Shown here: positions 1 to 48,970 of the stretch, one piece after another
Layout: each line of letters begins with the position of its first letter
Numbering within the stretch: the stretch's first letter is position 1
From: Lachnospiraceae bacterium
GTDB taxonomy: Bacteria; Bacillota; Clostridia; Lachnospirales; Lachnospiraceae
Assembly: GCA_017524035.1 (NCBI GenBank)
Contig: JAFWUY010000072.1
Coordinates: 1 to 48,970 of the forward strand
DNA length: 48,970 bases
Reading direction: 5' to 3'
Position numbers and translations under genes: made by a program
The notes under the pieces: model-generated
Databases searched by the model: none
What the model was told of the DNA's origin: nothing
The model's input: the letters and a program-made list of their open reading frames with translations, nothing else

Positions 1-772
1 AATGGTCAGCCGTATTGAGAATCTCAATAAAACCGTAAAGGTGGGTCTTGTCGGAAAATACGTACAGCTTCATGTTGCATATCTGTCCGTTGCGGAAGCA
101 CTCAAGCATGCGGGATATGAGAATGAAGCTAAGGTAGAGATCAAATGGATCGACTCTGAGAAGATCACCGAAGAAAACGCGGATGAAACCTTTAAGGGGA
201 TAGACGGCATCATCGTTCCCGGAGGCTTCGGAGACAGAGGCATCGAAGGGATGATCACTTCCGCAAAATATGCGAGGACTCACGGTCTTCCTTATTTCGG
301 AATATGTCTCGGAATGCAGATAGCGGTTATCGAATATGCGAGAAATGTTCTCGGCATAGCGGATGCTAATTCGGGAGAATTCGATGAGCTCTGCGCACAC
401 AAGGTGATAGATTTCATGCCCGGACAGAGCGATACGATAGATAAGGGCGGAACCTTAAGACTCGGTGCATATCCCTGCAGGATCAGGGAGGAAAGCAGGC
501 TCCGGGAGTTCTACGGTAAGGATGAGATATCCGAACGTCACCGCCACAGATATGAGTTCAACAATGATTTCAGGGAGCAGTTTGAAAAGGCCGGTGCCGT
601 ATTTGCGGGAACATCGCCGGACAACCGTCTCGTAGAAGAGATGGAAATTCCCGAAGCCGCTTTTTATCTGGGAGTCCAGTATCATCCCGAATTTAAATCG
701 AGACCCGACAAGGCTCATCCTCTTTTCAAGGGATTCATCAGGGAGGTATGCAAACACAATGGCAATTCATGA
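1..772 (+). CDS. pyrG: CTP synthase, C-terminal glutaminase part (5'-truncated by window edge)
   Basis: CTP synthase makes CTP from UTP, ATP and glutamine in the cytoplasm. Only the class I glutamine amidotransferase half is in the window. It begins in the linker before the VGLVGKY strand, so the ATG at base 2 is an internal methionine and the gene runs in from the left. Visible motifs are PGGFGDRG (oxyanion region), the nucleophile cysteine in GICLGMQ (residue 102 of the visible part) and the His-Glu pair in QYHPEF. The stop codon lies 14 bases inside purF, so the two are translationally coupled. Family identity is certain; the synthetase domain cannot be checked here. Confidence 0.96.
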   Translation, partial: MVSRIENLNKTVKVGLVGKYVQLHVAYLSVAEALKHAGYENEAKVEIKWIDSEKITEENADETFKGIDGIIVPGGFGDRGIEGMITSAKYARTHGLPYFGICLGMQIAVIEYARNVLGIADANSGEFDELCAHKVIDFMPGQSDTIDKGGTLRLGAYPCRIREESRLREFYGKDEISERHRHRYEFNNDFREQFEKAGAVFAGTSPDNRLVEEMEIPEAAFYLGVQYHPEFKSRPDKAHPLFKGFIREVCKHNGNS

Positions 773-2186
773 AGAGTGCGGAGTATTCGGAACAGTCGGC
801 AGTCGCAGGGAAGACATTGCGAGGGATGTATATCACGGGCTTTATGCTCTCCAGCACAGGGGGCAGGAAAGCTGCGGTATCGTTGTAAACGATGACGGTG
901 TCTTTTCGGCTCATAAGGAACTGGGCCTCGTGGGAGAAGTGTTTGGCGAGGCGGAGCTGAATGCGCTTCCCGGCGGATGCATGGCTATCGGACATGTCAG
1001 ATACGGAACGACCGGCGGAAATACCAAGAGCAATATCCAGCCCATGGTAGTCAGTCACCAGAAGGGGAATCTTGCACTCGCACATAACGGAAACCTTGCA
1101 AACTCCCTGGATCTTCGTGATTCGCTCGAACTTTCCGGTGCTATTTTCCATTCTACAAGCGATACCGAGACCATATGCTATATGATCACAAGGGAAAGGC
1201 TTAAGACAGACAGTATCGAACAGGCGGTCCTTAACGCCGTTAAATATCTTGAAGGTGCATACAGCCTTGTTATGATGTCTTCGACAAAAATGCTCGCGGT
1301 TCGGGACCCTCACGGATTCCGGCCGCTTTGCTTTGGAAAAAGGGAGGACGGAAGCTATGTCGTGGCCTCGGAAAGCTGTGCCCTGAATGCAGTCGGAGCA
1401 AGCTTTGTAAGGGATATTCTTCCCGGTGAGATGCTGGTTTTCCAGTCAGAAACTCCGGGTGCGGATCCGGTTTCCTATATGGGAGATCCGGCTCCGAAAA
1501 AAAGTCCCTGTATTTTTGAATATATCTATTTTGCAAGACCTGATTCTGTGATAGATTGTATAGCGGTGCATGACACGAGGGTAAGGGCAGGGCAGATACT
1601 TGCCAGGGAATATCCCGTGGAAGCGGACGTTGTCGTAGGCGTTCCCGATTCCGGTCTCGATGCCGCGATAGGCTATTCAAGGGAGAGCGGGATACCTTAC
1701 GAAATAGGTCTTGTTAAGAATAAATATGTCGGCAGAAGCTTCATCGCTCCTTCACAGGACCAGAGAACCGATACCGTAAGGATCAAGCTCAGTCCGGTAA
1801 AGAGCGTTCTTGAAGGAAAGAGAGTGGTCCTCATAGACGATTCGATCGTAAGAGGCACCACGAGCAGGAGGATCATAAACATCCTCAGGGAAGCGGGAGC
1901 AAAGGAAATACACCTTCGCATATCCTCGCCGCCCTTCAGACATCCGTGCTTCTACGGAGTCGATATTGATTCGGAAGACAAGCTTATTGCAAACCATCAT
2001 ACGCCGGAGGAGATCGCAGCTCTTACGGGAGCGGATTCGATAGGATTTCTTCCTATAGAAAGTCTCGGTGAGATGAGCGGATGCGAAACATATTGCAGTG
2101 CATGCTTTGACGGGGATTACCCGACGAAGATACCCTCAGATCCGAGGAAGGACAGATTCGAGAAAAAACTTTCGGAGGCCAGGTAA
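759..2186 (+). CDS. purF: Amidophosphoribosyltransferase (glutamine PRPP amidotransferase)
   Basis: Catalyses the first committed step of purine synthesis, glutamine plus PRPP to phosphoribosylamine. The N-terminal nucleophile is Cys7 in EECGVFG, so a six-residue propeptide should be removed. The Ntn-hydrolase domain shows QHRGQES and the GHVRYGTTG loop. The C-terminal phosphoribosyltransferase domain has the PRPP loop VLIDDSIVRGTT. Cys251, Cys397, Cys446 and Cys449 fit the four 4Fe-4S ligands of the Bacillus-type, oxygen-sensitive enzyme, which suits an anaerobe. At 475 residues it is full length. It overlaps pyrG by 14 bases and its TAA shares a base with the ATG of carA, so all are probably one operon. 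Confidence 0.97.
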   Translation: MAIHEECGVFGTVGSRREDIARDVYHGLYALQHRGQESCGIVVNDDGVFSAHKELGLVGEVFGEAELNALPGGCMAIGHVRYGTTGGNTKSNIQPMVVSHQKGNLALAHNGNLANSLDLRDSLELSGAIFHSTSDTETICYMITRERLKTDSIEQAVLNAVKYLEGAYSLVMMSSTKMLAVRDPHGFRPLCFGKREDGSYVVASESCALNAVGASFVRDILPGEMLVFQSETPGADPVSYMGDPAPKKSPCIFEYIYFARPDSVIDCIAVHDTRVRAGQILAREYPVEADVVVGVPDSGLDAAIGYSRESGIPYEIGLVKNKYVGRSFIAPSQDQRTDTVRIKLSPVKSVLEGKRVVLIDDSIVRGTTSRRIINILREAGAKEIHLRISSPPFRHPCFYGVDIDSEDKLIANHHTPEEIAALTGADSIGFLPIESLGEMSGCETYCSACFDGDYPTKIPSDPRKDRFEKKLSEAR

Positions 2187-3274
2187 TGATCTACAGAGGA
2201 AAGAAAAGAAAACTGATCATGTCGGACGGCAGTGAATATGTCGGATACGGCTTTGGTGAGGATGAAAAGGACAGAGTATGCGAGCTCGTGTTCAACACTT
2301 CTCCCGTCGGATACCAGGAGATCATGTCCGATCCTTCATATACGGATCAGTTTGTCACGATGGCTTATCCTCTTATCAGCAACTACGGTATCAACAATGA
2401 CGATAACGAGACTGTTCATCCCACGATCGGCGGATTCGTCGTAAGGGATTACAATAACGAGCCCTCCAACTTCAGGAGCGGAAAGACCTTCTCCGAAACT
2501 CTTAAAGAACTCGGCATTCCCGGCATTACCGGCGTGGATACCAGAGAGATAGTACGCAAGATCAGGGATGTCGGAACAAGAAAGGCCCTTATCACAAATG
2601 AGAGCACTACCGTGGAAGAAGGCCTTAAGATCATAGAAGAAACGGTCCTTAAGCCCGATGCCGTATCGAGGGTCAGCAGACCGTTAAAAGAAAACTATAT
2701 CTCGACCGATGCGAAGTGCCATATCGCAGCGATCGATTTCGGAATGAAGGAAAACATACTGCGTTCCTTCCTTAAGAAAGGATGCTCGGTCACGGTATTC
2801 CCCTGGAATGTAAAAGCGGAGGATGTTGCTGCGATTAAGCCCGACGGAATATTCCTTTCAAACGGCCCCGGAGATCCCGAGGATGTCAAGGAAGCGATCG
2901 AACTGGTAAAACAGCTCAGGGGAAAGTATCCGATCTTCGGAATATGCCTCGGACATCAGATAATATCGCTTGCATGCGGGGCAAAGACCTATAAGCTCAA
3001 ATTCGGACACAGGGGCGGAAACCATCCCGTTAAGAATCTCGAGACGGGAAGAACGGATATCACAAGCCAGAACCATTCGTATGCGGTCGATGAAAACACG
3101 CTTGCGGGAACCGGACTTGTCGTGACACATAAGAATCTGCTTGACGGAACCGTTGAGGGAGTAAGGTGTGAAAAGGACAGGATCTTTAGTGTGCAGTATC
3201 ATCCCGAAAGCTGCCCCGGCCCTCACGATGCATCGTACCTTTTCGATGAATTTCTCAAGCTGATGGACAAGTGA
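2186..3274 (+). CDS. carA: Carbamoyl-phosphate synthase small (glutaminase) subunit
   Basis: Hydrolyses glutamine and passes ammonia to CarB to make carbamoyl phosphate for pyrimidines and arginine. The N-terminal CarA domain (from about residue 5, with VFNTSPVGYQEIMSDPSY) is followed by a class I amidotransferase domain with the nucleophile Cys254 in GICLGHQ and the His-Glu pair in QYHPES. The length of 362 residues is normal. The start is fixed by the TAATG overlap with purF. carB follows after 45 bases, so the heterodimer is made from one transcript. No PyrR-type leader is visible before carA, so regulation probably acts further upstream. Confidence 0.97.
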   Translation: MIYRGKKRKLIMSDGSEYVGYGFGEDEKDRVCELVFNTSPVGYQEIMSDPSYTDQFVTMAYPLISNYGINNDDNETVHPTIGGFVVRDYNNEPSNFRSGKTFSETLKELGIPGITGVDTREIVRKIRDVGTRKALITNESTTVEEGLKIIEETVLKPDAVSRVSRPLKENYISTDAKCHIAAIDFGMKENILRSFLKKGCSVTVFPWNVKAEDVAAIKPDGIFLSNGPGDPEDVKEAIELVKQLRGKYPIFGICLGHQIISLACGAKTYKLKFGHRGGNHPVKNLETGRTDITSQNHSYAVDENTLAGTGLVVTHKNLLDGTVEGVRCEKDRIFSVQYHPESCPGPHDASYLFDEFLKLMDK

Positions 3275-3319
3275 CATAACTGTCATAAATGATCATATAT
3301 ATCTTACAGAGGTTTTGAA

Positions 3320-6300
3320 ATGCCTAAGAGAACTGACATAAACAAAATACTTGTGATAGGCTCGGGCCCCATAGTCATCGGACAGGCCGCAGAGTTTGAC
3401 TATGCGGGAACGCAGGCGTGTCTCGCACTCAAGGAAGAAGGTTACGAAGTCATCCTTTGCAATTCCAATCCCGCAACGATCATGACCGACACATCGGTTG
3501 CGGACAGGGTTTATATGGAACCTCTCAATCTCGAATATGTTGCGAGGATCATAAGAACCGAAAGACCGGATGCGATCCTTCCCGGGATCGGCGGACAGAC
3601 CGGACTTAACCTTGCGATGCAGCTCGAAAAGAAAGGTATTCTTTCCGAATGTAACTGCGAGCTTCTCGGAACCGATTACAAGAGCATCGAGATGGCCGAG
3701 GACAGGGATGAGTTCAAGCAGCTCTGCGAAAGACTCGGAGAGCCCGTTCTTCCGTCGATAGTCGTTCACAGTATTGAAGAAGGCAGGAAAGCGGCTGAGG
3801 AGATCGGATATCCGGTGGTCTTACGTCCCGCATTCACACTCGGCGGAACAGGCGGCGGATTTGCAGATAACGAAGATGAATTAAAGGAGCTTCTTGCGGC
3901 GGGACTTGAACTTTCACCCGTCAGCGAAGTTCTTGTCGAAAAGAGTGTAAAGGGATACAAGGAAATTGAATACGAGGTGATCCGCGATGCTAACGATACG
4001 GCGATCACCGTATGTAATATGGAAAACCTCGATCCTGTCGGTATCCATACCGGTGACTCGATCGTGGTATGTCCTTCGCAGACACTTACCGACAAGGAGT
4101 ATCACATGCTCCGTGACTCGGCCCTCAAGCTCATCAGGGCACTCAGGGTCTGCGGCGGATGTAATGTACAGTTTGCACTCGATCCGAAGTCCTTCAAGTA
4201 TTACCTCATCGAGGTCAACCCCAGGGTTTCGAGATCTTCGGCACTCGCATCAAAGGCATCGGGTTATCCGATCGCAAGGGTTTCGGCAAAGATAAGTGTG
4301 GGCTATACGCTTGAGGAGATACAGCTTGCAAATACTCCCGCATGCTTTGAGCCCGCGCTTGATTATATTGTGACCAAGATGCCCCGTTTTCCTTTTGATA
4401 AATTCACCGACGCAAACCAGAGCCTCGGAACACAGATGAAGGCTACGGGCGAGACGATGAGTATCGGAAGGTGCTTTGAGGAGAGCCTTCTCAAGGCGGT
4501 AAGAAGCCTTGAATGCGGAACCGTTCATCTCCATATGGCAAAGTATGACGGCTTTAAGGATGAAGAGCTCTGGGAGCCCATACTTAAGATGACCGGCGAC
4601 CGCATATATGCGATCACCGAACTTATGCGCCGCGGATGCAGTGCTGAAGAGATCTGTGCAAAAACCGGCATCGACATGTTCTTCCTGACCAAGATCTCCA
4701 ATATCATCGAAGAAGAGAATATCCTCAAAGATCATAAGCTTGATGCTTCATACATATATGATGCAAAGCGCATGGGATTTTCGGATGCTGCGATCGCATC
4801 TCTTTGGGAAGTGAGCGAAAAGGAAGTATTTGACTTAAGAAAGCGGGAGAAGATCTTCCCCGTTTACAAGATGATAGATACCTGCGCATCCGAGTTTGAA
4901 AGCTATGTACCTTATTTCTACTCGACATATGAAGGTGAGAACGAATCCGTTGTTTCGGACAAGCCCAAGGTAATAGTTCTCGGTGCCGGCCCCATAAGGA
5001 TCGGACAGGGTGTCGAATTCGATTACTCGACCGTTCACGCCGTCCGCACCATCAAGGGATCCGGCTATGAAGCCATAGTCATCAACAATAACCCCGAGAC
5101 GGTTTCGACAGATTACACAACCTCCGACAAGCTCTATTTCGAGCCTCTGTGTGTTGAGGATGTCATGAACATAATCGAGCTTGAAAAACCCGAAGGAGTC
5201 ATTGCAACCCTTGGCGGACAGACCGCCGTCAACCTTGCCGAGCCCCTTCACGCACTCGGCGTAAAGCTCATAGGAACCGACTGCGAAGCCATCGATAAGG
5301 CTGAGAACCGTGACAGCTTCGAAAAGCTCCTTGAGGATCTGGAAATCCCCGAGCCCAAGGGACTTGCGGTCACCAATATAGAGGACGGCGTAAAGGCAGC
5401 GGAATCCATCGGATATCCCGTTTTAGTCCGTCCCAGCTTCGTCCTCGGCGGAAGGGCAATGCAGATCGTTTCCAAGGAAAAGGATCTGAGACACTACCTC
5501 CAGACTGCGGTAGAGATCGACGAAGACAGACCCGTACTTGTCGACAGATATATCAGCGGCAAGGAGCTCGAGGTTGATGCGATCTGCGACGGAGAAGAGG
5601 TTTTCATCCCCGGAATAATGGAGCTTGTCGAAAGAACAGGTATCCACTCGGGTGATTCCATCAGCGTATATCCCACCTTCAGCGTATCCGAGAAGGTTAA
5701 GGAGACCATCAGGGATTACACGAGAAGACTGGGACTCGGAATAGGCATCAGAGGACTTTTCAATATTCAGTTCATCTGCGACAAGAACGATGAAGTGTTC
5801 ATAATAGAGGTCAATCCCAGATCCTCGAGAACGGTACCCTTCCTTTCCAAAGCAACGGGCTATCCTCTCCCCGATATCGCGACAAGGGTAAGCCTCGGAA
5901 TCTCACTTAAGGATCAGGGCATCACGGACCTTACCCCGGGACGCGGAGAGAAATGGTATGTAAAGGCTCCCGTGTTCTCGTTCTCAAAGCTATCCGGAAT
6001 GGATGCTTATCTTTCCCCCGAGATGAAGTCCACGGGTGAAGCAATCGGATATGACAAGCTTCTTCACCGTGCAATGTACAAGGCGCTCGTTGCATCGGGC
6101 ATCAAGCTCCAGAATTACGGAACCGTCACCTTCACCCTTGCGGATGAGGATAAGGAGGAAGCACTACCTCTCGCAAAGCGTTTCTACGACATGGGCTTCA
6201 ATATCGAGGCCACAACCATGACTGCCCTTTACTTCAAGGATCACGGCATCAGGTGCAGGCTCCGTCACAAGCTCAGCGAGGGAAGTACAGAGATCCTCGA

Positions 6301-6496
6301 CTCCATCAGTGCAGGCTACGTAAGTTATGTCATCAACACCAGGGCGATCCTTTCGGGTGTGCACTACGAGGACGGAGTCGCCATCAGAAGATGTGCGAGC
6401 GAGCACCGTATCACTACCTTTACGTCGCTCGATACGGTCAAGGTCCTTCTGGATGTGCTCGAGGAGATGACCATCGGCGTATCCCCCATCGGATAA
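3320..6496 (+). CDS. carB: Carbamoyl-phosphate synthase large subunit
   Basis: Uses bicarbonate, two ATP and ammonia from CarA to make carbamoyl phosphate. At 1058 residues it has the full internal duplication: two ATP-grasp synthetase halves, each opening with a GxGPIxIGQxxEFDY motif (near residues 13 and 557), and a C-terminal MGS-like allosteric domain. Both halves keep the ATP-grasp motif ending in IEVNPR. The start has an AGAGG ribosome site nine bases upstream. It ends the amidotransferase operon, 24 bases before a strong terminator. A single carB suggests that one enzyme serves both arginine and pyrimidine synthesis, though other copies may lie elsewhere. Confidence 0.97.
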   Translation: MPKRTDINKILVIGSGPIVIGQAAEFDYAGTQACLALKEEGYEVILCNSNPATIMTDTSVADRVYMEPLNLEYVARIIRTERPDAILPGIGGQTGLNLAMQLEKKGILSECNCELLGTDYKSIEMAEDRDEFKQLCERLGEPVLPSIVVHSIEEGRKAAEEIGYPVVLRPAFTLGGTGGGFADNEDELKELLAAGLELSPVSEVLVEKSVKGYKEIEYEVIRDANDTAITVCNMENLDPVGIHTGDSIVVCPSQTLTDKEYHMLRDSALKLIRALRVCGGCNVQFALDPKSFKYYLIEVNPRVSRSSALASKASGYPIARVSAKISVGYTLEEIQLANTPACFEPALDYIVTKMPRFPFDKFTDANQSLGTQMKATGETMSIGRCFEESLLKAVRSLECGTVHLHMAKYDGFKDEELWEPILKMTGDRIYAITELMRRGCSAEEICAKTGIDMFFLTKISNIIEEENILKDHKLDASYIYDAKRMGFSDAAIASLWEVSEKEVFDLRKREKIFPVYKMIDTCASEFESYVPYFYSTYEGENESVVSDKPKVIVLGAGPIRIGQGVEFDYSTVHAVRTIKGSGYEAIVINNNPETVSTDYTTSDKLYFEPLCVEDVMNIIELEKPEGVIATLGGQTAVNLAEPLHALGVKLIGTDCEAIDKAENRDSFEKLLEDLEIPEPKGLAVTNIEDGVKAAESIGYPVLVRPSFVLGGRAMQIVSKEKDLRHYLQTAVEIDEDRPVLVDRYISGKELEVDAICDGEEVFIPGIMELVERTGIHSGDSISVYPTFSVSEKVKETIRDYTRRLGLGIGIRGLFNIQFICDKNDEVFIIEVNPRSSRTVPFLSKATGYPLPDIATRVSLGISLKDQGITDLTPGRGEKWYVKAPVFSFSKLSGMDAYLSPEMKSTGEAIGYDKLLHRAMYKALVASGIKLQNYGTVTFTLADEDKEEALPLAKRFYDMGFNIEATTMTALYFKDHGIRCRLRHKLSEGSTEILDSISAGYVSYVINTRAILSGVHYEDGVAIRRCASEHRITTFTSLDTVKVLLDVLEEMTIGVSPIG

Positions 6497-6520
6497 GGCA
6501 TAAAACACTGTATTTTACGC

Positions 6521-6550
6521 AAAAAGGAAGACTTCAGGTCTTCCTTTTTT
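6521..6550 (+). terminator. Intrinsic terminator of the pyrG-purF-carAB operon
   Basis: A perfect 12-bp stem (6521-6532 with 6538-6549) around a five-base loop, the 3' arm ending in a T run. The flanking A run also gives T residues on the other strand, but no minus-strand gene needs it. Confidence 0.93.
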
Positions 6551-6552
6551 AA

Positions 6553-6581
6553 TTGAGGGAAAGGCGTAAATGTGGTATGAT
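6553..6581 (+). promoter_or_regulatory. Sigma-A-type promoter for the pfkA-dnaX-recR operon
   Basis: A -35 box TTGAGG (6553-6558), a 17-base spacer ending in an extended -10 TGG, and the -10 TATGAT (6576-6581). It starts just after the carB terminator and about 57 bases before the pfkA start, so transcription should begin near 6588. The call rests on consensus matching only. Confidence 0.6.
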
Positions 6582-6638
6582 TTTAGGGTAGTGCGGGTAT
6601 TTTTAAATGCATGCATTTTTTCTTAAGGAGGGCCGGAT

Positions 6639-7712
6639 ATGAAGAGAATCGGATTGCTTACAAGCGGCGGTGACTGCCAGGCACTTAATGCAGCTATGAG
6701 AGGTGTTGTGAAAACACTTACGCACAGCGGTCAGGCGGTTGAGATCTACGGATTCATAGACGGATACAAGGGGCTTATCTACGGGGATTTCCGTATGCTT
6801 ACGGGCAAGGATTTCTCCGGCATCCTCACAAAGGGCGGAACAATCCTGGGCTCTTCGAGAACTCCTTTTAAGACCATAACCGAGCCTGATGAGAACGGAC
6901 TCGACAAGGTTGATGCCATGAAGCAGAACTATTTCAAGCTCAGGCTCGACTGCCTTGTTGTTCTCGGCGGTAACGGATCGCACAAGACGGCCAATCTTCT
7001 CAGCGAAGAAGGCCTTAACATAGTTACTCTTCCCAAGACCATCGATAACGATCTCTGGGGCACGGATATGACATTCGGTTTCCAGAGCGCTGTGGATATC
7101 GCAACTCAGGCGATCGACTGCATTCATACCACTGCGGCATCGCACGGAAGAGTATTCATTGTCGAAGTAATGGGACACAAGGTCGGATGGCTGACACTCA
7201 ATGCCGGAATGGCAGGCGGTGCGGACATCATCCTGATCCCCGAGATCCCTTACGATATCGATAAGATCGTTGACAAGATCGAAGAAAGAGAAAGCAGCGG
7301 AAGCAAGTTCACCATCATAGCGGTCGCAGAGGGTGCGGTATCCAAGAAGAAGGCCAAGATGTCCAAGAAGGACCGCAAAAAGGCTGATGAGACCTCAAAG
7401 TATCCTTCCGTGTCTTACGAGATAGCTGCTCAGATTCTTGAAAAGACCGGCCGTGAGGTAAGGGTGACCGTTCCCGGACACACTCAGAGAGGCGGAAGTC
7501 CCTGCCCTTATGACAGGGTATTTGCGACCAGACTCGGCGCCGAAGCCGGAGAACTCATACTTAATAACGAATACGGATTCATGGTCGGCTACAGGAACAG
7601 GGAGATAGTAAAGGTGCCCCTTGATGAAGTTGCGGGCAAGCTCAAATACCTCGATCCCGATGCCACCATCATCAAGGAAGCAAAGCTTACCGGAATCTGT
7701 TTCGGGGATTGA
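6639..7712 (+). CDS. pfkA: 6-phosphofructokinase, group III (mixed-substrate) type
   Basis: Phosphorylates fructose-6-phosphate in glycolysis. The N-terminus LLTSGGDCQALNAAMRG is the phosphate-donor site, in the variant form lacking the usual APG. PKTIDND holds the catalytic aspartates Asp136 and Asp138. The donor-discriminating positions are Gly113 (GGNGS) and Lys133 (PKT). Gly is the ATP type and Lys the PPi type, so this is the G/K combination of group III enzymes, for which ATP use is the more likely. A lysine-rich insert lies near residues 234-250. The ribosome site AAGGAGGG (6625-6632) fixes the start. It opens an operon with dnaX three bases downstream. Confidence 0.92.
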   Translation: MKRIGLLTSGGDCQALNAAMRGVVKTLTHSGQAVEIYGFIDGYKGLIYGDFRMLTGKDFSGILTKGGTILGSSRTPFKTITEPDENGLDKVDAMKQNYFKLRLDCLVVLGGNGSHKTANLLSEEGLNIVTLPKTIDNDLWGTDMTFGFQSAVDIATQAIDCIHTTAASHGRVFIVEVMGHKVGWLTLNAGMAGGADIILIPEIPYDIDKIVDKIEERESSGSKFTIIAVAEGAVSKKKAKMSKKDRKKADETSKYPSVSYEIAAQILEKTGREVRVTVPGHTQRGGSPCPYDRVFATRLGAEAGELILNNEYGFMVGYRNREIVKVPLDEVAGKLKYLDPDATIIKEAKLTGICFGD

Positions 7713-7715
7713 TAA

Positions 7716-9311
7716 ATGTCATATACAGCTCTCTACAGAAAATTCCGTCCCACGGATCTGTCACAGGTCAGGGGTCAGGATCATATAGTAACGACTCTCC
7801 GCAACCAGCTGGCAAACGGAAGGGTCGGACATGCCTATCTGTTCACCGGCACAAGGGGAACAGGTAAGACTTCGATTGCCAAGATCATGGCGCGTGCGGT
7901 CAACTGCGAGAATCCCACCGAGAACGGTCCCTGCGGCGAATGCGATTCCTGCAGATCCATAGCGGACGGATCGTCAATGAACGTATACGAGATCGACGCC
8001 GCATCCAACAACGGTGTCGATAATGTAAGAGGCATCATTGAGGGTGTAAACTACCGTCCCACACTCGGCAGGTACAAGGTCTATATCATAGACGAGGTCC
8101 ATATGCTCTCCGAGTCGGCGTTCAATGCCCTGCTCAAGACACTGGAAGAGCCGCCTGAGTGGGCTGTGTTCATTCTCGCGACAACAGAGGTACACAAGCT
8201 TCCTTCCACGATTCTTTCAAGATGTCAGAGATATGATTTCAAAAGGATAGGTATCGACACCATCTGCTCCAGAATGCAGGAACTGATGGAGACCGAAGGA
8301 AGAAGTGCGGACGAAAAAGCGCTCCGTTACATTGCAAGAAAAGCGGACGGGTCAATGAGAGATGCGCTCTCGCTTCTGGACCAGGCGATAGCATTCCAGT
8401 CCGAAGGAGAGCTTACATATGATAAGACTCTCGAGGTTCTGGGAGCCGTCGATACGGAGGTTTTCAGCAGGCTTTTCCGCGGCATAATAAACCGCGACAC
8501 CCTGGGATGCGTGGGAATCATAGACGAGATGGCATCGCAGGGCAAGGAACTTACACAGTTTGTTACGGACTTTGTATGGTATCTGAGAAATATCATGCTC
8601 ATCATCGCATCACCCGATACGGCATCGATGATCGATATTTCCACCGAGAATATGGTCAGGCTCCGCGAGGATGCCGGCATGTCCGAGCTCGACAGTGTGA
8701 TCAGATACATAAGAGTTTTTTCGGAACTCATTTCACAGATCAGATATGCTTCCCAGAAAAGGGTTCATGTGGAGATTGCTTTCATCAGATGCTGTGAGCC
8801 CAGAATGGCGATCAAGGATCCCGAGTCGCTCACAGACAGGGTTGCCGCGTTGGAAAAGAGGATCGAGTCGGGCAATTTTGTTTCCTTTTCCGGACCGGTG
8901 AAGCCGGAGGGCGAGACGGTCATCAGAAGCGATGTGAAGATGCCCGAAGCACCCAAGGCACTTCCCGATGACATCAAAAAGCTCATCGAGAACTGGCCGA
9001 ACGTCATACAGGATTGCGGCAACGATATGAGCAATATCAGGAACTGCAAGCCGGTGCTTTCGGATGAAGGACAGCTCATACTTTATTTTCCCGCAGGTGA
9101 TCTTTCGGCAAGGCTTTTGAACGACGATCAGAGACGTAACGATCTTTCCGACATCTTCGAAAACTATACGGGTTCGATCGTTGATTTTGTCATAAAGAAT
9201 TCGGAGAGTGACGAAATGTTCGAAGGCGGTCTCTATGATCTCAGAAACATCATAAAACCCGGTACCGTCAATGTACCGATAGATACTGAAGAAAACACGG
9301 AGGAGATTTAA
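7716..9311 (+). CDS. dnaX: DNA polymerase III subunit gamma/tau
   Basis: The clamp-loader ATPase that loads the sliding clamp and couples it to the replisome. Domain I has the Walker A motif GTRGTGKTS (about residues 45-53), a zinc-binding cysteine cluster (CENPTENGPCGECDSC), Walker B IIDEVHML and a sensor 1 region. Domain III and a C-terminal tail of roughly 150 residues follow. At 531 residues it is near tau length for Firmicutes. I see no obvious slippery heptamer for a gamma form. It starts three bases after the pfkA stop and ends directly against ybaB; dnaX-ybaB-recR is a widely conserved order. Confidence 0.96.
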   Translation: MSYTALYRKFRPTDLSQVRGQDHIVTTLRNQLANGRVGHAYLFTGTRGTGKTSIAKIMARAVNCENPTENGPCGECDSCRSIADGSSMNVYEIDAASNNGVDNVRGIIEGVNYRPTLGRYKVYIIDEVHMLSESAFNALLKTLEEPPEWAVFILATTEVHKLPSTILSRCQRYDFKRIGIDTICSRMQELMETEGRSADEKALRYIARKADGSMRDALSLLDQAIAFQSEGELTYDKTLEVLGAVDTEVFSRLFRGIINRDTLGCVGIIDEMASQGKELTQFVTDFVWYLRNIMLIIASPDTASMIDISTENMVRLREDAGMSELDSVIRYIRVFSELISQIRYASQKRVHVEIAFIRCCEPRMAIKDPESLTDRVAALEKRIESGNFVSFSGPVKPEGETVIRSDVKMPEAPKALPDDIKKLIENWPNVIQDCGNDMSNIRNCKPVLSDEGQLILYFPAGDLSARLLNDDQRRNDLSDIFENYTGSIVDFVIKNSESDEMFEGGLYDLRNIIKPGTVNVPIDTEENTEEI

Positions 9312-9653
9312 ATGGCAAAACACGGCGGATTTCCCGGAGGAGCAATGCCCGGTAATATGGCCAACCTGATGAAGCAGGCACAGCGCATGCAGCGTCAGAT
9401 GGAAGAAGGCAGGAAGGAACTTGAGAGCACGGAGTTCGAAGGAACTGCCGGCGGCGGAGCCGTTACCGTCAGGATCAACGGAAAAAGAGATGTTCTTGAT
9501 ATAAAGCTCGACAAGGATATCGTCGATCCCGATGATGTCGAAACTCTTCAGGATTCAATCCTTGCGGCGATCAAGGATGCCATGGACAAGGCAGATGCCG
9601 CAGGCGAACAGATAATGGGCGGTCTTAACGGAATGCCCGCAGGATTATTCTAA
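9312..9653 (+). CDS. ybaB: YbaB/EbfC family nucleoid-associated DNA-binding protein
   Basis: A small dimeric DNA-binding protein of the YbaB/EbfC family, often encoded between dnaX and recR, as here. It has a Gly/Met-rich N-terminus, a charged helix (MKQAQRMQRQMEEGRKEL, residues 19-36), the family strand GTAGGGAVTVRINGKRDVLDIKLD and a C-terminal helix. Its 113 residues are typical. Its ATG directly follows the dnaX stop and its stop directly precedes the recR start, so translation should be coupled. The exact cellular role of the family is still debated. Confidence 0.94.
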   Translation: MAKHGGFPGGAMPGNMANLMKQAQRMQRQMEEGRKELESTEFEGTAGGGAVTVRINGKRDVLDIKLDKDIVDPDDVETLQDSILAAIKDAMDKADAAGEQIMGGLNGMPAGLF

Positions 9654-10259
9654 ATGGAACTTTACAGCGGATATGTCAACAGGCTTGTTTCGGAACTTGC
9701 GGCACTTCCCGGGATAGGGGATAAATCTGCCCAGAGACTTGCCTTTCATATGATCAATATGCCTCCCGAGAAGGTCAAGCGTCTTGCGGACACCATGATG
9801 GAAGCACGCAGCAGGGTCAAGTATTGCAAAGAATGCTTCACACTTACGGACAGCGATATGTGCCCCGTGTGCTCGAATTCTTCAAGGGATCATTCTCTGA
9901 TAATGGTCGTGGAAGATACCAGGGATATGGCCGCATACGAAAAGACCGGAAAGTACGGCGGAGTATACCATGTTCTCCAGGGTGCGATAGCTCCGATGCT
10001 CGGTGTCGGACCTTCCGACATCAGGATCAAGGAGCTTGTCGACAGATGTTCGAAGAGTGACGAAAGCATCAGTGAAGTGATACTTGCGACGAATTCCAGC
10101 ATTGAAGGTGAGACGACCGCAATGTATATCAGCAAGCTGATCAAGCCGCTCGGAGTAAAGGTCACACGTATAGCGAGCGGTGTTCCTGTCGGAGGAGATC
10201 TGGAATACATCGATGAGATCACACTGACCAGGGCACTTGACGGACGTACAGAGATCTGA
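9654..10259 (+). CDS. recR: Recombination mediator RecR
   Basis: RecR acts with RecF and RecO to load RecA at gaps in single-stranded DNA. The order is a helix-hairpin-helix segment (LAALPGIGDKSAQRLAFHM), a four-cysteine zinc finger (YCKECFTLTDSDMCPVC) and a Toprim domain beginning VVEDTRDMAAYEKTGKYGG. The 201-residue length matches the family. It directly abuts ybaB, as in many Firmicutes. A weak hairpin (10270-10282, GAGGA/TCCTC) followed by four T residues lies just downstream and might thin out transcription into galM. Confidence 0.96.
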   Translation: MELYSGYVNRLVSELAALPGIGDKSAQRLAFHMINMPPEKVKRLADTMMEARSRVKYCKECFTLTDSDMCPVCSNSSRDHSLIMVVEDTRDMAAYEKTGKYGGVYHVLQGAIAPMLGVGPSDIRIKELVDRCSKSDESISEVILATNSSIEGETTAMYISKLIKPLGVKVTRIASGVPVGGDLEYIDEITLTRALDGRTEI

Positions 10260-10320
10260 TGTGAAAACGGAGGACCTTCCTCTTTTCACTCAATATAAAG
10301 AAATACTAAGGAGAAAGAAT

Positions 10321-11370
10321 ATGTCGGTAAATACAGAAAGTTTCGGATGCAGCCGTGACGGCAGGGAGATAAAGCTTTATACGATCGCCGGTAAGAACGG
10401 CCTGGTCGCTTCCGTCACCAATCTCGGTGCAATACTTGTAAAGCTCATGGTTCCCGATGCCGCCGGCAAGGCGGAGGATGTTGTTCTCGGCTTTGACAAG
10501 GCTGAAGATTATTACGGAAATCCCAGCTTCTTCGGAGCGACCATCGGTCCCAATGCAAACCGTATAGGAAATGCGGAATATGAGATCGACGGTGTTCACT
10601 ACGAACTCGATATCAACGACAATGACAGGAATAACCTCCACTCACATATAGATAACGGATACCACAAGAGAATATGGGATGCGGATGTCGATTCCGACAG
10701 CAGTGTCACATTTTCCATCGAGGATCCCGCAACTCTCGGATTCCCCGGCAACAAGAAGCTTTCCGTTACATATACCGTAACCGATGACAACGAGCTTAAG
10801 CTCCACTATGTCGGATCATCGGATGAGAATACCATTCTCAATCCCACCAATCACTCATACTTCAACCTTGACGGATTTAAGTCAGGAAGCATTGTCGATG
10901 AGTTCATTCAGATCGAAGCGGATGAATTCACTCCCACCGATGACGAGTCCATTCCTTCCGGAGTGATAGCATCGGTAAAGGGAACACCCATGGATCTTAC
11001 TTCCAAGGTAAGGGTAGGTGATCATATCGATGATGATTTCGAACAGCTTAATTTTGCGGGAGGTTATGACCACAACTTCTGCGTAAGAGGCTATGACGGC
11101 ACTTTGCGCAAGGTTGCCACGGTATGGGCGGCAAAGTCATCGAGGATCATGGAAGTGTATTCCGATCTTCCCGGCGTTCAGTTCTATGCCGGCAACTTCA
11201 TCAAGGAAGGCCAGATCGGAAAAGAGGGAGCCGTGTTCAACAAGAGATACGGTCTGTGCCTTGAGACACAGTATTATCCCGATGCGATCCATCACTCCAA
11301 TTTCCAGAGCCCCGTTTTCGGACCTGACAGAAAGCTTGATTCCGTAACGGTATACGCATTTAAGAACTGA
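10321..11370 (+). CDS. galM: Aldose 1-epimerase (galactose mutarotase)
   Basis: Interconverts alpha and beta anomers of galactose and other aldoses. GalM-family motifs are visible: GATIGPNANRI, NNLHSH (substrate His), NPTNHSYFNL (catalytic His) and LCLETQYYPDAIH (catalytic Glu). The start was set at 10321 because AAGGAGA lies at the right distance; the longer in-frame start at 10237 would overlap recR and adds 28 non-homologous residues. The product is 349 residues. It may process galactose released by the GH36 enzyme encoded about 20 kb downstream, but it sits with housekeeping genes and carries no sugar-specific control that I can see. Confidence 0.93.
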   Translation: MSVNTESFGCSRDGREIKLYTIAGKNGLVASVTNLGAILVKLMVPDAAGKAEDVVLGFDKAEDYYGNPSFFGATIGPNANRIGNAEYEIDGVHYELDINDNDRNNLHSHIDNGYHKRIWDADVDSDSSVTFSIEDPATLGFPGNKKLSVTYTVTDDNELKLHYVGSSDENTILNPTNHSYFNLDGFKSGSIVDEFIQIEADEFTPTDDESIPSGVIASVKGTPMDLTSKVRVGDHIDDDFEQLNFAGGYDHNFCVRGYDGTLRKVATVWAAKSSRIMEVYSDLPGVQFYAGNFIKEGQIGKEGAVFNKRYGLCLETQYYPDAIHHSNFQSPVFGPDRKLDSVTVYAFKN

Positions 11371-11393
11371 TACCGGTTTCACCGGGGGGATAA

Positions 11394-12581
11394 ATGGCAA
11401 AGCTACGTATGATCAAGGGCGGAACCGACCGGGAGCCCGAAGATTACAGGGATAAACTTAAAAAGCACAGGATCATGAATCTGTACAGGACGTTCATCTT
11501 TATCGTCCTGATACTTGTGATACTCCTTATCATCTATGCCAGATTCCAGTCGCATGTCTATACGGGATACGAGGTCATAGCTTCGGGAGACAGAAATGCG
11601 TCCGAATCGCAAAAGGACCTCCGTCTCGGACGCAGTATTCTTTCCTTCAGCCATGACGGAGCACACTGCATAGACGGAAGCGGCAAGACGGTCTGGGATC
11701 AGGGTTACGAGATCCAGGATCTGAAGATCTCGATATGCGGTGGCACGGTTGCGATCGCATCATATAACGGAAGGGATATCTATATCCTCAATGAGACCGA
11801 AAAGCTCGGAAGCTTCAAGACGAATCTCCCGATAAGGGATGTAGCCGTAGCCGGGACCGGAAGGGTCACCGCGGTTCTCAATTCAAACGATGCGGTCCTT
11901 ATCAATACCTATTCCCCTTCGGGAGACCTTCTCTACAGCGGGCAGATGCATATGTCCGGAAGCGGATATCCGGTCGATCTTGCACTTTCTCCCGCAGGAA
12001 ATCTTCTGTGTGTGAGCTTTATCTATGTTGATGCGGGAACGGTCAAATCCACCGTAGCTTTCTATAACCTTACCGAGGTCGGGGACAATTATACCGATTT
12101 CCTTGTAAGCAGCTACGATTACACCGATCTTGTGGTTCCCGAAGTCGGCTTCCTCGACGATTCCACCGCTTATGCGGTCGGTGATGAGAGGTTTATGATC
12201 TATAAGGGCTCCGACCAGCCCGAATCCATCGGAGAGCATCTTTTCTCGGATGAGGTAAAATCGGTGTTCACCGGAAACGGATACCTGGGCCTTGTCTTCA
12301 GATCGGACGATCCCGAAGCCAAGTACAGGCTGGATGTATATGACAGCTCCGATTCGCTCGTGGAAAAGTTCGATATCGATTTTGAGTATACGGATGTCCT
12401 TTTTGAAGACTCCGATCTTGTTATCTACAGCGATACAAGGTGCCTGATATATACCTACCACGGCAAGGTAAAGTTCGATGATTCCTTCAGGAATCCCGTA
12501 AGATTGCTTTTATCCACCGACAATGCGTACAGATACGTAGTTTCCACCTCATCCTCCGTAGACACGATAAGATTGAACTGA
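11394..12581 (+). CDS. Membrane-anchored beta-propeller-like protein (DUF5711-like)
   Basis: A 395-residue protein with a charged cytoplasmic N-terminus, one membrane helix (about residues 31-49) and an extracytoplasmic region of repeating beta-strand blocks (for example SILSFSHDGAHCIDGSGKTV, IAVAS-like strands, VDLALSPAGNLLCVSF) that suggest a beta-propeller. From memory it matches Clostridia proteins labelled DUF5711; no function is known. It starts 23 bases after galM with a GGGGGGA ribosome site and closes the pfkA-dnaX-recR-galM run. A surface scaffold or sensor is possible, but nothing in the sequence proves it. Confidence 0.8.
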   Translation: MAKLRMIKGGTDREPEDYRDKLKKHRIMNLYRTFIFIVLILVILLIIYARFQSHVYTGYEVIASGDRNASESQKDLRLGRSILSFSHDGAHCIDGSGKTVWDQGYEIQDLKISICGGTVAIASYNGRDIYILNETEKLGSFKTNLPIRDVAVAGTGRVTAVLNSNDAVLINTYSPSGDLLYSGQMHMSGSGYPVDLALSPAGNLLCVSFIYVDAGTVKSTVAFYNLTEVGDNYTDFLVSSYDYTDLVVPEVGFLDDSTAYAVGDERFMIYKGSDQPESIGEHLFSDEVKSVFTGNGYLGLVFRSDDPEAKYRLDVYDSSDSLVEKFDIDFEYTDVLFEDSDLVIYSDTRCLIYTYHGKVKFDDSFRNPVRLLLSTDNAYRYVVSTSSSVDTIRLN

Positions 12582-12596
12582 AAATATGATTTTTCG

Positions 12597-12631
12597 GGCC
12601 CGTATTTTGAAAAACAAACAAAATACGGGCC
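12597..12631 (+). terminator. Strong hairpin ending the pfkA to DUF5711-like gene run
   Basis: A perfect 13-bp stem (12597-12609 with 12619-12631) around a nine-base A-rich loop. Only two T residues follow the 3' arm, so it is a terminator-like or mRNA-stabilising hairpin rather than a textbook terminator. Confidence 0.6.
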
Positions 12632-12732
12632 TTAAATATAAAAAAACTGTAAAAATTATAGGTTTAATTATTTCCTATATTATTGTAAAATTACTTTTGT
12701 AGTTTATTGCACCAAAGTGTAAAGGAGACATT

Positions 12733-14307
12733 ATGAGTAAAAAAATGACGTTTCGTAAAAAGGGACTTGCCGTCATTTTATGCCTTATGATGGGTATCGC
12801 TACCATCGCAGGCTGTGGCAAGGAAGAGGAAACTCCCGTAGTCGAAGCTGACGAGGATGCTCTTGAGGTTCCCGAGGTTAAGGGAAAGGAAGAGACTGTC
12901 GGTGCTTTCACACTTCTCGTTCCCAAGGGAATGGAAGCTGAAGAAGGTTCCAGCGAAAGCGTTGTAACCCTTTCCGATGACGATGCCAGCATTGTTTTCC
13001 AGGTAGTTGATAAGAGCGAGGCCAAGGATTATGTTAAGGCGCTTATCGAAGAGGACGATTCTTTCGAAGAGATAACCTTCAGCCTTGACGGAACCAAGTG
13101 GTCCGGAGCTTCCTACAAGAAGGATTTTGTTGTTTATGCCAAGATCGGTAAGTCGACCGTTATCGCTATCGGTACCGGATATAAGTACACCGATGACATT
13201 CCCCTTGCTGTTCTTGCTTCTCTCGAGGTAGAGAGCGGAGCTGAGACCGTATCCATCGGCGGAGCATCCGGAAAAGGCGGAACCTTTGTATACGGAGACG
13301 GACTTTTTACCGTTGAATATACAGGCGCTTTCCGTGAGACGGATCCTTCATCCGAGTTCGGTGATCTTGTTTCACAGGACGGAGACCAGAAGGTATATAT
13401 TACTTCAGTCTATGACTGGGATGATCTTGACGATCTCGGAGATGAGATCTCGAGCTATAATTATGATATGCAGGATCTTACCGTTGACGGCAAGGATGCG
13501 ATCCTGTTTACATACGAAGACTATTTCGGCGACTACACTGCAGATTTCGTCATTCCCCTTGACTGGGTCTACAGAACTCCTTCGGGAAATGAGATGGTTG
13601 CCGTACGTATCTACACCACAGGTTCCACCGCTGAAGAAGCAGCTTCAGATGATTTCATGGAGCTTATAAATAGTGTTGATGTCAACGATGATTATGTTAC
13701 CGATGAGGGTGAGACATCATCTTACGGCTCAGCTGACTGGGAAGGCTACTGGGAGAGAGGCTGGTACGGCTTCTGGATCGTAAGTGATGCCTGCACCGAT
13801 TTTGAGAGCAATATCGGATATGCATATGACTGTCTCGCGACATTCGATTGTGACGGTGATGAAGTTCACATGCAGGTTGTTGATGCCAAGTCCGAACAGG
13901 GTGAGCTTGATGTGGATGTGTACTTCAATCATTATGAGGATATGACCGATTCAGGATGGCTCATTTCCGATCAGGGTCAGATTCTCGGATATGATATAGG
14001 ATACTATGATGCGATCATCGATCCCGAATCAGATGCGCAGCTCCTTGATGATTATATCTCGATGAATGTTGACCTTTATGATGAAGACGGCAACTGGGTT
14101 CTTGAGATCAGTTTCTTCCTTCGCCCTTGGGGTTCTGATTTCAACGACTTCGCTTATGTAGACGAAGCTGATCTTCCTTACATGTGTGTAAACTGGGATC
14201 CCGTAACCGCTGATATGTTCCCCTTCAACTATGACTCCTGGTATGTAGATATCATGGATGATCCGTTCCCGGGACTTGATGCGATAGTCGGACAGGTTGT
14301 TGAATAA
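12733..14307 (+). CDS. Large acidic lipoprotein of unknown function
   Basis: A 524-residue predicted lipoprotein: positive N-terminus, hydrophobic stretch and lipobox IAGC with the lipidated cysteine at residue 28. The mature part is very acidic and aromatic. Two segments (about 50-175 and 180-325) both begin with a beta strand of the type F-T-x-x-x-P or F-T-V-E-Y and look like related PsbP/LpqN-like units. A third segment (from about 335) has a WEGYWERGWYGFWIVSDA opening seen in clostridial lipoproteins with lipocalin-like barrels. The start has AAAGGAG at the proper distance. It appears monocistronic, between a strong hairpin and a bidirectional terminator. The function is not recognisable. 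Confidence 0.82.
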   Translation: MSKKMTFRKKGLAVILCLMMGIATIAGCGKEEETPVVEADEDALEVPEVKGKEETVGAFTLLVPKGMEAEEGSSESVVTLSDDDASIVFQVVDKSEAKDYVKALIEEDDSFEEITFSLDGTKWSGASYKKDFVVYAKIGKSTVIAIGTGYKYTDDIPLAVLASLEVESGAETVSIGGASGKGGTFVYGDGLFTVEYTGAFRETDPSSEFGDLVSQDGDQKVYITSVYDWDDLDDLGDEISSYNYDMQDLTVDGKDAILFTYEDYFGDYTADFVIPLDWVYRTPSGNEMVAVRIYTTGSTAEEAASDDFMELINSVDVNDDYVTDEGETSSYGSADWEGYWERGWYGFWIVSDACTDFESNIGYAYDCLATFDCDGDEVHMQVVDAKSEQGELDVDVYFNHYEDMTDSGWLISDQGQILGYDIGYYDAIIDPESDAQLLDDYISMNVDLYDEDGNWVLEISFFLRPWGSDFNDFAYVDEADLPYMCVNWDPVTADMFPFNYDSWYVDIMDDPFPGLDAIVGQVVE

Positions 14308-14322
14308 TCAATACATAAAAAG

Positions 14323-14351
14323 ACTCCCGGCCTGATGGCCGGGAGTTTTTT
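14323..14351. terminator. Bidirectional terminator between convergent genes
   Basis: A ten-bp GC-rich stem (14323-14332 with 14337-14346), loop TGAT, with a T run after it on the plus strand and an A run before it that becomes a T run on the minus strand. It can end both the lipoprotein transcript and the leftward transcript from 14981. Confidence 0.93.
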
Positions 14352-14387
14352 GTTATATTTTTGCAGCGGCATCAGCCGATCCTGTGA

Positions 14388-14981
14388 TCATGCCCAGGGG
14401 TCGGATGCCTTGGGCTGTCTGATATCCGCGAGAAGCATCTGTTCCCAGAGGAACCATTTGCCGTCGCTTCCGCGTTTTCTTAAGGTTATGGGACGCTCGG
14501 TATCTGCACCGCCGCTTCTGATAAGAAGTCTGGCGTATCCGTCATTGTCATATGAATAGGGATTGGAAAATACTTCAAGGGTAAGGGGCTCTGACGGTGT
14601 GTAGTTATTGTCCGGTGTAGCACCTTTGAAATATGAAAGAGGAACATAGGTCTTGCCGTCCATGAAGCGGTCCTGAAGAAACTGCAGCTCCATCTGGCTG
14701 AGGGGCTGGGGGCCTTTGAGGAAATTCAGCATCTCGATGCCTGCGTCTTTATTGACGGCATAGGCGCAGAGCGCACACACGGTAAGTGCCGCGGTCTTGA
14801 AAGGGGTGTCCATTGAACACTCCGGAAGAGCCTGAAGCTCTGCGAGATTTCCCGGTATGTCCTTAAATGTGAAACTTTCTGTTTGCTTTCCGCCCGCATT
14901 TGCCGCACTGCGTACAGCATCTCCCACAGCATTTCCGATCTCCTGAGCGGCCTTATTTTTGATCTGATCCAATAATCCCAT
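14388..14981 (-). CDS. Conserved hypothetical cytoplasmic protein (DUF6935-like)
   Basis: A 197-residue protein with no signal peptide. The N-terminus MGLLDQIKNKAAQEIGNAVGD is an amphipathic helix of the type found in several Firmicutes hypotheticals, then comes a conserved block FKTAALTVCALCAYAVN. From memory it resembles proteins labelled DUF6935. No catalytic motif is visible. I chose the ATG at 14981 because AGGAG stands five bases upstream; the GTG two codons earlier would leave no spacer. It lies 14 bases after the broken sensor-GGDEF gene and is probably cotranscribed with it. Confidence 0.75.
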   Translation of the reverse strand: MGLLDQIKNKAAQEIGNAVGDAVRSAANAGGKQTESFTFKDIPGNLAELQALPECSMDTPFKTAALTVCALCAYAVNKDAGIEMLNFLKGPQPLSQMELQFLQDRFMDGKTYVPLSYFKGATPDNNYTPSEPLTLEVFSNPYSYDNDGYARLLIRSGGADTERPITLRKRGSDGKWFLWEQMLLADIRQPKASDPWA

Positions 14982-14995
14982 AAACACTCCTTTCG

Positions 14996-16896
14996 TTATA
15001 AGATACCTTTTATCCTTTTCTTGTTCTGATACATTTTGTCATCGGCACGGTTTGTTATATCCTGAACAGAGCTGTCCGATGCTTTGTTGTACTCGGCAAT
15101 TCCGCAGGCTATGGAAACGAAATCCTCCGGAAGCGGGATCTCCTTGGTGTATGGACTCAGCGAATCCGACAGTTCCCTGAAGAGTTCGTTCCTTTTGGCA
15201 TAATCACTGTCCGTGAGGACTGCGATGAATTCGTCTCCTCCGACTCTGTATACGGGGCTGTGCTTAAAGATATTGCATATGAGCCTGCATGCCCTTATAA
15301 GATAAGCATCACCGGCTTCGTGTCCGTTTACATCGTTGACGAGTTTCAGATTGTTTACGTCGAACATTGCTATCGCAAACTCGTAATCTTCACCCGAATT
15401 GATCTTGGACTGCAGGAATGTTTCTTTATCCTCGTAGGCTCTCCTGTTGCTGACATTGGTCAGCGGATCTTTCTTCATGATGTCCAGGAGTCTTTTATTG
15501 ATGAGATCGAGATTCAGTGCGTGGCGGAATTTATCTATGACCAGACCGAGTCTGTTCTGATAGGATTGCAGATCGTGGTTGATGATCCTGTTCATGCAGT
15601 CTCTGAACACTATATATCCGAAGGCATCATCCGCTTCGTGAAGTGCGAGGAAAACATAAAGATGATTGGAATCCTCCGGATCGTATCCGGGGATCAGTGA
15701 ACGTGAAGGGAACTGGCTGTCTTTGAATTCCTTTCCGTTTTCCATGGAATACAGTACGTCTACATGCGGACTGTAGCCTTCCCTGGAAAGTGAAATGTCG
15801 GTATCGTTGAGCGAAAGCCTGAAATTGGGTTCCAGAAGAACGTGGAAGGAATCGCCTTCAATGAAGTGATCCCGGAGCAGCAGATCGTGAAGGTTTGATG
15901 TGAACTCCTCGAAGGAAACGCTGGAAAGAACAGCAGAATCCAGGGAATTGAGTTTAATGTTAAAATACGTGGCATCGGATCTTTTGGCAAATTCCAAACG
16001 TCCCATGCGTCTTCTTGCGGCATCGCTGTTGCCTGCTTCCATGCAGTTACAGCTTTCTCCCGGTATGAATTCACATTCGACGATGGTTGAGCTGTCACAG
16101 CTTTCTCCTGCAAACAGCTTATGACACAGATCTCCGCACGCATTGCCCATTTTTACGAAGCACTGGTCCACGGAGGCAATGGAGGGATAGAAGATCTGGC
16201 TGCCCTCTATATGGTCGAAACCGGTACAAGAACCTGCTCCGGAACCGATATTCCGTATTTTTCCAGACTTACGCATGCTTCCATGGCAAGTCCGTCATTG
16301 GCACAGATGAATACATCCGGAAGAGGTTTTCCGGCAGTGCAGAAATCACTGATGTATTTGGAGACGGCGGCGTTTTCCCATTTGGTATAGAACACTTCCT
16401 TAAGAAGAGAGTCTTCATTATTCTCGTGAAGGAAATCTTTGACCGCTTTTAATCTGAGTTCCGAATCGAGAGAGTCGGCAGAGCCTGCAAGAAAGATAAT
16501 GTCGCGGGCAGAGTGTGATGCACGCAGATGCCGGCACATTTCGATGGTGGCCGTATAATTGTCGGATCCGATGAAATAAGTATCGTCGAATCGGGATCCC
16601 TGAACTATGACGGGAATGCCGGCCTCTTTGCTTCTGGCAATGATGGCTTCAGGTTCGCCTGCGAAATACAGACCGCTTCCGAATATGACGGCTGCATCGA
16701 AATCGTGCAGGTCCGGCAGCTTGAAGATATTAAGGTCACCCTTTCGGTTGGCTAAACTGTCCGAGTACATGGAATATCCCAGAAACAGGAAGATATCCGC
16801 CTTTTCCGGGCGCAGTGATTGCTCCATTCCGGTAAGGAATTGGGATAGAATCTCACAGCACCAGCCGGTTGTAAAGACCGCGATCTTTTTCTTCAT
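14996..16896 (-). pseudogene. Sugar-binding (LacI-type) sensor fused to GGDEF, broken by a -1 frameshift
   Basis: Two pieces in different frames make one protein of about 633 residues. The 5' piece (start 16896, ribosome site AAGGAG) gives MKKKIAVFTTGW and most of a type 1 periplasmic-binding fold without a helix-turn-helix or signal peptide. It ends VPEQVLVPVSTI and stops. The 3' piece picks up at TGFDHIEGSQIFYPSIASVDQ, then a middle region with PGESCNC, then a diguanylate cyclase domain with intact GGDEF. The intact paralog at 19937-21841 reads LVTGFDYIG at the join, so one A has been lost near 16224 (GTAACC became GTACC). There is no RxxD inhibitory site. It may be a recent pseudogene or a sequencing error. 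Confidence 0.85.
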
Positions 16897-16929
16897 ATGG
16901 GCTCCTTGCCTAACGCGATACACAAAAAT

Positions 16930-16938
16930 ATTATATCA
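16930..16938 (-). promoter_or_regulatory. Extended -10 promoter for the frameshifted sensor-GGDEF gene
   Basis: On the minus strand the sequence reads TGATATAAT, a consensus -10 with the TGn extension, about 34 bases upstream of the ATG at 16896. No good -35 is seen, which extended -10 promoters tolerate. The same word TATGATATAATA occurs before the MBOAT gene at 22992-23003. Confidence 0.5.
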
Positions 16939-17082
16939 TATTATCGGAAATCGGTTCATTAAGCTTGAATTTAACCTGTAAAAGTGAATAGTTTAGTTAA
17001 GACGGCGGATTGACCGGGCCGGCACTTTAGGATTAACGCGGAAAAGAGTATAATAGATAGGTTAGGATCAGGGAGAAAATAT

Positions 17083-18021
17083 ATGGACTACAGGCAATAT
17101 CTTATTGAATACTGGGATGCGATCGATAAGGCCAATGCGGCGGATTATCCTAACGGAGTTGACCCTAAGGGATACAGATGCGAGAAGCATATTGCCTATC
17201 TGGGGGATTACGATCCGGCACATATGCTCAATCTGTACTATCCGGAAGATTTTAAGCCGCAAAACGGCAGTCTTCCTTCGATCATCTATATTCACGGCGG
17301 CGGATGGATGTACGGATCCGGCGATATCTTCGACAGGTATCTGGGATATCTCGCAAGCCGGGGCTTTGCCGTTATGGCAATGAATTACAGACTTCTGCAG
17401 CAGGGGAACCTTCAGGAGATGATATCCGATATTTTCTCTGCGATGCACTGGCTCGGAAAGTACGGCCCCGTCAGGGGATTTGACCTGTCGAAGGTTTTGG
17501 TGTGCGGGGATTCCGCAGGCGGTCATCTTTCGATACTTACAACCTGCATTTCAAGGAGCGGAGAGCTTAGGAGGATTTACGGTGTCGATCCGCTTTCGTA
17601 TGAGATCAGCGCCGTATCCGTCAGCAGTCCCGTTGCGGAAACCGGCAGGCTTTACATCGCCGCGTCCGAGGATACGGAGCTCGGACAGGGTACGGCAAAA
17701 GCGTATGTCGATATGATGCTCGGAGAAAAAGGAGAGGATGCACCGTGGAACGGTCATATGGCCGCATCGGAGGTCATTCCCGGAGTGGGACTGCCCCCTG
17801 TTCATATAATAGGCTCCGAAAGCGACGCACTTACCGCACACACGGGATATCTCAGGGATGTACTTGAAAAAAACGGCATCTCTTATGAGCTGTTTTACAG
17901 AAACAGGGAGGAGGGGATTCATCTTCTCCATGTTTTCAACATCAGCCACTGGGAGTGGCATGAGAGCATTGAAGCCAATGAGAGCATGCTCGGGTTTTTC
18001 GGAAGAGTGATCGCTGACTGA
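17083..18021 (+). CDS. Alpha/beta hydrolase, esterase/lipase of the HSL/BD-FAE type
   Basis: A 312-residue cytoplasmic carboxylesterase-like enzyme. The oxyanion motif is HGGGW (about residues 72-76), the nucleophile elbow is GDSAGG (about 146-151), the acid is probably the Asp in GSESDALT, and the His lies in the C-terminal stretch LLHVFNISHWEWH. There is no signal peptide. The substrate is not apparent; short-chain acyl or acetyl esters of sugars are usual for the group. A TATAAT (17049-17054) lies about 28 bases upstream of the start, with CAGGGAG as ribosome site. The membrane phosphoglycerol-transferase-like gene follows after 16 bases, probably in the same operon. Confidence 0.87.
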   Translation: MDYRQYLIEYWDAIDKANAADYPNGVDPKGYRCEKHIAYLGDYDPAHMLNLYYPEDFKPQNGSLPSIIYIHGGGWMYGSGDIFDRYLGYLASRGFAVMAMNYRLLQQGNLQEMISDIFSAMHWLGKYGPVRGFDLSKVLVCGDSAGGHLSILTTCISRSGELRRIYGVDPLSYEISAVSVSSPVAETGRLYIAASEDTELGQGTAKAYVDMMLGEKGEDAPWNGHMAASEVIPGVGLPPVHIIGSESDALTAHTGYLRDVLEKNGISYELFYRNREEGIHLLHVFNISHWEWHESIEANESMLGFFGRVIAD

Positions 18022-18037
18022 GGTTTTCTTAGACTTT

Positions 18038-19933
18038 ATGAAAGAAAAGATTATCAAAATCACATTACACGTTCTCGGGATCCTTCTTACATTTACGATG
18101 ATCCTTTTGTCGGCGGGCATCCTGTGGATGTATGCGATATGGGGAAGGAATCTTACCATCAATGATTTCCTTTTCCAGGTGGGCACCCTGGACGGAACCG
18201 GATCCGAGATGGTCGTAAAGTTCATAGTGTTTGCACTCATTCCTTCCGTTCTTATTACGGCAGGTCTGTTCATACTGATATATTTCCTGAAAAAGAAAGA
18301 CATATACGAACCCTTTATGGGAAGGATCGTCATCGGAGGATGCGCCCTTGTTTTATGGTGCGTACTGATATTTGCCGTAAAGTGGCTCAAAGTGGATGAT
18401 TACTTCGGGTTTGCGGGCTTCAGGGCTTCTGCGGAAGCTGCATATGTACCACCCGAGATCGTAACGATAGTACCCGTGCAGACAGCACAGACCGGTTCCG
18501 TAGAAAGCGAGGAACCCGGGGAGTGGGACTATCTTCAGACATTTCTTGCAAGTGAGATGACTCCCTGGGAAAAGAATGATTCGAGGGATTTTGTACAGAG
18601 CTATTACATAGACCCTTCAACGGTAGATCTTGTTTTCCCGGAGAAAAAAAGAAACCTTATCTTCATCTATCTCGAATCCATGGAGATGACATTTGCGGAT
18701 AAGGATATAGGCGGAGCGTTTGATGAAAACGTGATCAAAAATCTGACGCTTCTGTCACAAGAGAACGAGAACTTCTCCGGATCGTACGGACCGGGTTCTC
18801 TTCTGGACGGAGGCTATTCCTATAACGGCGGAACCTGGACCATGGGTGCGATCTTTTCATCAACAGCGGGACTTCCCCTTCAGACCGGCGGCATCGAAAG
18901 AAACGAAATGAACACACAGGAGTCATTCTATCCTTCGATAACAACACTCGGTGACATCCTTGAAGAAGAGGAGTACAGGCAGATATTCCTCATCGGTTCG
19001 TCCGCGGTATTCGGCGGAAGAAAGCTCTATTTCCAGAATCACGGCGATTTTGAATTCAGGGATCTTATATGGGCAAAGCAGAGCGGACATCTCCCCGGCG
19101 GCTATTACGTGTGGTGGGGATATGAGGATCAGAAGCTTTTTGAATATGCCAGGGAAACTCTTACAGAGCTCGGCGAGGGCGATCAGCCGTTTAATCTGAC
19201 CATGCTTACCGTAGATACGCATATGGTCGGAGGCTACACATGTGAACTTTGCGGGGATGAATTTGAAAACAGCTATTCGAACGTTTATGCCTGCTCCGAT
19301 AAACAGGTGAGTGAGTTCATTGACTGGATAAAGCAGCAGGACTTCTACGAAAACACAACGATCATTCTTATGGGAGATCATCCCACGATGGATGGAATGT
19401 ATTGCAGGAATATAGATCCTTCTTATGTAAGAAGGGTATATACCTGTATCATCAATGCACCCGTGACTCCGGTAAGAGATGCCTACAGATCCTATTCGAC
19501 TCTTGATATGCTTCCGACTACACTTACCGCGATAGGTGTAGAGATACCGGGAGGAAGACTGGGTCTCGGAACGAGCCTTTATACGAACCAGAGAACCCTT
19601 ACCGAGGAGCTCGGATATTCCGCGGTATCGACTTCTCTTTCGAGATATTCGTCATTTTTGGCGGAGCTTGCAAGCATAGTTCCCGTGGATGAATTCGGAA
19701 ATCCGATGATAATGAATGAGGACGGAAGCATTACCACGCAGTATCCCGACGGAAGCACAAGCACATTATTCCCTGACGGAAGCCAGGCTAATCTTTATAT
19801 AGACGGAAGTCAGCTCCTGATAGGACCCGACGGCGTTGTAACTTACGTATATCCGGACGGAACCGTGACAAATGAAATACCGGCCGGCTTATTGCCGACC
19901 GGTGAAACTGTTCAGGAAACGGTTATTCCGTAA
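18038..19933 (+). CDS. Sulfatase-fold phosphoglycerol transferase-like membrane enzyme (LtaS/OpgB type) with repeat tail
   Basis: A 631-residue membrane protein with about three N-terminal helices (10-33, 60-84, 97-116) and an extracytoplasmic alkaline-phosphatase-fold domain. Likely metal and nucleophile motifs are IYLESMEMTF (Glu213), GGTWTMGAIFSSTAGLPL (Thr266 or Thr268, closest to OpgB/MdoB), TVDTH (Asp393, His395) and GDHP (Asp447, His448). The family moves glycerol-phosphate or similar groups onto surface glycans. The last 80 residues hold five short repeats of the form YPDGS/FPDGS/IDGS/GPDG/YPDG, unlike LtaS. The stop lies three bases from the convergent sensor-GGDEF gene. Confidence 0.85.
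   Translation: MKEKIIKITLHVLGILLTFTMILLSAGILWMYAIWGRNLTINDFLFQVGTLDGTGSEMVVKFIVFALIPSVLITAGLFILIYFLKKKDIYEPFMGRIVIGGCALVLWCVLIFAVKWLKVDDYFGFAGFRASAEAAYVPPEIVTIVPVQTAQTGSVESEEPGEWDYLQTFLASEMTPWEKNDSRDFVQSYYIDPSTVDLVFPEKKRNLIFIYLESMEMTFADKDIGGAFDENVIKNLTLLSQENENFSGSYGPGSLLDGGYSYNGGTWTMGAIFSSTAGLPLQTGGIERNEMNTQESFYPSITTLGDILEEEEYRQIFLIGSSAVFGGRKLYFQNHGDFEFRDLIWAKQSGHLPGGYYVWWGYEDQKLFEYARETLTELGEGDQPFNLTMLTVDTHMVGGYTCELCGDEFENSYSNVYACSDKQVSEFIDWIKQQDFYENTTIILMGDHPTMDGMYCRNIDPSYVRRVYTCIINAPVTPVRDAYRSYSTLDMLPTTLTAIGVEIPGGRLGLGTSLYTNQRTLTEELGYSAVSTSLSRYSSFLAELASIVPVDEFGNPMIMNEDGSITTQYPDGSTSTLFPDGSQANLYIDGSQLLIGPDGVVTYVYPDGTVTNEIPAGLLPTGETVQETVIP
19721..19870 (+). repeat. Protein-level PDG repeats at the end of the LtaS/OpgB-like gene
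   Basis: Residues about 562-611 contain five consecutive units of 9-12 residues built around (Y/F/G)PDG or IDG, each a predicted short beta strand and turn. The pattern resembles the G-box repeats of the TCP10/SAS-4 C-terminal domain. At DNA level the repeats share CCYGACGGAA-like words. Confidence 0.6.
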
Positions 19934-19936
19934 TTC

Positions 19937-21841
19937 TTAAAGCTGTCCCGACTTCATTTTCTTTTTGGTCTCATACATTCGCTCGTCGGCTTCCTTGACG
20001 ACGTCATCTACACTTTCCGACGGATCGTTCATATATGCCATTCCGTATGCAACGGAAACCCTTTCTTCGGGAGCGATGTCCATATTGTTTCTGAGCTTGT
20101 TCATCTCGGTGATGAACGTTTCTATCAGATCGTCCTTCTGGGCCAGAACCTTTCCCTCAAGGATCGCAACAAATTCATCTCCGCCTATCCTGTAAACGGG
20201 GCTGTTCTTGTATGTGGTACAAATGAGCTTACATGCATTCTTGATGTACTCATCTCCGGAATAATGTCCCAGTTCATCGTTGATCTTCTTCAGGTTGTTG
20301 ACATCGAACAGAACAACTCCGAAGGTGTACTTGCTCTTACTTTCCACTTTCTTGCGGATCTCGTCGAGCTGAAGTTCATATGCCGCACGGTTCTTGACAT
20401 GTGTCAGCGCATCTATATGTGAGAGCTCCCTGATCGAATCGTTGAGGGTTCTCAGGTACATGGCTTTTCTTGCTTTCTCAATCGCGGAATTGAATCTGTC
20501 GGCATATTCGCGGATCGCCGAGCTTTCGATCTGATCGTAGCAGTCTGTGAAGATTATATATCCGACCTTCATCTCCCGCTCGTGAAGGGGAACAAATACA
20601 TACATATGGAACGGATCGCTGTCCTCCAGTCCGGGAATCAGATGGCTTGTTTTGATGGAGCGTGTGGTCTGAAGCTTTCCGTTTCTCATGGAATAGATGA
20701 CATCCTGCTTATCGCTGTAAGGATCGTAATCAAGATTTCCCTTTTTCTTCAGGTCGTATGCATATGATTCGGGATCAAAGAGGATATGGAAGTTATCTCC
20801 TTCAAATCCTGAGTCTTCGGTTATGGCTTTCGTGAGTGCCTGCTTGATCTCGCTGAACGATTCACATTTCAGAATTGCTCTTTCGATGTAAATGGTATGC
20901 CATGTTGCGAAGCTCTGAATCTGATTGGATCTGAAAGCAAGTGTTCCCGCCCTGAGTCTTCTGTCGGCTATTTCCTTTGAACACTTGCATCCGCAGCTTT
21001 CGCTGGGGATAAATGTGCAGGGGATCTGAGTGAGGTCATCGACCTCCTTGCCGTCTATCATATCGCGAATCAGTCCGGCGCATACCTTGCCGTGTTTTTC
21101 GGAATCCTGATCGACAGATGATATTGAGGGATAGAACACCTTGCTCTGTCCGATATAGTCAAATCCGGTAACAAGAGCATCCCCGGGACACTCCAGACCG
21201 CAGTCGCTGAGACCTATTGCGGATACCATGGCGAGCTCGTCATTGGCACAGACATAAGCATCGGAAAGCTTTCCTTCCCCGGCATCCTTCATGACGCGGT
21301 TCTTTGCGGTTGAAAGATCCCAGTTTGTATAAAGTATGTCGTCGTCGGAAAAACCGAGCCCCTTTTCCGCGCATACCCTGCGCACGGTATCAAGTCTTTC
21401 ATTGGAATCTCCGTTGTCGGCACTTCCCGCGATAAAGGTGATCTTCCTGGCTCCGTGAACATCGATGATATGGTTGACCAGAGCCTCCATTCCCGAGGTG
21501 TTGTCGGTAATGACGCTGTGCGTTCCGTCGAGTCTGAGGCCGTGGCTTATTACGGGGATGCCGGCTTCGTGGCAGTGCTTCACGATTTTTTCCGCTTCGC
21601 CGGGGAAATCGAGAAGATTGGTGATGATCACTGCTCCGTCAAACAGGTGCAGATCAGGGAGATTCATGATGTTGAGCTCGCCGTAACGGTTACTGTCGGT
21701 CTCACCGTAGCTTGCATAGCACATAAAAAGATATATATCGATATTGAGAGGCTTTAAGACTTCCGTCATTCCTCTCATGAAATGTCCCAGTATATCAGCC
21801 GCCCAAGCGGTAGCAAAAACAGCTATTTTCTTTTTTGACAT
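19937..21841 (-). CDS. Cytoplasmic sugar-binding (LacI-type) sensor fused to diguanylate cyclase (GGDEF)
   Basis: A 634-residue soluble protein. Residues 1-290 are a periplasmic-binding-protein-like domain of the LacI/GalR kind with no DNA-binding headpiece, starting straight at the first strand MSKKKIAVFATAW. The middle (about 290-460) contains PSESCGCKC and an uncharacterised region. The C-terminus is a diguanylate cyclase with NNLKKINDELGH and intact GGDEF (553-557), so it should make c-di-GMP. There is no RxxD inhibitory site before GGDEF. The start at 21841 has GAGGAG upstream; the longer reading to 21880 would swallow the promoter. Paralog of the broken gene at 14996-16896. Confidence 0.88.
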   Translation of the reverse strand: MSKKKIAVFATAWAADILGHFMRGMTEVLKPLNIDIYLFMCYASYGETDSNRYGELNIMNLPDLHLFDGAVIITNLLDFPGEAEKIVKHCHEAGIPVISHGLRLDGTHSVITDNTSGMEALVNHIIDVHGARKITFIAGSADNGDSNERLDTVRRVCAEKGLGFSDDDILYTNWDLSTAKNRVMKDAGEGKLSDAYVCANDELAMVSAIGLSDCGLECPGDALVTGFDYIGQSKVFYPSISSVDQDSEKHGKVCAGLIRDMIDGKEVDDLTQIPCTFIPSESCGCKCSKEIADRRLRAGTLAFRSNQIQSFATWHTIYIERAILKCESFSEIKQALTKAITEDSGFEGDNFHILFDPESYAYDLKKKGNLDYDPYSDKQDVIYSMRNGKLQTTRSIKTSHLIPGLEDSDPFHMYVFVPLHEREMKVGYIIFTDCYDQIESSAIREYADRFNSAIEKARKAMYLRTLNDSIRELSHIDALTHVKNRAAYELQLDEIRKKVESKSKYTFGVVLFDVNNLKKINDELGHYSGDEYIKNACKLICTTYKNSPVYRIGGDEFVAILEGKVLAQKDDLIETFITEMNKLRNNMDIAPEERVSVAYGMAYMNDPSESVDDVVKEADERMYETKKKMKSGQL

Positions 21842-21879
21842 AAAATAAGTCTCCTCGGGAAAATACCTATACATCGTCA

Positions 21880-21888
21880 ATTATACCA
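21880..21888 (-). promoter_or_regulatory. Extended -10 promoter for the intact sensor-GGDEF gene
   Basis: The minus strand reads TGGTATAAT, a consensus -10 with TGn, about 38 bases before the ATG at 21841. No clear -35 is visible. Confidence 0.5.
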
Positions 21889-22049
21889 AAATATCTGTAA
21901 AATAGCGTATATTTTTATAAATAATTGCGTAATTTGCGGCAAATGTTCATTAATTTCGTATCTATGATTATCTGACGGCTGAGGATATAATCACAAAGGG
22001 TCTTTTTAGCTGAATTAATTCATGGAATCCCGCGGGATAAGGAGAGATT

Positions 22050-22961
22050 GTGGGCGCGATCACCGTACTTAAACAGATGACAATGATAGCCGTTCTGGTG
22101 GCTATAGGTTTCTTTTTTCAGAAGAAAAAGGTGCTGGATAAGCACTCGACCCCGGTAATTTCGAGGATCGTGGTGGATGTCTGCAACCCGGCGCTCATAG
22201 TTTCGACCATTCTTACGGGAAATATCACGGTAACGCACGAAGAATTCCTTAAGGGCGTGGGCGTAAGCGCCTGCGTTTATCTCCTGTTTATACTGGTCGG
22301 GTACATCATCCCCCACATTATCCGGGTTCCGAAGGATGAGCGTAAGTTCTATACGATCATGTCAATATACGGCAATGTCGGCTTTCTCGGGATTCCCGTG
22401 GCAAAGGCGATCCTTCCGGAAAATGCGATGCTCTATGTCATAATATGCAACGTATTCTACTGCCTTCTTTTCTATACCCACGGAGTAACAGCTCTTTCCT
22501 CAGGCAGGGAGAAAATGAATCTGAAGAAGCTTTTAAGCCCCGGCGTGCTTATGAGCATCCTGGCGCTCGTTATCTTCTGGTTTGACCTTAAACTCCCCGA
22601 GATCGTGGTCAGGACCGTGGATTACATAGGCTGCCCCACCGTATTCCTTTCGATGATCCTTCTTGGTGCATCCGTTGCAAGAAGCAATATCATAAAGGAG
22701 ATGAAGAGCATTCCTTTGTGGCTCTATATCGCTGTCAGGATGGTTCTGGTCCCTGTGGCAACCGTACTCGTTCTTAAGGGGGTAGGGGCCTCCGCGGACA
22801 TGGTCAGGACCTTCTGCCTTATGTGTGCCGTACCCGTCGGAAACCTTCCCATGATACAGGCCGAAAAAACGGGAGAAAGGACGGATGTTCTCTCGAGAGG
22901 GATAATCGTGACCACGGTATTTTCCTTCCTTTCCATAACCGTTCTCATGTCGGTCGTATAA
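22050..22961 (+). CDS. AEC (auxin efflux carrier) family transporter
   Basis: A 303-residue integral membrane protein with about ten hydrophobic segments and the AEC pattern of two similar halves. Family motifs are VVDVCNPALIVSTIL near the N-terminus and YGNVGFLGIPVAKAIL in the middle. Bacterial members export or exchange organic acids such as malate, or move other small solutes; the substrate cannot be read from sequence. The start is GTG at 22050, supported by AAGGAGAG eleven bases upstream. A TATAAT at 21986-21991 may be its -10. The MBOAT gene begins 47 bases downstream with its own likely promoter. Confidence 0.87.
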   Translation: MGAITVLKQMTMIAVLVAIGFFFQKKKVLDKHSTPVISRIVVDVCNPALIVSTILTGNITVTHEEFLKGVGVSACVYLLFILVGYIIPHIIRVPKDERKFYTIMSIYGNVGFLGIPVAKAILPENAMLYVIICNVFYCLLFYTHGVTALSSGREKMNLKKLLSPGVLMSILALVIFWFDLKLPEIVVRTVDYIGCPTVFLSMILLGASVARSNIIKEMKSIPLWLYIAVRMVLVPVATVLVLKGVGASADMVRTFCLMCAVPVGNLPMIQAEKTGERTDVLSRGIIVTTVFSFLSITVLMSVV

Positions 22962-22993
22962 GTCGTCAAAATGCGCTAAAAATTCGGCCCGTA

Positions 22994-23002
22994 TGATATA
23001 AT
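22994..23002 (+). promoter_or_regulatory. Extended -10 promoter placed for a leaderless MBOAT transcript
   Basis: TGATATAAT ends six bases before the ATG at 23009, so the expected transcription start coincides with the A of the start codon. There is no Shine-Dalgarno sequence between them and no convincing -35 upstream. Confidence 0.5.
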
Positions 23003-23008
23003 AAGCCG

Positions 23009-24421
23009 ATGGGATTTTTATCATTAAAATTCATACTGATCTTACCGATCGTTCTGATACTTTATTTTGCAGCCGGGAAGCGCGAAAAATATGATCTTTC
23101 CAAGATCGTACTCATAGTTTCTTCCATGCTCTTTTTTCTGAGTTACGGGACGGAGTCTTTCCTTTTGCTTCTCGCATCCTGTATCTTCAATCTTTTCTGG
23201 TCCGGATTGCTCCTCAAAAAGAAGAATAAGGCAATTCTTGCGGCGGGTATCGTTATAAACGTCCTGCCTCTTCTTGCGTTCAAATACCTTAACTTCTTCG
23301 CGGAAAGTATTACGCGTCTTGCGGGAGGGGAGTTTAACGCGGTCGATATCATCGCTCCGGTCGCAATCAGCTACTATACATTCCAGATGATAACCTGGAC
23401 CGTGGATTCATACCGCGGAGAGACGGCTTCCGTGAGGGTTTTGGATTATCTCGAATATGTGTGGTTCTTCCCCAGGATGATAATGGGACCCATCACGAGG
23501 CAGGATGAGTTTGTTCCGCAGATAAACGAACATAAAAGATATATAGCGGATCCCGAGAACATCGCGACGGGCTTTGTATGGTTTACGGTCGGAATGAGTA
23601 AAAAGCTTCTTCTTGCATCAAGGTATGCGGGAGCGGGAACATACGGATTCTTAATGGGCAGTGATCTTTCCATGGCGGAAGGATGGCTGTGCTCGATCGC
23701 ATATACATTCCGGATATATCTCGACTTTTCGGGCTACTGCGATATGGCAGCGGGCGTTGCGAAGATGTTCAACATAGATATCCCGAAGAATTTCGATTCT
23801 CCCTACAAGGCTTATTCGATAGGGGATTTCTGGAAGAGATGGCATATATCGCTTACATCCTTCCTTCGCAAATACATCTATTTTCCTCTCGGCGGAAACA
23901 GAAAGGGGAAGGTCAGAACCTACCTTAACATGCTCGCGATCTTCGTCATAAGCGGATTCTGGCACGGTGCGAACTGGACCTTCATACTCTGGGGTGCGCT
24001 TCACGGAGTGCTCATGGTCATCGAAAGGATTTCAGACGGATTCCTTAAGAAGATTCCTAAATTCTTACGCGTGGGTGCGACATTCATACTTGTCAACATC
24101 GGATGGATATTTTTCGCTGCACCGGATATCGGATCGGCGTTTACATTTATCGGTGAGATGTTCAGGCCGGACAATATTCTTCCGGCGGCGGAGTTCTTCG
24201 ATACCTTCGATATGGGAACGGTGCCTTTTATCAGGTTCCACTTAAATCTTGCGATCCCCGCTTTTTACGTACTCACCTTCGCGGCGCTTCAGCTTACGAA
24301 GAATATATACGAGAAAAAATACAAGCCGAACCTCCGGACAGCCCTGGCGACCGCAGTGCTTTTCGTTTGGTCCTTCCTTTATGCGAATGCGGTCTCGGAT
24401 TTCATATACTTTAAATTCTGA
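23009..24421 (+). CDS. MBOAT family O-acyltransferase (AlgI/DltB-like)
   Basis: A 470-residue polytopic enzyme that carries acyl groups, usually acetyl, across the membrane for attachment to a surface polymer. The core DFWKRWHISLTSFLRKYIYF and PLGGNRKG is clear, with the two family histidines at His319 (GFWHGANW) and His332 (GALHG). The N-terminus MGFLSLKFILILPIVLILYF aligns with the MVFSS-type start of AlgI proteins, so the start is sound even though no ribosome site precedes it. Its partner SGNH gene begins two bases after its stop. The acceptor polymer is unknown; there is no dlt or alginate context. Confidence 0.92.
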   Translation: MGFLSLKFILILPIVLILYFAAGKREKYDLSKIVLIVSSMLFFLSYGTESFLLLLASCIFNLFWSGLLLKKKNKAILAAGIVINVLPLLAFKYLNFFAESITRLAGGEFNAVDIIAPVAISYYTFQMITWTVDSYRGETASVRVLDYLEYVWFFPRMIMGPITRQDEFVPQINEHKRYIADPENIATGFVWFTVGMSKKLLLASRYAGAGTYGFLMGSDLSMAEGWLCSIAYTFRIYLDFSGYCDMAAGVAKMFNIDIPKNFDSPYKAYSIGDFWKRWHISLTSFLRKYIYFPLGGNRKGKVRTYLNMLAIFVISGFWHGANWTFILWGALHGVLMVIERISDGFLKKIPKFLRVGATFILVNIGWIFFAAPDIGSAFTFIGEMFRPDNILPAAEFFDTFDMGTVPFIRFHLNLAIPAFYVLTFAALQLTKNIYEKKYKPNLRTALATAVLFVWSFLYANAVSDFIYFKF

Positions 24422-24423
24422 TC

Positions 24424-25497
24424 ATGGAAGAAAAGAAGAACTGGACAAAATTTCTCATACAGGCCCTCACTCTTACGGCAGCGCTGATGATCGCGGTGGC
24501 CGCTCTTGTCGTGTGGGTCGATCCGTTCTTCCATTATCACGGACCCGTGGAAGGCATATCATACATACTTGATAACGAGAGATACCAAAATGACGGCATT
24601 GTCAGAAATTTCGAATACGACGCGCTTATAACCGGAACCTCCGTAACGGAGAATTTCAGGACCAGTCTTGCGGACAAGCTTTTCGGAGTCACGAGCGTAA
24701 AGGCTGCATATGCCGGGGGATACTATAAGGAGATAAGCGACGGTGAAAGAAATGCGCTTGAATCCAATCCCGACATACGTCTTGTCATAAGAAGCATGGA
24801 TACGTTTTTTGCGATGTCCGAGGCCGATTACAGGAATCCCGAGGCTGCGGATCCTGCATTTCTTACGGATGACAATCCCTTCAATGACGATGCGTATGTA
24901 TATAATGCGGATGTCCTGTTTGAGTATGTAAATGCCGAGCTTATCCGCACCGCAAAGGGTGTTCCCGGAGACAATTTCGATACATACATGAGATTTGCCG
25001 AGGACAGACCGCTCGGTGCGGCGTATGTCCTTAAGTATCTGGATGATGCAAAGCCTGCGGAGGAGTTCACGCAGCTGTCGGAAGAGGACAGGCAGATGCT
25101 GCTTGAGAATATCAGGGCAAACCTTACTGCCAATATTGAGGCATACCCGGAAGTCGAATTCTACTATTTCATTCCGCCCTACTGCATTGCGGACTGGTAC
25201 GGAAACCATATTGTGACGGGTGATCTTCCGGCGTATATTGAGATCATGGAGATACTTACCGAGGAAGTCCTTAAGTATGACAATGCCCATGTATTCTGTT
25301 TCTATGACGACACGGATCTTGTCACGAACCTGGATAATTATTCGGACCTTCAGCATTACAGCGGCGAAGTGTCGGATATGATACTCGAATGCATGGCGAA
25401 GGGTGAGCATGAGCTTACAAAAGAAACCTACGCCGAATATTTCCGCACGGTGGAAGATTTCTATATGAATTACGATTATTCCCAGATGTACAGATGA
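24424..25497 (+). CDS. Membrane-anchored SGNH-like partner of the MBOAT acyltransferase (DHHW/AlgJ/DltD-like)
   Basis: A 357-residue protein with one N-terminal membrane helix (about 13-32) and an extracytoplasmic domain. The SGNH-type nucleophile is probably Ser73 in ITGTSVTENF, and the Asp-x-x-His pair is probably Asp308 and His311 in YSDLQHY. In AlgJ, AlgX, PatB and DltD systems such a protein takes the acyl group from the MBOAT channel and places it on the polymer. The start is two bases after the MBOAT stop with no separate ribosome site, so translation must be coupled. Assignment rests on the catalytic pattern and on the neighbour. Confidence 0.78.
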   Translation: MEEKKNWTKFLIQALTLTAALMIAVAALVVWVDPFFHYHGPVEGISYILDNERYQNDGIVRNFEYDALITGTSVTENFRTSLADKLFGVTSVKAAYAGGYYKEISDGERNALESNPDIRLVIRSMDTFFAMSEADYRNPEAADPAFLTDDNPFNDDAYVYNADVLFEYVNAELIRTAKGVPGDNFDTYMRFAEDRPLGAAYVLKYLDDAKPAEEFTQLSEEDRQMLLENIRANLTANIEAYPEVEFYYFIPPYCIADWYGNHIVTGDLPAYIEIMEILTEEVLKYDNAHVFCFYDDTDLVTNLDNYSDLQHYSGEVSDMILECMAKGEHELTKETYAEYFRTVEDFYMNYDYSQMYR

Positions 25498-25549
25498 TCG
25501 GAAGCTGCAGCAGGTAATTGTTTCGGACGGATACCCGGGAGAAGATCAT

Positions 25550-27853
25550 ATGGCGAAAAAGAAAAGATTCCATATAGACCAGCGCTATATAACTGTAAAC
25601 CTTACCCTGTGCATCGTCATTCTTGCGGTGCTCGTTCTCTTCTGTATATACCTCAGCCTTGATAATTTCTTCCGCGGAGATTTCCTTGTAGCAAAATATG
25701 CTCTTTTCTGCGCTGTGATGACAGCGATTGCCGTCGTTAATTTCTGCATATGCAAGTTCGGCAAAAAGAAGCGTCCGTGGCTCATGCATCTTGCGATCAA
25801 CATCCAGTGTTTTGTTTATTGGATAACCTTTACGTTTTTCCTTTATACCGGCGGAACGGAAGGATCCAGTATCTTTCTTTTCTTTATCGGAGTTCCGATA
25901 GTTTTCTTTTTCTTCAATCTGTTTTACGGATTATATTTCAATCTGATCTTCCTTCTGATCATGGTCGTATATATCGCATCTCCGTTCAGGGAAATGGGAT
26001 ATCAGTTTCCGGAGGTGTATTACCAGAGACTTCCGATGATGTTTCTTGCCAATGTTGTCATGTGCTCCATCGCACAGTATGAGATAGTCAAGGCAAGGAT
26101 AAGGCAGGATGTTGCCCTGGAGCTGGCAAGACATGCCAATGAGGCCAAAACGGATTTTCTCGCAAACACAAGCCACGAGATCAGGACTCCCATAAATGCG
26201 GTTCTCGGAATGAATGAGATGATACTCAGGGAGACGAGCAAGGCCGAAGCAATCGAAGAGCCGGATCCGGATGCATACCGTGAGGCATTCAAAAAGATCA
26301 AGTCATATTCCGGAAATGTGGACAGCGCGGGAAACAATCTTCTTGCGATCATCAATGATATCCTCGATTTCACCAAGATCGAAGAGGGCAAGATGGATAT
26401 CATTCCCGTTGAATACCAGCTGAGCTCGGTGCTGAACGATGTCAGCAATATGATCTACTTCAAGGCCGGAGAAAAGAAGCTCAGCTTTACCACCGATGTG
26501 GATGAGAACCTGCCCGATAATCTCTTCGGAGATGTCGTAAGAGTAAGGCAGATCATTACCAATATCCTCAACAATGCGGTCAAGTATACGGATGAAGGAA
26601 GCGTATCCCTCAAAATCTCGGGAACACGTCCCGACTGCACCGAAAACGTAAAGCCCATTCTTAACCTGATCGTGGAAGTGAAGGATACCGGTATCGGTAT
26701 CAGCAAAGAAAACCTCGGAAAGCTTTTCGTGAAATTCGAACGTCTCGATCTTGTTCGTAACAGCACCAAGGAAGGGACGGGACTCGGACTTGCGATCACC
26801 AAGATGCTCCTCGATATGATGCACGGCCGTATTGATGTCGAGAGCGAATACGGAAAGGGATCGACCTTTACCGTCACCATCCCCCAGGGCATTCTTTCCG
26901 ATGAAGCGATCGGAAACTTCAAAGAAAAATTTGAAAAGAGCATAGACGAAAAGAACGATTACCACGAGAGCTTCATTGCTCCTTCGGCAAAGGTGCTTGT
27001 AGTTGACGATACGAGGATGAACCTTATAGTCGCAACGGAGATCCTCAAGGATACGAAGATGTTCATCGATACCGCGATAAGCGGAAAAGACGCGGTGCAG
27101 ATGACTCTTAAGACAAGATATGACGTGATCCTCATGGATCAGAGAATGCCGGAGATGGACGGCGAGGAAACACTTCACGAGATAAGGAGCTACCCAGGAA
27201 GCCCGAACAGGCAGACACCGGTCATATGCCTTACCGCGGATGCCGTCGTCGGTGCAAAGGAAAGATATATTTCCAAGGGCTTTGACGATTATCTTTCCAA
27301 ACCCATTGAAAGCAGGGTTCTCGAAAATGTGCTGAGGAAATATATATCCCCCGATAAGATACAGATCGTGAGCAGGGTGGAGAAGGCTCCCGGGAAGGCA
27401 CCCGCTGAGGAGGAGAAAAAGAGCGGCGGGGCACATGGTATGGAATATCTTGCCGGGTGCGGTTTCGATATCAATAAGGGAATTACCAACTGCGGAGGCG
27501 AAGAGGAGTTCTACCGTTCCATCCTTCTCGAATATCTGAACTCTTCCTACGAGAAAAGGAAAAAGCTCGTTGAGTATCTTAAAGACGGCGATATGGAAGG
27601 CTATGGAATCCAGGTACATTCACTCAAGAGCACTTCCGCCACGATAGGAGCGATGAATCTTTCCGAAAAAGCACTTGAGCTTGAGCGCCTGGCCAAGGAG
27701 GGAAATCTCGCGGAGGTGCGCCTTAAGCATGAGCCTATGTTTGAGGAGTATGCACGGGTTCTTAATGTCCTTTCCGCGGTTGTTTCGGATGATGATGCGA
27801 TGGAAGATCCGGATCCCGACGGAGATTCGATACTTGAATTTGAACCACAATAA
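25550..27853 (+). CDS. Hybrid sensor histidine kinase with receiver and Hpt domains
   Basis: A 767-residue complete phosphorelay. About six membrane helices (16-36, 48-68, 80-100, 106-122, 126-143, 161-177) precede HisKA with phosphoacceptor His209 (NTSHEIRTP), then HATPase_c with N box NILNNAVKYT, G1 DTGIGI and G2 EGTGLGLAI. A receiver follows with Asp530 (VILMDQRMPEMDG) and Lys584 (SKP), and a C-terminal Hpt with His690 (VHSLKSTSATIG). The final response regulator is not encoded nearby. It begins 52 bases after the SGNH gene with GGGAGAAG upstream and no terminator between, so it may be cotranscribed with the acyltransferase pair. Confidence 0.93.
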   Translation: MAKKKRFHIDQRYITVNLTLCIVILAVLVLFCIYLSLDNFFRGDFLVAKYALFCAVMTAIAVVNFCICKFGKKKRPWLMHLAINIQCFVYWITFTFFLYTGGTEGSSIFLFFIGVPIVFFFFNLFYGLYFNLIFLLIMVVYIASPFREMGYQFPEVYYQRLPMMFLANVVMCSIAQYEIVKARIRQDVALELARHANEAKTDFLANTSHEIRTPINAVLGMNEMILRETSKAEAIEEPDPDAYREAFKKIKSYSGNVDSAGNNLLAIINDILDFTKIEEGKMDIIPVEYQLSSVLNDVSNMIYFKAGEKKLSFTTDVDENLPDNLFGDVVRVRQIITNILNNAVKYTDEGSVSLKISGTRPDCTENVKPILNLIVEVKDTGIGISKENLGKLFVKFERLDLVRNSTKEGTGLGLAITKMLLDMMHGRIDVESEYGKGSTFTVTIPQGILSDEAIGNFKEKFEKSIDEKNDYHESFIAPSAKVLVVDDTRMNLIVATEILKDTKMFIDTAISGKDAVQMTLKTRYDVILMDQRMPEMDGEETLHEIRSYPGSPNRQTPVICLTADAVVGAKERYISKGFDDYLSKPIESRVLENVLRKYISPDKIQIVSRVEKAPGKAPAEEEKKSGGAHGMEYLAGCGFDINKGITNCGGEEEFYRSILLEYLNSSYEKRKKLVEYLKDGDMEGYGIQVHSLKSTSATIGAMNLSEKALELERLAKEGNLAEVRLKHEPMFEEYARVLNVLSAVVSDDDAMEDPDPDGDSILEFEPQ

Positions 27854-27891
27854 GTTTTAAAAATATTTACAAATTTAGCTAAAATTTAACT

Positions 27892-27919
27892 TTGTTGTTT
27901 AATTAAAATCAGTTAAAAT
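27892..27919 (+). promoter_or_regulatory. Probable promoter of the lacI-GH130-manA-GH36 operon, overlapping the terminator stem
   Basis: A -35-like TTGTTG (27892-27897) and a -10-like TAAAAT (27914-27919) with 16 bases between. Transcription would start near 27926, inside the left arm of the terminator, so its own RNA would lack most of that arm and could not form the hairpin. Confidence 0.4.
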
Positions 27920-27957
27920 ACCTGTATGGAAGTTAAGTTTCATACAGGTATTTTTTT
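27915..27957 (+). terminator. Terminator hairpin directly upstream of the LacI gene's ribosome site
   Basis: A perfect 14-bp stem (27915-27928 with 27941-27954) around a 12-base loop, followed by TTT. It fits termination of the histidine kinase transcript. The ribosome site GAGGTGAT of the LacI gene begins within three bases of the T run, so any read-through transcript would have to pass it. Confidence 0.85.
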
Positions 27958-27967
27958 GAGGTGATTT

Positions 27968-28984
27968 ATGGGCGATAAAGTAAGATTAGCAGACATTGCG
28001 GAAAAAACAGGCGTTTCGATCGTGTCCGTATCAAAGGCTCTTTCAGGTAAGGGAGGAGTCGGCAGGGCTAAGCTCGAGGAGATCAAGAGGGTTGCCATGG
28101 AGCTCGGCTACGAGCCCCACACATATGCCGCAAAGCATCCCAGCAGACATATCGGCATCATAGCCAAGGAGATCTACCTTACAAGGTTCTCAAGTTTTTA
28201 CTGGCAGATGTACCAGTACATGAACAAGATCGCATCCTTCATGGGAAGCTTCACCATGCTTGAGGTTCTTACCACCGAGATGGAGGAGTATCTCGAGATG
28301 CCCAGGATACTTGAGGAGAATAAGATTGATACCCTTATAGTTCTCGGTAACCTTTCACAGAGATATCTCGATGAGCTCGAGAACGGCTTCAAGCCCATCG
28401 CATATCTGGATTTCGCCGATTCACGGAACTTTCACGACTGCGTTATATCCGACAGCTTTTACGGCGGATATACCATGACAAATTATCTCTACGATATGGG
28501 TCATACCAAGATTGCATATGTCGGAACCCTTCTTTCCACGGGATCCATAACCGACAGATACCTGGGATACGAAAAGTCGGTCATGGAACACGGCGGCAAG
28601 ATAAAGAAGGAATGGATCATCGACGACAGGGATATGAGGACCGGCTTTACGGATGTCGAGAATAAACTGATCCTTCCGAAGGATATGCCCACGGCATTCT
28701 TCTGTAACTGTGATCTGACCGCCGGCTTCCTTATCAATAAGCTTAAGAAGAACGGATACAGGGTTCCCAAGGACATATCCGTTGCGGGATACGATAACTT
28801 CAATTATCCCGGCGTATGTGAGACGGAGATAACGACATACGAGGTCGATATCGAGGAAATGTCCAAACAGGCGGTGGAGCTTGCTCTGCAGGGAGCCTGG
28901 GGAGAAGAACACAAAAAAGGATTACATATAGTTTGCGGAAAACTCGTTGAGAAAAACAGCGTAAGAAAACTCAGAAATATTTAA
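27968..28984 (+). CDS. LacI family transcriptional regulator
   Basis: A 338-residue regulator. The N-terminal LacI helix-turn-helix reads VRLADIAEKTGVSIVSVSKAL, followed by the hinge segment and a sugar-binding core with family strands (GIIAKEI, TAFFCNCDLTAGFLI, VAGYDNFNYPG). It is first in an operon with GH130, an SGNH esterase, ManA and a GH36 alpha-galactosidase, so a mannose- or galactose-containing oligosaccharide is the probable effector. The ribosome site is GAGGTGAT. Autoregulation is likely since the only sizeable upstream space is its own promoter region, but no certain operator palindrome can be named. Confidence 0.92.
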   Translation: MGDKVRLADIAEKTGVSIVSVSKALSGKGGVGRAKLEEIKRVAMELGYEPHTYAAKHPSRHIGIIAKEIYLTRFSSFYWQMYQYMNKIASFMGSFTMLEVLTTEMEEYLEMPRILEENKIDTLIVLGNLSQRYLDELENGFKPIAYLDFADSRNFHDCVISDSFYGGYTMTNYLYDMGHTKIAYVGTLLSTGSITDRYLGYEKSVMEHGGKIKKEWIIDDRDMRTGFTDVENKLILPKDMPTAFFCNCDLTAGFLINKLKKNGYRVPKDISVAGYDNFNYPGVCETEITTYEVDIEEMSKQAVELALQGAWGEEHKKGLHIVCGKLVEKNSVRKLRNI

Positions 28985-29001
28985 CTTAAGGAGATAAAAA
29001 A

Positions 29002-30027
29002 ATGAGCGAAGTAAAAATTCTGAATGCACCCGATGTGCCCGATATGCCCTGGCAGGATGCGCCGGCCGATCTGAAGGACGCACCCATCTGGAGATACAAA
29101 GAAAATCCCATTATAAACAGAAATCCAATAGAGGGTGTTGCGAGGATCTTCAACAGTGCGGTTGTTCCCTATGAAGGAGCTTACGTCGGAGTATTCCGCG
29201 GTGAGCAGAAAAACGGAGTTTCCATGATCTACTTCGGAAGAAGCAGGGACGGACTTCACTGGGATTTCGAACATGACAAGATCAGATTCGTTGATGAGGA
29301 CGGCAAGGAATTCATGCCCGTTTATGCATACGATCCCAGACTTGTTAAGGTTGAGGATACATACTATGCGATCTGGTGCCAGGACTTCTACGGCGCAGCG
29401 ATCGGCATTGCGAAGACCAAGGATTTCAAGACCTTTACCAGGATCGAGAATCCGTTCATTCCTTTCAACAGGAATGCGGTTCTTTTCCCCAGAAAGATAA
29501 ACGGCAATTACGTTCTTCTTTCAAGACCTTCGGATTCCGGACATACTCCCTTCGGAGACATCTTCCTTTCCCAGAGCCCCGATATGGTCTATTGGGGAAA
29601 GCACCGTCACGTTATGAGCAGAAGCTATGAGTGGTGGGAGAATCTTAAGATCGGCGGAGGTGCCGCACCCATCGAGACTACCGAAGGATGGCTTCTTTTC
29701 TATCACGGAGTGGTGGGAACCTGCAGCGGTTATGTATATTCGATCGGTGGAGCGATACTCGATATAGATGAGCCCTCAAAGGTTCTGTACAGATGTGAGA
29801 ACTATCTCCTTACTCCCGAAGAGTGGTATGAGGAAAGAGGCTTCGTGCCCAATGTATGCTTCCCCTGCGCTACTATCCACGATCCCGCAACCGGAAGGAT
29901 CGCACTTTACTACGGTTGTGCGGACAGCTATGTTTCCGTGGCGTTCACGAAGGTCGATCTGATCGTTGATTACATCAAGGCACACAGCAACGTTACCGAA
30001 TCTGACACCGAGATCGGAATAAGATAA
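29002..30027 (+). CDS. GH130 beta-1,4-mannoside phosphorylase
   Basis: A 341-residue cytoplasmic five-bladed beta-propeller of family GH130, which phosphorolyses beta-1,4-mannosides to give mannose-1-phosphate. Family features include NPIEGVARIFNSAVV with the Arg of the sugar site, YAYDPRLVKVEDTYYAIW with the probable catalytic Asp, NRNAVLFPRKING, and GGGAAPIETTEGWL. The length suits GH130_2 mannooligosaccharide phosphorylases better than the longer GH130_1 group, but this needs alignment. AAGGAGA precedes the start 17 bases after lacI. The product would feed a phosphomannomutase, not found here, and then ManA two genes downstream. Confidence 0.85.
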   Translation: MSEVKILNAPDVPDMPWQDAPADLKDAPIWRYKENPIINRNPIEGVARIFNSAVVPYEGAYVGVFRGEQKNGVSMIYFGRSRDGLHWDFEHDKIRFVDEDGKEFMPVYAYDPRLVKVEDTYYAIWCQDFYGAAIGIAKTKDFKTFTRIENPFIPFNRNAVLFPRKINGNYVLLSRPSDSGHTPFGDIFLSQSPDMVYWGKHRHVMSRSYEWWENLKIGGGAAPIETTEGWLLFYHGVVGTCSGYVYSIGGAILDIDEPSKVLYRCENYLLTPEEWYEERGFVPNVCFPCATIHDPATGRIALYYGCADSYVSVAFTKVDLIVDYIKAHSNVTESDTEIGIR

Positions 30028-30033
30028 CAGAAC

Positions 30034-31188
30034 ATGATAACTGAGAAGCTGCCTCAGATTACACTGAGGGATGTCGGAAATAATACGGAAGGTGCTTACC
30101 GGATCCGGAATATGATGAAGAAGGCGGCCCGCGGAGGGGAGATCCGCATAGGATTTCTCGGGGGGTCCATTACTCAGGGCTGCCTTGCTTCGTCGCCTGA
30201 AAAATGCTACGCATACAAGGTTTTCGAATGGTTTGAAGAGACATTTCCGGATGCACATTTTAAGTATGTAAATGCCGGGATCGGAGCTACGGATTCGCAG
30301 TTCGGATGCGCGAGAGCGGAAGAGGATCTTCTTTCACGGGAGCCCGATATCTGCTTTGCGGAGTTTTCCGTCAATGACGGATGCGATGAGCATTATCACG
30401 AAACATACGAAGGCCTGGTAAGAAAGATCCTCGGGTCATCGCCTGACAGGGCACTTATGCTGATATTCAATGTCAGGTATGATAACGGTGAAAACGCCGA
30501 GCCCATGCACCGGATGATCGCTGACAGATACGGCGTTCCATGCGTAAGCCTAAAAAAAGCAATATGGTCCGAACTTGAAAGCGGAAAGATCGAAAGGTCC
30601 TTATTGACAACCAACGGTCTTCATCCGAATGATATGGGACACAGTCTTGTCGCATCGGTTATAATATCAGTACTTGAAGATATAAGGGAGAATCTCCGCG
30701 ATGAAGGGATTTCCCGGGACGAAATGCCGGAGCCGGAAACGGATAATGCTTACGAAGATTCCGTAAGATACAGGAATGACAGCCCGGAAGGGACCGTTAT
30801 CGAAAGTGACGGTTTTGAAGCGGATACCTCTGCACAAAACGGCATTACCGATATATTCAAAAAAGGCTGGACGGCTTCCGAAAAGGGTTCGTATATTGTT
30901 TTCGGGGTGACCGGATCCTGCATAGGCATACAGTACAGGAAGACAATGCAAAAGCCCGCACCCGTTGCCAGGGTCACGATCGACGCGGACACTTCGTCGG
31001 AGATCGTGCTGGATGCGAACTTTGATGAGGACTGGGGCGACAAGCTTCAGCTTGATACGGTGCTCGATCACGGAAACCCCGGCCGGCACACGGTAAGGAT
31101 AGAACTTACGGAAGTTCATGAAGGTGACATACTTCCTTTTTATCTGGTGAGTGTGATAGCATCGGGCAGAGAGTTGAAAGGATCCTGA
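30034..31188 (+). CDS. Two-domain SGNH esterase, CE17-like mannooligosaccharide acetylesterase
   Basis: A 384-residue soluble protein without signal peptide. The N-terminal SGNH hydrolase domain has block I GFLGGSITQG (Ser45), block II Gly in NAGIGATDS, block III Asn114 in FSVND, and block V NGLHPND with His197. Position 194 is Asn where the usual triad Asp stands. The C-terminal part (about 245-384) is a beta-rich jelly-roll, like the CBM35 of Roseburia CE17 enzymes, which remove 2-O-acetyl groups from mannooligosaccharides inside the cell. The gene order next to GH130, ManA and GH36 supports that role. It begins six bases after GH130 with a poor ribosome site, so it is coupled. Confidence 0.7.
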   Translation: MITEKLPQITLRDVGNNTEGAYRIRNMMKKAARGGEIRIGFLGGSITQGCLASSPEKCYAYKVFEWFEETFPDAHFKYVNAGIGATDSQFGCARAEEDLLSREPDICFAEFSVNDGCDEHYHETYEGLVRKILGSSPDRALMLIFNVRYDNGENAEPMHRMIADRYGVPCVSLKKAIWSELESGKIERSLLTTNGLHPNDMGHSLVASVIISVLEDIRENLRDEGISRDEMPEPETDNAYEDSVRYRNDSPEGTVIESDGFEADTSAQNGITDIFKKGWTASEKGSYIVFGVTGSCIGIQYRKTMQKPAPVARVTIDADTSSEIVLDANFDEDWGDKLQLDTVLDHGNPGRHTVRIELTEVHEGDILPFYLVSVIASGRELKGS

Positions 31189-31190
31189 AT

Positions 31191-32129
31191 TTGGAAAAGG
31201 TCATTTTATTAAATCCATATTTTTCACATACCATCTGGGGCGGAAAGAAGCTCAGGGATGTGTTCGGATACGATGAACCGGGCGACGACATAGGGGAGTG
31301 CTGGGGCATATCGGCACATCCTTCGGGAGAGAGCTTTGTTTCGTGCGGAGAATTTGAAGGAAAGAGATTATCCGAACTGTGGAATGAGCACAGGGAGCTT
31401 TTTGGAAATGCGGAGGGAAAAGCATTCCCTCTCCTTGTAAAGATAATCGATGCGAAGGATGACCTGAGCATACAGGTTCATCCGGACGATGAATACGCAA
31501 GGCTTCACGAGAACGGAGCATTCGGAAAGAAGGAATGCTGGTATGTGCTCGACTGTCCCGAAGACGCCGAGCTGGTGATCGGACATAATGCGGGAACCTC
31601 CGAAGAACTCCGTGCCATGGTCGCAGAAGGAAGATGGGATGATCTTATCAGGAAGGTCAGGGTCAGAAAGGGAGATATCATTCAGATAGATCCCGGAACG
31701 GTCCACTCGATAACCGCAGGCGTCTGCCTGCTCGAGACACAGCAGTCCAGTGATATCACATACAGGCTTTACGATTACGACCGGATAAGGAACGGCAAAA
31801 AGCGAGAGCTTCATCTGCAGAAAAGCTTTGATGTTATCACCGTTCCCGCACCGGCATTAAGCGGACAGATAAGAAATTGCAAAGAGCAGGAAGAAAACAG
31901 CATCCGGAAGCTTGTTTCATGCGACAGATATACCGTATCGAAGGTGAAGGTGTCGGGAGAGTTTACCTTTAAATGTGATGCGGGATTTGTGAACGCGACA
32001 GTGATCGAAGGCTCGGGCAGGGTCTTTGACAGTGAAGTAAAAAAGGGAAGCCATATGCTTATCACCGCGGATGGTGCAAAGTGTATCCGTATGAGCGGCA
32101 ATATGGAGCTTATAATCTCTTATATCTGA
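31191..32129 (+). CDS. manA: Mannose-6-phosphate isomerase, class I
   Basis: Converts mannose-6-phosphate to fructose-6-phosphate. The 312-residue cupin enzyme shows the class I signature: HTIWGGKKLRD, zinc ligands in QVHPDD and KKECWY, and PGTVHSI near residue 170. The start is TTG at 31191, with AAAGGA eight bases upstream and an N-terminus that matches the family; no ATG offers an alternative. It lies two bases after the SGNH stop. It completes the path from the phosphorylase product to glycolysis once a phosphomannomutase has acted. Confidence 0.94.
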   Translation: MEKVILLNPYFSHTIWGGKKLRDVFGYDEPGDDIGECWGISAHPSGESFVSCGEFEGKRLSELWNEHRELFGNAEGKAFPLLVKIIDAKDDLSIQVHPDDEYARLHENGAFGKKECWYVLDCPEDAELVIGHNAGTSEELRAMVAEGRWDDLIRKVRVRKGDIIQIDPGTVHSITAGVCLLETQQSSDITYRLYDYDRIRNGKKRELHLQKSFDVITVPAPALSGQIRNCKEQEENSIRKLVSCDRYTVSKVKVSGEFTFKCDAGFVNATVIEGSGRVFDSEVKKGSHMLITADGAKCIRMSGNMELIISYI

Positions 32130-32154
32130 AAAATAAAAAAACCGGAGATAGTCT

Positions 32155-34449
32155 ATGGGAATCAAATTTGACGAAGCAAACAGGCTGTTTTTCATTGAGA
32201 CCGCACACACTTCGATGTGCCTTGCGGTCGTTGACGACGAAGGTTTCCTCTGTAATGTTTATTACGGCGGGTGCGTCGGCGAAGATGACCTTACTTATCT
32301 TCTCAGAACAAGGATATATCCTTTCCTTCCTTCGCATAATTCGAGGGACAGGGGAGGATTTCTTGATATGGCCAGGATGGAGTTTCCGTCATCCGGTGTC
32401 GGTGATTACAGAAAGTCCGCAGTCTGCCTGAGAGACAAAGAAGGACACGATGCATCACAGTTTACCTATGTGTCGCATCGTATCTTTGACGGAAAAGAAA
32501 AACTGTACGGCCTTGCAAGCGACGGCAAGAAGATAAGGATCCCGGCAACCTTCGGAGACAATGCTCAGACGCTCGAGATAGAACTCGAAGAAAAGGTTCT
32601 CGGAGTCAGGGCATATCTTTCCTACAGCATATTCGGGGATTCGGATGCGATAATAAAAAGCGTAAGACTCGAGAACAGATCTGACAGTGCTGTCATAATC
32701 GACAGACTGCTGAGCAGCTGCCTCGATCTCGACGGCGGATCATTCGAAAACAATGAGCCCGATATCATCACTCTTTCGGGAAGCTGGGCAAGGGAGAGGA
32801 GACTCGACAGAAGAAGCATAACCCGCGGAAATACCGAGGTATATTCCACAAGGGGGGTTACCTCACACCAGTTCCAGCCGTTCTCCGCAGTCTGTGAAAA
32901 GAATACGGATGATTCCAAGGGCAGGATCTATGCGCAGAATCTTATCTGGTCGGGAAATTTTGTCTGCGGAAGCGGGATCGACCAGTTCGAGACCGTGCGG
33001 AGTTATATAGGTATAAATCCCGAACATTTTACATGGAACTTAAATCCTGGCGAAAGCTTTCAGGCACCCGAGGCAGTCCTTGTATATACCGATGCCGGAT
33101 TTGATTCCATGACCCATATCTTCCACGACCTGTTCAGGGATCATCTGATAAGGAGCCCTTATCTCCATAAGGAAAGACCCGTTCTCATCAATAACTGGGA
33201 AGCTACGTATTTCGATTTCAACACAGATAAACTCCTCGATATTGCGAGTGATGCCAGGAAGTCCGGTATCGAAATGCTGGTTATGGATGACGGATGGTTC
33301 GGAAAGAGAAATGATGACAATTCCTCGCTGGGCGACTGGACCGTAAATGAAGAAAAACTCCCCGGAGGCCTTAAAAGACTTTCCGATGAACTTGAAAAGA
33401 TGGGAATGAAATTCGGCATCTGGTTCGAGCCTGAGATGGTATCGCCGGATTCCGATCTGTACCGCACGCATCCCGACTGGGCCGTGGCTGCTCCGGGACG
33501 CACTCCCTGCAGGATGAGAAACCAGTACATCCTCGATATCACAAGAGACGAGGTCAGGGATCATGTGTACGAATCTGTTGCAGAGGTTTTGAGAAATGCG
33601 AATATCGCATACGTAAAGTGGGACATGAACAGGGCCCTTACCGATATAGGAAGTGCCGGACTTGATGCACAGACTCTCGGAAGATTTTCATATCTGTACA
33701 CTCTCGGCGTATATGATCTGATGGAAAGACTCCTTGAGGAGTTTCCGGAGCTGCTGCTTGAAAACTGTTCCAGCGGCGGCGGAAGATATGACGCCGGAAT
33801 GCTCTTCTATTCTCCGCAGATCTGGTGTTCCGATGATACCGACGCGTTTGAAAGACTTTCCGTTCAGTCCGGAACCGCTTTTGTTTATCCCTTAAGTACC
33901 ATGGGAGCGCATGTTTCGGCATCCCCCAATCATGTAACGGGAAGGGTAATGCCGTTTGACGTAAGAGGTGCGGTCGCGCTTTCCGGAACCTTCGGATACG
34001 AACTTGATATTACCGCCATTCCCGAGGAAGACAGAAATGCTATCCCCGAGCAGGTTGAAATCTATCACAGATACGGCGAGATTGTAAGGGAAGGGGATTA
34101 TTACCGCATTGCCCGTAACGTCGAACATGACGGATACTACGATGCGTGGATGAGCGTCTCCAAGGATAAGAGCAGTGCACTCGTAACATATATCCAGTGC
34201 AGGGCATATCCCGGGGGAAAGGGAAGAGTGATAAAGCTCAAAGGGCTCGATGCTCAGACAGTCTATGAGATAAAGCTTGTCGGAAGCGACGATGAGAACA
34301 GCCGCTGGTGCAGCAGGGACAAGAAGGCAAGCTGGGAAGCGGTCTCGACAGGTGTTCTTAGCGGAAGCAGCCTTATGAATGCGGGCCTCATAATGCCGAA
34401 TCTTTCGGGTGATTATGCACAGATCACCCTGGAGATAAAGAAGAAATAA
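32155..34449 (+). CDS. GH36 alpha-galactosidase
   Basis: A 764-residue cytoplasmic alpha-galactosidase, slightly longer than typical. An N-terminal beta-supersandwich precedes a TIM barrel with the nucleophile Asp490 in YVKWDMNR and the acid/base Asp560 in CSDDTDAFERL; LVMDDGWFG and WFEPEMVSPDSDLY are family landmarks. It removes alpha-1,6-galactose side groups from galactomannan oligosaccharides or the raffinose series. No signal peptide means the substrate must be imported, yet no transporter is encoded in the operon. It is the last gene of the lacI run. Confidence 0.94.
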   Translation: MGIKFDEANRLFFIETAHTSMCLAVVDDEGFLCNVYYGGCVGEDDLTYLLRTRIYPFLPSHNSRDRGGFLDMARMEFPSSGVGDYRKSAVCLRDKEGHDASQFTYVSHRIFDGKEKLYGLASDGKKIRIPATFGDNAQTLEIELEEKVLGVRAYLSYSIFGDSDAIIKSVRLENRSDSAVIIDRLLSSCLDLDGGSFENNEPDIITLSGSWARERRLDRRSITRGNTEVYSTRGVTSHQFQPFSAVCEKNTDDSKGRIYAQNLIWSGNFVCGSGIDQFETVRSYIGINPEHFTWNLNPGESFQAPEAVLVYTDAGFDSMTHIFHDLFRDHLIRSPYLHKERPVLINNWEATYFDFNTDKLLDIASDARKSGIEMLVMDDGWFGKRNDDNSSLGDWTVNEEKLPGGLKRLSDELEKMGMKFGIWFEPEMVSPDSDLYRTHPDWAVAAPGRTPCRMRNQYILDITRDEVRDHVYESVAEVLRNANIAYVKWDMNRALTDIGSAGLDAQTLGRFSYLYTLGVYDLMERLLEEFPELLLENCSSGGGRYDAGMLFYSPQIWCSDDTDAFERLSVQSGTAFVYPLSTMGAHVSASPNHVTGRVMPFDVRGAVALSGTFGYELDITAIPEEDRNAIPEQVEIYHRYGEIVREGDYYRIARNVEHDGYYDAWMSVSKDKSSALVTYIQCRAYPGGKGRVIKLKGLDAQTVYEIKLVGSDDENSRWCSRDKKASWEAVSTGVLSGSSLMNAGLIMPNLSGDYAQITLEIKKK

Positions 34450-34462
34450 TCCTTAACGATTT

Positions 34463-34490
34463 AAAAATACTTGCACTCAGTGTATTTTTT
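34463..34490 (+). terminator. AT-rich hairpin after the GH36 gene
   Basis: An 8-bp stem (34463-34470 with 34482-34489) whose 3' arm is GTATTTTT followed by T, 14 bases after the GH36 stop. It is weaker than the GC-rich terminators elsewhere in the window. Confidence 0.5.
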
Positions 34491-34499
34491 CAATAAAAT
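34471..34499 (+). promoter_or_regulatory. Possible promoter of the AGCS symporter gene
   Basis: A -10-like TAAAAT (34494-34499) lies 17 bases after TTGCAC (34471-34476). The start would be near 34506, leaving about 68 bases of leader that include the GC-rich hairpin at 34515-34550. Confidence 0.4.
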
Positions 34500-34514
34500 G
34501 TTTATGTTGACAAA

Positions 34515-34550
34515 GGCGCCGACACCAAAAATGTTGGCGTCTGTTTTTTT
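34515..34550 (+). terminator. Terminator-like hairpin in the AGCS leader (possible attenuator)
   Basis: A 10-bp stem with two G-T pairs (34515-34524 with 34532-34541), loop CCAAAAA, followed by TG and seven T residues. The symporter's ribosome site starts six bases later. It is either a second terminator for GH36 or an attenuator of the symporter; which depends on the true promoter. Confidence 0.6.
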
Positions 34551-34573
34551 AGGATTGAGAGGAGAAGAAAAAA

Positions 34574-36061
34574 GTGCAGCTGATCGAAACGATTAATACA
34601 GCCGTCAATAACTTCGTGTGGGGACTCCCAATGCTGGTCCTTCTTGTTGGTACCGGTATTCTTATGACCTTTCTGACCGGGTTCTTCCAGATTAGCCATA
34701 TCGGACACTGGTTCAGGCACACTCTTGGCGGAATATTCAAAAACAAGCACGTGACCGCACATACTCCCGGTCATGACAAACAGATCAGCCAGTTCCAGAG
34801 TCTTTGTACCGCACTCGCGGCAACGATCGGAACGGGTAATATCGCAGGTGTAGCCGCGGCTCTTGCAACGGGAGGACCCGGAGCGATCTTCTGGATGTGG
34901 ATAGTTGCATTTTTCGGAATGATGACCAATTTCTCCGAGAATGTTCTCGGTATTTTCTACAGAAGAAAGAATTCCGAAGGTGAATGGTGCGGAGGTGCCA
35001 TGTATTACCTGAAGGACGGCCTCGGAAGCAAAAAGGGCTGCAAGCAGATCGGCGCGGTCCTTGCGGTTCTCTTCAGTATTTTCTGCGTTCTGGCATCGTT
35101 CGGAATCGGAAACATGAGCCAGATCAATTCCATAGCGGTCAATCTGAACTCCGTATTCAAGATTCCTTACTTTGCCACCGGTGTCTTTCTTATGGTCCTG
35201 GCCGGACTCGTTATCGTAGGCGGACTCAAGAGGATCGCAAGCGTGACCGAGAAGCTCGTACCTTTCATGGCGGTGCTCTATGTCATCGGATGTTTTGTGA
35301 TCGTTTTTTCACATATCGGCCTGATCGGGGAATCGTTTGCTGCTATTTTCAAGGGCGCGTTTGCTCTTAAAGCCGCAGGCGGCGGTATTGTGGGACACGG
35401 AGTCAAGACTGCGGTCACCTGGGGAATGAAGAGAGGTGTTTTCTCCAATGAAGCGGGTCTCGGTTCTTCCGTTATGGTACATTCCGCATCCAACGTAAAG
35501 GAGCCCGTAAGACAGGGCATGTGGGGAATCTTCGAGGTTTTCGCGGACACGATCGTTGTATGTACACTTACCGCTCTTGCGGTACTTACCTCGGGAGTTA
35601 TGGACCTCGAGACCGGACTTATGATCTCCACAAACGAAAAGACCGCACTTGTTGCCGAGGCATTTGAGGGAACCCTCGGTGTTGCGGGCGGATGGTTCAT
35701 AGCGATCGCGATCACTCTTTTCGCATTTTCAACCGTTCTCGGATGGAGCGTATACGGAAGCAAGGCTTTCGAGTATCTGTTCGGAACCAAGGCAGTGTTG
35801 GCCTATAAGATCATTTTTGTTCTCTTTGTTGTTTTCGGTGCGACAATGGATCTTTCTCTTGCGTGGGACCTTTCCGATACTTTCAACGGACTTATGGCTA
35901 TGCCGAACCTTATCGGCGTTGTCGTTCTGAGCGGAACGGTAATGAAGATCACAGGCAATTATGTGGACAGAAAGATAAAGGGAAAAGACATAAAGCCCAT
36001 GCTGTCCGCTATTCCCGAGATCCAGAAGGAGCAGGAAGAGCGCACGGACGACGAAGAATAA
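34574..36061 (+). CDS. AGCS family alanine/glycine:cation symporter
   Basis: A 495-residue polytopic membrane protein of the alanine-or-glycine:cation symporter family. The signature TALAATIGTGNIAGVA lies near residues 87-102, with FQISHIGHW upstream and GMKRGVFSNEAGLGSS further on. It imports alanine or glycine with sodium or protons. The start is GTG at 34574, preceded by GAGAGGAGAAG; the next Met would remove the first conserved segment. It is monocistronic, between the leader hairpin and a perfect terminator. It looks unrelated to the mannan operon upstream. Confidence 0.92.
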   Translation: MQLIETINTAVNNFVWGLPMLVLLVGTGILMTFLTGFFQISHIGHWFRHTLGGIFKNKHVTAHTPGHDKQISQFQSLCTALAATIGTGNIAGVAAALATGGPGAIFWMWIVAFFGMMTNFSENVLGIFYRRKNSEGEWCGGAMYYLKDGLGSKKGCKQIGAVLAVLFSIFCVLASFGIGNMSQINSIAVNLNSVFKIPYFATGVFLMVLAGLVIVGGLKRIASVTEKLVPFMAVLYVIGCFVIVFSHIGLIGESFAAIFKGAFALKAAGGGIVGHGVKTAVTWGMKRGVFSNEAGLGSSVMVHSASNVKEPVRQGMWGIFEVFADTIVVCTLTALAVLTSGVMDLETGLMISTNEKTALVAEAFEGTLGVAGGWFIAIAITLFAFSTVLGWSVYGSKAFEYLFGTKAVLAYKIIFVLFVVFGATMDLSLAWDLSDTFNGLMAMPNLIGVVVLSGTVMKITGNYVDRKIKGKDIKPMLSAIPEIQKEQEERTDDEE

Positions 36062-36086
36062 TAAGCGCATAACGCTGCATTTATTT

Positions 36087-36122
36087 ACCGGAAAGAGACC
36101 TGACGGTTTCTTTCCGGTTTTT
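36087..36122 (+). terminator. Intrinsic terminator of the AGCS gene
   Basis: A 14-bp stem with one G-T pair (36087-36100 with 36105-36118), loop TGAC, followed by a T run. Confidence 0.92.
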
Positions 36123-36177
36123 CTTATTTCCCGATGCTTTTTCTTAAATATTTTCCCTATTAAGCTGCATTTTCGTA

Positions 36178-36183
36178 TATAAT
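36178..36183 (+). promoter_or_regulatory. Probable -10 of the pseudo-kinase/EAL operon
   Basis: A consensus TATAAT, about 60 bases after the AGCS terminator, would start transcription near 36190 and give a leader of about 58 bases. The -35 is not clear. Confidence 0.4.
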
Positions 36184-36247
36184 ATTTATGTTACGCATAT
36201 CGGACACACCGACCATTCCGGAATTTTTTTGGGAGAAAATGATCCGT

Positions 36248-38131
36248 ATGAATGAATATAATATTTCTTATGAAATAGCTTCGGCTTTTTTTATCTCGAT
36301 CTCCATCGCTGTTCTTCTCTGGACACACAGAAAAAGGACAGAACGATTCAAAAGATTCCTGATACTTGAAATATCTGTCCTTTTCGGGCTTATCTTCGAT
36401 GTTCTGGGTGCGGTTTCCCTGGATGCATCCGTATCCAGCAGCAAGACGCTCCCGGTCGTCTTAAATTCCCTTTACTTTTTTGTGGCGGGATACGTAGGCC
36501 TTGCCTATATGAAGTATACGATCGCTTTCATCGGCGTTAAGACCAGATTCCAAAAGGTCATGAAGATATTCCACATCCTTTTTGTCATTGCTTATGCGGC
36601 TCTTCTTGTGATCAATGCAAAGACGGGATGGATATTCTACATTGATGACGAGATGAGATATCTCGCCGGACCTTTCCATTTCATCATTTACATTCCGGCT
36701 GCATATTTCATTACCGGCGGATTCTTCTTTGTGATCGCACACAGGAAAAACCTCGGGATCAGGGAGATGCTCTCTTTGTCCGGATTTGTGTTCATCATCC
36801 TGGGAACCATGATACAGGCTTTGATCATTCCGAATGTCCTGCTTACATTCTTCTTCGGTTCTCTTGCCGTGACCATAATCCTTGTATTCGTGGAGACACC
36901 GGATTATGCATATCTCCAGGAAGCTCTTGCGGAGCTTGATTCCGCCAAGATCGAAGCGGAGAAAGCTAAGAATGTTAAGAGCGAATTCCTTTCCTTTGTG
37001 TCGAGAGAACTCAAGACTCCCATGAATACCGTGCTCGGAATGGATGAGATGATCCTCAGGGAAAGCCGTGATGAGTACATCAGCGGATATGCAAGGGATA
37101 TTGCGACCGCCGGAAACAATCTCATGGAGACTCTCAACAAGATCCTTGATTATTCGGATATCGAGACAGGAAAGCTTGAGATAGTAAACGCTCCGTATAA
37201 GATCGCAACCGTTGTAAGGGAGGTTTACAAGACTGTAGTATTCAAGTCCGAGGAAAAGGGGCTCAAGATAGGCTGTGATGTCGGCTCGCTTGTTCCCGAG
37301 GTTCTGGTCGGAGACTGCGTACGTATCAGACAGATCATGCTCAATCTGCTCACGAATGCGATCAAGTACACACATTCCGGCAGTGTTAACCTTTACGTCG
37401 GTTCCACCGAGGTGGATGATAATAACATAATGATGGAGATCCGGGTTTCCGATACCGGAATAGGTATTGAAGAAGAGGACCTGGAGAAGATATTCGGAAC
37501 CTTCGACCGCGCGGGCGATATCCATTCCAGGAGCGGTGAAGGTGTGGGGCTCGGCCTTTCGATAGTGGCAAAGCTTACCGATATGATGAACGGCGAGATC
37601 AAAGCGGAGAGCGCACCCGGAAAGGGTTCCGTATTTATCGTGAAGATACCACAGAAGATCGCGGAGGAGTCGGATCTTATCGATAACACCTCGGATGAAG
37701 CATCGAAGGAAACCGATGCGGCAGGACCTCTTTTCAAGGCTCCTGGTGCAAAGGTTCTCATCGTTGATGACAATGATATCAACAGGGTACTTGAGGCAAT
37801 GCTCCTCAAGGAGACCGAGGTACAGATCGCCCAGGTCGGAAGCGGCGAAGAGATGCTCGCAGAGCTTATGGGGACAAGCTATGATGTCATTCTGCTCGAT
37901 CACATAATGCCGGATATGGACGGTGTTGAGGCGATGAAGCGTGCCAAGCAGATCGAAAGAGTCAAGAACGCATCCACTGCTTTTATCGCAATTACCGCAA
38001 ATACGCTTCCCGGTGCGAGGGAAGAATATTTAAGACAGGGATTCGACGATTTTGTTTCGAAGCCGGTAAACGGAAGAAGGCTTGAAGAAGCTGTTATGAA
38101 ACAACTTAACGCATCCCTTATCCTTGATTAA
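36248..38131 (+). CDS. Hybrid histidine-kinase-like protein lacking the phosphoacceptor histidine, with receiver domain
   Basis: A protein of 627 residues with about seven N-terminal membrane helices, a HisKA-like dimerisation helix, HATPase_c and a C-terminal receiver. The H box reads FVSRELKTP where SHEIRTP is expected, so position 253 is Arg (codon AGA, 37004-37006). The ATPase keeps its N box (NLLTNAIKYT), G1 (DTGIGI) and G2 (GVGLGLSI), and the receiver keeps the Asp in VILLDHIMPDMDG and the Lys in SKP. It cannot autophosphorylate in the normal way. I chose 36248 because GGGAGA precedes it; the ATG at 36188 lies four bases from a TATAAT and cannot be reached by that promoter. An EAL gene follows. 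Confidence 0.88.
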   Translation: MNEYNISYEIASAFFISISIAVLLWTHRKRTERFKRFLILEISVLFGLIFDVLGAVSLDASVSSSKTLPVVLNSLYFFVAGYVGLAYMKYTIAFIGVKTRFQKVMKIFHILFVIAYAALLVINAKTGWIFYIDDEMRYLAGPFHFIIYIPAAYFITGGFFFVIAHRKNLGIREMLSLSGFVFIILGTMIQALIIPNVLLTFFFGSLAVTIILVFVETPDYAYLQEALAELDSAKIEAEKAKNVKSEFLSFVSRELKTPMNTVLGMDEMILRESRDEYISGYARDIATAGNNLMETLNKILDYSDIETGKLEIVNAPYKIATVVREVYKTVVFKSEEKGLKIGCDVGSLVPEVLVGDCVRIRQIMLNLLTNAIKYTHSGSVNLYVGSTEVDDNNIMMEIRVSDTGIGIEEEDLEKIFGTFDRAGDIHSRSGEGVGLGLSIVAKLTDMMNGEIKAESAPGKGSVFIVKIPQKIAEESDLIDNTSDEASKETDAAGPLFKAPGAKVLIVDDNDINRVLEAMLLKETEVQIAQVGSGEEMLAELMGTSYDVILLDHIMPDMDGVEAMKRAKQIERVKNASTAFIAITANTLPGAREEYLRQGFDDFVSKPVNGRRLEEAVMKQLNASLILD

Positions 38132-38184
38132 TTTAGCTAAATATGCAAAAATATTCTTTGGGGGGAGAATCACAAGGAGAGTAG

Positions 38185-40149
38185 ATGTATAGAGTCTATT
38201 ATCTGGATCTTGCGGCGATCGTGATTCTAAGTGCTATTTTTACCGCGCTCATATTCAGGAGAATGTACCGGGGAAGGGAGAACCGGGCATTTGTTAAGTA
38301 TGTCGTTCTTCTGCTTGTGGTCGCAACGGCAGATGTCTTTCGTATTGCTCCTTTATACTGGCTCAGACCTCTTTCTTATTCTGTTACATTCAGAACCATA
38401 TGCTGTTCTGCATACACCTTCCTTAATCTTGTCAATTATGCCATGTATATATACATGGTAGGAAAGATGACGGGCACATTCAAAAAGATCACGACGACCC
38501 CGATTCTGGCCATTCTTTTCGGCCTTCCGGTGGCAGTAAGTGCCGTTATGATCGTTTCCAATTTCTTTACCCATAAACTGTTTTACTATGACAGGATAAG
38601 TGAATTTGACATTATGTATAACCGGGGACCGCTGATGTGGGTAATGGTCGCAGCGGGATATTATTATGCGGCATTTGCGTTTGTCCACGTTGTCATATGC
38701 TTTATAAAACAGCGCCTGGACAAAGTCAGGTTTGCCGCGCTTATGGTCGTCTTCCCCATCAATATCATCTTCTTCAATATTCAGAGCGCTCATCCGAATG
38801 TTGTTGTTCAGGTATTCGGATATGCCACCACGGCACTCATCCTCAGTTTCTATGTCATAAGTCCGGAAGAATATCTGGATATGGAAACGGGAGCCAAATC
38901 ATATACCGCATTCAGACGCACGATCGGCAATGTCTTCAGTTCGAGAGATGATGCATTTGTTATATTCGGAAGGCTTCAGAATCTTACATCCATAAGATCG
39001 GCTCTCGGATACGAAACGTATCTTTCCCTGCTCAGGGATATTTCCGACAGCATCTATTCAATGCTGAAGGTCGGAAAGAATATCGATATTAATCTCTACT
39101 ATCTCAAGAACGGATTGTTTGCGTTTGTCATAAGAGGTAAATATGATGTGGACCGCATCGAGAATACGGCGCAGGCCATGCTTCCGAAGCTGAGGGATCT
39201 GTTTGTTGTGGACGGTATCAGGCTCAAACTTGACTTTGCAATGTGCGGCGTGATGATACCCAATGAGATAATGTCGGAAAATCAGCTTATCAGGCTGTCA
39301 GAAAGTTTTGATCATGCTGTTCCCCTCAATAAGTATGTCAGATATTCCGAGATGGTTCCCGAGAAGGAATTCGTAGTAAGGAACAATCTTGACAGGATAA
39401 TCTCCGATGCGATCAAGAATAATAAGTTTGAAATGTACTATCAGCCGATCTATTCCACAAGAGATGGTAAGTTTGTGTCTGCGGAAGCCCTTATAAGACT
39501 GCACGATGAACAGCTCGGATTCATCTCTCCCGCCCTGTTCATACCCGCTGCGGAAAAGAGCGGAAGCATACTGCAGATAGGCGAGTTTGTCATCAAGGAT
39601 GTATGCAGATTTCTCTCGGAGAGTGACCTTGCCGATTCGGGAATCAGATTCCTGGAAGTAAATCTTTCGGTTGTTCAGTGCATGCAGGCCAATATGGCAT
39701 CCAAAATCCGGGATATACTTGATGAGTACAAGATCTCTCCCGACAGGATTAATTTCGAGATAACGGAGACCGCTTCCGAATATCTTGCGGATGCGGTGCT
39801 CAGAACGATGAGTGATATTTCCGATAACGGAAACGGATTCTCGCTGGATGATTACGGTTCGGGCTATTCAAATCTCAGCCGTGTCATGAGCTTCCCTTAC
39901 AGGATCATCAAACTGGACAAATCCCTTGTTGACGGACTCGGTGATTCGAGAAGCTACGAGATCGTACGTCAGACCATAAGTCTGCTCAAGAGCCTCGGTG
40001 CGGAGATAGTTGTCGAAGGCGTGGAGGATAAGCAGAAGGCTGAATGGTTCTGTGATATGGGATGTGAATATATCCAGGGTTACTATTATGCAAAGCCCAT
40101 GCCCGAGCATGAATTTATTGCGTTTTGCAAGAGTTCCGCGGTAGGATGA
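38185..40149 (+). CDS. c-di-GMP phosphodiesterase: membrane domain, degenerate GGDEF, EAL
   Basis: A 654-residue protein with about seven membrane helices (residues 8-225), a degenerate GGDEF-like region (about 235-400, with YLKNGLFAF in place of GGDEF) and an EAL domain. Catalytic EAL motifs are intact: AEALIRL (Glu434), the Asn in EVNLSVVQ, FEITETASE, DDYGSGYSN (Asp555, Asp556), KLDKSLV, VVEGVED and YIQGYYYAKP. It should hydrolyse c-di-GMP to pGpG. AAGGAGAG precedes the start, 53 bases after the pseudo-kinase. It is the natural opponent of the two GGDEF proteins in this window. Confidence 0.92.
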   Translation: MYRVYYLDLAAIVILSAIFTALIFRRMYRGRENRAFVKYVVLLLVVATADVFRIAPLYWLRPLSYSVTFRTICCSAYTFLNLVNYAMYIYMVGKMTGTFKKITTTPILAILFGLPVAVSAVMIVSNFFTHKLFYYDRISEFDIMYNRGPLMWVMVAAGYYYAAFAFVHVVICFIKQRLDKVRFAALMVVFPINIIFFNIQSAHPNVVVQVFGYATTALILSFYVISPEEYLDMETGAKSYTAFRRTIGNVFSSRDDAFVIFGRLQNLTSIRSALGYETYLSLLRDISDSIYSMLKVGKNIDINLYYLKNGLFAFVIRGKYDVDRIENTAQAMLPKLRDLFVVDGIRLKLDFAMCGVMIPNEIMSENQLIRLSESFDHAVPLNKYVRYSEMVPEKEFVVRNNLDRIISDAIKNNKFEMYYQPIYSTRDGKFVSAEALIRLHDEQLGFISPALFIPAAEKSGSILQIGEFVIKDVCRFLSESDLADSGIRFLEVNLSVVQCMQANMASKIRDILDEYKISPDRINFEITETASEYLADAVLRTMSDISDNGNGFSLDDYGSGYSNLSRVMSFPYRIIKLDKSLVDGLGDSRSYEIVRQTISLLKSLGAEIVVEGVEDKQKAEWFCDMGCEYIQGYYYAKPMPEHEFIAFCKSSAVG

Positions 40150-40155
40150 GATAAG

Positions 40156-40187
40156 AAAAACCGGAAGGCATTGCCTTCCGGTTTTTT
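40156..40187. terminator. Bidirectional terminator between the EAL and ABC permease genes
   Basis: A 14-bp stem (40156-40169 with 40173-40186), loop ATT, with T runs on both strands. It serves the EAL gene (+) and the ABC operon (-). Confidence 0.93.
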
Positions 40188-40207
40188 GTTCTTATACTGT
40201 GACCGCT

Positions 40208-41050
40208 TCAGATGTTCAGCTTCTTATCCATGATATTTGCGGAGATCCTGTACATCAGGACGGCAGTCACACCATAGATCAGTATATTTATGACCGGCCT
40301 GTCTATGGCGGAGAGAAGGGTACAATCCGGTCCGAACAGATCATATCCCCTGCCAAATGCCAACCATTCTGAATATGAGTACTCTATCCTTGTGAAAAGT
40401 TCTGCAATCAGAAGGTGAATATTGTACATGACTATGCCGGCTATAAATATCACTCCCTTTTTCCGGAGGATATTGTATTTTCCGCAGATCCGGCTTGATA
40501 CAGTCAGCGTGAAAACAAATGACAGATAAATATTCGCGGCTATCACCGCAAAAGCAATGATGAGAATTACGATAGTCAGCACTGTCTTTGCTACCGGTGA
40601 GGATAATCCGTTCCCGGTATAGATATCGAGAAAACTGCTGTACAGATTACCTACGCCCCAGCGTTCAACACGGTTCTTTACTACCGCATCGGAGATACTG
40701 AGCCCGGTGAAAAAGATGATCAGCATGATCCCCAGCCGGGTGGCTGCATATTTCAGATTGGAATTAAGGTGCTCGTGATTCTTTACCGGAAAGGAAAGTC
40801 TCATAAGCCCCTCATCGGTGAAAAGAAGATTGTATAATCTCTTTATCATGGCAAAGCCTGCCAGAATTATGATAAGTGCACTGATGAGTACAAATATCGT
40901 TTTCATGATAAAAGCGGAATCGGTGGAAGTGCTGTTCGATGCAACGGTGCAGATGGTTGATAGCAGCATATATACCGCCACGAGCGAAGTGAATATAAGC
41001 ATTATTTTTCCGGTCACAATTGATTCCAGCTTATACAATCTTTTATTCAT
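40208..41050 (-). CDS. ABC transporter permease (ABC-2 type)
   Basis: A 280-residue membrane protein with about six hydrophobic segments (for example KIMLIFTSLVAVYMLLSTIC, VLISALIIILAGFAMI, TVLTIVILIIAFAVIAANIY). Its ATG overlaps the ATPase gene's end by four bases and GGAGG precedes it. It is the membrane partner of the adjacent ATPase. With a YtrA-type regulator in front, the cassette fits the Gram-positive exporters induced by cell-wall-active agents, but the substrate is unknown. Permease sequences of this group diverge fast, so the call depends on context. Confidence 0.8.
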   Translation of the reverse strand: MNKRLYKLESIVTGKIMLIFTSLVAVYMLLSTICTVASNSTSTDSAFIMKTIFVLISALIIILAGFAMIKRLYNLLFTDEGLMRLSFPVKNHEHLNSNLKYAATRLGIMLIIFFTGLSISDAVVKNRVERWGVGNLYSSFLDIYTGNGLSSPVAKTVLTIVILIIAFAVIAANIYLSFVFTLTVSSRICGKYNILRKKGVIFIAGIVMYNIHLLIAELFTRIEYSYSEWLAFGRGYDLFGPDCTLLSAIDRPVINILIYGVTAVLMYRISANIMDKKLNI

Positions 41051-41742
41051 CTGAATTCCTCCATATAAGTCTCCGAAAGGGACCTGCCGGTCTCGGATCG
41101 TATCTCTTCAACGGATCTGTGGAAAAGGATCTTTCCTTCTTTTATAAAGACTGCTTCATCAAGTACCTGTTCCACATCTCTTATCTGATGTGTTGAGATC
41201 AGAAGTGATGAGTCTTCCGGAACACATCCCAGCATGATCTTAATGATGCTCTCCTTAGCTACCGGATCGACTCCGTTAAATGGTTCGTCAAGGATAAACA
41301 GCGCGGATTTTCTGGACATTGTCAGAAGTATCTGGATCTTCTCCGCATTTCCCTTCGAGAGCTTTCCGACATATTCTTCTTTTTCAATATTCAGTTTCTT
41401 CAGATTCTCCTCTGCGCAGACTCTGTCGAAATCTTCATACATAAGCTCATACATATCCAAAAGATCGCTTACCTTGCTTCCGGCATTGAACACGACACGG
41501 TCGGGGGAATAGGAGACCAGAGCCTTTGATCTTTCTCCGACAGGGTTACCGCATATGACGATCGAACCGGATTCATCATGTATCATTCCCGTAAGCTTCT
41601 TGATAAGCGTTGTTTTTCCGCTTCCGTTAGGTCCGAAGAGGCCGACTATCCTGCCGGAACAAATCGTCAGGTTTATATCATCTAGAGCTTTTTTCTTACC
41701 GTAGCTGTGGCTTAAGCTTTTGCATTCGACTAATGTACTCAT
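41047..41742 (-). CDS. ABC transporter ATP-binding protein
   Basis: A 231-residue ATPase subunit: Walker A GPNGSGKTT (about 36-44), Q loop, signature LSKGNAEKI (the less common LSKGN form typical of YtrB/EcsA/BcrA-like subunits), Walker B LFILDEPF and the switch His in LISTHQI. GAGGAG precedes the start, 12 bases after the GntR stop. It works with the permease at 40208-41050. Confidence 0.94.
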   Translation of the reverse strand: MSTLVECKSLSHSYGKKKALDDINLTICSGRIVGLFGPNGSGKTTLIKKLTGMIHDESGSIVICGNPVGERSKALVSYSPDRVVFNAGSKVSDLLDMYELMYEDFDRVCAEENLKKLNIEKEEYVGKLSKGNAEKIQILLTMSRKSALFILDEPFNGVDPVAKESIIKIMLGCVPEDSSLLISTHQIRDVEQVLDEAVFIKEGKILFHRSVEEIRSETGRSLSETYMEEFR

Positions 41743-41754
41743 GGCGTTCTCCTC

Positions 41755-42099
41755 TTATAAAAGCTTGACGGCTTCTTCTTTGCTTATGCCGAGTTCCTTC
41801 ATCTTCGCAAGAAACTCCGCAGCCGATCTTTTGGCCAGTTCTTTTCTTGTCTTTTCTATAAGAGATTTATCATCGGTAACAAATCTTCCGCTCGTACGCT
41901 GGCTGTATACGAGACCGATCTTCTCAAGCTCTCCGTATGCCTTCTGCATGGTGTTGGGATTGACGGCGGCTTCTACGGCAAGATCCCTTACGGTGGGGAG
42001 CTTATCTCCCGGAGCATATTTGCCCGAGACGATATCCGATTCTATGCGTTCGACTATCTGGATGAATATTGGTTTGTCAGAATCAAGGTTCCAAGGCAT
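41755..42099 (-). CDS. GntR family regulator, YtrA type
   Basis: A 114-residue repressor. The N-terminal winged helix has the GntR pattern PIFIQIVERIESDIVSGKY, GDKLPTVRDLAVEAAVNPNT and YSQRTSGRFV, with a short YtrA-type tail that has no large ligand domain. I chose the ATG at 42099 (MPWNLDSDKP) because AGAGGAG stands eight bases upstream; the longer frame to 42186 would contain the operator and promoter. It heads a GntR-ABC operon and very probably represses itself through the palindrome at 42146-42165. Confidence 0.92.
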   Translation of the reverse strand: MPWNLDSDKPIFIQIVERIESDIVSGKYAPGDKLPTVRDLAVEAAVNPNTMQKAYGELEKIGLVYSQRTSGRFVTDDKSLIEKTRKELAKRSAAEFLAKMKELGISKEEAVKLL

Positions 42100-42145
42100 C
42101 CGGTTTTCTCCTCTGTGATACGGCATTTTTGCCGTTTGGCTATTT

Positions 42146-42165
42146 TGTACTACTGAAATAGTACA
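42146..42165 (-). promoter_or_regulatory. YtrA/GntR operator palindrome
   Basis: A perfect inverted repeat, TGTACTA and TAGTACA separated by six bases. It overlaps the -10 (TACTAT, 42158-42163 on the minus strand) and the expected start of the GntR-ABC operon. Binding would block RNA polymerase directly, the usual arrangement for YtrA regulators. Confidence 0.75.
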
Positions 42166-42186
42166 ATAATACAAATTGAAAGTCAA
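42158..42186 (-). promoter_or_regulatory. Sigma-A-type promoter of the GntR-ABC operon
   Basis: Read on the minus strand: -35 TTGACT (42181-42186), 17-base spacer, -10 TACTAT (42158-42163). It is back-to-back with the BlaI promoter, whose -35 begins only ten bases away. Confidence 0.75.
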
Positions 42187-42196
42187 TCATATTTAG

Positions 42197-42225
42197 TTGA
42201 CAATTTTGGTTTATCGCGATAAACT
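42197..42225 (+). promoter_or_regulatory. Promoter of the BlaI-BlaR1 operon
   Basis: A perfect -35 TTGACA (42197-42202), a 17-base spacer and a -10-like TAAACT (42220-42225). The first BlaI operator covers the spacer and most of the -10. Confidence 0.7.
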
Positions 42226-42248
42226 GTTTTTAGTTTATAGGAATAAAC
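42209..42248 (+). promoter_or_regulatory. Two BlaI-type operators
   Basis: Two 16-bp sites with centres 24 bp apart. Site 1 (42209-42224) is the perfect palindrome GTTTATCGCGATAAAC. Site 2 (42233-42248) has the same arms GTTTAT and ATAAAC around AGGA. They flank the -10 and the start point, so a BlaI dimer on each would shut the promoter. The sites differ from the TACA/TGTA core of staphylococcal BlaI. Confidence 0.7.
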
Positions 42249-42264
42249 CAAACGAGGTGCTTAT

Positions 42265-42636
42265 ATGAAAGATATAGAACTTGGCGCTGTACAGGAGAGA
42301 TTCGCGGATATAGTGTGGGCCAACGAGCCTATCGGATCCGGGGATCTTGTGAAGGTATGTGAGAAGGAACTCGGATGGAAGAAACCCACCACATATACGG
42401 TTCTCAGAAAGCTCTGTGAAAAGGGACTTATGAAGAATGAGGACGGAGTTGTGACCACGCTTATGAGGAGGGATGAATTCTACTCCGCAAAGAGCGAGCA
42501 GATAATCGAGGATTCCTATGAGGGATCGCTTCCCGCATTCATCGCGGCATTTACATCAAGGAAGAAGCTTTCGAATGCCGAGGTGGACGAGATACAGAAG
42601 ATGATCGACGAGTTTAAGAAGGGAAAGAAGAAATGA
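42265..42636 (+). CDS. BlaI/MecI/CopY family repressor
   Basis: A 123-residue winged-helix repressor of the BlaI/MecI/CopY family: an N-terminal DNA-binding domain with VQERFADIVWANEPIGSGDLV and KKPTTYTVLRKLCEKGLM, and a C-terminal dimer helix region with the expected protease-sensitive linker area. The ribosome site is ACGAGGTG. It overlaps the BlaR1-like gene by four bases (ATGA). It should bind the two palindromes just upstream and be cleaved when the sensor is activated. No beta-lactamase gene is in the window, so the regulated resistance or stress gene is elsewhere. Confidence 0.94.
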   Translation: MKDIELGAVQERFADIVWANEPIGSGDLVKVCEKELGWKKPTTYTVLRKLCEKGLMKNEDGVVTTLMRRDEFYSAKSEQIIEDSYEGSLPAFIAAFTSRKKLSNAEVDEIQKMIDEFKKGKKK

Positions 42637-45038
42637 GTGCAGTCTTTCTGAAAATATTAAATCTGTCCTACAGCGCATCGTGGCTTATCCTGGCCGTGAT
42701 CGCAGCAAGGCTGTTCCTAAAAAGGGCACCGAAGTGGATATCATGTATCCTTTGGGGGCTGGTGGCACTCAGGCTGCTTGTTCCCTTTACTCTTAAAAGC
42801 TCGCTCAGCCTGCTTCCCAGCAGCGAAGTGGTTCCTTCCAATATTGAGATGACGGCCACTCCGCACATCGAATCAGGTATCGCAGTACTCAACAGTACCG
42901 TCAATCCGGTCATGGAAAGCGCTCTGGCTCCGACTGAAGCCGCATCCGTAAATCCCATGCAGGTGGTGGTGCATATAGCGGGTATTGTCTGGCTGGCCGG
43001 AATTGCCCTGATGATAATCTACGCTTTTGTCAGTTATACGAAGATCAGGATCAGAACGAAAGAAGCAGCGAAAGTAAGCAAAGGGATAATGGAATGTGAC
43101 GGGATAGTATCCCCCTTTATCCTCGGAATCTTCAAACCTGTGATATATGTTCCCTCCGGGATGGAACCGGACACCATGGAACTGGTGCTGGCACATGAGA
43201 AGGCACACCTGCGCAGATGCGATCATCTGTGGAAACCTCTGGGATTCCTTCTTTTGTCCGTATACTGGTTCAATCCCTTAAGCTGGGTTGCATATGTTCT
43301 CCTTTGCAGGGATATAGAATCCGCATGCGATGAAAGAGTCATCGGCGGAAAGAGTGATGAGTACATGGCTGCGTATTCACAGGCACTTCTGGATTGCAGC
43401 GTTCAGAGAAGAAGGATCGCCGCATGCCCCGTTGCATTCGGCGAGACCGGAGTGAAGATGCGCATAAAAAATGTTCTCAATTACAAAAAGCCTGCATTCT
43501 GGATCATCATAGCCTCTCTGGCAGTGTGCGCGGTCCTGGCTGTATGTTTCCTTACAAATCCCGGGAAAGAAGAGACTGTAAGACAGGCTCTTGCGGAAGG
43601 CGAAGTTCAGCCTCAGGATACAGCTTCCGGCGTGTTTGATGAGGAAAGAGTATATTATTACAGCGGAAATCATTTTACCGGAACCGGTATGGATCCTTAT
43701 AACCTTATAGATTTTTATATATCTTTTTCTCCGGACGGAACATATACCTGGTATGAAACTCCCATAAGCAGTTTCATCGGATCCGGAACGTATTCGATCA
43801 ATGACGGAGTCATTACCATGACCGATGATGCAGAGATGACCGGAACCGAAAGAGTGAACATATTTACCATATCGGGAGAATCTATCTATTACGCAGCCGA
43901 GGGATCGGATAATTTCCACCTTGTTACACTTGCAGATCAAGACAGATTTGTTCTCGGGGTTAATCCCATAGAAGGATGGGATCAAGCCGAAGTGACGGAG
44001 GTATCTTCGACACGGCTGGTATGGCCGACGGATAAGGATCTGGTGACAAGGGGATTTTCCATAGATGCGGACGATTATCATCCCGAAACCGATATTGCCG
44101 GTGAACCGGGAGATCCCATATATGCGTCAATGAACGGAACCATAACCGAAACCGGTTATGATGAAAGGGACGGATATTATATCATCGAGAAAGCAAATGA
44201 TGCTGTTACGATAACTTATTGCCATCTTGATGAAGTGAATGTAAAGATAAACGATGTTGTCACCGCAGGTGATGTGATAGGCACCATGGGTTCTACCGGA
44301 AGGTCCACAGGCCCTCATCTGGCCATCAGATTCATGTTTGGAGATGAGCCGTATGATTTCCTTCAGCTTATCGATGCACAGAATATACATGATCTTCCCG
44401 ATGAAGGATCGGACGGATTTACATATACGTACTATTCCGAAGACGGATCGGTATATGTCAGGCAGGATTACAGAACAATGAAATCGGTGATCTGCGACGG
44501 AGATCTGGTAATACCGGTGGACATATCCATGGGTACATACGGCCCGAAGATAGCAAAGTTTGATGCGGACGGAGACGGCAAGGATGAGTATCTGATCGCA
44601 GAGTGCGAAGGGACCGGTACGGGGGTATCCCGGTACGGACTCTGCATCGTGGATGATAAGGGCTCAGGATATCAGATGACCAGATATGACAGCGATTACT
44701 TTGCCCGTCTTCTCGAGGATAATATCGGTTATGATTATGATTCCGCAAGAGGAGAATTTCTGGTATATGAGATATTGCCGCCGATGCTGAACAGATGGGA
44801 CGGAGAAAGGGTAAAGCCTTTCCCGAGGCATGACGAACTTGAAAAAATAGTCTGGTCGGATATCATCGGATTTGAATTCAGGGACGGAAAGGTGTATCTG
44901 ACCGCACCCACGGGTTACGTCTATAAGGACAGCCCCGTACCGGATTACGAAAGGGCAGTGATCGTATCGGTGGATCTGGCCATAGATGAGGATTCCGGAG
45001 TGGTTCCTCGATGGTACTACTTTGAATTGAGCGAATAA
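42633..45038 (+). CDS. BlaR1-like M56 sensor peptidase with C-terminal degenerate M23 and Asp-rich domains
   Basis: An 801-residue membrane protein. The N-terminal part (1-310) is a BlaR1/MecR1-type M56 metallopeptidase with several membrane helices and the zinc motif HEKAH (188-192) plus ESACDE (229-234). Instead of a penicillin-binding sensor it carries an extracytoplasmic beta domain (about 335-440), an M23/LytM-like domain (about 463-580) and a C-terminal domain with a DADGDGKDE loop (644-652). The M23 part keeps His483 and Asp487 of HxxxD and His562, but the last zinc ligand of the HxH motif is Ala564 (PHLAIRF). So it probably binds wall material rather than cutting it. It is cotranscribed with the repressor. 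Confidence 0.9.
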   Translation: MSAVFLKILNLSYSASWLILAVIAARLFLKRAPKWISCILWGLVALRLLVPFTLKSSLSLLPSSEVVPSNIEMTATPHIESGIAVLNSTVNPVMESALAPTEAASVNPMQVVVHIAGIVWLAGIALMIIYAFVSYTKIRIRTKEAAKVSKGIMECDGIVSPFILGIFKPVIYVPSGMEPDTMELVLAHEKAHLRRCDHLWKPLGFLLLSVYWFNPLSWVAYVLLCRDIESACDERVIGGKSDEYMAAYSQALLDCSVQRRRIAACPVAFGETGVKMRIKNVLNYKKPAFWIIIASLAVCAVLAVCFLTNPGKEETVRQALAEGEVQPQDTASGVFDEERVYYYSGNHFTGTGMDPYNLIDFYISFSPDGTYTWYETPISSFIGSGTYSINDGVITMTDDAEMTGTERVNIFTISGESIYYAAEGSDNFHLVTLADQDRFVLGVNPIEGWDQAEVTEVSSTRLVWPTDKDLVTRGFSIDADDYHPETDIAGEPGDPIYASMNGTITETGYDERDGYYIIEKANDAVTITYCHLDEVNVKINDVVTAGDVIGTMGSTGRSTGPHLAIRFMFGDEPYDFLQLIDAQNIHDLPDEGSDGFTYTYYSEDGSVYVRQDYRTMKSVICDGDLVIPVDISMGTYGPKIAKFDADGDGKDEYLIAECEGTGTGVSRYGLCIVDDKGSGYQMTRYDSDYFARLLEDNIGYDYDSARGEFLVYEILPPMLNRWDGERVKPFPRHDELEKIVWSDIIGFEFRDGKVYLTAPTGYVYKDSPVPDYERAVIVSVDLAIDEDSGVVPRWYYFELSE

Positions 45039-45039
45039 C

Positions 45040-45074
45040 AAAAAAGCTGTACACCTATGGTGTACAGCTTTTTT
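45040..45074. terminator. Bidirectional terminator after BlaR1-like gene and tRNA-Ser remnant
   Basis: A 16-bp stem (45040-45055 with 45059-45074), loop TAT, AT-rich base. On the plus strand it ends the BlaI-BlaR1 transcript. On the minus strand it directly follows the tRNA-Ser 3' end, so it was probably the tRNA's own terminator. Confidence 0.93.
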
Positions 45075-45130
45075 AGCGGAGACGGAGGGATTCGAACCCT
45101 CGTGCCCCGGAGGGCAAACGCATTTCGAGT
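45075..45130 (-). other. 3' half of a tRNA-Ser(CGA), probable attachment site of an integrated element
   Basis: On the minus strand the segment reads anticodon loop CTCGAAA, the 3' side of the anticodon stem TGCGT, a long class II variable arm (TGCCC/GGGCA-type stem), a perfect T arm GAGGG-TTCGAAT-CCCTC, the 3' acceptor strand CGTCTCC and discriminator G. The 5' half is missing: upstream of the anticodon loop the sequence AAATA cannot pair with TGCGT. A tRNA cut exactly at the anticodon loop is the usual mark left by tyrosine-integrase insertion. The intact tRNA-Ser would then be at the far end of the element, to the right. Confidence 0.75.
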
Positions 45131-45135
45131 ATTTT

Positions 45136-45431
45136 GATCATCGTAATAAGGTGGCTGAAACATTTCCGCGAGGTGTCCGGAAGGAAATCGCTTAAGGAAG
45201 AGCTGACGAAAGCCAAAGAGAAAAGTCATGAACAAGCTAATAGATCACATTCGGGAATTGAAGTAAGCCGGATGAAACACTGAGGCATGGAAATTGAATA
45301 GCGGTTGTTAATTATATAACTATGTTGAGTTTTGAGGGTCCCTATGCTATTATAATTGCGATCTGGGCGACAAGCTCTTTGGATCACCGCAGGCGGGAAG
45401 AATTTCCCGCCATTTTCTTTGGAGAAGAAAA
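45136..45431. other. Non-coding stretch with gene debris and a leader hairpin
   Basis: No intact gene. On the plus strand two short overlapping frames (45140-45196 and about 45187-45283) read as one lysine-rich tail broken by a frameshift; I do not recognise it. A TATAAT (45351-45356) may be a -10 for the DUF3800 gene. A hairpin (45392-45399 with 45404-45411) followed by ATTTTCTTT sits just before that gene's ribosome site. Confidence 0.5.
45392..45419 (+). terminator. Terminator-like hairpin in front of the DUF3800 gene
   Basis: An 8-bp GC-rich stem GGCGGGAA/TTCCCGCC with a four-base loop, followed by ATTTTCTTT. The ribosome site GGAGAAG follows at once, so it could limit read-through from outside into the gene. 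Confidence 0.5.
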
Positions 45432-46105
45432 ATGAAAGAACTAAGTGTATTTATAGATGAATCCGGAGATTTTGGCGATATTAAAGATAATCATGAAAAT
45501 TATCTTGTTACATTTGTGTTTCATAATCAATTGGATGACATCTCATCAGAAATAAACACACTAGAAAAGAAAATTAAAGATCTTAAATTGAATGTCGAAT
45601 ATATCCATACGGGACCAATCATAAGAAGAGAAGGTATATTTCAGAAGTTCTCGTTGGATGAAAGACGAAATCTGATATACAAAATCTTAAATTTTTCAAT
45701 TAAATGTCCGGTGAAATATCATTGTGTCATAATAAACAGAAATGATGCATTTGATAAAGTTCAATTATCCGGAAAATAGGTCGTGCAATTAACGAAATGC
45801 TCCGTCAGAATAAGGATTATCTGGATTCATTTGATAAAGTGATCGTATACTACGATAATGGTCAACGAGAACTTAGTTCGATTTTGAATGCTATTTTATC
45901 CATTAATTTAAAGAATGTTGAATTCAGAAAGGCCGACCCTAGAGAGTATCGTTTGTTGCAGACTGCCGATTTCTTCTGTACTATGGAATTGCTTGGGATT
46001 AAGAGGGAAGAAAATCGGCTTAGTAATAGCGAGAAAAAATTCTTCTACAAACCTAACGAACTAAAGAAAACATTTTTAATAGGTATAAAAAAGAAAAGAT
46101 TATAA
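45432..46105 (+). pseudogene. DUF3800 family protein, split by a -1 frameshift
   Basis: The first piece (45432-45779) begins MKELSVFIDESGDFG, the metal-binding N-terminal signature of DUF3800 proteins, and ends at LSGK. The second piece continues from IGRAINEMLRQNKDYLDSFDKVIVYYDNGQ and TADFFCTMELLGIK, the matching C-terminal half, in another frame. Adding one A to the run GGAAAATAGG (about 45771-45780) joins them into about 224 residues. DUF3800 proteins have an RNase H-like fold and are common in mobile and defence regions; the molecular role is unknown. The gene is clearly more AT-rich than those to the left. It may be decay or a homopolymer error. Confidence 0.85.
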
Positions 46106-46123
46106 AGAGAAATTGTTAAGTTG

Positions 46124-46154
46124 AAGAGCTCGGCAGAAATGCCGAGCTCTTTTT
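46124..46154 (+). terminator. Intrinsic terminator after the DUF3800 gene
   Basis: A 12-bp stem (46124-46135 with 46140-46151) closed by a GAAA tetraloop and followed by a T run. Confidence 0.93.
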
Positions 46155-46228
46155 CTGCATTTTTCTATATATGGACAGTATAAGATTATGGACGGACTAA
46201 TATTTTATAGATATCTTTTTGAAAAAAG

Positions 46229-46260
46229 TGTAAGTTTTATCGATATTTGTTGTCTATAAT
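46229..46260 (+). promoter_or_regulatory. Putative ECF-type promoter of the sigma factor/serpin operon
   Basis: TGTAAG (46229-46234) lies 17 bases before GTCTA within TTGTCTATAAT (46250-46260). TGTAAC/G with N16-17 and a CGTC- or GTC-like -10 is the pattern of SigX/SigV-type ECF promoters, so the sigma factor may drive its own gene. The same bases include TATAAT (46255-46260), so a housekeeping -10 is also possible. Confidence 0.45.
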
Positions 46261-46281
46261 AGTGAAAGGAGGGCCCTGAAA

Positions 46282-46842
46282 ATGAGGGATGAGGAAATAG
46301 TAAAACTATATTGGGCGAGAAATGAGCGTGCAATTTCTGAATCATCCGCCAAATACGGTTCTTACTGTATGACCATTGCAGGTAATATATTATCCGATGA
46401 CGAAGATGCAAAAGAATGCGTGAACGACACTTGGCTTCACGCCTGGAATTCCATGCCTCCGCAAAAGCCTTCTTTTTTGTCTTCTTTTCTCGGAAAGATC
46501 ACAAGGAATCTTTCTTTTAACAGATATAGGGAAAAGCACCGGGCAAAAAGGGGCGGAAACAATATTACTCTGATCCTTGAGGAACTGGAGGATATCGTTT
46601 CGGGAAATGAATCCCCTGAAGAAGCTATCCTCAAAAACGAACTAAAAAATGAAATTGATAATTTCCTCTCTGCACTTCCCGACACAAAAAAATATATGTT
46701 TATCCGAAGATATTGGTATGCAGACTCCATTGCAGAAATTGCGAGGCGATTTGCCACAACCGATAATAATGTATCCGTAACGCTTAGCAGGATCCGCAAG
46801 GAACTCAGATCCCAGTTAAGAGGAAGGGGGTATATCATATGA
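46282..46842 (+). CDS. ECF-type RNA polymerase sigma factor
   Basis: A 186-residue sigma-70 family factor with only regions 2 and 4. Region 2 includes ILSDDEDAKECVNDTWLHAWN and a KITRNLSFNRYR helix; a linker leads to region 4 with ALPDTKKYMFIRRYWYADSIAEIARRF and the recognition helix TDNNVSVTLSRIRKEL. The ribosome site is AAAGGAGGG, a little distant (10 bases). Its end overlaps the start of the membrane-anchored serpin by four bases, the position normally taken by the anti-sigma factor. That makes the serpin protein its likely controller. Confidence 0.9.
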   Translation: MRDEEIVKLYWARNERAISESSAKYGSYCMTIAGNILSDDEDAKECVNDTWLHAWNSMPPQKPSFLSSFLGKITRNLSFNRYREKHRAKRGGNNITLILEELEDIVSGNESPEEAILKNELKNEIDNFLSALPDTKKYMFIRRYWYADSIAEIARRFATTDNNVSVTLSRIRKELRSQLRGRGYII

Positions 46843-48440
46843 AATCCGAAGAATTATTCGAAGTTCTGAATGACATAAATGAAAATAATGTAAAGAAGGC
46901 TGAAACGTTCACTGTAAGGAAAGGGCTTTCAATTAGGAAAATCCTTCCGTATGCATGTGTAGCAGCTGCATTTCTTGTTGTTCTTATCAGTATTCCTGTG
47001 ATCAGAATGATCACTGAAGACAGTGCTGTTCTAAACGGAAATGCGGTATCGGAATCAAACACCGGTTCTAGTACGGACAATACAGTTATAACAGATGTGG
47101 ATTTACAGCTTGGTAACGGTGAGGATAATTACAATAATCCGTCCGATGCATATGATGACTTTTATCCCGACGATTATTCCGTTTCCGAAAAAATCCGGGT
47201 CATAAAAGCAGGCATTCCGGGACCGTCAGGCGTGAACATGACCTCTCAGGAATTCATGGAGGGGGAAGTTCATTGGGAATGGTGGAGTGATTACAGTCGT
47301 TGGTTATCCGCATCATTGGAACTTGATCTGGATATGGATGATTATTATCTTTCACTGATGGAACAGATGCTTGTATCCGATGATGAAAATACCGTGTGTT
47401 CTCCGCTCAATACCTTCATTGCATTATCCATGCTTGCAGAGGTTTCAAATGGAAATACAAGACGTCAGATACTCGATATGCTTGGGGTTTCGGATATCGA
47501 AACTCTCAGATCCATCGTCAGCACTCTGTGGAACAGCAATTATATCAATACTCCTGAATTAAAGAGCATACTTTCAAATTCAATGTGGCTGAACGAAGCG
47601 GTGACATACAATGATGAAACATTGAACAGACTTGCGGAAAGTTATTATGCATCTTCTTTTATCGGCAATCCCGGAGATCCGGATATGAGTGCTGCACTCC
47701 GTGCCTGGACAGATCACAATACCGGAGGATTATTGGAAGAGTACACAAATGATCTTGGACTTGAACCGGCAACGATCATGGCCCTTGTTTCGACTGTATA
47801 TTATAAGGCTATGTGGGCCGAAGAGTTCAATGAAGGAGCAACTACCCGGGAATCGTTCCATGGAATAAGCGGAGATTCTTTCGTGGATATGATGCATTCG
47901 GACGGTCTTTACAGTGTATACCGTACCGAAAACTTCACATCACTTGGTCTGAGCCTGACAGAAAGCGGTTCAATGTACTTCTATCTTCCGAACGATGGTG
48001 TGGATGTCAATTCTCTTATTTCGGATCCTGACATCATAAAAGCAATGCCGGGGGTTACGTATGAGGAAACGGAAGATCCAAACCGGTCTTACTGCCTTGT
48101 ACATATGTCTGTTCCAAAATTCAATATTTCATATAAATCGGATCTGTTAGAGATATTAAAGGCTCTCGGAATTACGGATGCCCTTGACCCAAAATGCTCT
48201 GATTTTACTCCGCTGACCACGGATACGGATATATATGTAAGCAGAGCAGAACATGCTGCAATGGTCGAAATAGATGAGCACGGTGTTACCGGAGCTGCAT
48301 ATACCGCATTGATGCTTGATGGTATGGGATCTCCTGTAATTGAAGATGAAATTGACTTTGTACTGGACAGACCGTTTATGTTCGTTATAACGGGCTTTGA
48401 TGGATCGATACTCTTTTCGGGGATTGTAAGAAATATATGA
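46839..48440 (+). CDS. Membrane-anchored serpin with anti-sigma-like N-terminus
   Basis: A 533-residue protein. Residues 1-35 (MKSEELFEVLNDINENNVKK and on) look like the short cytoplasmic arm of clostridial anti-sigma proteins. A membrane helix follows (about 36-57), then an acidic linker (60-160) and a full serpin domain (about 165-533). Serpin landmarks are CSPLNTFIALSMLAEVSNGNTRRQIL, VSTVYYKAMWAEEF, VHMSVPKFNISY and a C-terminal DRPFMFVI. The hinge reads VEIDEHGVTGAAYTAL in place of the usual EEGTEAAAAT. By count P1 is Met496 in DGMGSP. It may inhibit a protease outside the cell and signal to the sigma factor encoded directly upstream. Confidence 0.88.
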   Translation: MKSEELFEVLNDINENNVKKAETFTVRKGLSIRKILPYACVAAAFLVVLISIPVIRMITEDSAVLNGNAVSESNTGSSTDNTVITDVDLQLGNGEDNYNNPSDAYDDFYPDDYSVSEKIRVIKAGIPGPSGVNMTSQEFMEGEVHWEWWSDYSRWLSASLELDLDMDDYYLSLMEQMLVSDDENTVCSPLNTFIALSMLAEVSNGNTRRQILDMLGVSDIETLRSIVSTLWNSNYINTPELKSILSNSMWLNEAVTYNDETLNRLAESYYASSFIGNPGDPDMSAALRAWTDHNTGGLLEEYTNDLGLEPATIMALVSTVYYKAMWAEEFNEGATTRESFHGISGDSFVDMMHSDGLYSVYRTENFTSLGLSLTESGSMYFYLPNDGVDVNSLISDPDIIKAMPGVTYEETEDPNRSYCLVHMSVPKFNISYKSDLLEILKALGITDALDPKCSDFTPLTTDTDIYVSRAEHAAMVEIDEHGVTGAAYTALMLDGMGSPVIEDEIDFVLDRPFMFVITGFDGSILFSGIVRNI

Positions 48441-48558
48441 ATAACTCTGATAACGATAGAATGCAATTTCATACAGATAATCCTCGTAAGATAAGCTGTT
48501 TCAAGATAATCTGGCTTATGGTTAAGGCAATCTGAAACTACGAAAAGAGGAGTCCCTT

Positions 48559-48970
48559 ATGATGAAAAAGATATTCACAGCAATTTTGCTGATGTGTTTA
48601 TTATCTTTGCTTGGATGTGCAAATGCTCAAGACGAAATCGGTTTTTGCCCGACATTGCCTGGGGCCGATGAGATATATCCGACTATTCTCGTTGATGGTG
48701 ATTGCTATCAATGGAGAAGAGGGCGCGCGGTAATGAATGAAGATGTGGTTAACCATGCTAACTATGATCCGGAAATTTTTCTGAAGGATATGGTTTTGTA
48801 TGGAGAGATAATAAAGGAAAGTGGTGATCATCCGGAACATGATCGAGGATTGGTCTGTGTATTTGATGCATCAGGGACGGTTTATCTTGATCCTTATGAT
48901 GAAAATGTAGTTTATCTATGGCTTACCACGGATTGGTTTGAAGACGGAGTTATAGCATTTGACAAGGTAA
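48559..48970 (+). CDS. Lipoprotein of unknown function (3'-truncated by window edge)
   Basis: The reading frame from ATG 48559 stays open to the window end (137 codons). MMKKIFTAILLMCLLSLLGC is a lipoprotein signal with lipobox LLGC and the lipidated Cys at residue 20. The mature part (ANAQDEIGFCPTLPGADEI, then VDGDCYQWRRGRAV) is not recognised; VDGDCYQW is a phrase seen in small clostridial lipoproteins. AGAGGAG lies six bases upstream. It begins 118 bases after the serpin with no terminator between, so it may belong to the same sigma-controlled operon. Confidence 0.8.
   Translation, partial: MMKKIFTAILLMCLLSLLGCANAQDEIGFCPTLPGADEIYPTILVDGDCYQWRRGRAVMNEDVVNHANYDPEIFLKDMVLYGEIIKESGDHPEHDRGLVCVFDASGTVYLDPYDENVVYLWLTTDWFEDGVIAFDKV

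Follow-up and report, generated by a model that had tools for sequence, protein, structure and literature searches.

The window (the whole stretch of DNA that was analysed, 48,970 nucleotides from a Lachnospiraceae bacterium) contains an ECF sigma factor gene that overlaps a gene for a membrane-anchored serpin, and its sequence indicates that the second protein, here called the arm-serpin, very probably acts as an anti-sigma factor and carries a serpin as its ectodomain. The two genes probably form an ECF sigma/anti-sigma module with a serpin as its sensor, in which trapping of a protease would lead to a cut in the linker, to freeing of the sigma factor and to synthesis of more serpin. Pairs of this sigma/arm-serpin kind recur in clostridia as a module. 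The coupling of a serpin to a sigma factor would provide a direct and testable link from an extracellular protease to gene expression in gut-type clostridia.

The sigma gene and the membrane-anchored serpin

The features of the locus, all on the forward strand, are as follows (the arm profile is described in the next section).

46229..46258, + strand: ECF-type promoter-like element, TGTAAG-N17-GTCTATA, 5' of the sigma gene
46282-46842, + strand: ECF sigma factor with regions 2 and 4 (186-residue ORF; Pfam and TIGR02937)
46839..48440, + strand: putative membrane-anchored anti-sigma factor with a serpin ectodomain, 533 residues (ORF, Pfam and arm profile)
46839..46955, + strand: predicted cytoplasmic arm, residues 1-39 (arm profile, 28.4 bits, E 7.8e-9)
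46956..47012, + strand: predicted single membrane helix, residues 40-58, positive side inward, N-in (hydropathy and charge)
47013..47348, + strand: predicted extracellular linker (conservation and charge)
47349..48434, + strand: complete serpin domain, residues 171-532 (PF00079)
48276..48305, + strand: reactive-loop hinge EHGVTGAAYT (approximately P17-P8), inhibitory type (alignment)

A sequence-only reading had described an ECF sigma factor overlapping, by ATGA, a protein composed of an arm, a helix, a linker and a serpin, and the ORFs, the Pfam domains and the hydropathy agree with that description. The end of the sigma ORF (46282-46842) and the start of the arm-serpin ORF (46839-48440) share the ATGA. 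Both regions that had been ascribed to the sigma factor score over the cut-off, namely Sigma70_r2 (residues 30-87, E 5.6e-7) and Sigma70_r4_2 (residues 123-175, E 1.9e-7), and TIGR02937 matches with 69.6 bits (cut-off 42.9). The protein possesses regions 2 and 4 only and is therefore placed among the ECF (group IV sigma-70) factors; its top solved chain by sequence is SigW (5wuq, E 1.2e-5).

In the arm-serpin, a positively charged stretch lies N-terminal to the helix, and the same N-in charge bias was found in all 34 arm-serpins examined, which supports an extracellular position of the serpin part. The linker is acidic close to the membrane and barely conserved up to residue 120, and is followed by a better conserved stretch that precedes the serpin. 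The serpin domain is complete, as had been claimed, covering positions 8-369 of the 370 of PF00079 (207.8 bits, E 3.7e-61); its relatives of solved structure, as judged by sequence, include conserpin (5cdx) and tengpin (2vh4). Besides such a complete domain, an inhibitory serpin is recognized by its hinge, with Gly at P15, a small residue at P14, small residues at P12-P10, and Thr or a small residue at P8. The hinge of the window, GVTGAAYT within EHGVTGAAYT, is of this type, and so are those of 33 of the 34 sigma-linked serpins (the exception is L152), of all five other arm-labelled serpins and of 88 of the remaining 92. Since the hinge is kept at similar rates, the putative sensor serpins look as capable of trapping as the free serpins, and a trap that is still able to work is supported by the hinge sequence. 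The sequence does not settle which residue is P1: a count starting at the hinge gives approximately Met496, yet the loop differs in the closest relatives. The genome that harbors the window has a second serpin match, a lipoprotein-type protein on another contig (C1), whose locus (L001) lacks such a sigma ORF.

The promoter-like element 5' of the sigma gene is perhaps autoregulatory. With the same 17-base spacing, it precedes the sigma genes of L003 and L004 (0 mismatches), L006 and L168 (1 mismatch) and L005 (2 mismatches), and it is weak or missing 5' of many remoter sigma genes; since inspection of these same sequences by eye gave the consensus, shuffle values are biased in its favour. In the genome assembly of the window (76.8% complete) the pattern has a single exact match, and allowing up to 2 mismatches adds one further place, on the same scale as the 2 and 3 matches given by reversed-pattern controls. 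No wider regulon was found by the pattern in this 76.8% complete genome, and there was no match to it at the lipoprotein-type serpin on C1. The position at which the sequence-only reading had begun, 46229, is the exact start of the element.

Recurrence of the pair and the putative sigma-binding arm

A genome-contig search returned five relatives of the arm-serpin. The four that cover the whole protein (L003-L006) have the same overlapping gene pair, and the fifth (L007) is a fragment covering residues 454-533. Wider searches covered 193 relatives, 397 family members and 391 class members (overlapping sets), in addition to 40 further stretches. They led to loci with 132 distinct serpins, 131 of which were long enough to align; loci were taken only for the better matches, and the set is thus no census of clostridial serpins. 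A sigma gene is located at most 210 bases upstream and on the same strand in 34 of the 131 aligned serpins, mostly with a gap of -4 (also the commonest gap among the 127 sigma-partner pairs listed). The 131 rows were labelled 'sigma' (34, counting L026b and L027b, which were assigned by hand after longer stretches had been read), 'arm without sigma' (4, by eye), 'arm, cut off' (1, also by eye) or 'none' (92). The last class includes some serpins with a sigma ORF farther upstream or downstream and some whose upstream region is cut by a contig or locus end. It also includes L135, an arm-like serpin (4.3 bits) that, as locus L218 shows, is separated from its sigma gene by a serpin fragment.

By their tree labels, the sigma-linked serpins span six families (f1, f8, f36, f39, f59 and f89); those of L005 and L006 are sigma-linked too, and their records are filed under different family names. 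The sigma label has to change 20 times on the serpin tree, and well supported branches force at least 11 of these changes. When 120 genomes were searched with the sigma protein, 51 had a match at E <=1e-15; at least 12 of the 120 have a serpin-linked sigma factor. Mapping the serpin label on the sigma tree (127 rows) requires 21 changes, and the at least 8 of them that are forced imply that ectodomains were swapped on a common sigma-arm chassis.

Sister sigma factors are followed by one-helix proteins that have the same arm and different outer parts, and this is also true of the one other sister sigma match in the genome of the window (contig C63, locus L039), which has an arm partner. The likeness to clostridial anti-sigma arms suggested by the sequence-only reading was therefore upheld in that the arms of sister-ECF partners match, whereas no named anti-sigma domain over the arm is among the Pfam or NCBIfam matches listed. 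The loci contain 132 distinct sigma sequences, of which 127 have readable partners, 4 have partners that are cut off and 1 has none. A profile of the arm, built from 27 non-serpin partners of sister sigma factors, scores above 10 bits in 121 of the 127 partners, and a helix follows after at least 20 residues in 123 of them. Among partners outside the training set, 94 of 100 score above 10 bits, including 32 of 36 serpins. Sigma-linked serpins reach at least 12.8 bits in 31 of 34 cases; the 89 scorable serpins among the 92 labelled 'none' stay at or below 12.3 bits (in the other three the N-terminus is too short for arm scoring). The three sigma-linked proteins with low scores (L122, L148 and L092, at most 8.4 bits) may bear another arm type. 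Within the group formed by the window and L003-L006, 12 of residues 1-21 are invariant, compared with 1 of residues 22-60. Invariant positions of the arm include L6, F7, D12 and I13.

Serpins with no sigma gene beside them exist in large number, yet nearly all of them lack the arm. By profile, the four rows labelled 'arm without sigma' score 36.7 (L133), 33.6 (L080), 12.3 (L072) and 8.0 bits (L116), and the clear exceptions are L080 and L133, which have a distinct arm and no adjacent sigma gene. The tree places L080 and L072 together with a complete pair (L114), and the genome of L133 has another pair (L086). At a threshold of 12.5 bits the arm is present in 31 of 34 sigma-linked rows and in 2 of 87 other rows (121 rows in total, 8 with a cut-off upstream region and those too short to score having been excluded). 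In 10 independent contrasts that differ in the sigma gene (supported branches), the arm agrees in 6-7 and disagrees in 0, the rest being equal (median p 0.031). In the 8 independent contrasts that differ in the arm, the sigma gene mostly agrees in 7 and disagrees in 0 (median p 0.016). Lowering the threshold to 10 bits introduces one disagreement in 1 of 200 pairings per direction. An earlier run of the contrasts (8 of 10 agreeing), in which the arm label was set by class, was partly circular and was discarded; the profile-based replacement is weaker.

Co-variation between arm and sigma factor was analysed in 121 pairs, leaving out the 6 of 127 with an arm of at most 10 bits. The ten highest values of mutual information (MI) between the arm core (profile columns up to 23) and the sigma factor have a mean of 0.170, above the maximum of 0.114 in 100 permutations among related sigma factors. 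Control columns near or in the membrane gave 0.099, a value attained by 63 of 100 permutations, that is, no co-variation. The strongest couplings connect arm columns 16 and 19 with sigma positions 126-138 (the start of region 4), and arm columns 6, 3 and 2 with sigma positions 95, 83 and 76; other couplings lie elsewhere (e.g., sigma 148 with column 22 and sigma 14 with column 21). Nine of the 15 strongest arm-core couplings fall in sigma 4, which makes up 33% of the columns, compared with 4 of 15 for the control region. With couplings learned on 89 non-serpin pairs, the 32 true serpin pairs scored higher than 2000 of 2000 permutations at four cut-offs, and the true arm scored higher in 77% of 502 comparisons with swaps involving related sigma factors (42-70% identity). 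The window arm ranks 2 of 32 for its sigma factor, and the median rank of the true arm is 3.5 to 9 of 32, a signal that is clear in the mean and not decisive for a single pair. Part of the co-variation may derive from shared ancestry, an effect that the controls reduce and do not remove; the co-variation supports a contact between the predicted arm and the sigma factor.

The gene of the arm-serpin adjoins and overlaps the sigma gene, its cytoplasmic N-terminal segment is common to the partners of sister sigma factors, and next to the pair in the window no further gene for an anti-sigma factor was seen, in accordance with the assignment of that part to the second gene by the sequence-only reading. 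This anti-sigma role of the arm is strongly supported by the arm profile, the co-variation and the arm-sigma association on the tree. The sequence comparisons likewise support the placement of the arm as the putative sigma-binding part of a clostridial anti-sigma family with many different ectodomains. As described in PMC7406223, class I anti-sigma domains measure 101 +/- 33 residues and contain, in part, the motif Hx3Cx2C, and class II (CnrY-like) arms have fewer than 50 residues and two helices that touch sigma 4 and sigma 2. Class I was rejected for the arm, which has 39 residues and neither His nor Cys; its length fits the class II size, and it may represent a class II-like short arm.

Proposed protease trapping and release of the sigma factor

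Protease-triggered release is the most likely mode of action of the module. At rest, the arm would keep the sigma factor at the membrane. An extracellular protease that attacks the reactive loop would be trapped by the serpin through its one-way change, and the spent or protease-loaded anchor would then have its linker cut, be it that the attacker, a host site-1 protease or a further protease makes the cut. A site-2 protease would clear the cut anchor from the membrane, and the freed sigma factor would re-make its own operon, restoring sensor and inhibitor; in some species it would also make extra secreted or lipoprotein serpins. The signal would thus be the loss of an intact trap, and the answer more trap. 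The genome of the window encodes an M50 site-2 protease and a PrsW-like protease. The linker between helix and serpin varies from 53 to 144 residues in the 34 arm-serpins (median 85), and this spread argues against a rigid transmission of the serpin shape change and for proteolytic release. No common site-1 motif was found among the 34; downstream of the helix, 17 of them have a loose AXA-like pattern, including the window but none of L003-L006.

Extra serpins are present in few of the loci read, in several arrangements. The order is sigma, arm-serpin and lipoprotein-type serpin in L154 and L155, and sigma, secreted serpin and arm-serpin in L204; L157 has a second serpin one gene further on, and L173 contains two tandem pairs. 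In L138, L143, L151 and L220, the sigma gene and a non-serpin arm protein are followed by a lipoprotein-type serpin (cut by the contig end in L220; the lipobox of L151 was called by eye). Serpins next in line at such loci are a plausible output of this sigma type, and serpins may therefore be output as well as sensor.

A more far-reaching version of the proposal, put forward here tentatively, is a suicide sensor in which one irreversible covalent trap serves as inhibitor, receptor and anti-sigma factor. Each captured protease would destroy one anti-sigma molecule, sigma activity would count the captured proteases, and serpins would be re-made until the attack ends. The module would have been built and dismantled many times in clostridia, with serpin domains swapped on and off a common arm.

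The long and very unequal linkers are also compatible with a different division of labour, in which the serpin is a shield and the exposed linker the true bait. The serpin would disarm the first proteases and so set a threshold, and only when it is overwhelmed would the attacker cut the linker and free the sigma factor. The membrane-near linker is unconserved in the window and L003-L006, where arm and serpin are conserved, and the lack of a common site-1 motif among the arm-serpins points the same way. However, the capacity of the serpin would have to be tuned to the tether, and the occurrence of this arm on sister anti-sigma factors whose ectodomains differ suggests that sensing is done by the ectodomain itself; a shielded linker is considered unlikely, if still a serious competitor. 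The serpin fold is metastable, and polysaccharide cofactors bind to some serpins, properties that would suit a sensor for a non-protease signal such as heat, a glycan, a binding partner able to shift that fold, or plain envelope misfolding. Inspection of the listed loci by eye revealed no protease gene next to the pairs, as this explanation would have it, but a pure binding sensor would not need the trapping hinge that nearly all sigma-linked serpins have kept, and non-protease sensing appears improbable. It is more doubtful still that the serpin is mere cargo of an operon that makes a surface serpin, the arm only feeding back on the sigma level with no signal-driven release. The pair is a two-gene unit in several loci and the closest relatives have an autoregulatory-looking promoter, as would befit cargo; against this, the arm tracks the sigma gene over the serpin tree, lipoprotein serpins mostly occur without either, and the same arm family bears many unlike ectodomains. 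The view that the arm does no more than anchor the protein in the membrane, and that the adjacent sigma gene has nothing to do with it, is contradicted by the arm profile, the contrasts, the co-variation and the recurrent pairing, and has next to no credibility.

If the serpin-sensor module operates as proposed, one kind of molecule would serve the cell both to sense protease attack and to disarm the proteases, proteases would join lysozyme among the enzymes sensed directly by an anti-sigma factor, and laboratory strains could be given the arm-serpin as an irreversible, stoichiometric protease reporter.

Comparison with known systems

By analogy, the systems closest in logic to the putative serpin-sensor module are RsiV-lysozyme, RsgI and BlaR1. 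SigI, the sigma factor paired with RsgI, is of a different sigma type, and BlaR1 is a metalloprotease that acts on a repressor, with no sigma factor involved. The sequence-only reading knew of no described system of this form, and literature searches among open-licence papers listed neither a serpin-type anti-sigma factor nor a serpin/ECF sigma system, although mention elsewhere is possible. In the retrieved portions of PMC10059941, PMC3413522, PMC12484212 and PMC3990059, serpin and anti-sigma factor are not joined in one protein. In a serpin phylogeny from 2021, a part of the prokaryotic serpins is sorted as membrane anchored, and no word starting with 'sigma' occurs in the main text (PMC8233489).

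Siropins, tengpin and other bacterial serpins share the domain of the arm-serpin; the siropins of a gut clostridium inhibit elastase-like proteases, and the regulatory arm is absent from the excerpts of PMC8201313. The serpin of Bifidobacterium breve, induced by papain, shows that a protease can switch on a serpin gene in a bacterium, but there, as far as the excerpted text goes, a two-component system beside the serpin operon is the sensor and the serpin is the output (PMC8012564). In BlaR1/MecR1, the sensor domain resembles the effector enzyme and is covalently modified by the signal (PMC7593790, in part), and here, too, sensor and effector serpins would be related.

The SigI-RsgI systems of Clostridium thermocellum and Acetivibrio cellulolyticus resemble the arm proteins as a clostridial anti-sigma family with interchangeable outer domains; those of RsgI (CBM3, CBM42, CBM35, PA14-like and GH) were proposed to be polysaccharide sensors (PMC3413522). 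RsiV, the partner of SigV in Bacillus subtilis and C. difficile, is itself the receptor for lysozyme (PMC4183432). Neither the RsgI N-domain nor the DUF3298/DUF4163 domains that distinguish RsiV are among the Pfam matches of the arm-serpin at E <=10, a limit at which HMMER filters drop most matches above 0.1. The likeness to RsiV lies in an ECF sigma factor held by a one-helix membrane protein whose ectodomain itself recognizes a host enzyme, after which stepwise proteolysis releases the sigma factor (PMC4183432 and PMC7593790). In contrast to RsiV, the arm-serpins have no common AXA signal-peptidase site (the 17 of 34 are loose matches), their ectodomain is a serpin, and the ligand would be a covalently trapped protease.

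Lipoprotein-type genes next to sigma factors

Window 48559-48970: lipoprotein-type gene(s) 3' of the sigma-serpin pair
L003:3509-6996 and L004:5706-8359: lipoprotein-type gene(s) 3' of the corresponding pair
L217:4135-8501: remoter sigma factor, its partner, then two lipoprotein-type serpins

In the window, as in its two closest relatives (L003 and L004), lipoprotein-type genes lie downstream of the sigma-serpin pair. Part of the window gene resembles, by eye, the ectodomain of another arm protein (the one-helix membrane partner of such a sigma factor), that of locus L191, a likeness hinting that sensor and effector may have domains in common beyond the serpin case. At L217, the two lipoprotein-type serpins 3' of the sigma factor and its partner are consecutive.

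Other arm proteins in the genome and genus

G000 contig C63, 2160-2720: PrsW-like protease gene

The other sigma factor of this type in the window's own genome (G000) is located at L039, on this same contig, with an arm protein for which a Pfam scan returned no match. Arm proteins which apparently share one ectodomain by eye (L045, L046, L048, and L052) recur in the window's genus adjoining sister sigma factors; the only one scanned, that of L045, had no Pfam match.

Genes upstream of the pair

Window 45432-46105: DUF3800-like gene, two ORFs
Window 42265-45038: short ORF and overlapping M56/M23 protein gene

The two ORFs are halves of a split DUF3800-like gene, matching separate parts of the Pfam model, each slightly below the cut-off. 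The short ORF, BlaI-like by eye, overlaps a gene whose single product combines, according to Pfam, an M56 BlaR1-type peptidase domain with an M23 peptidase domain; this product may be a further membrane sensor, here joined to an enzyme of the cell wall.
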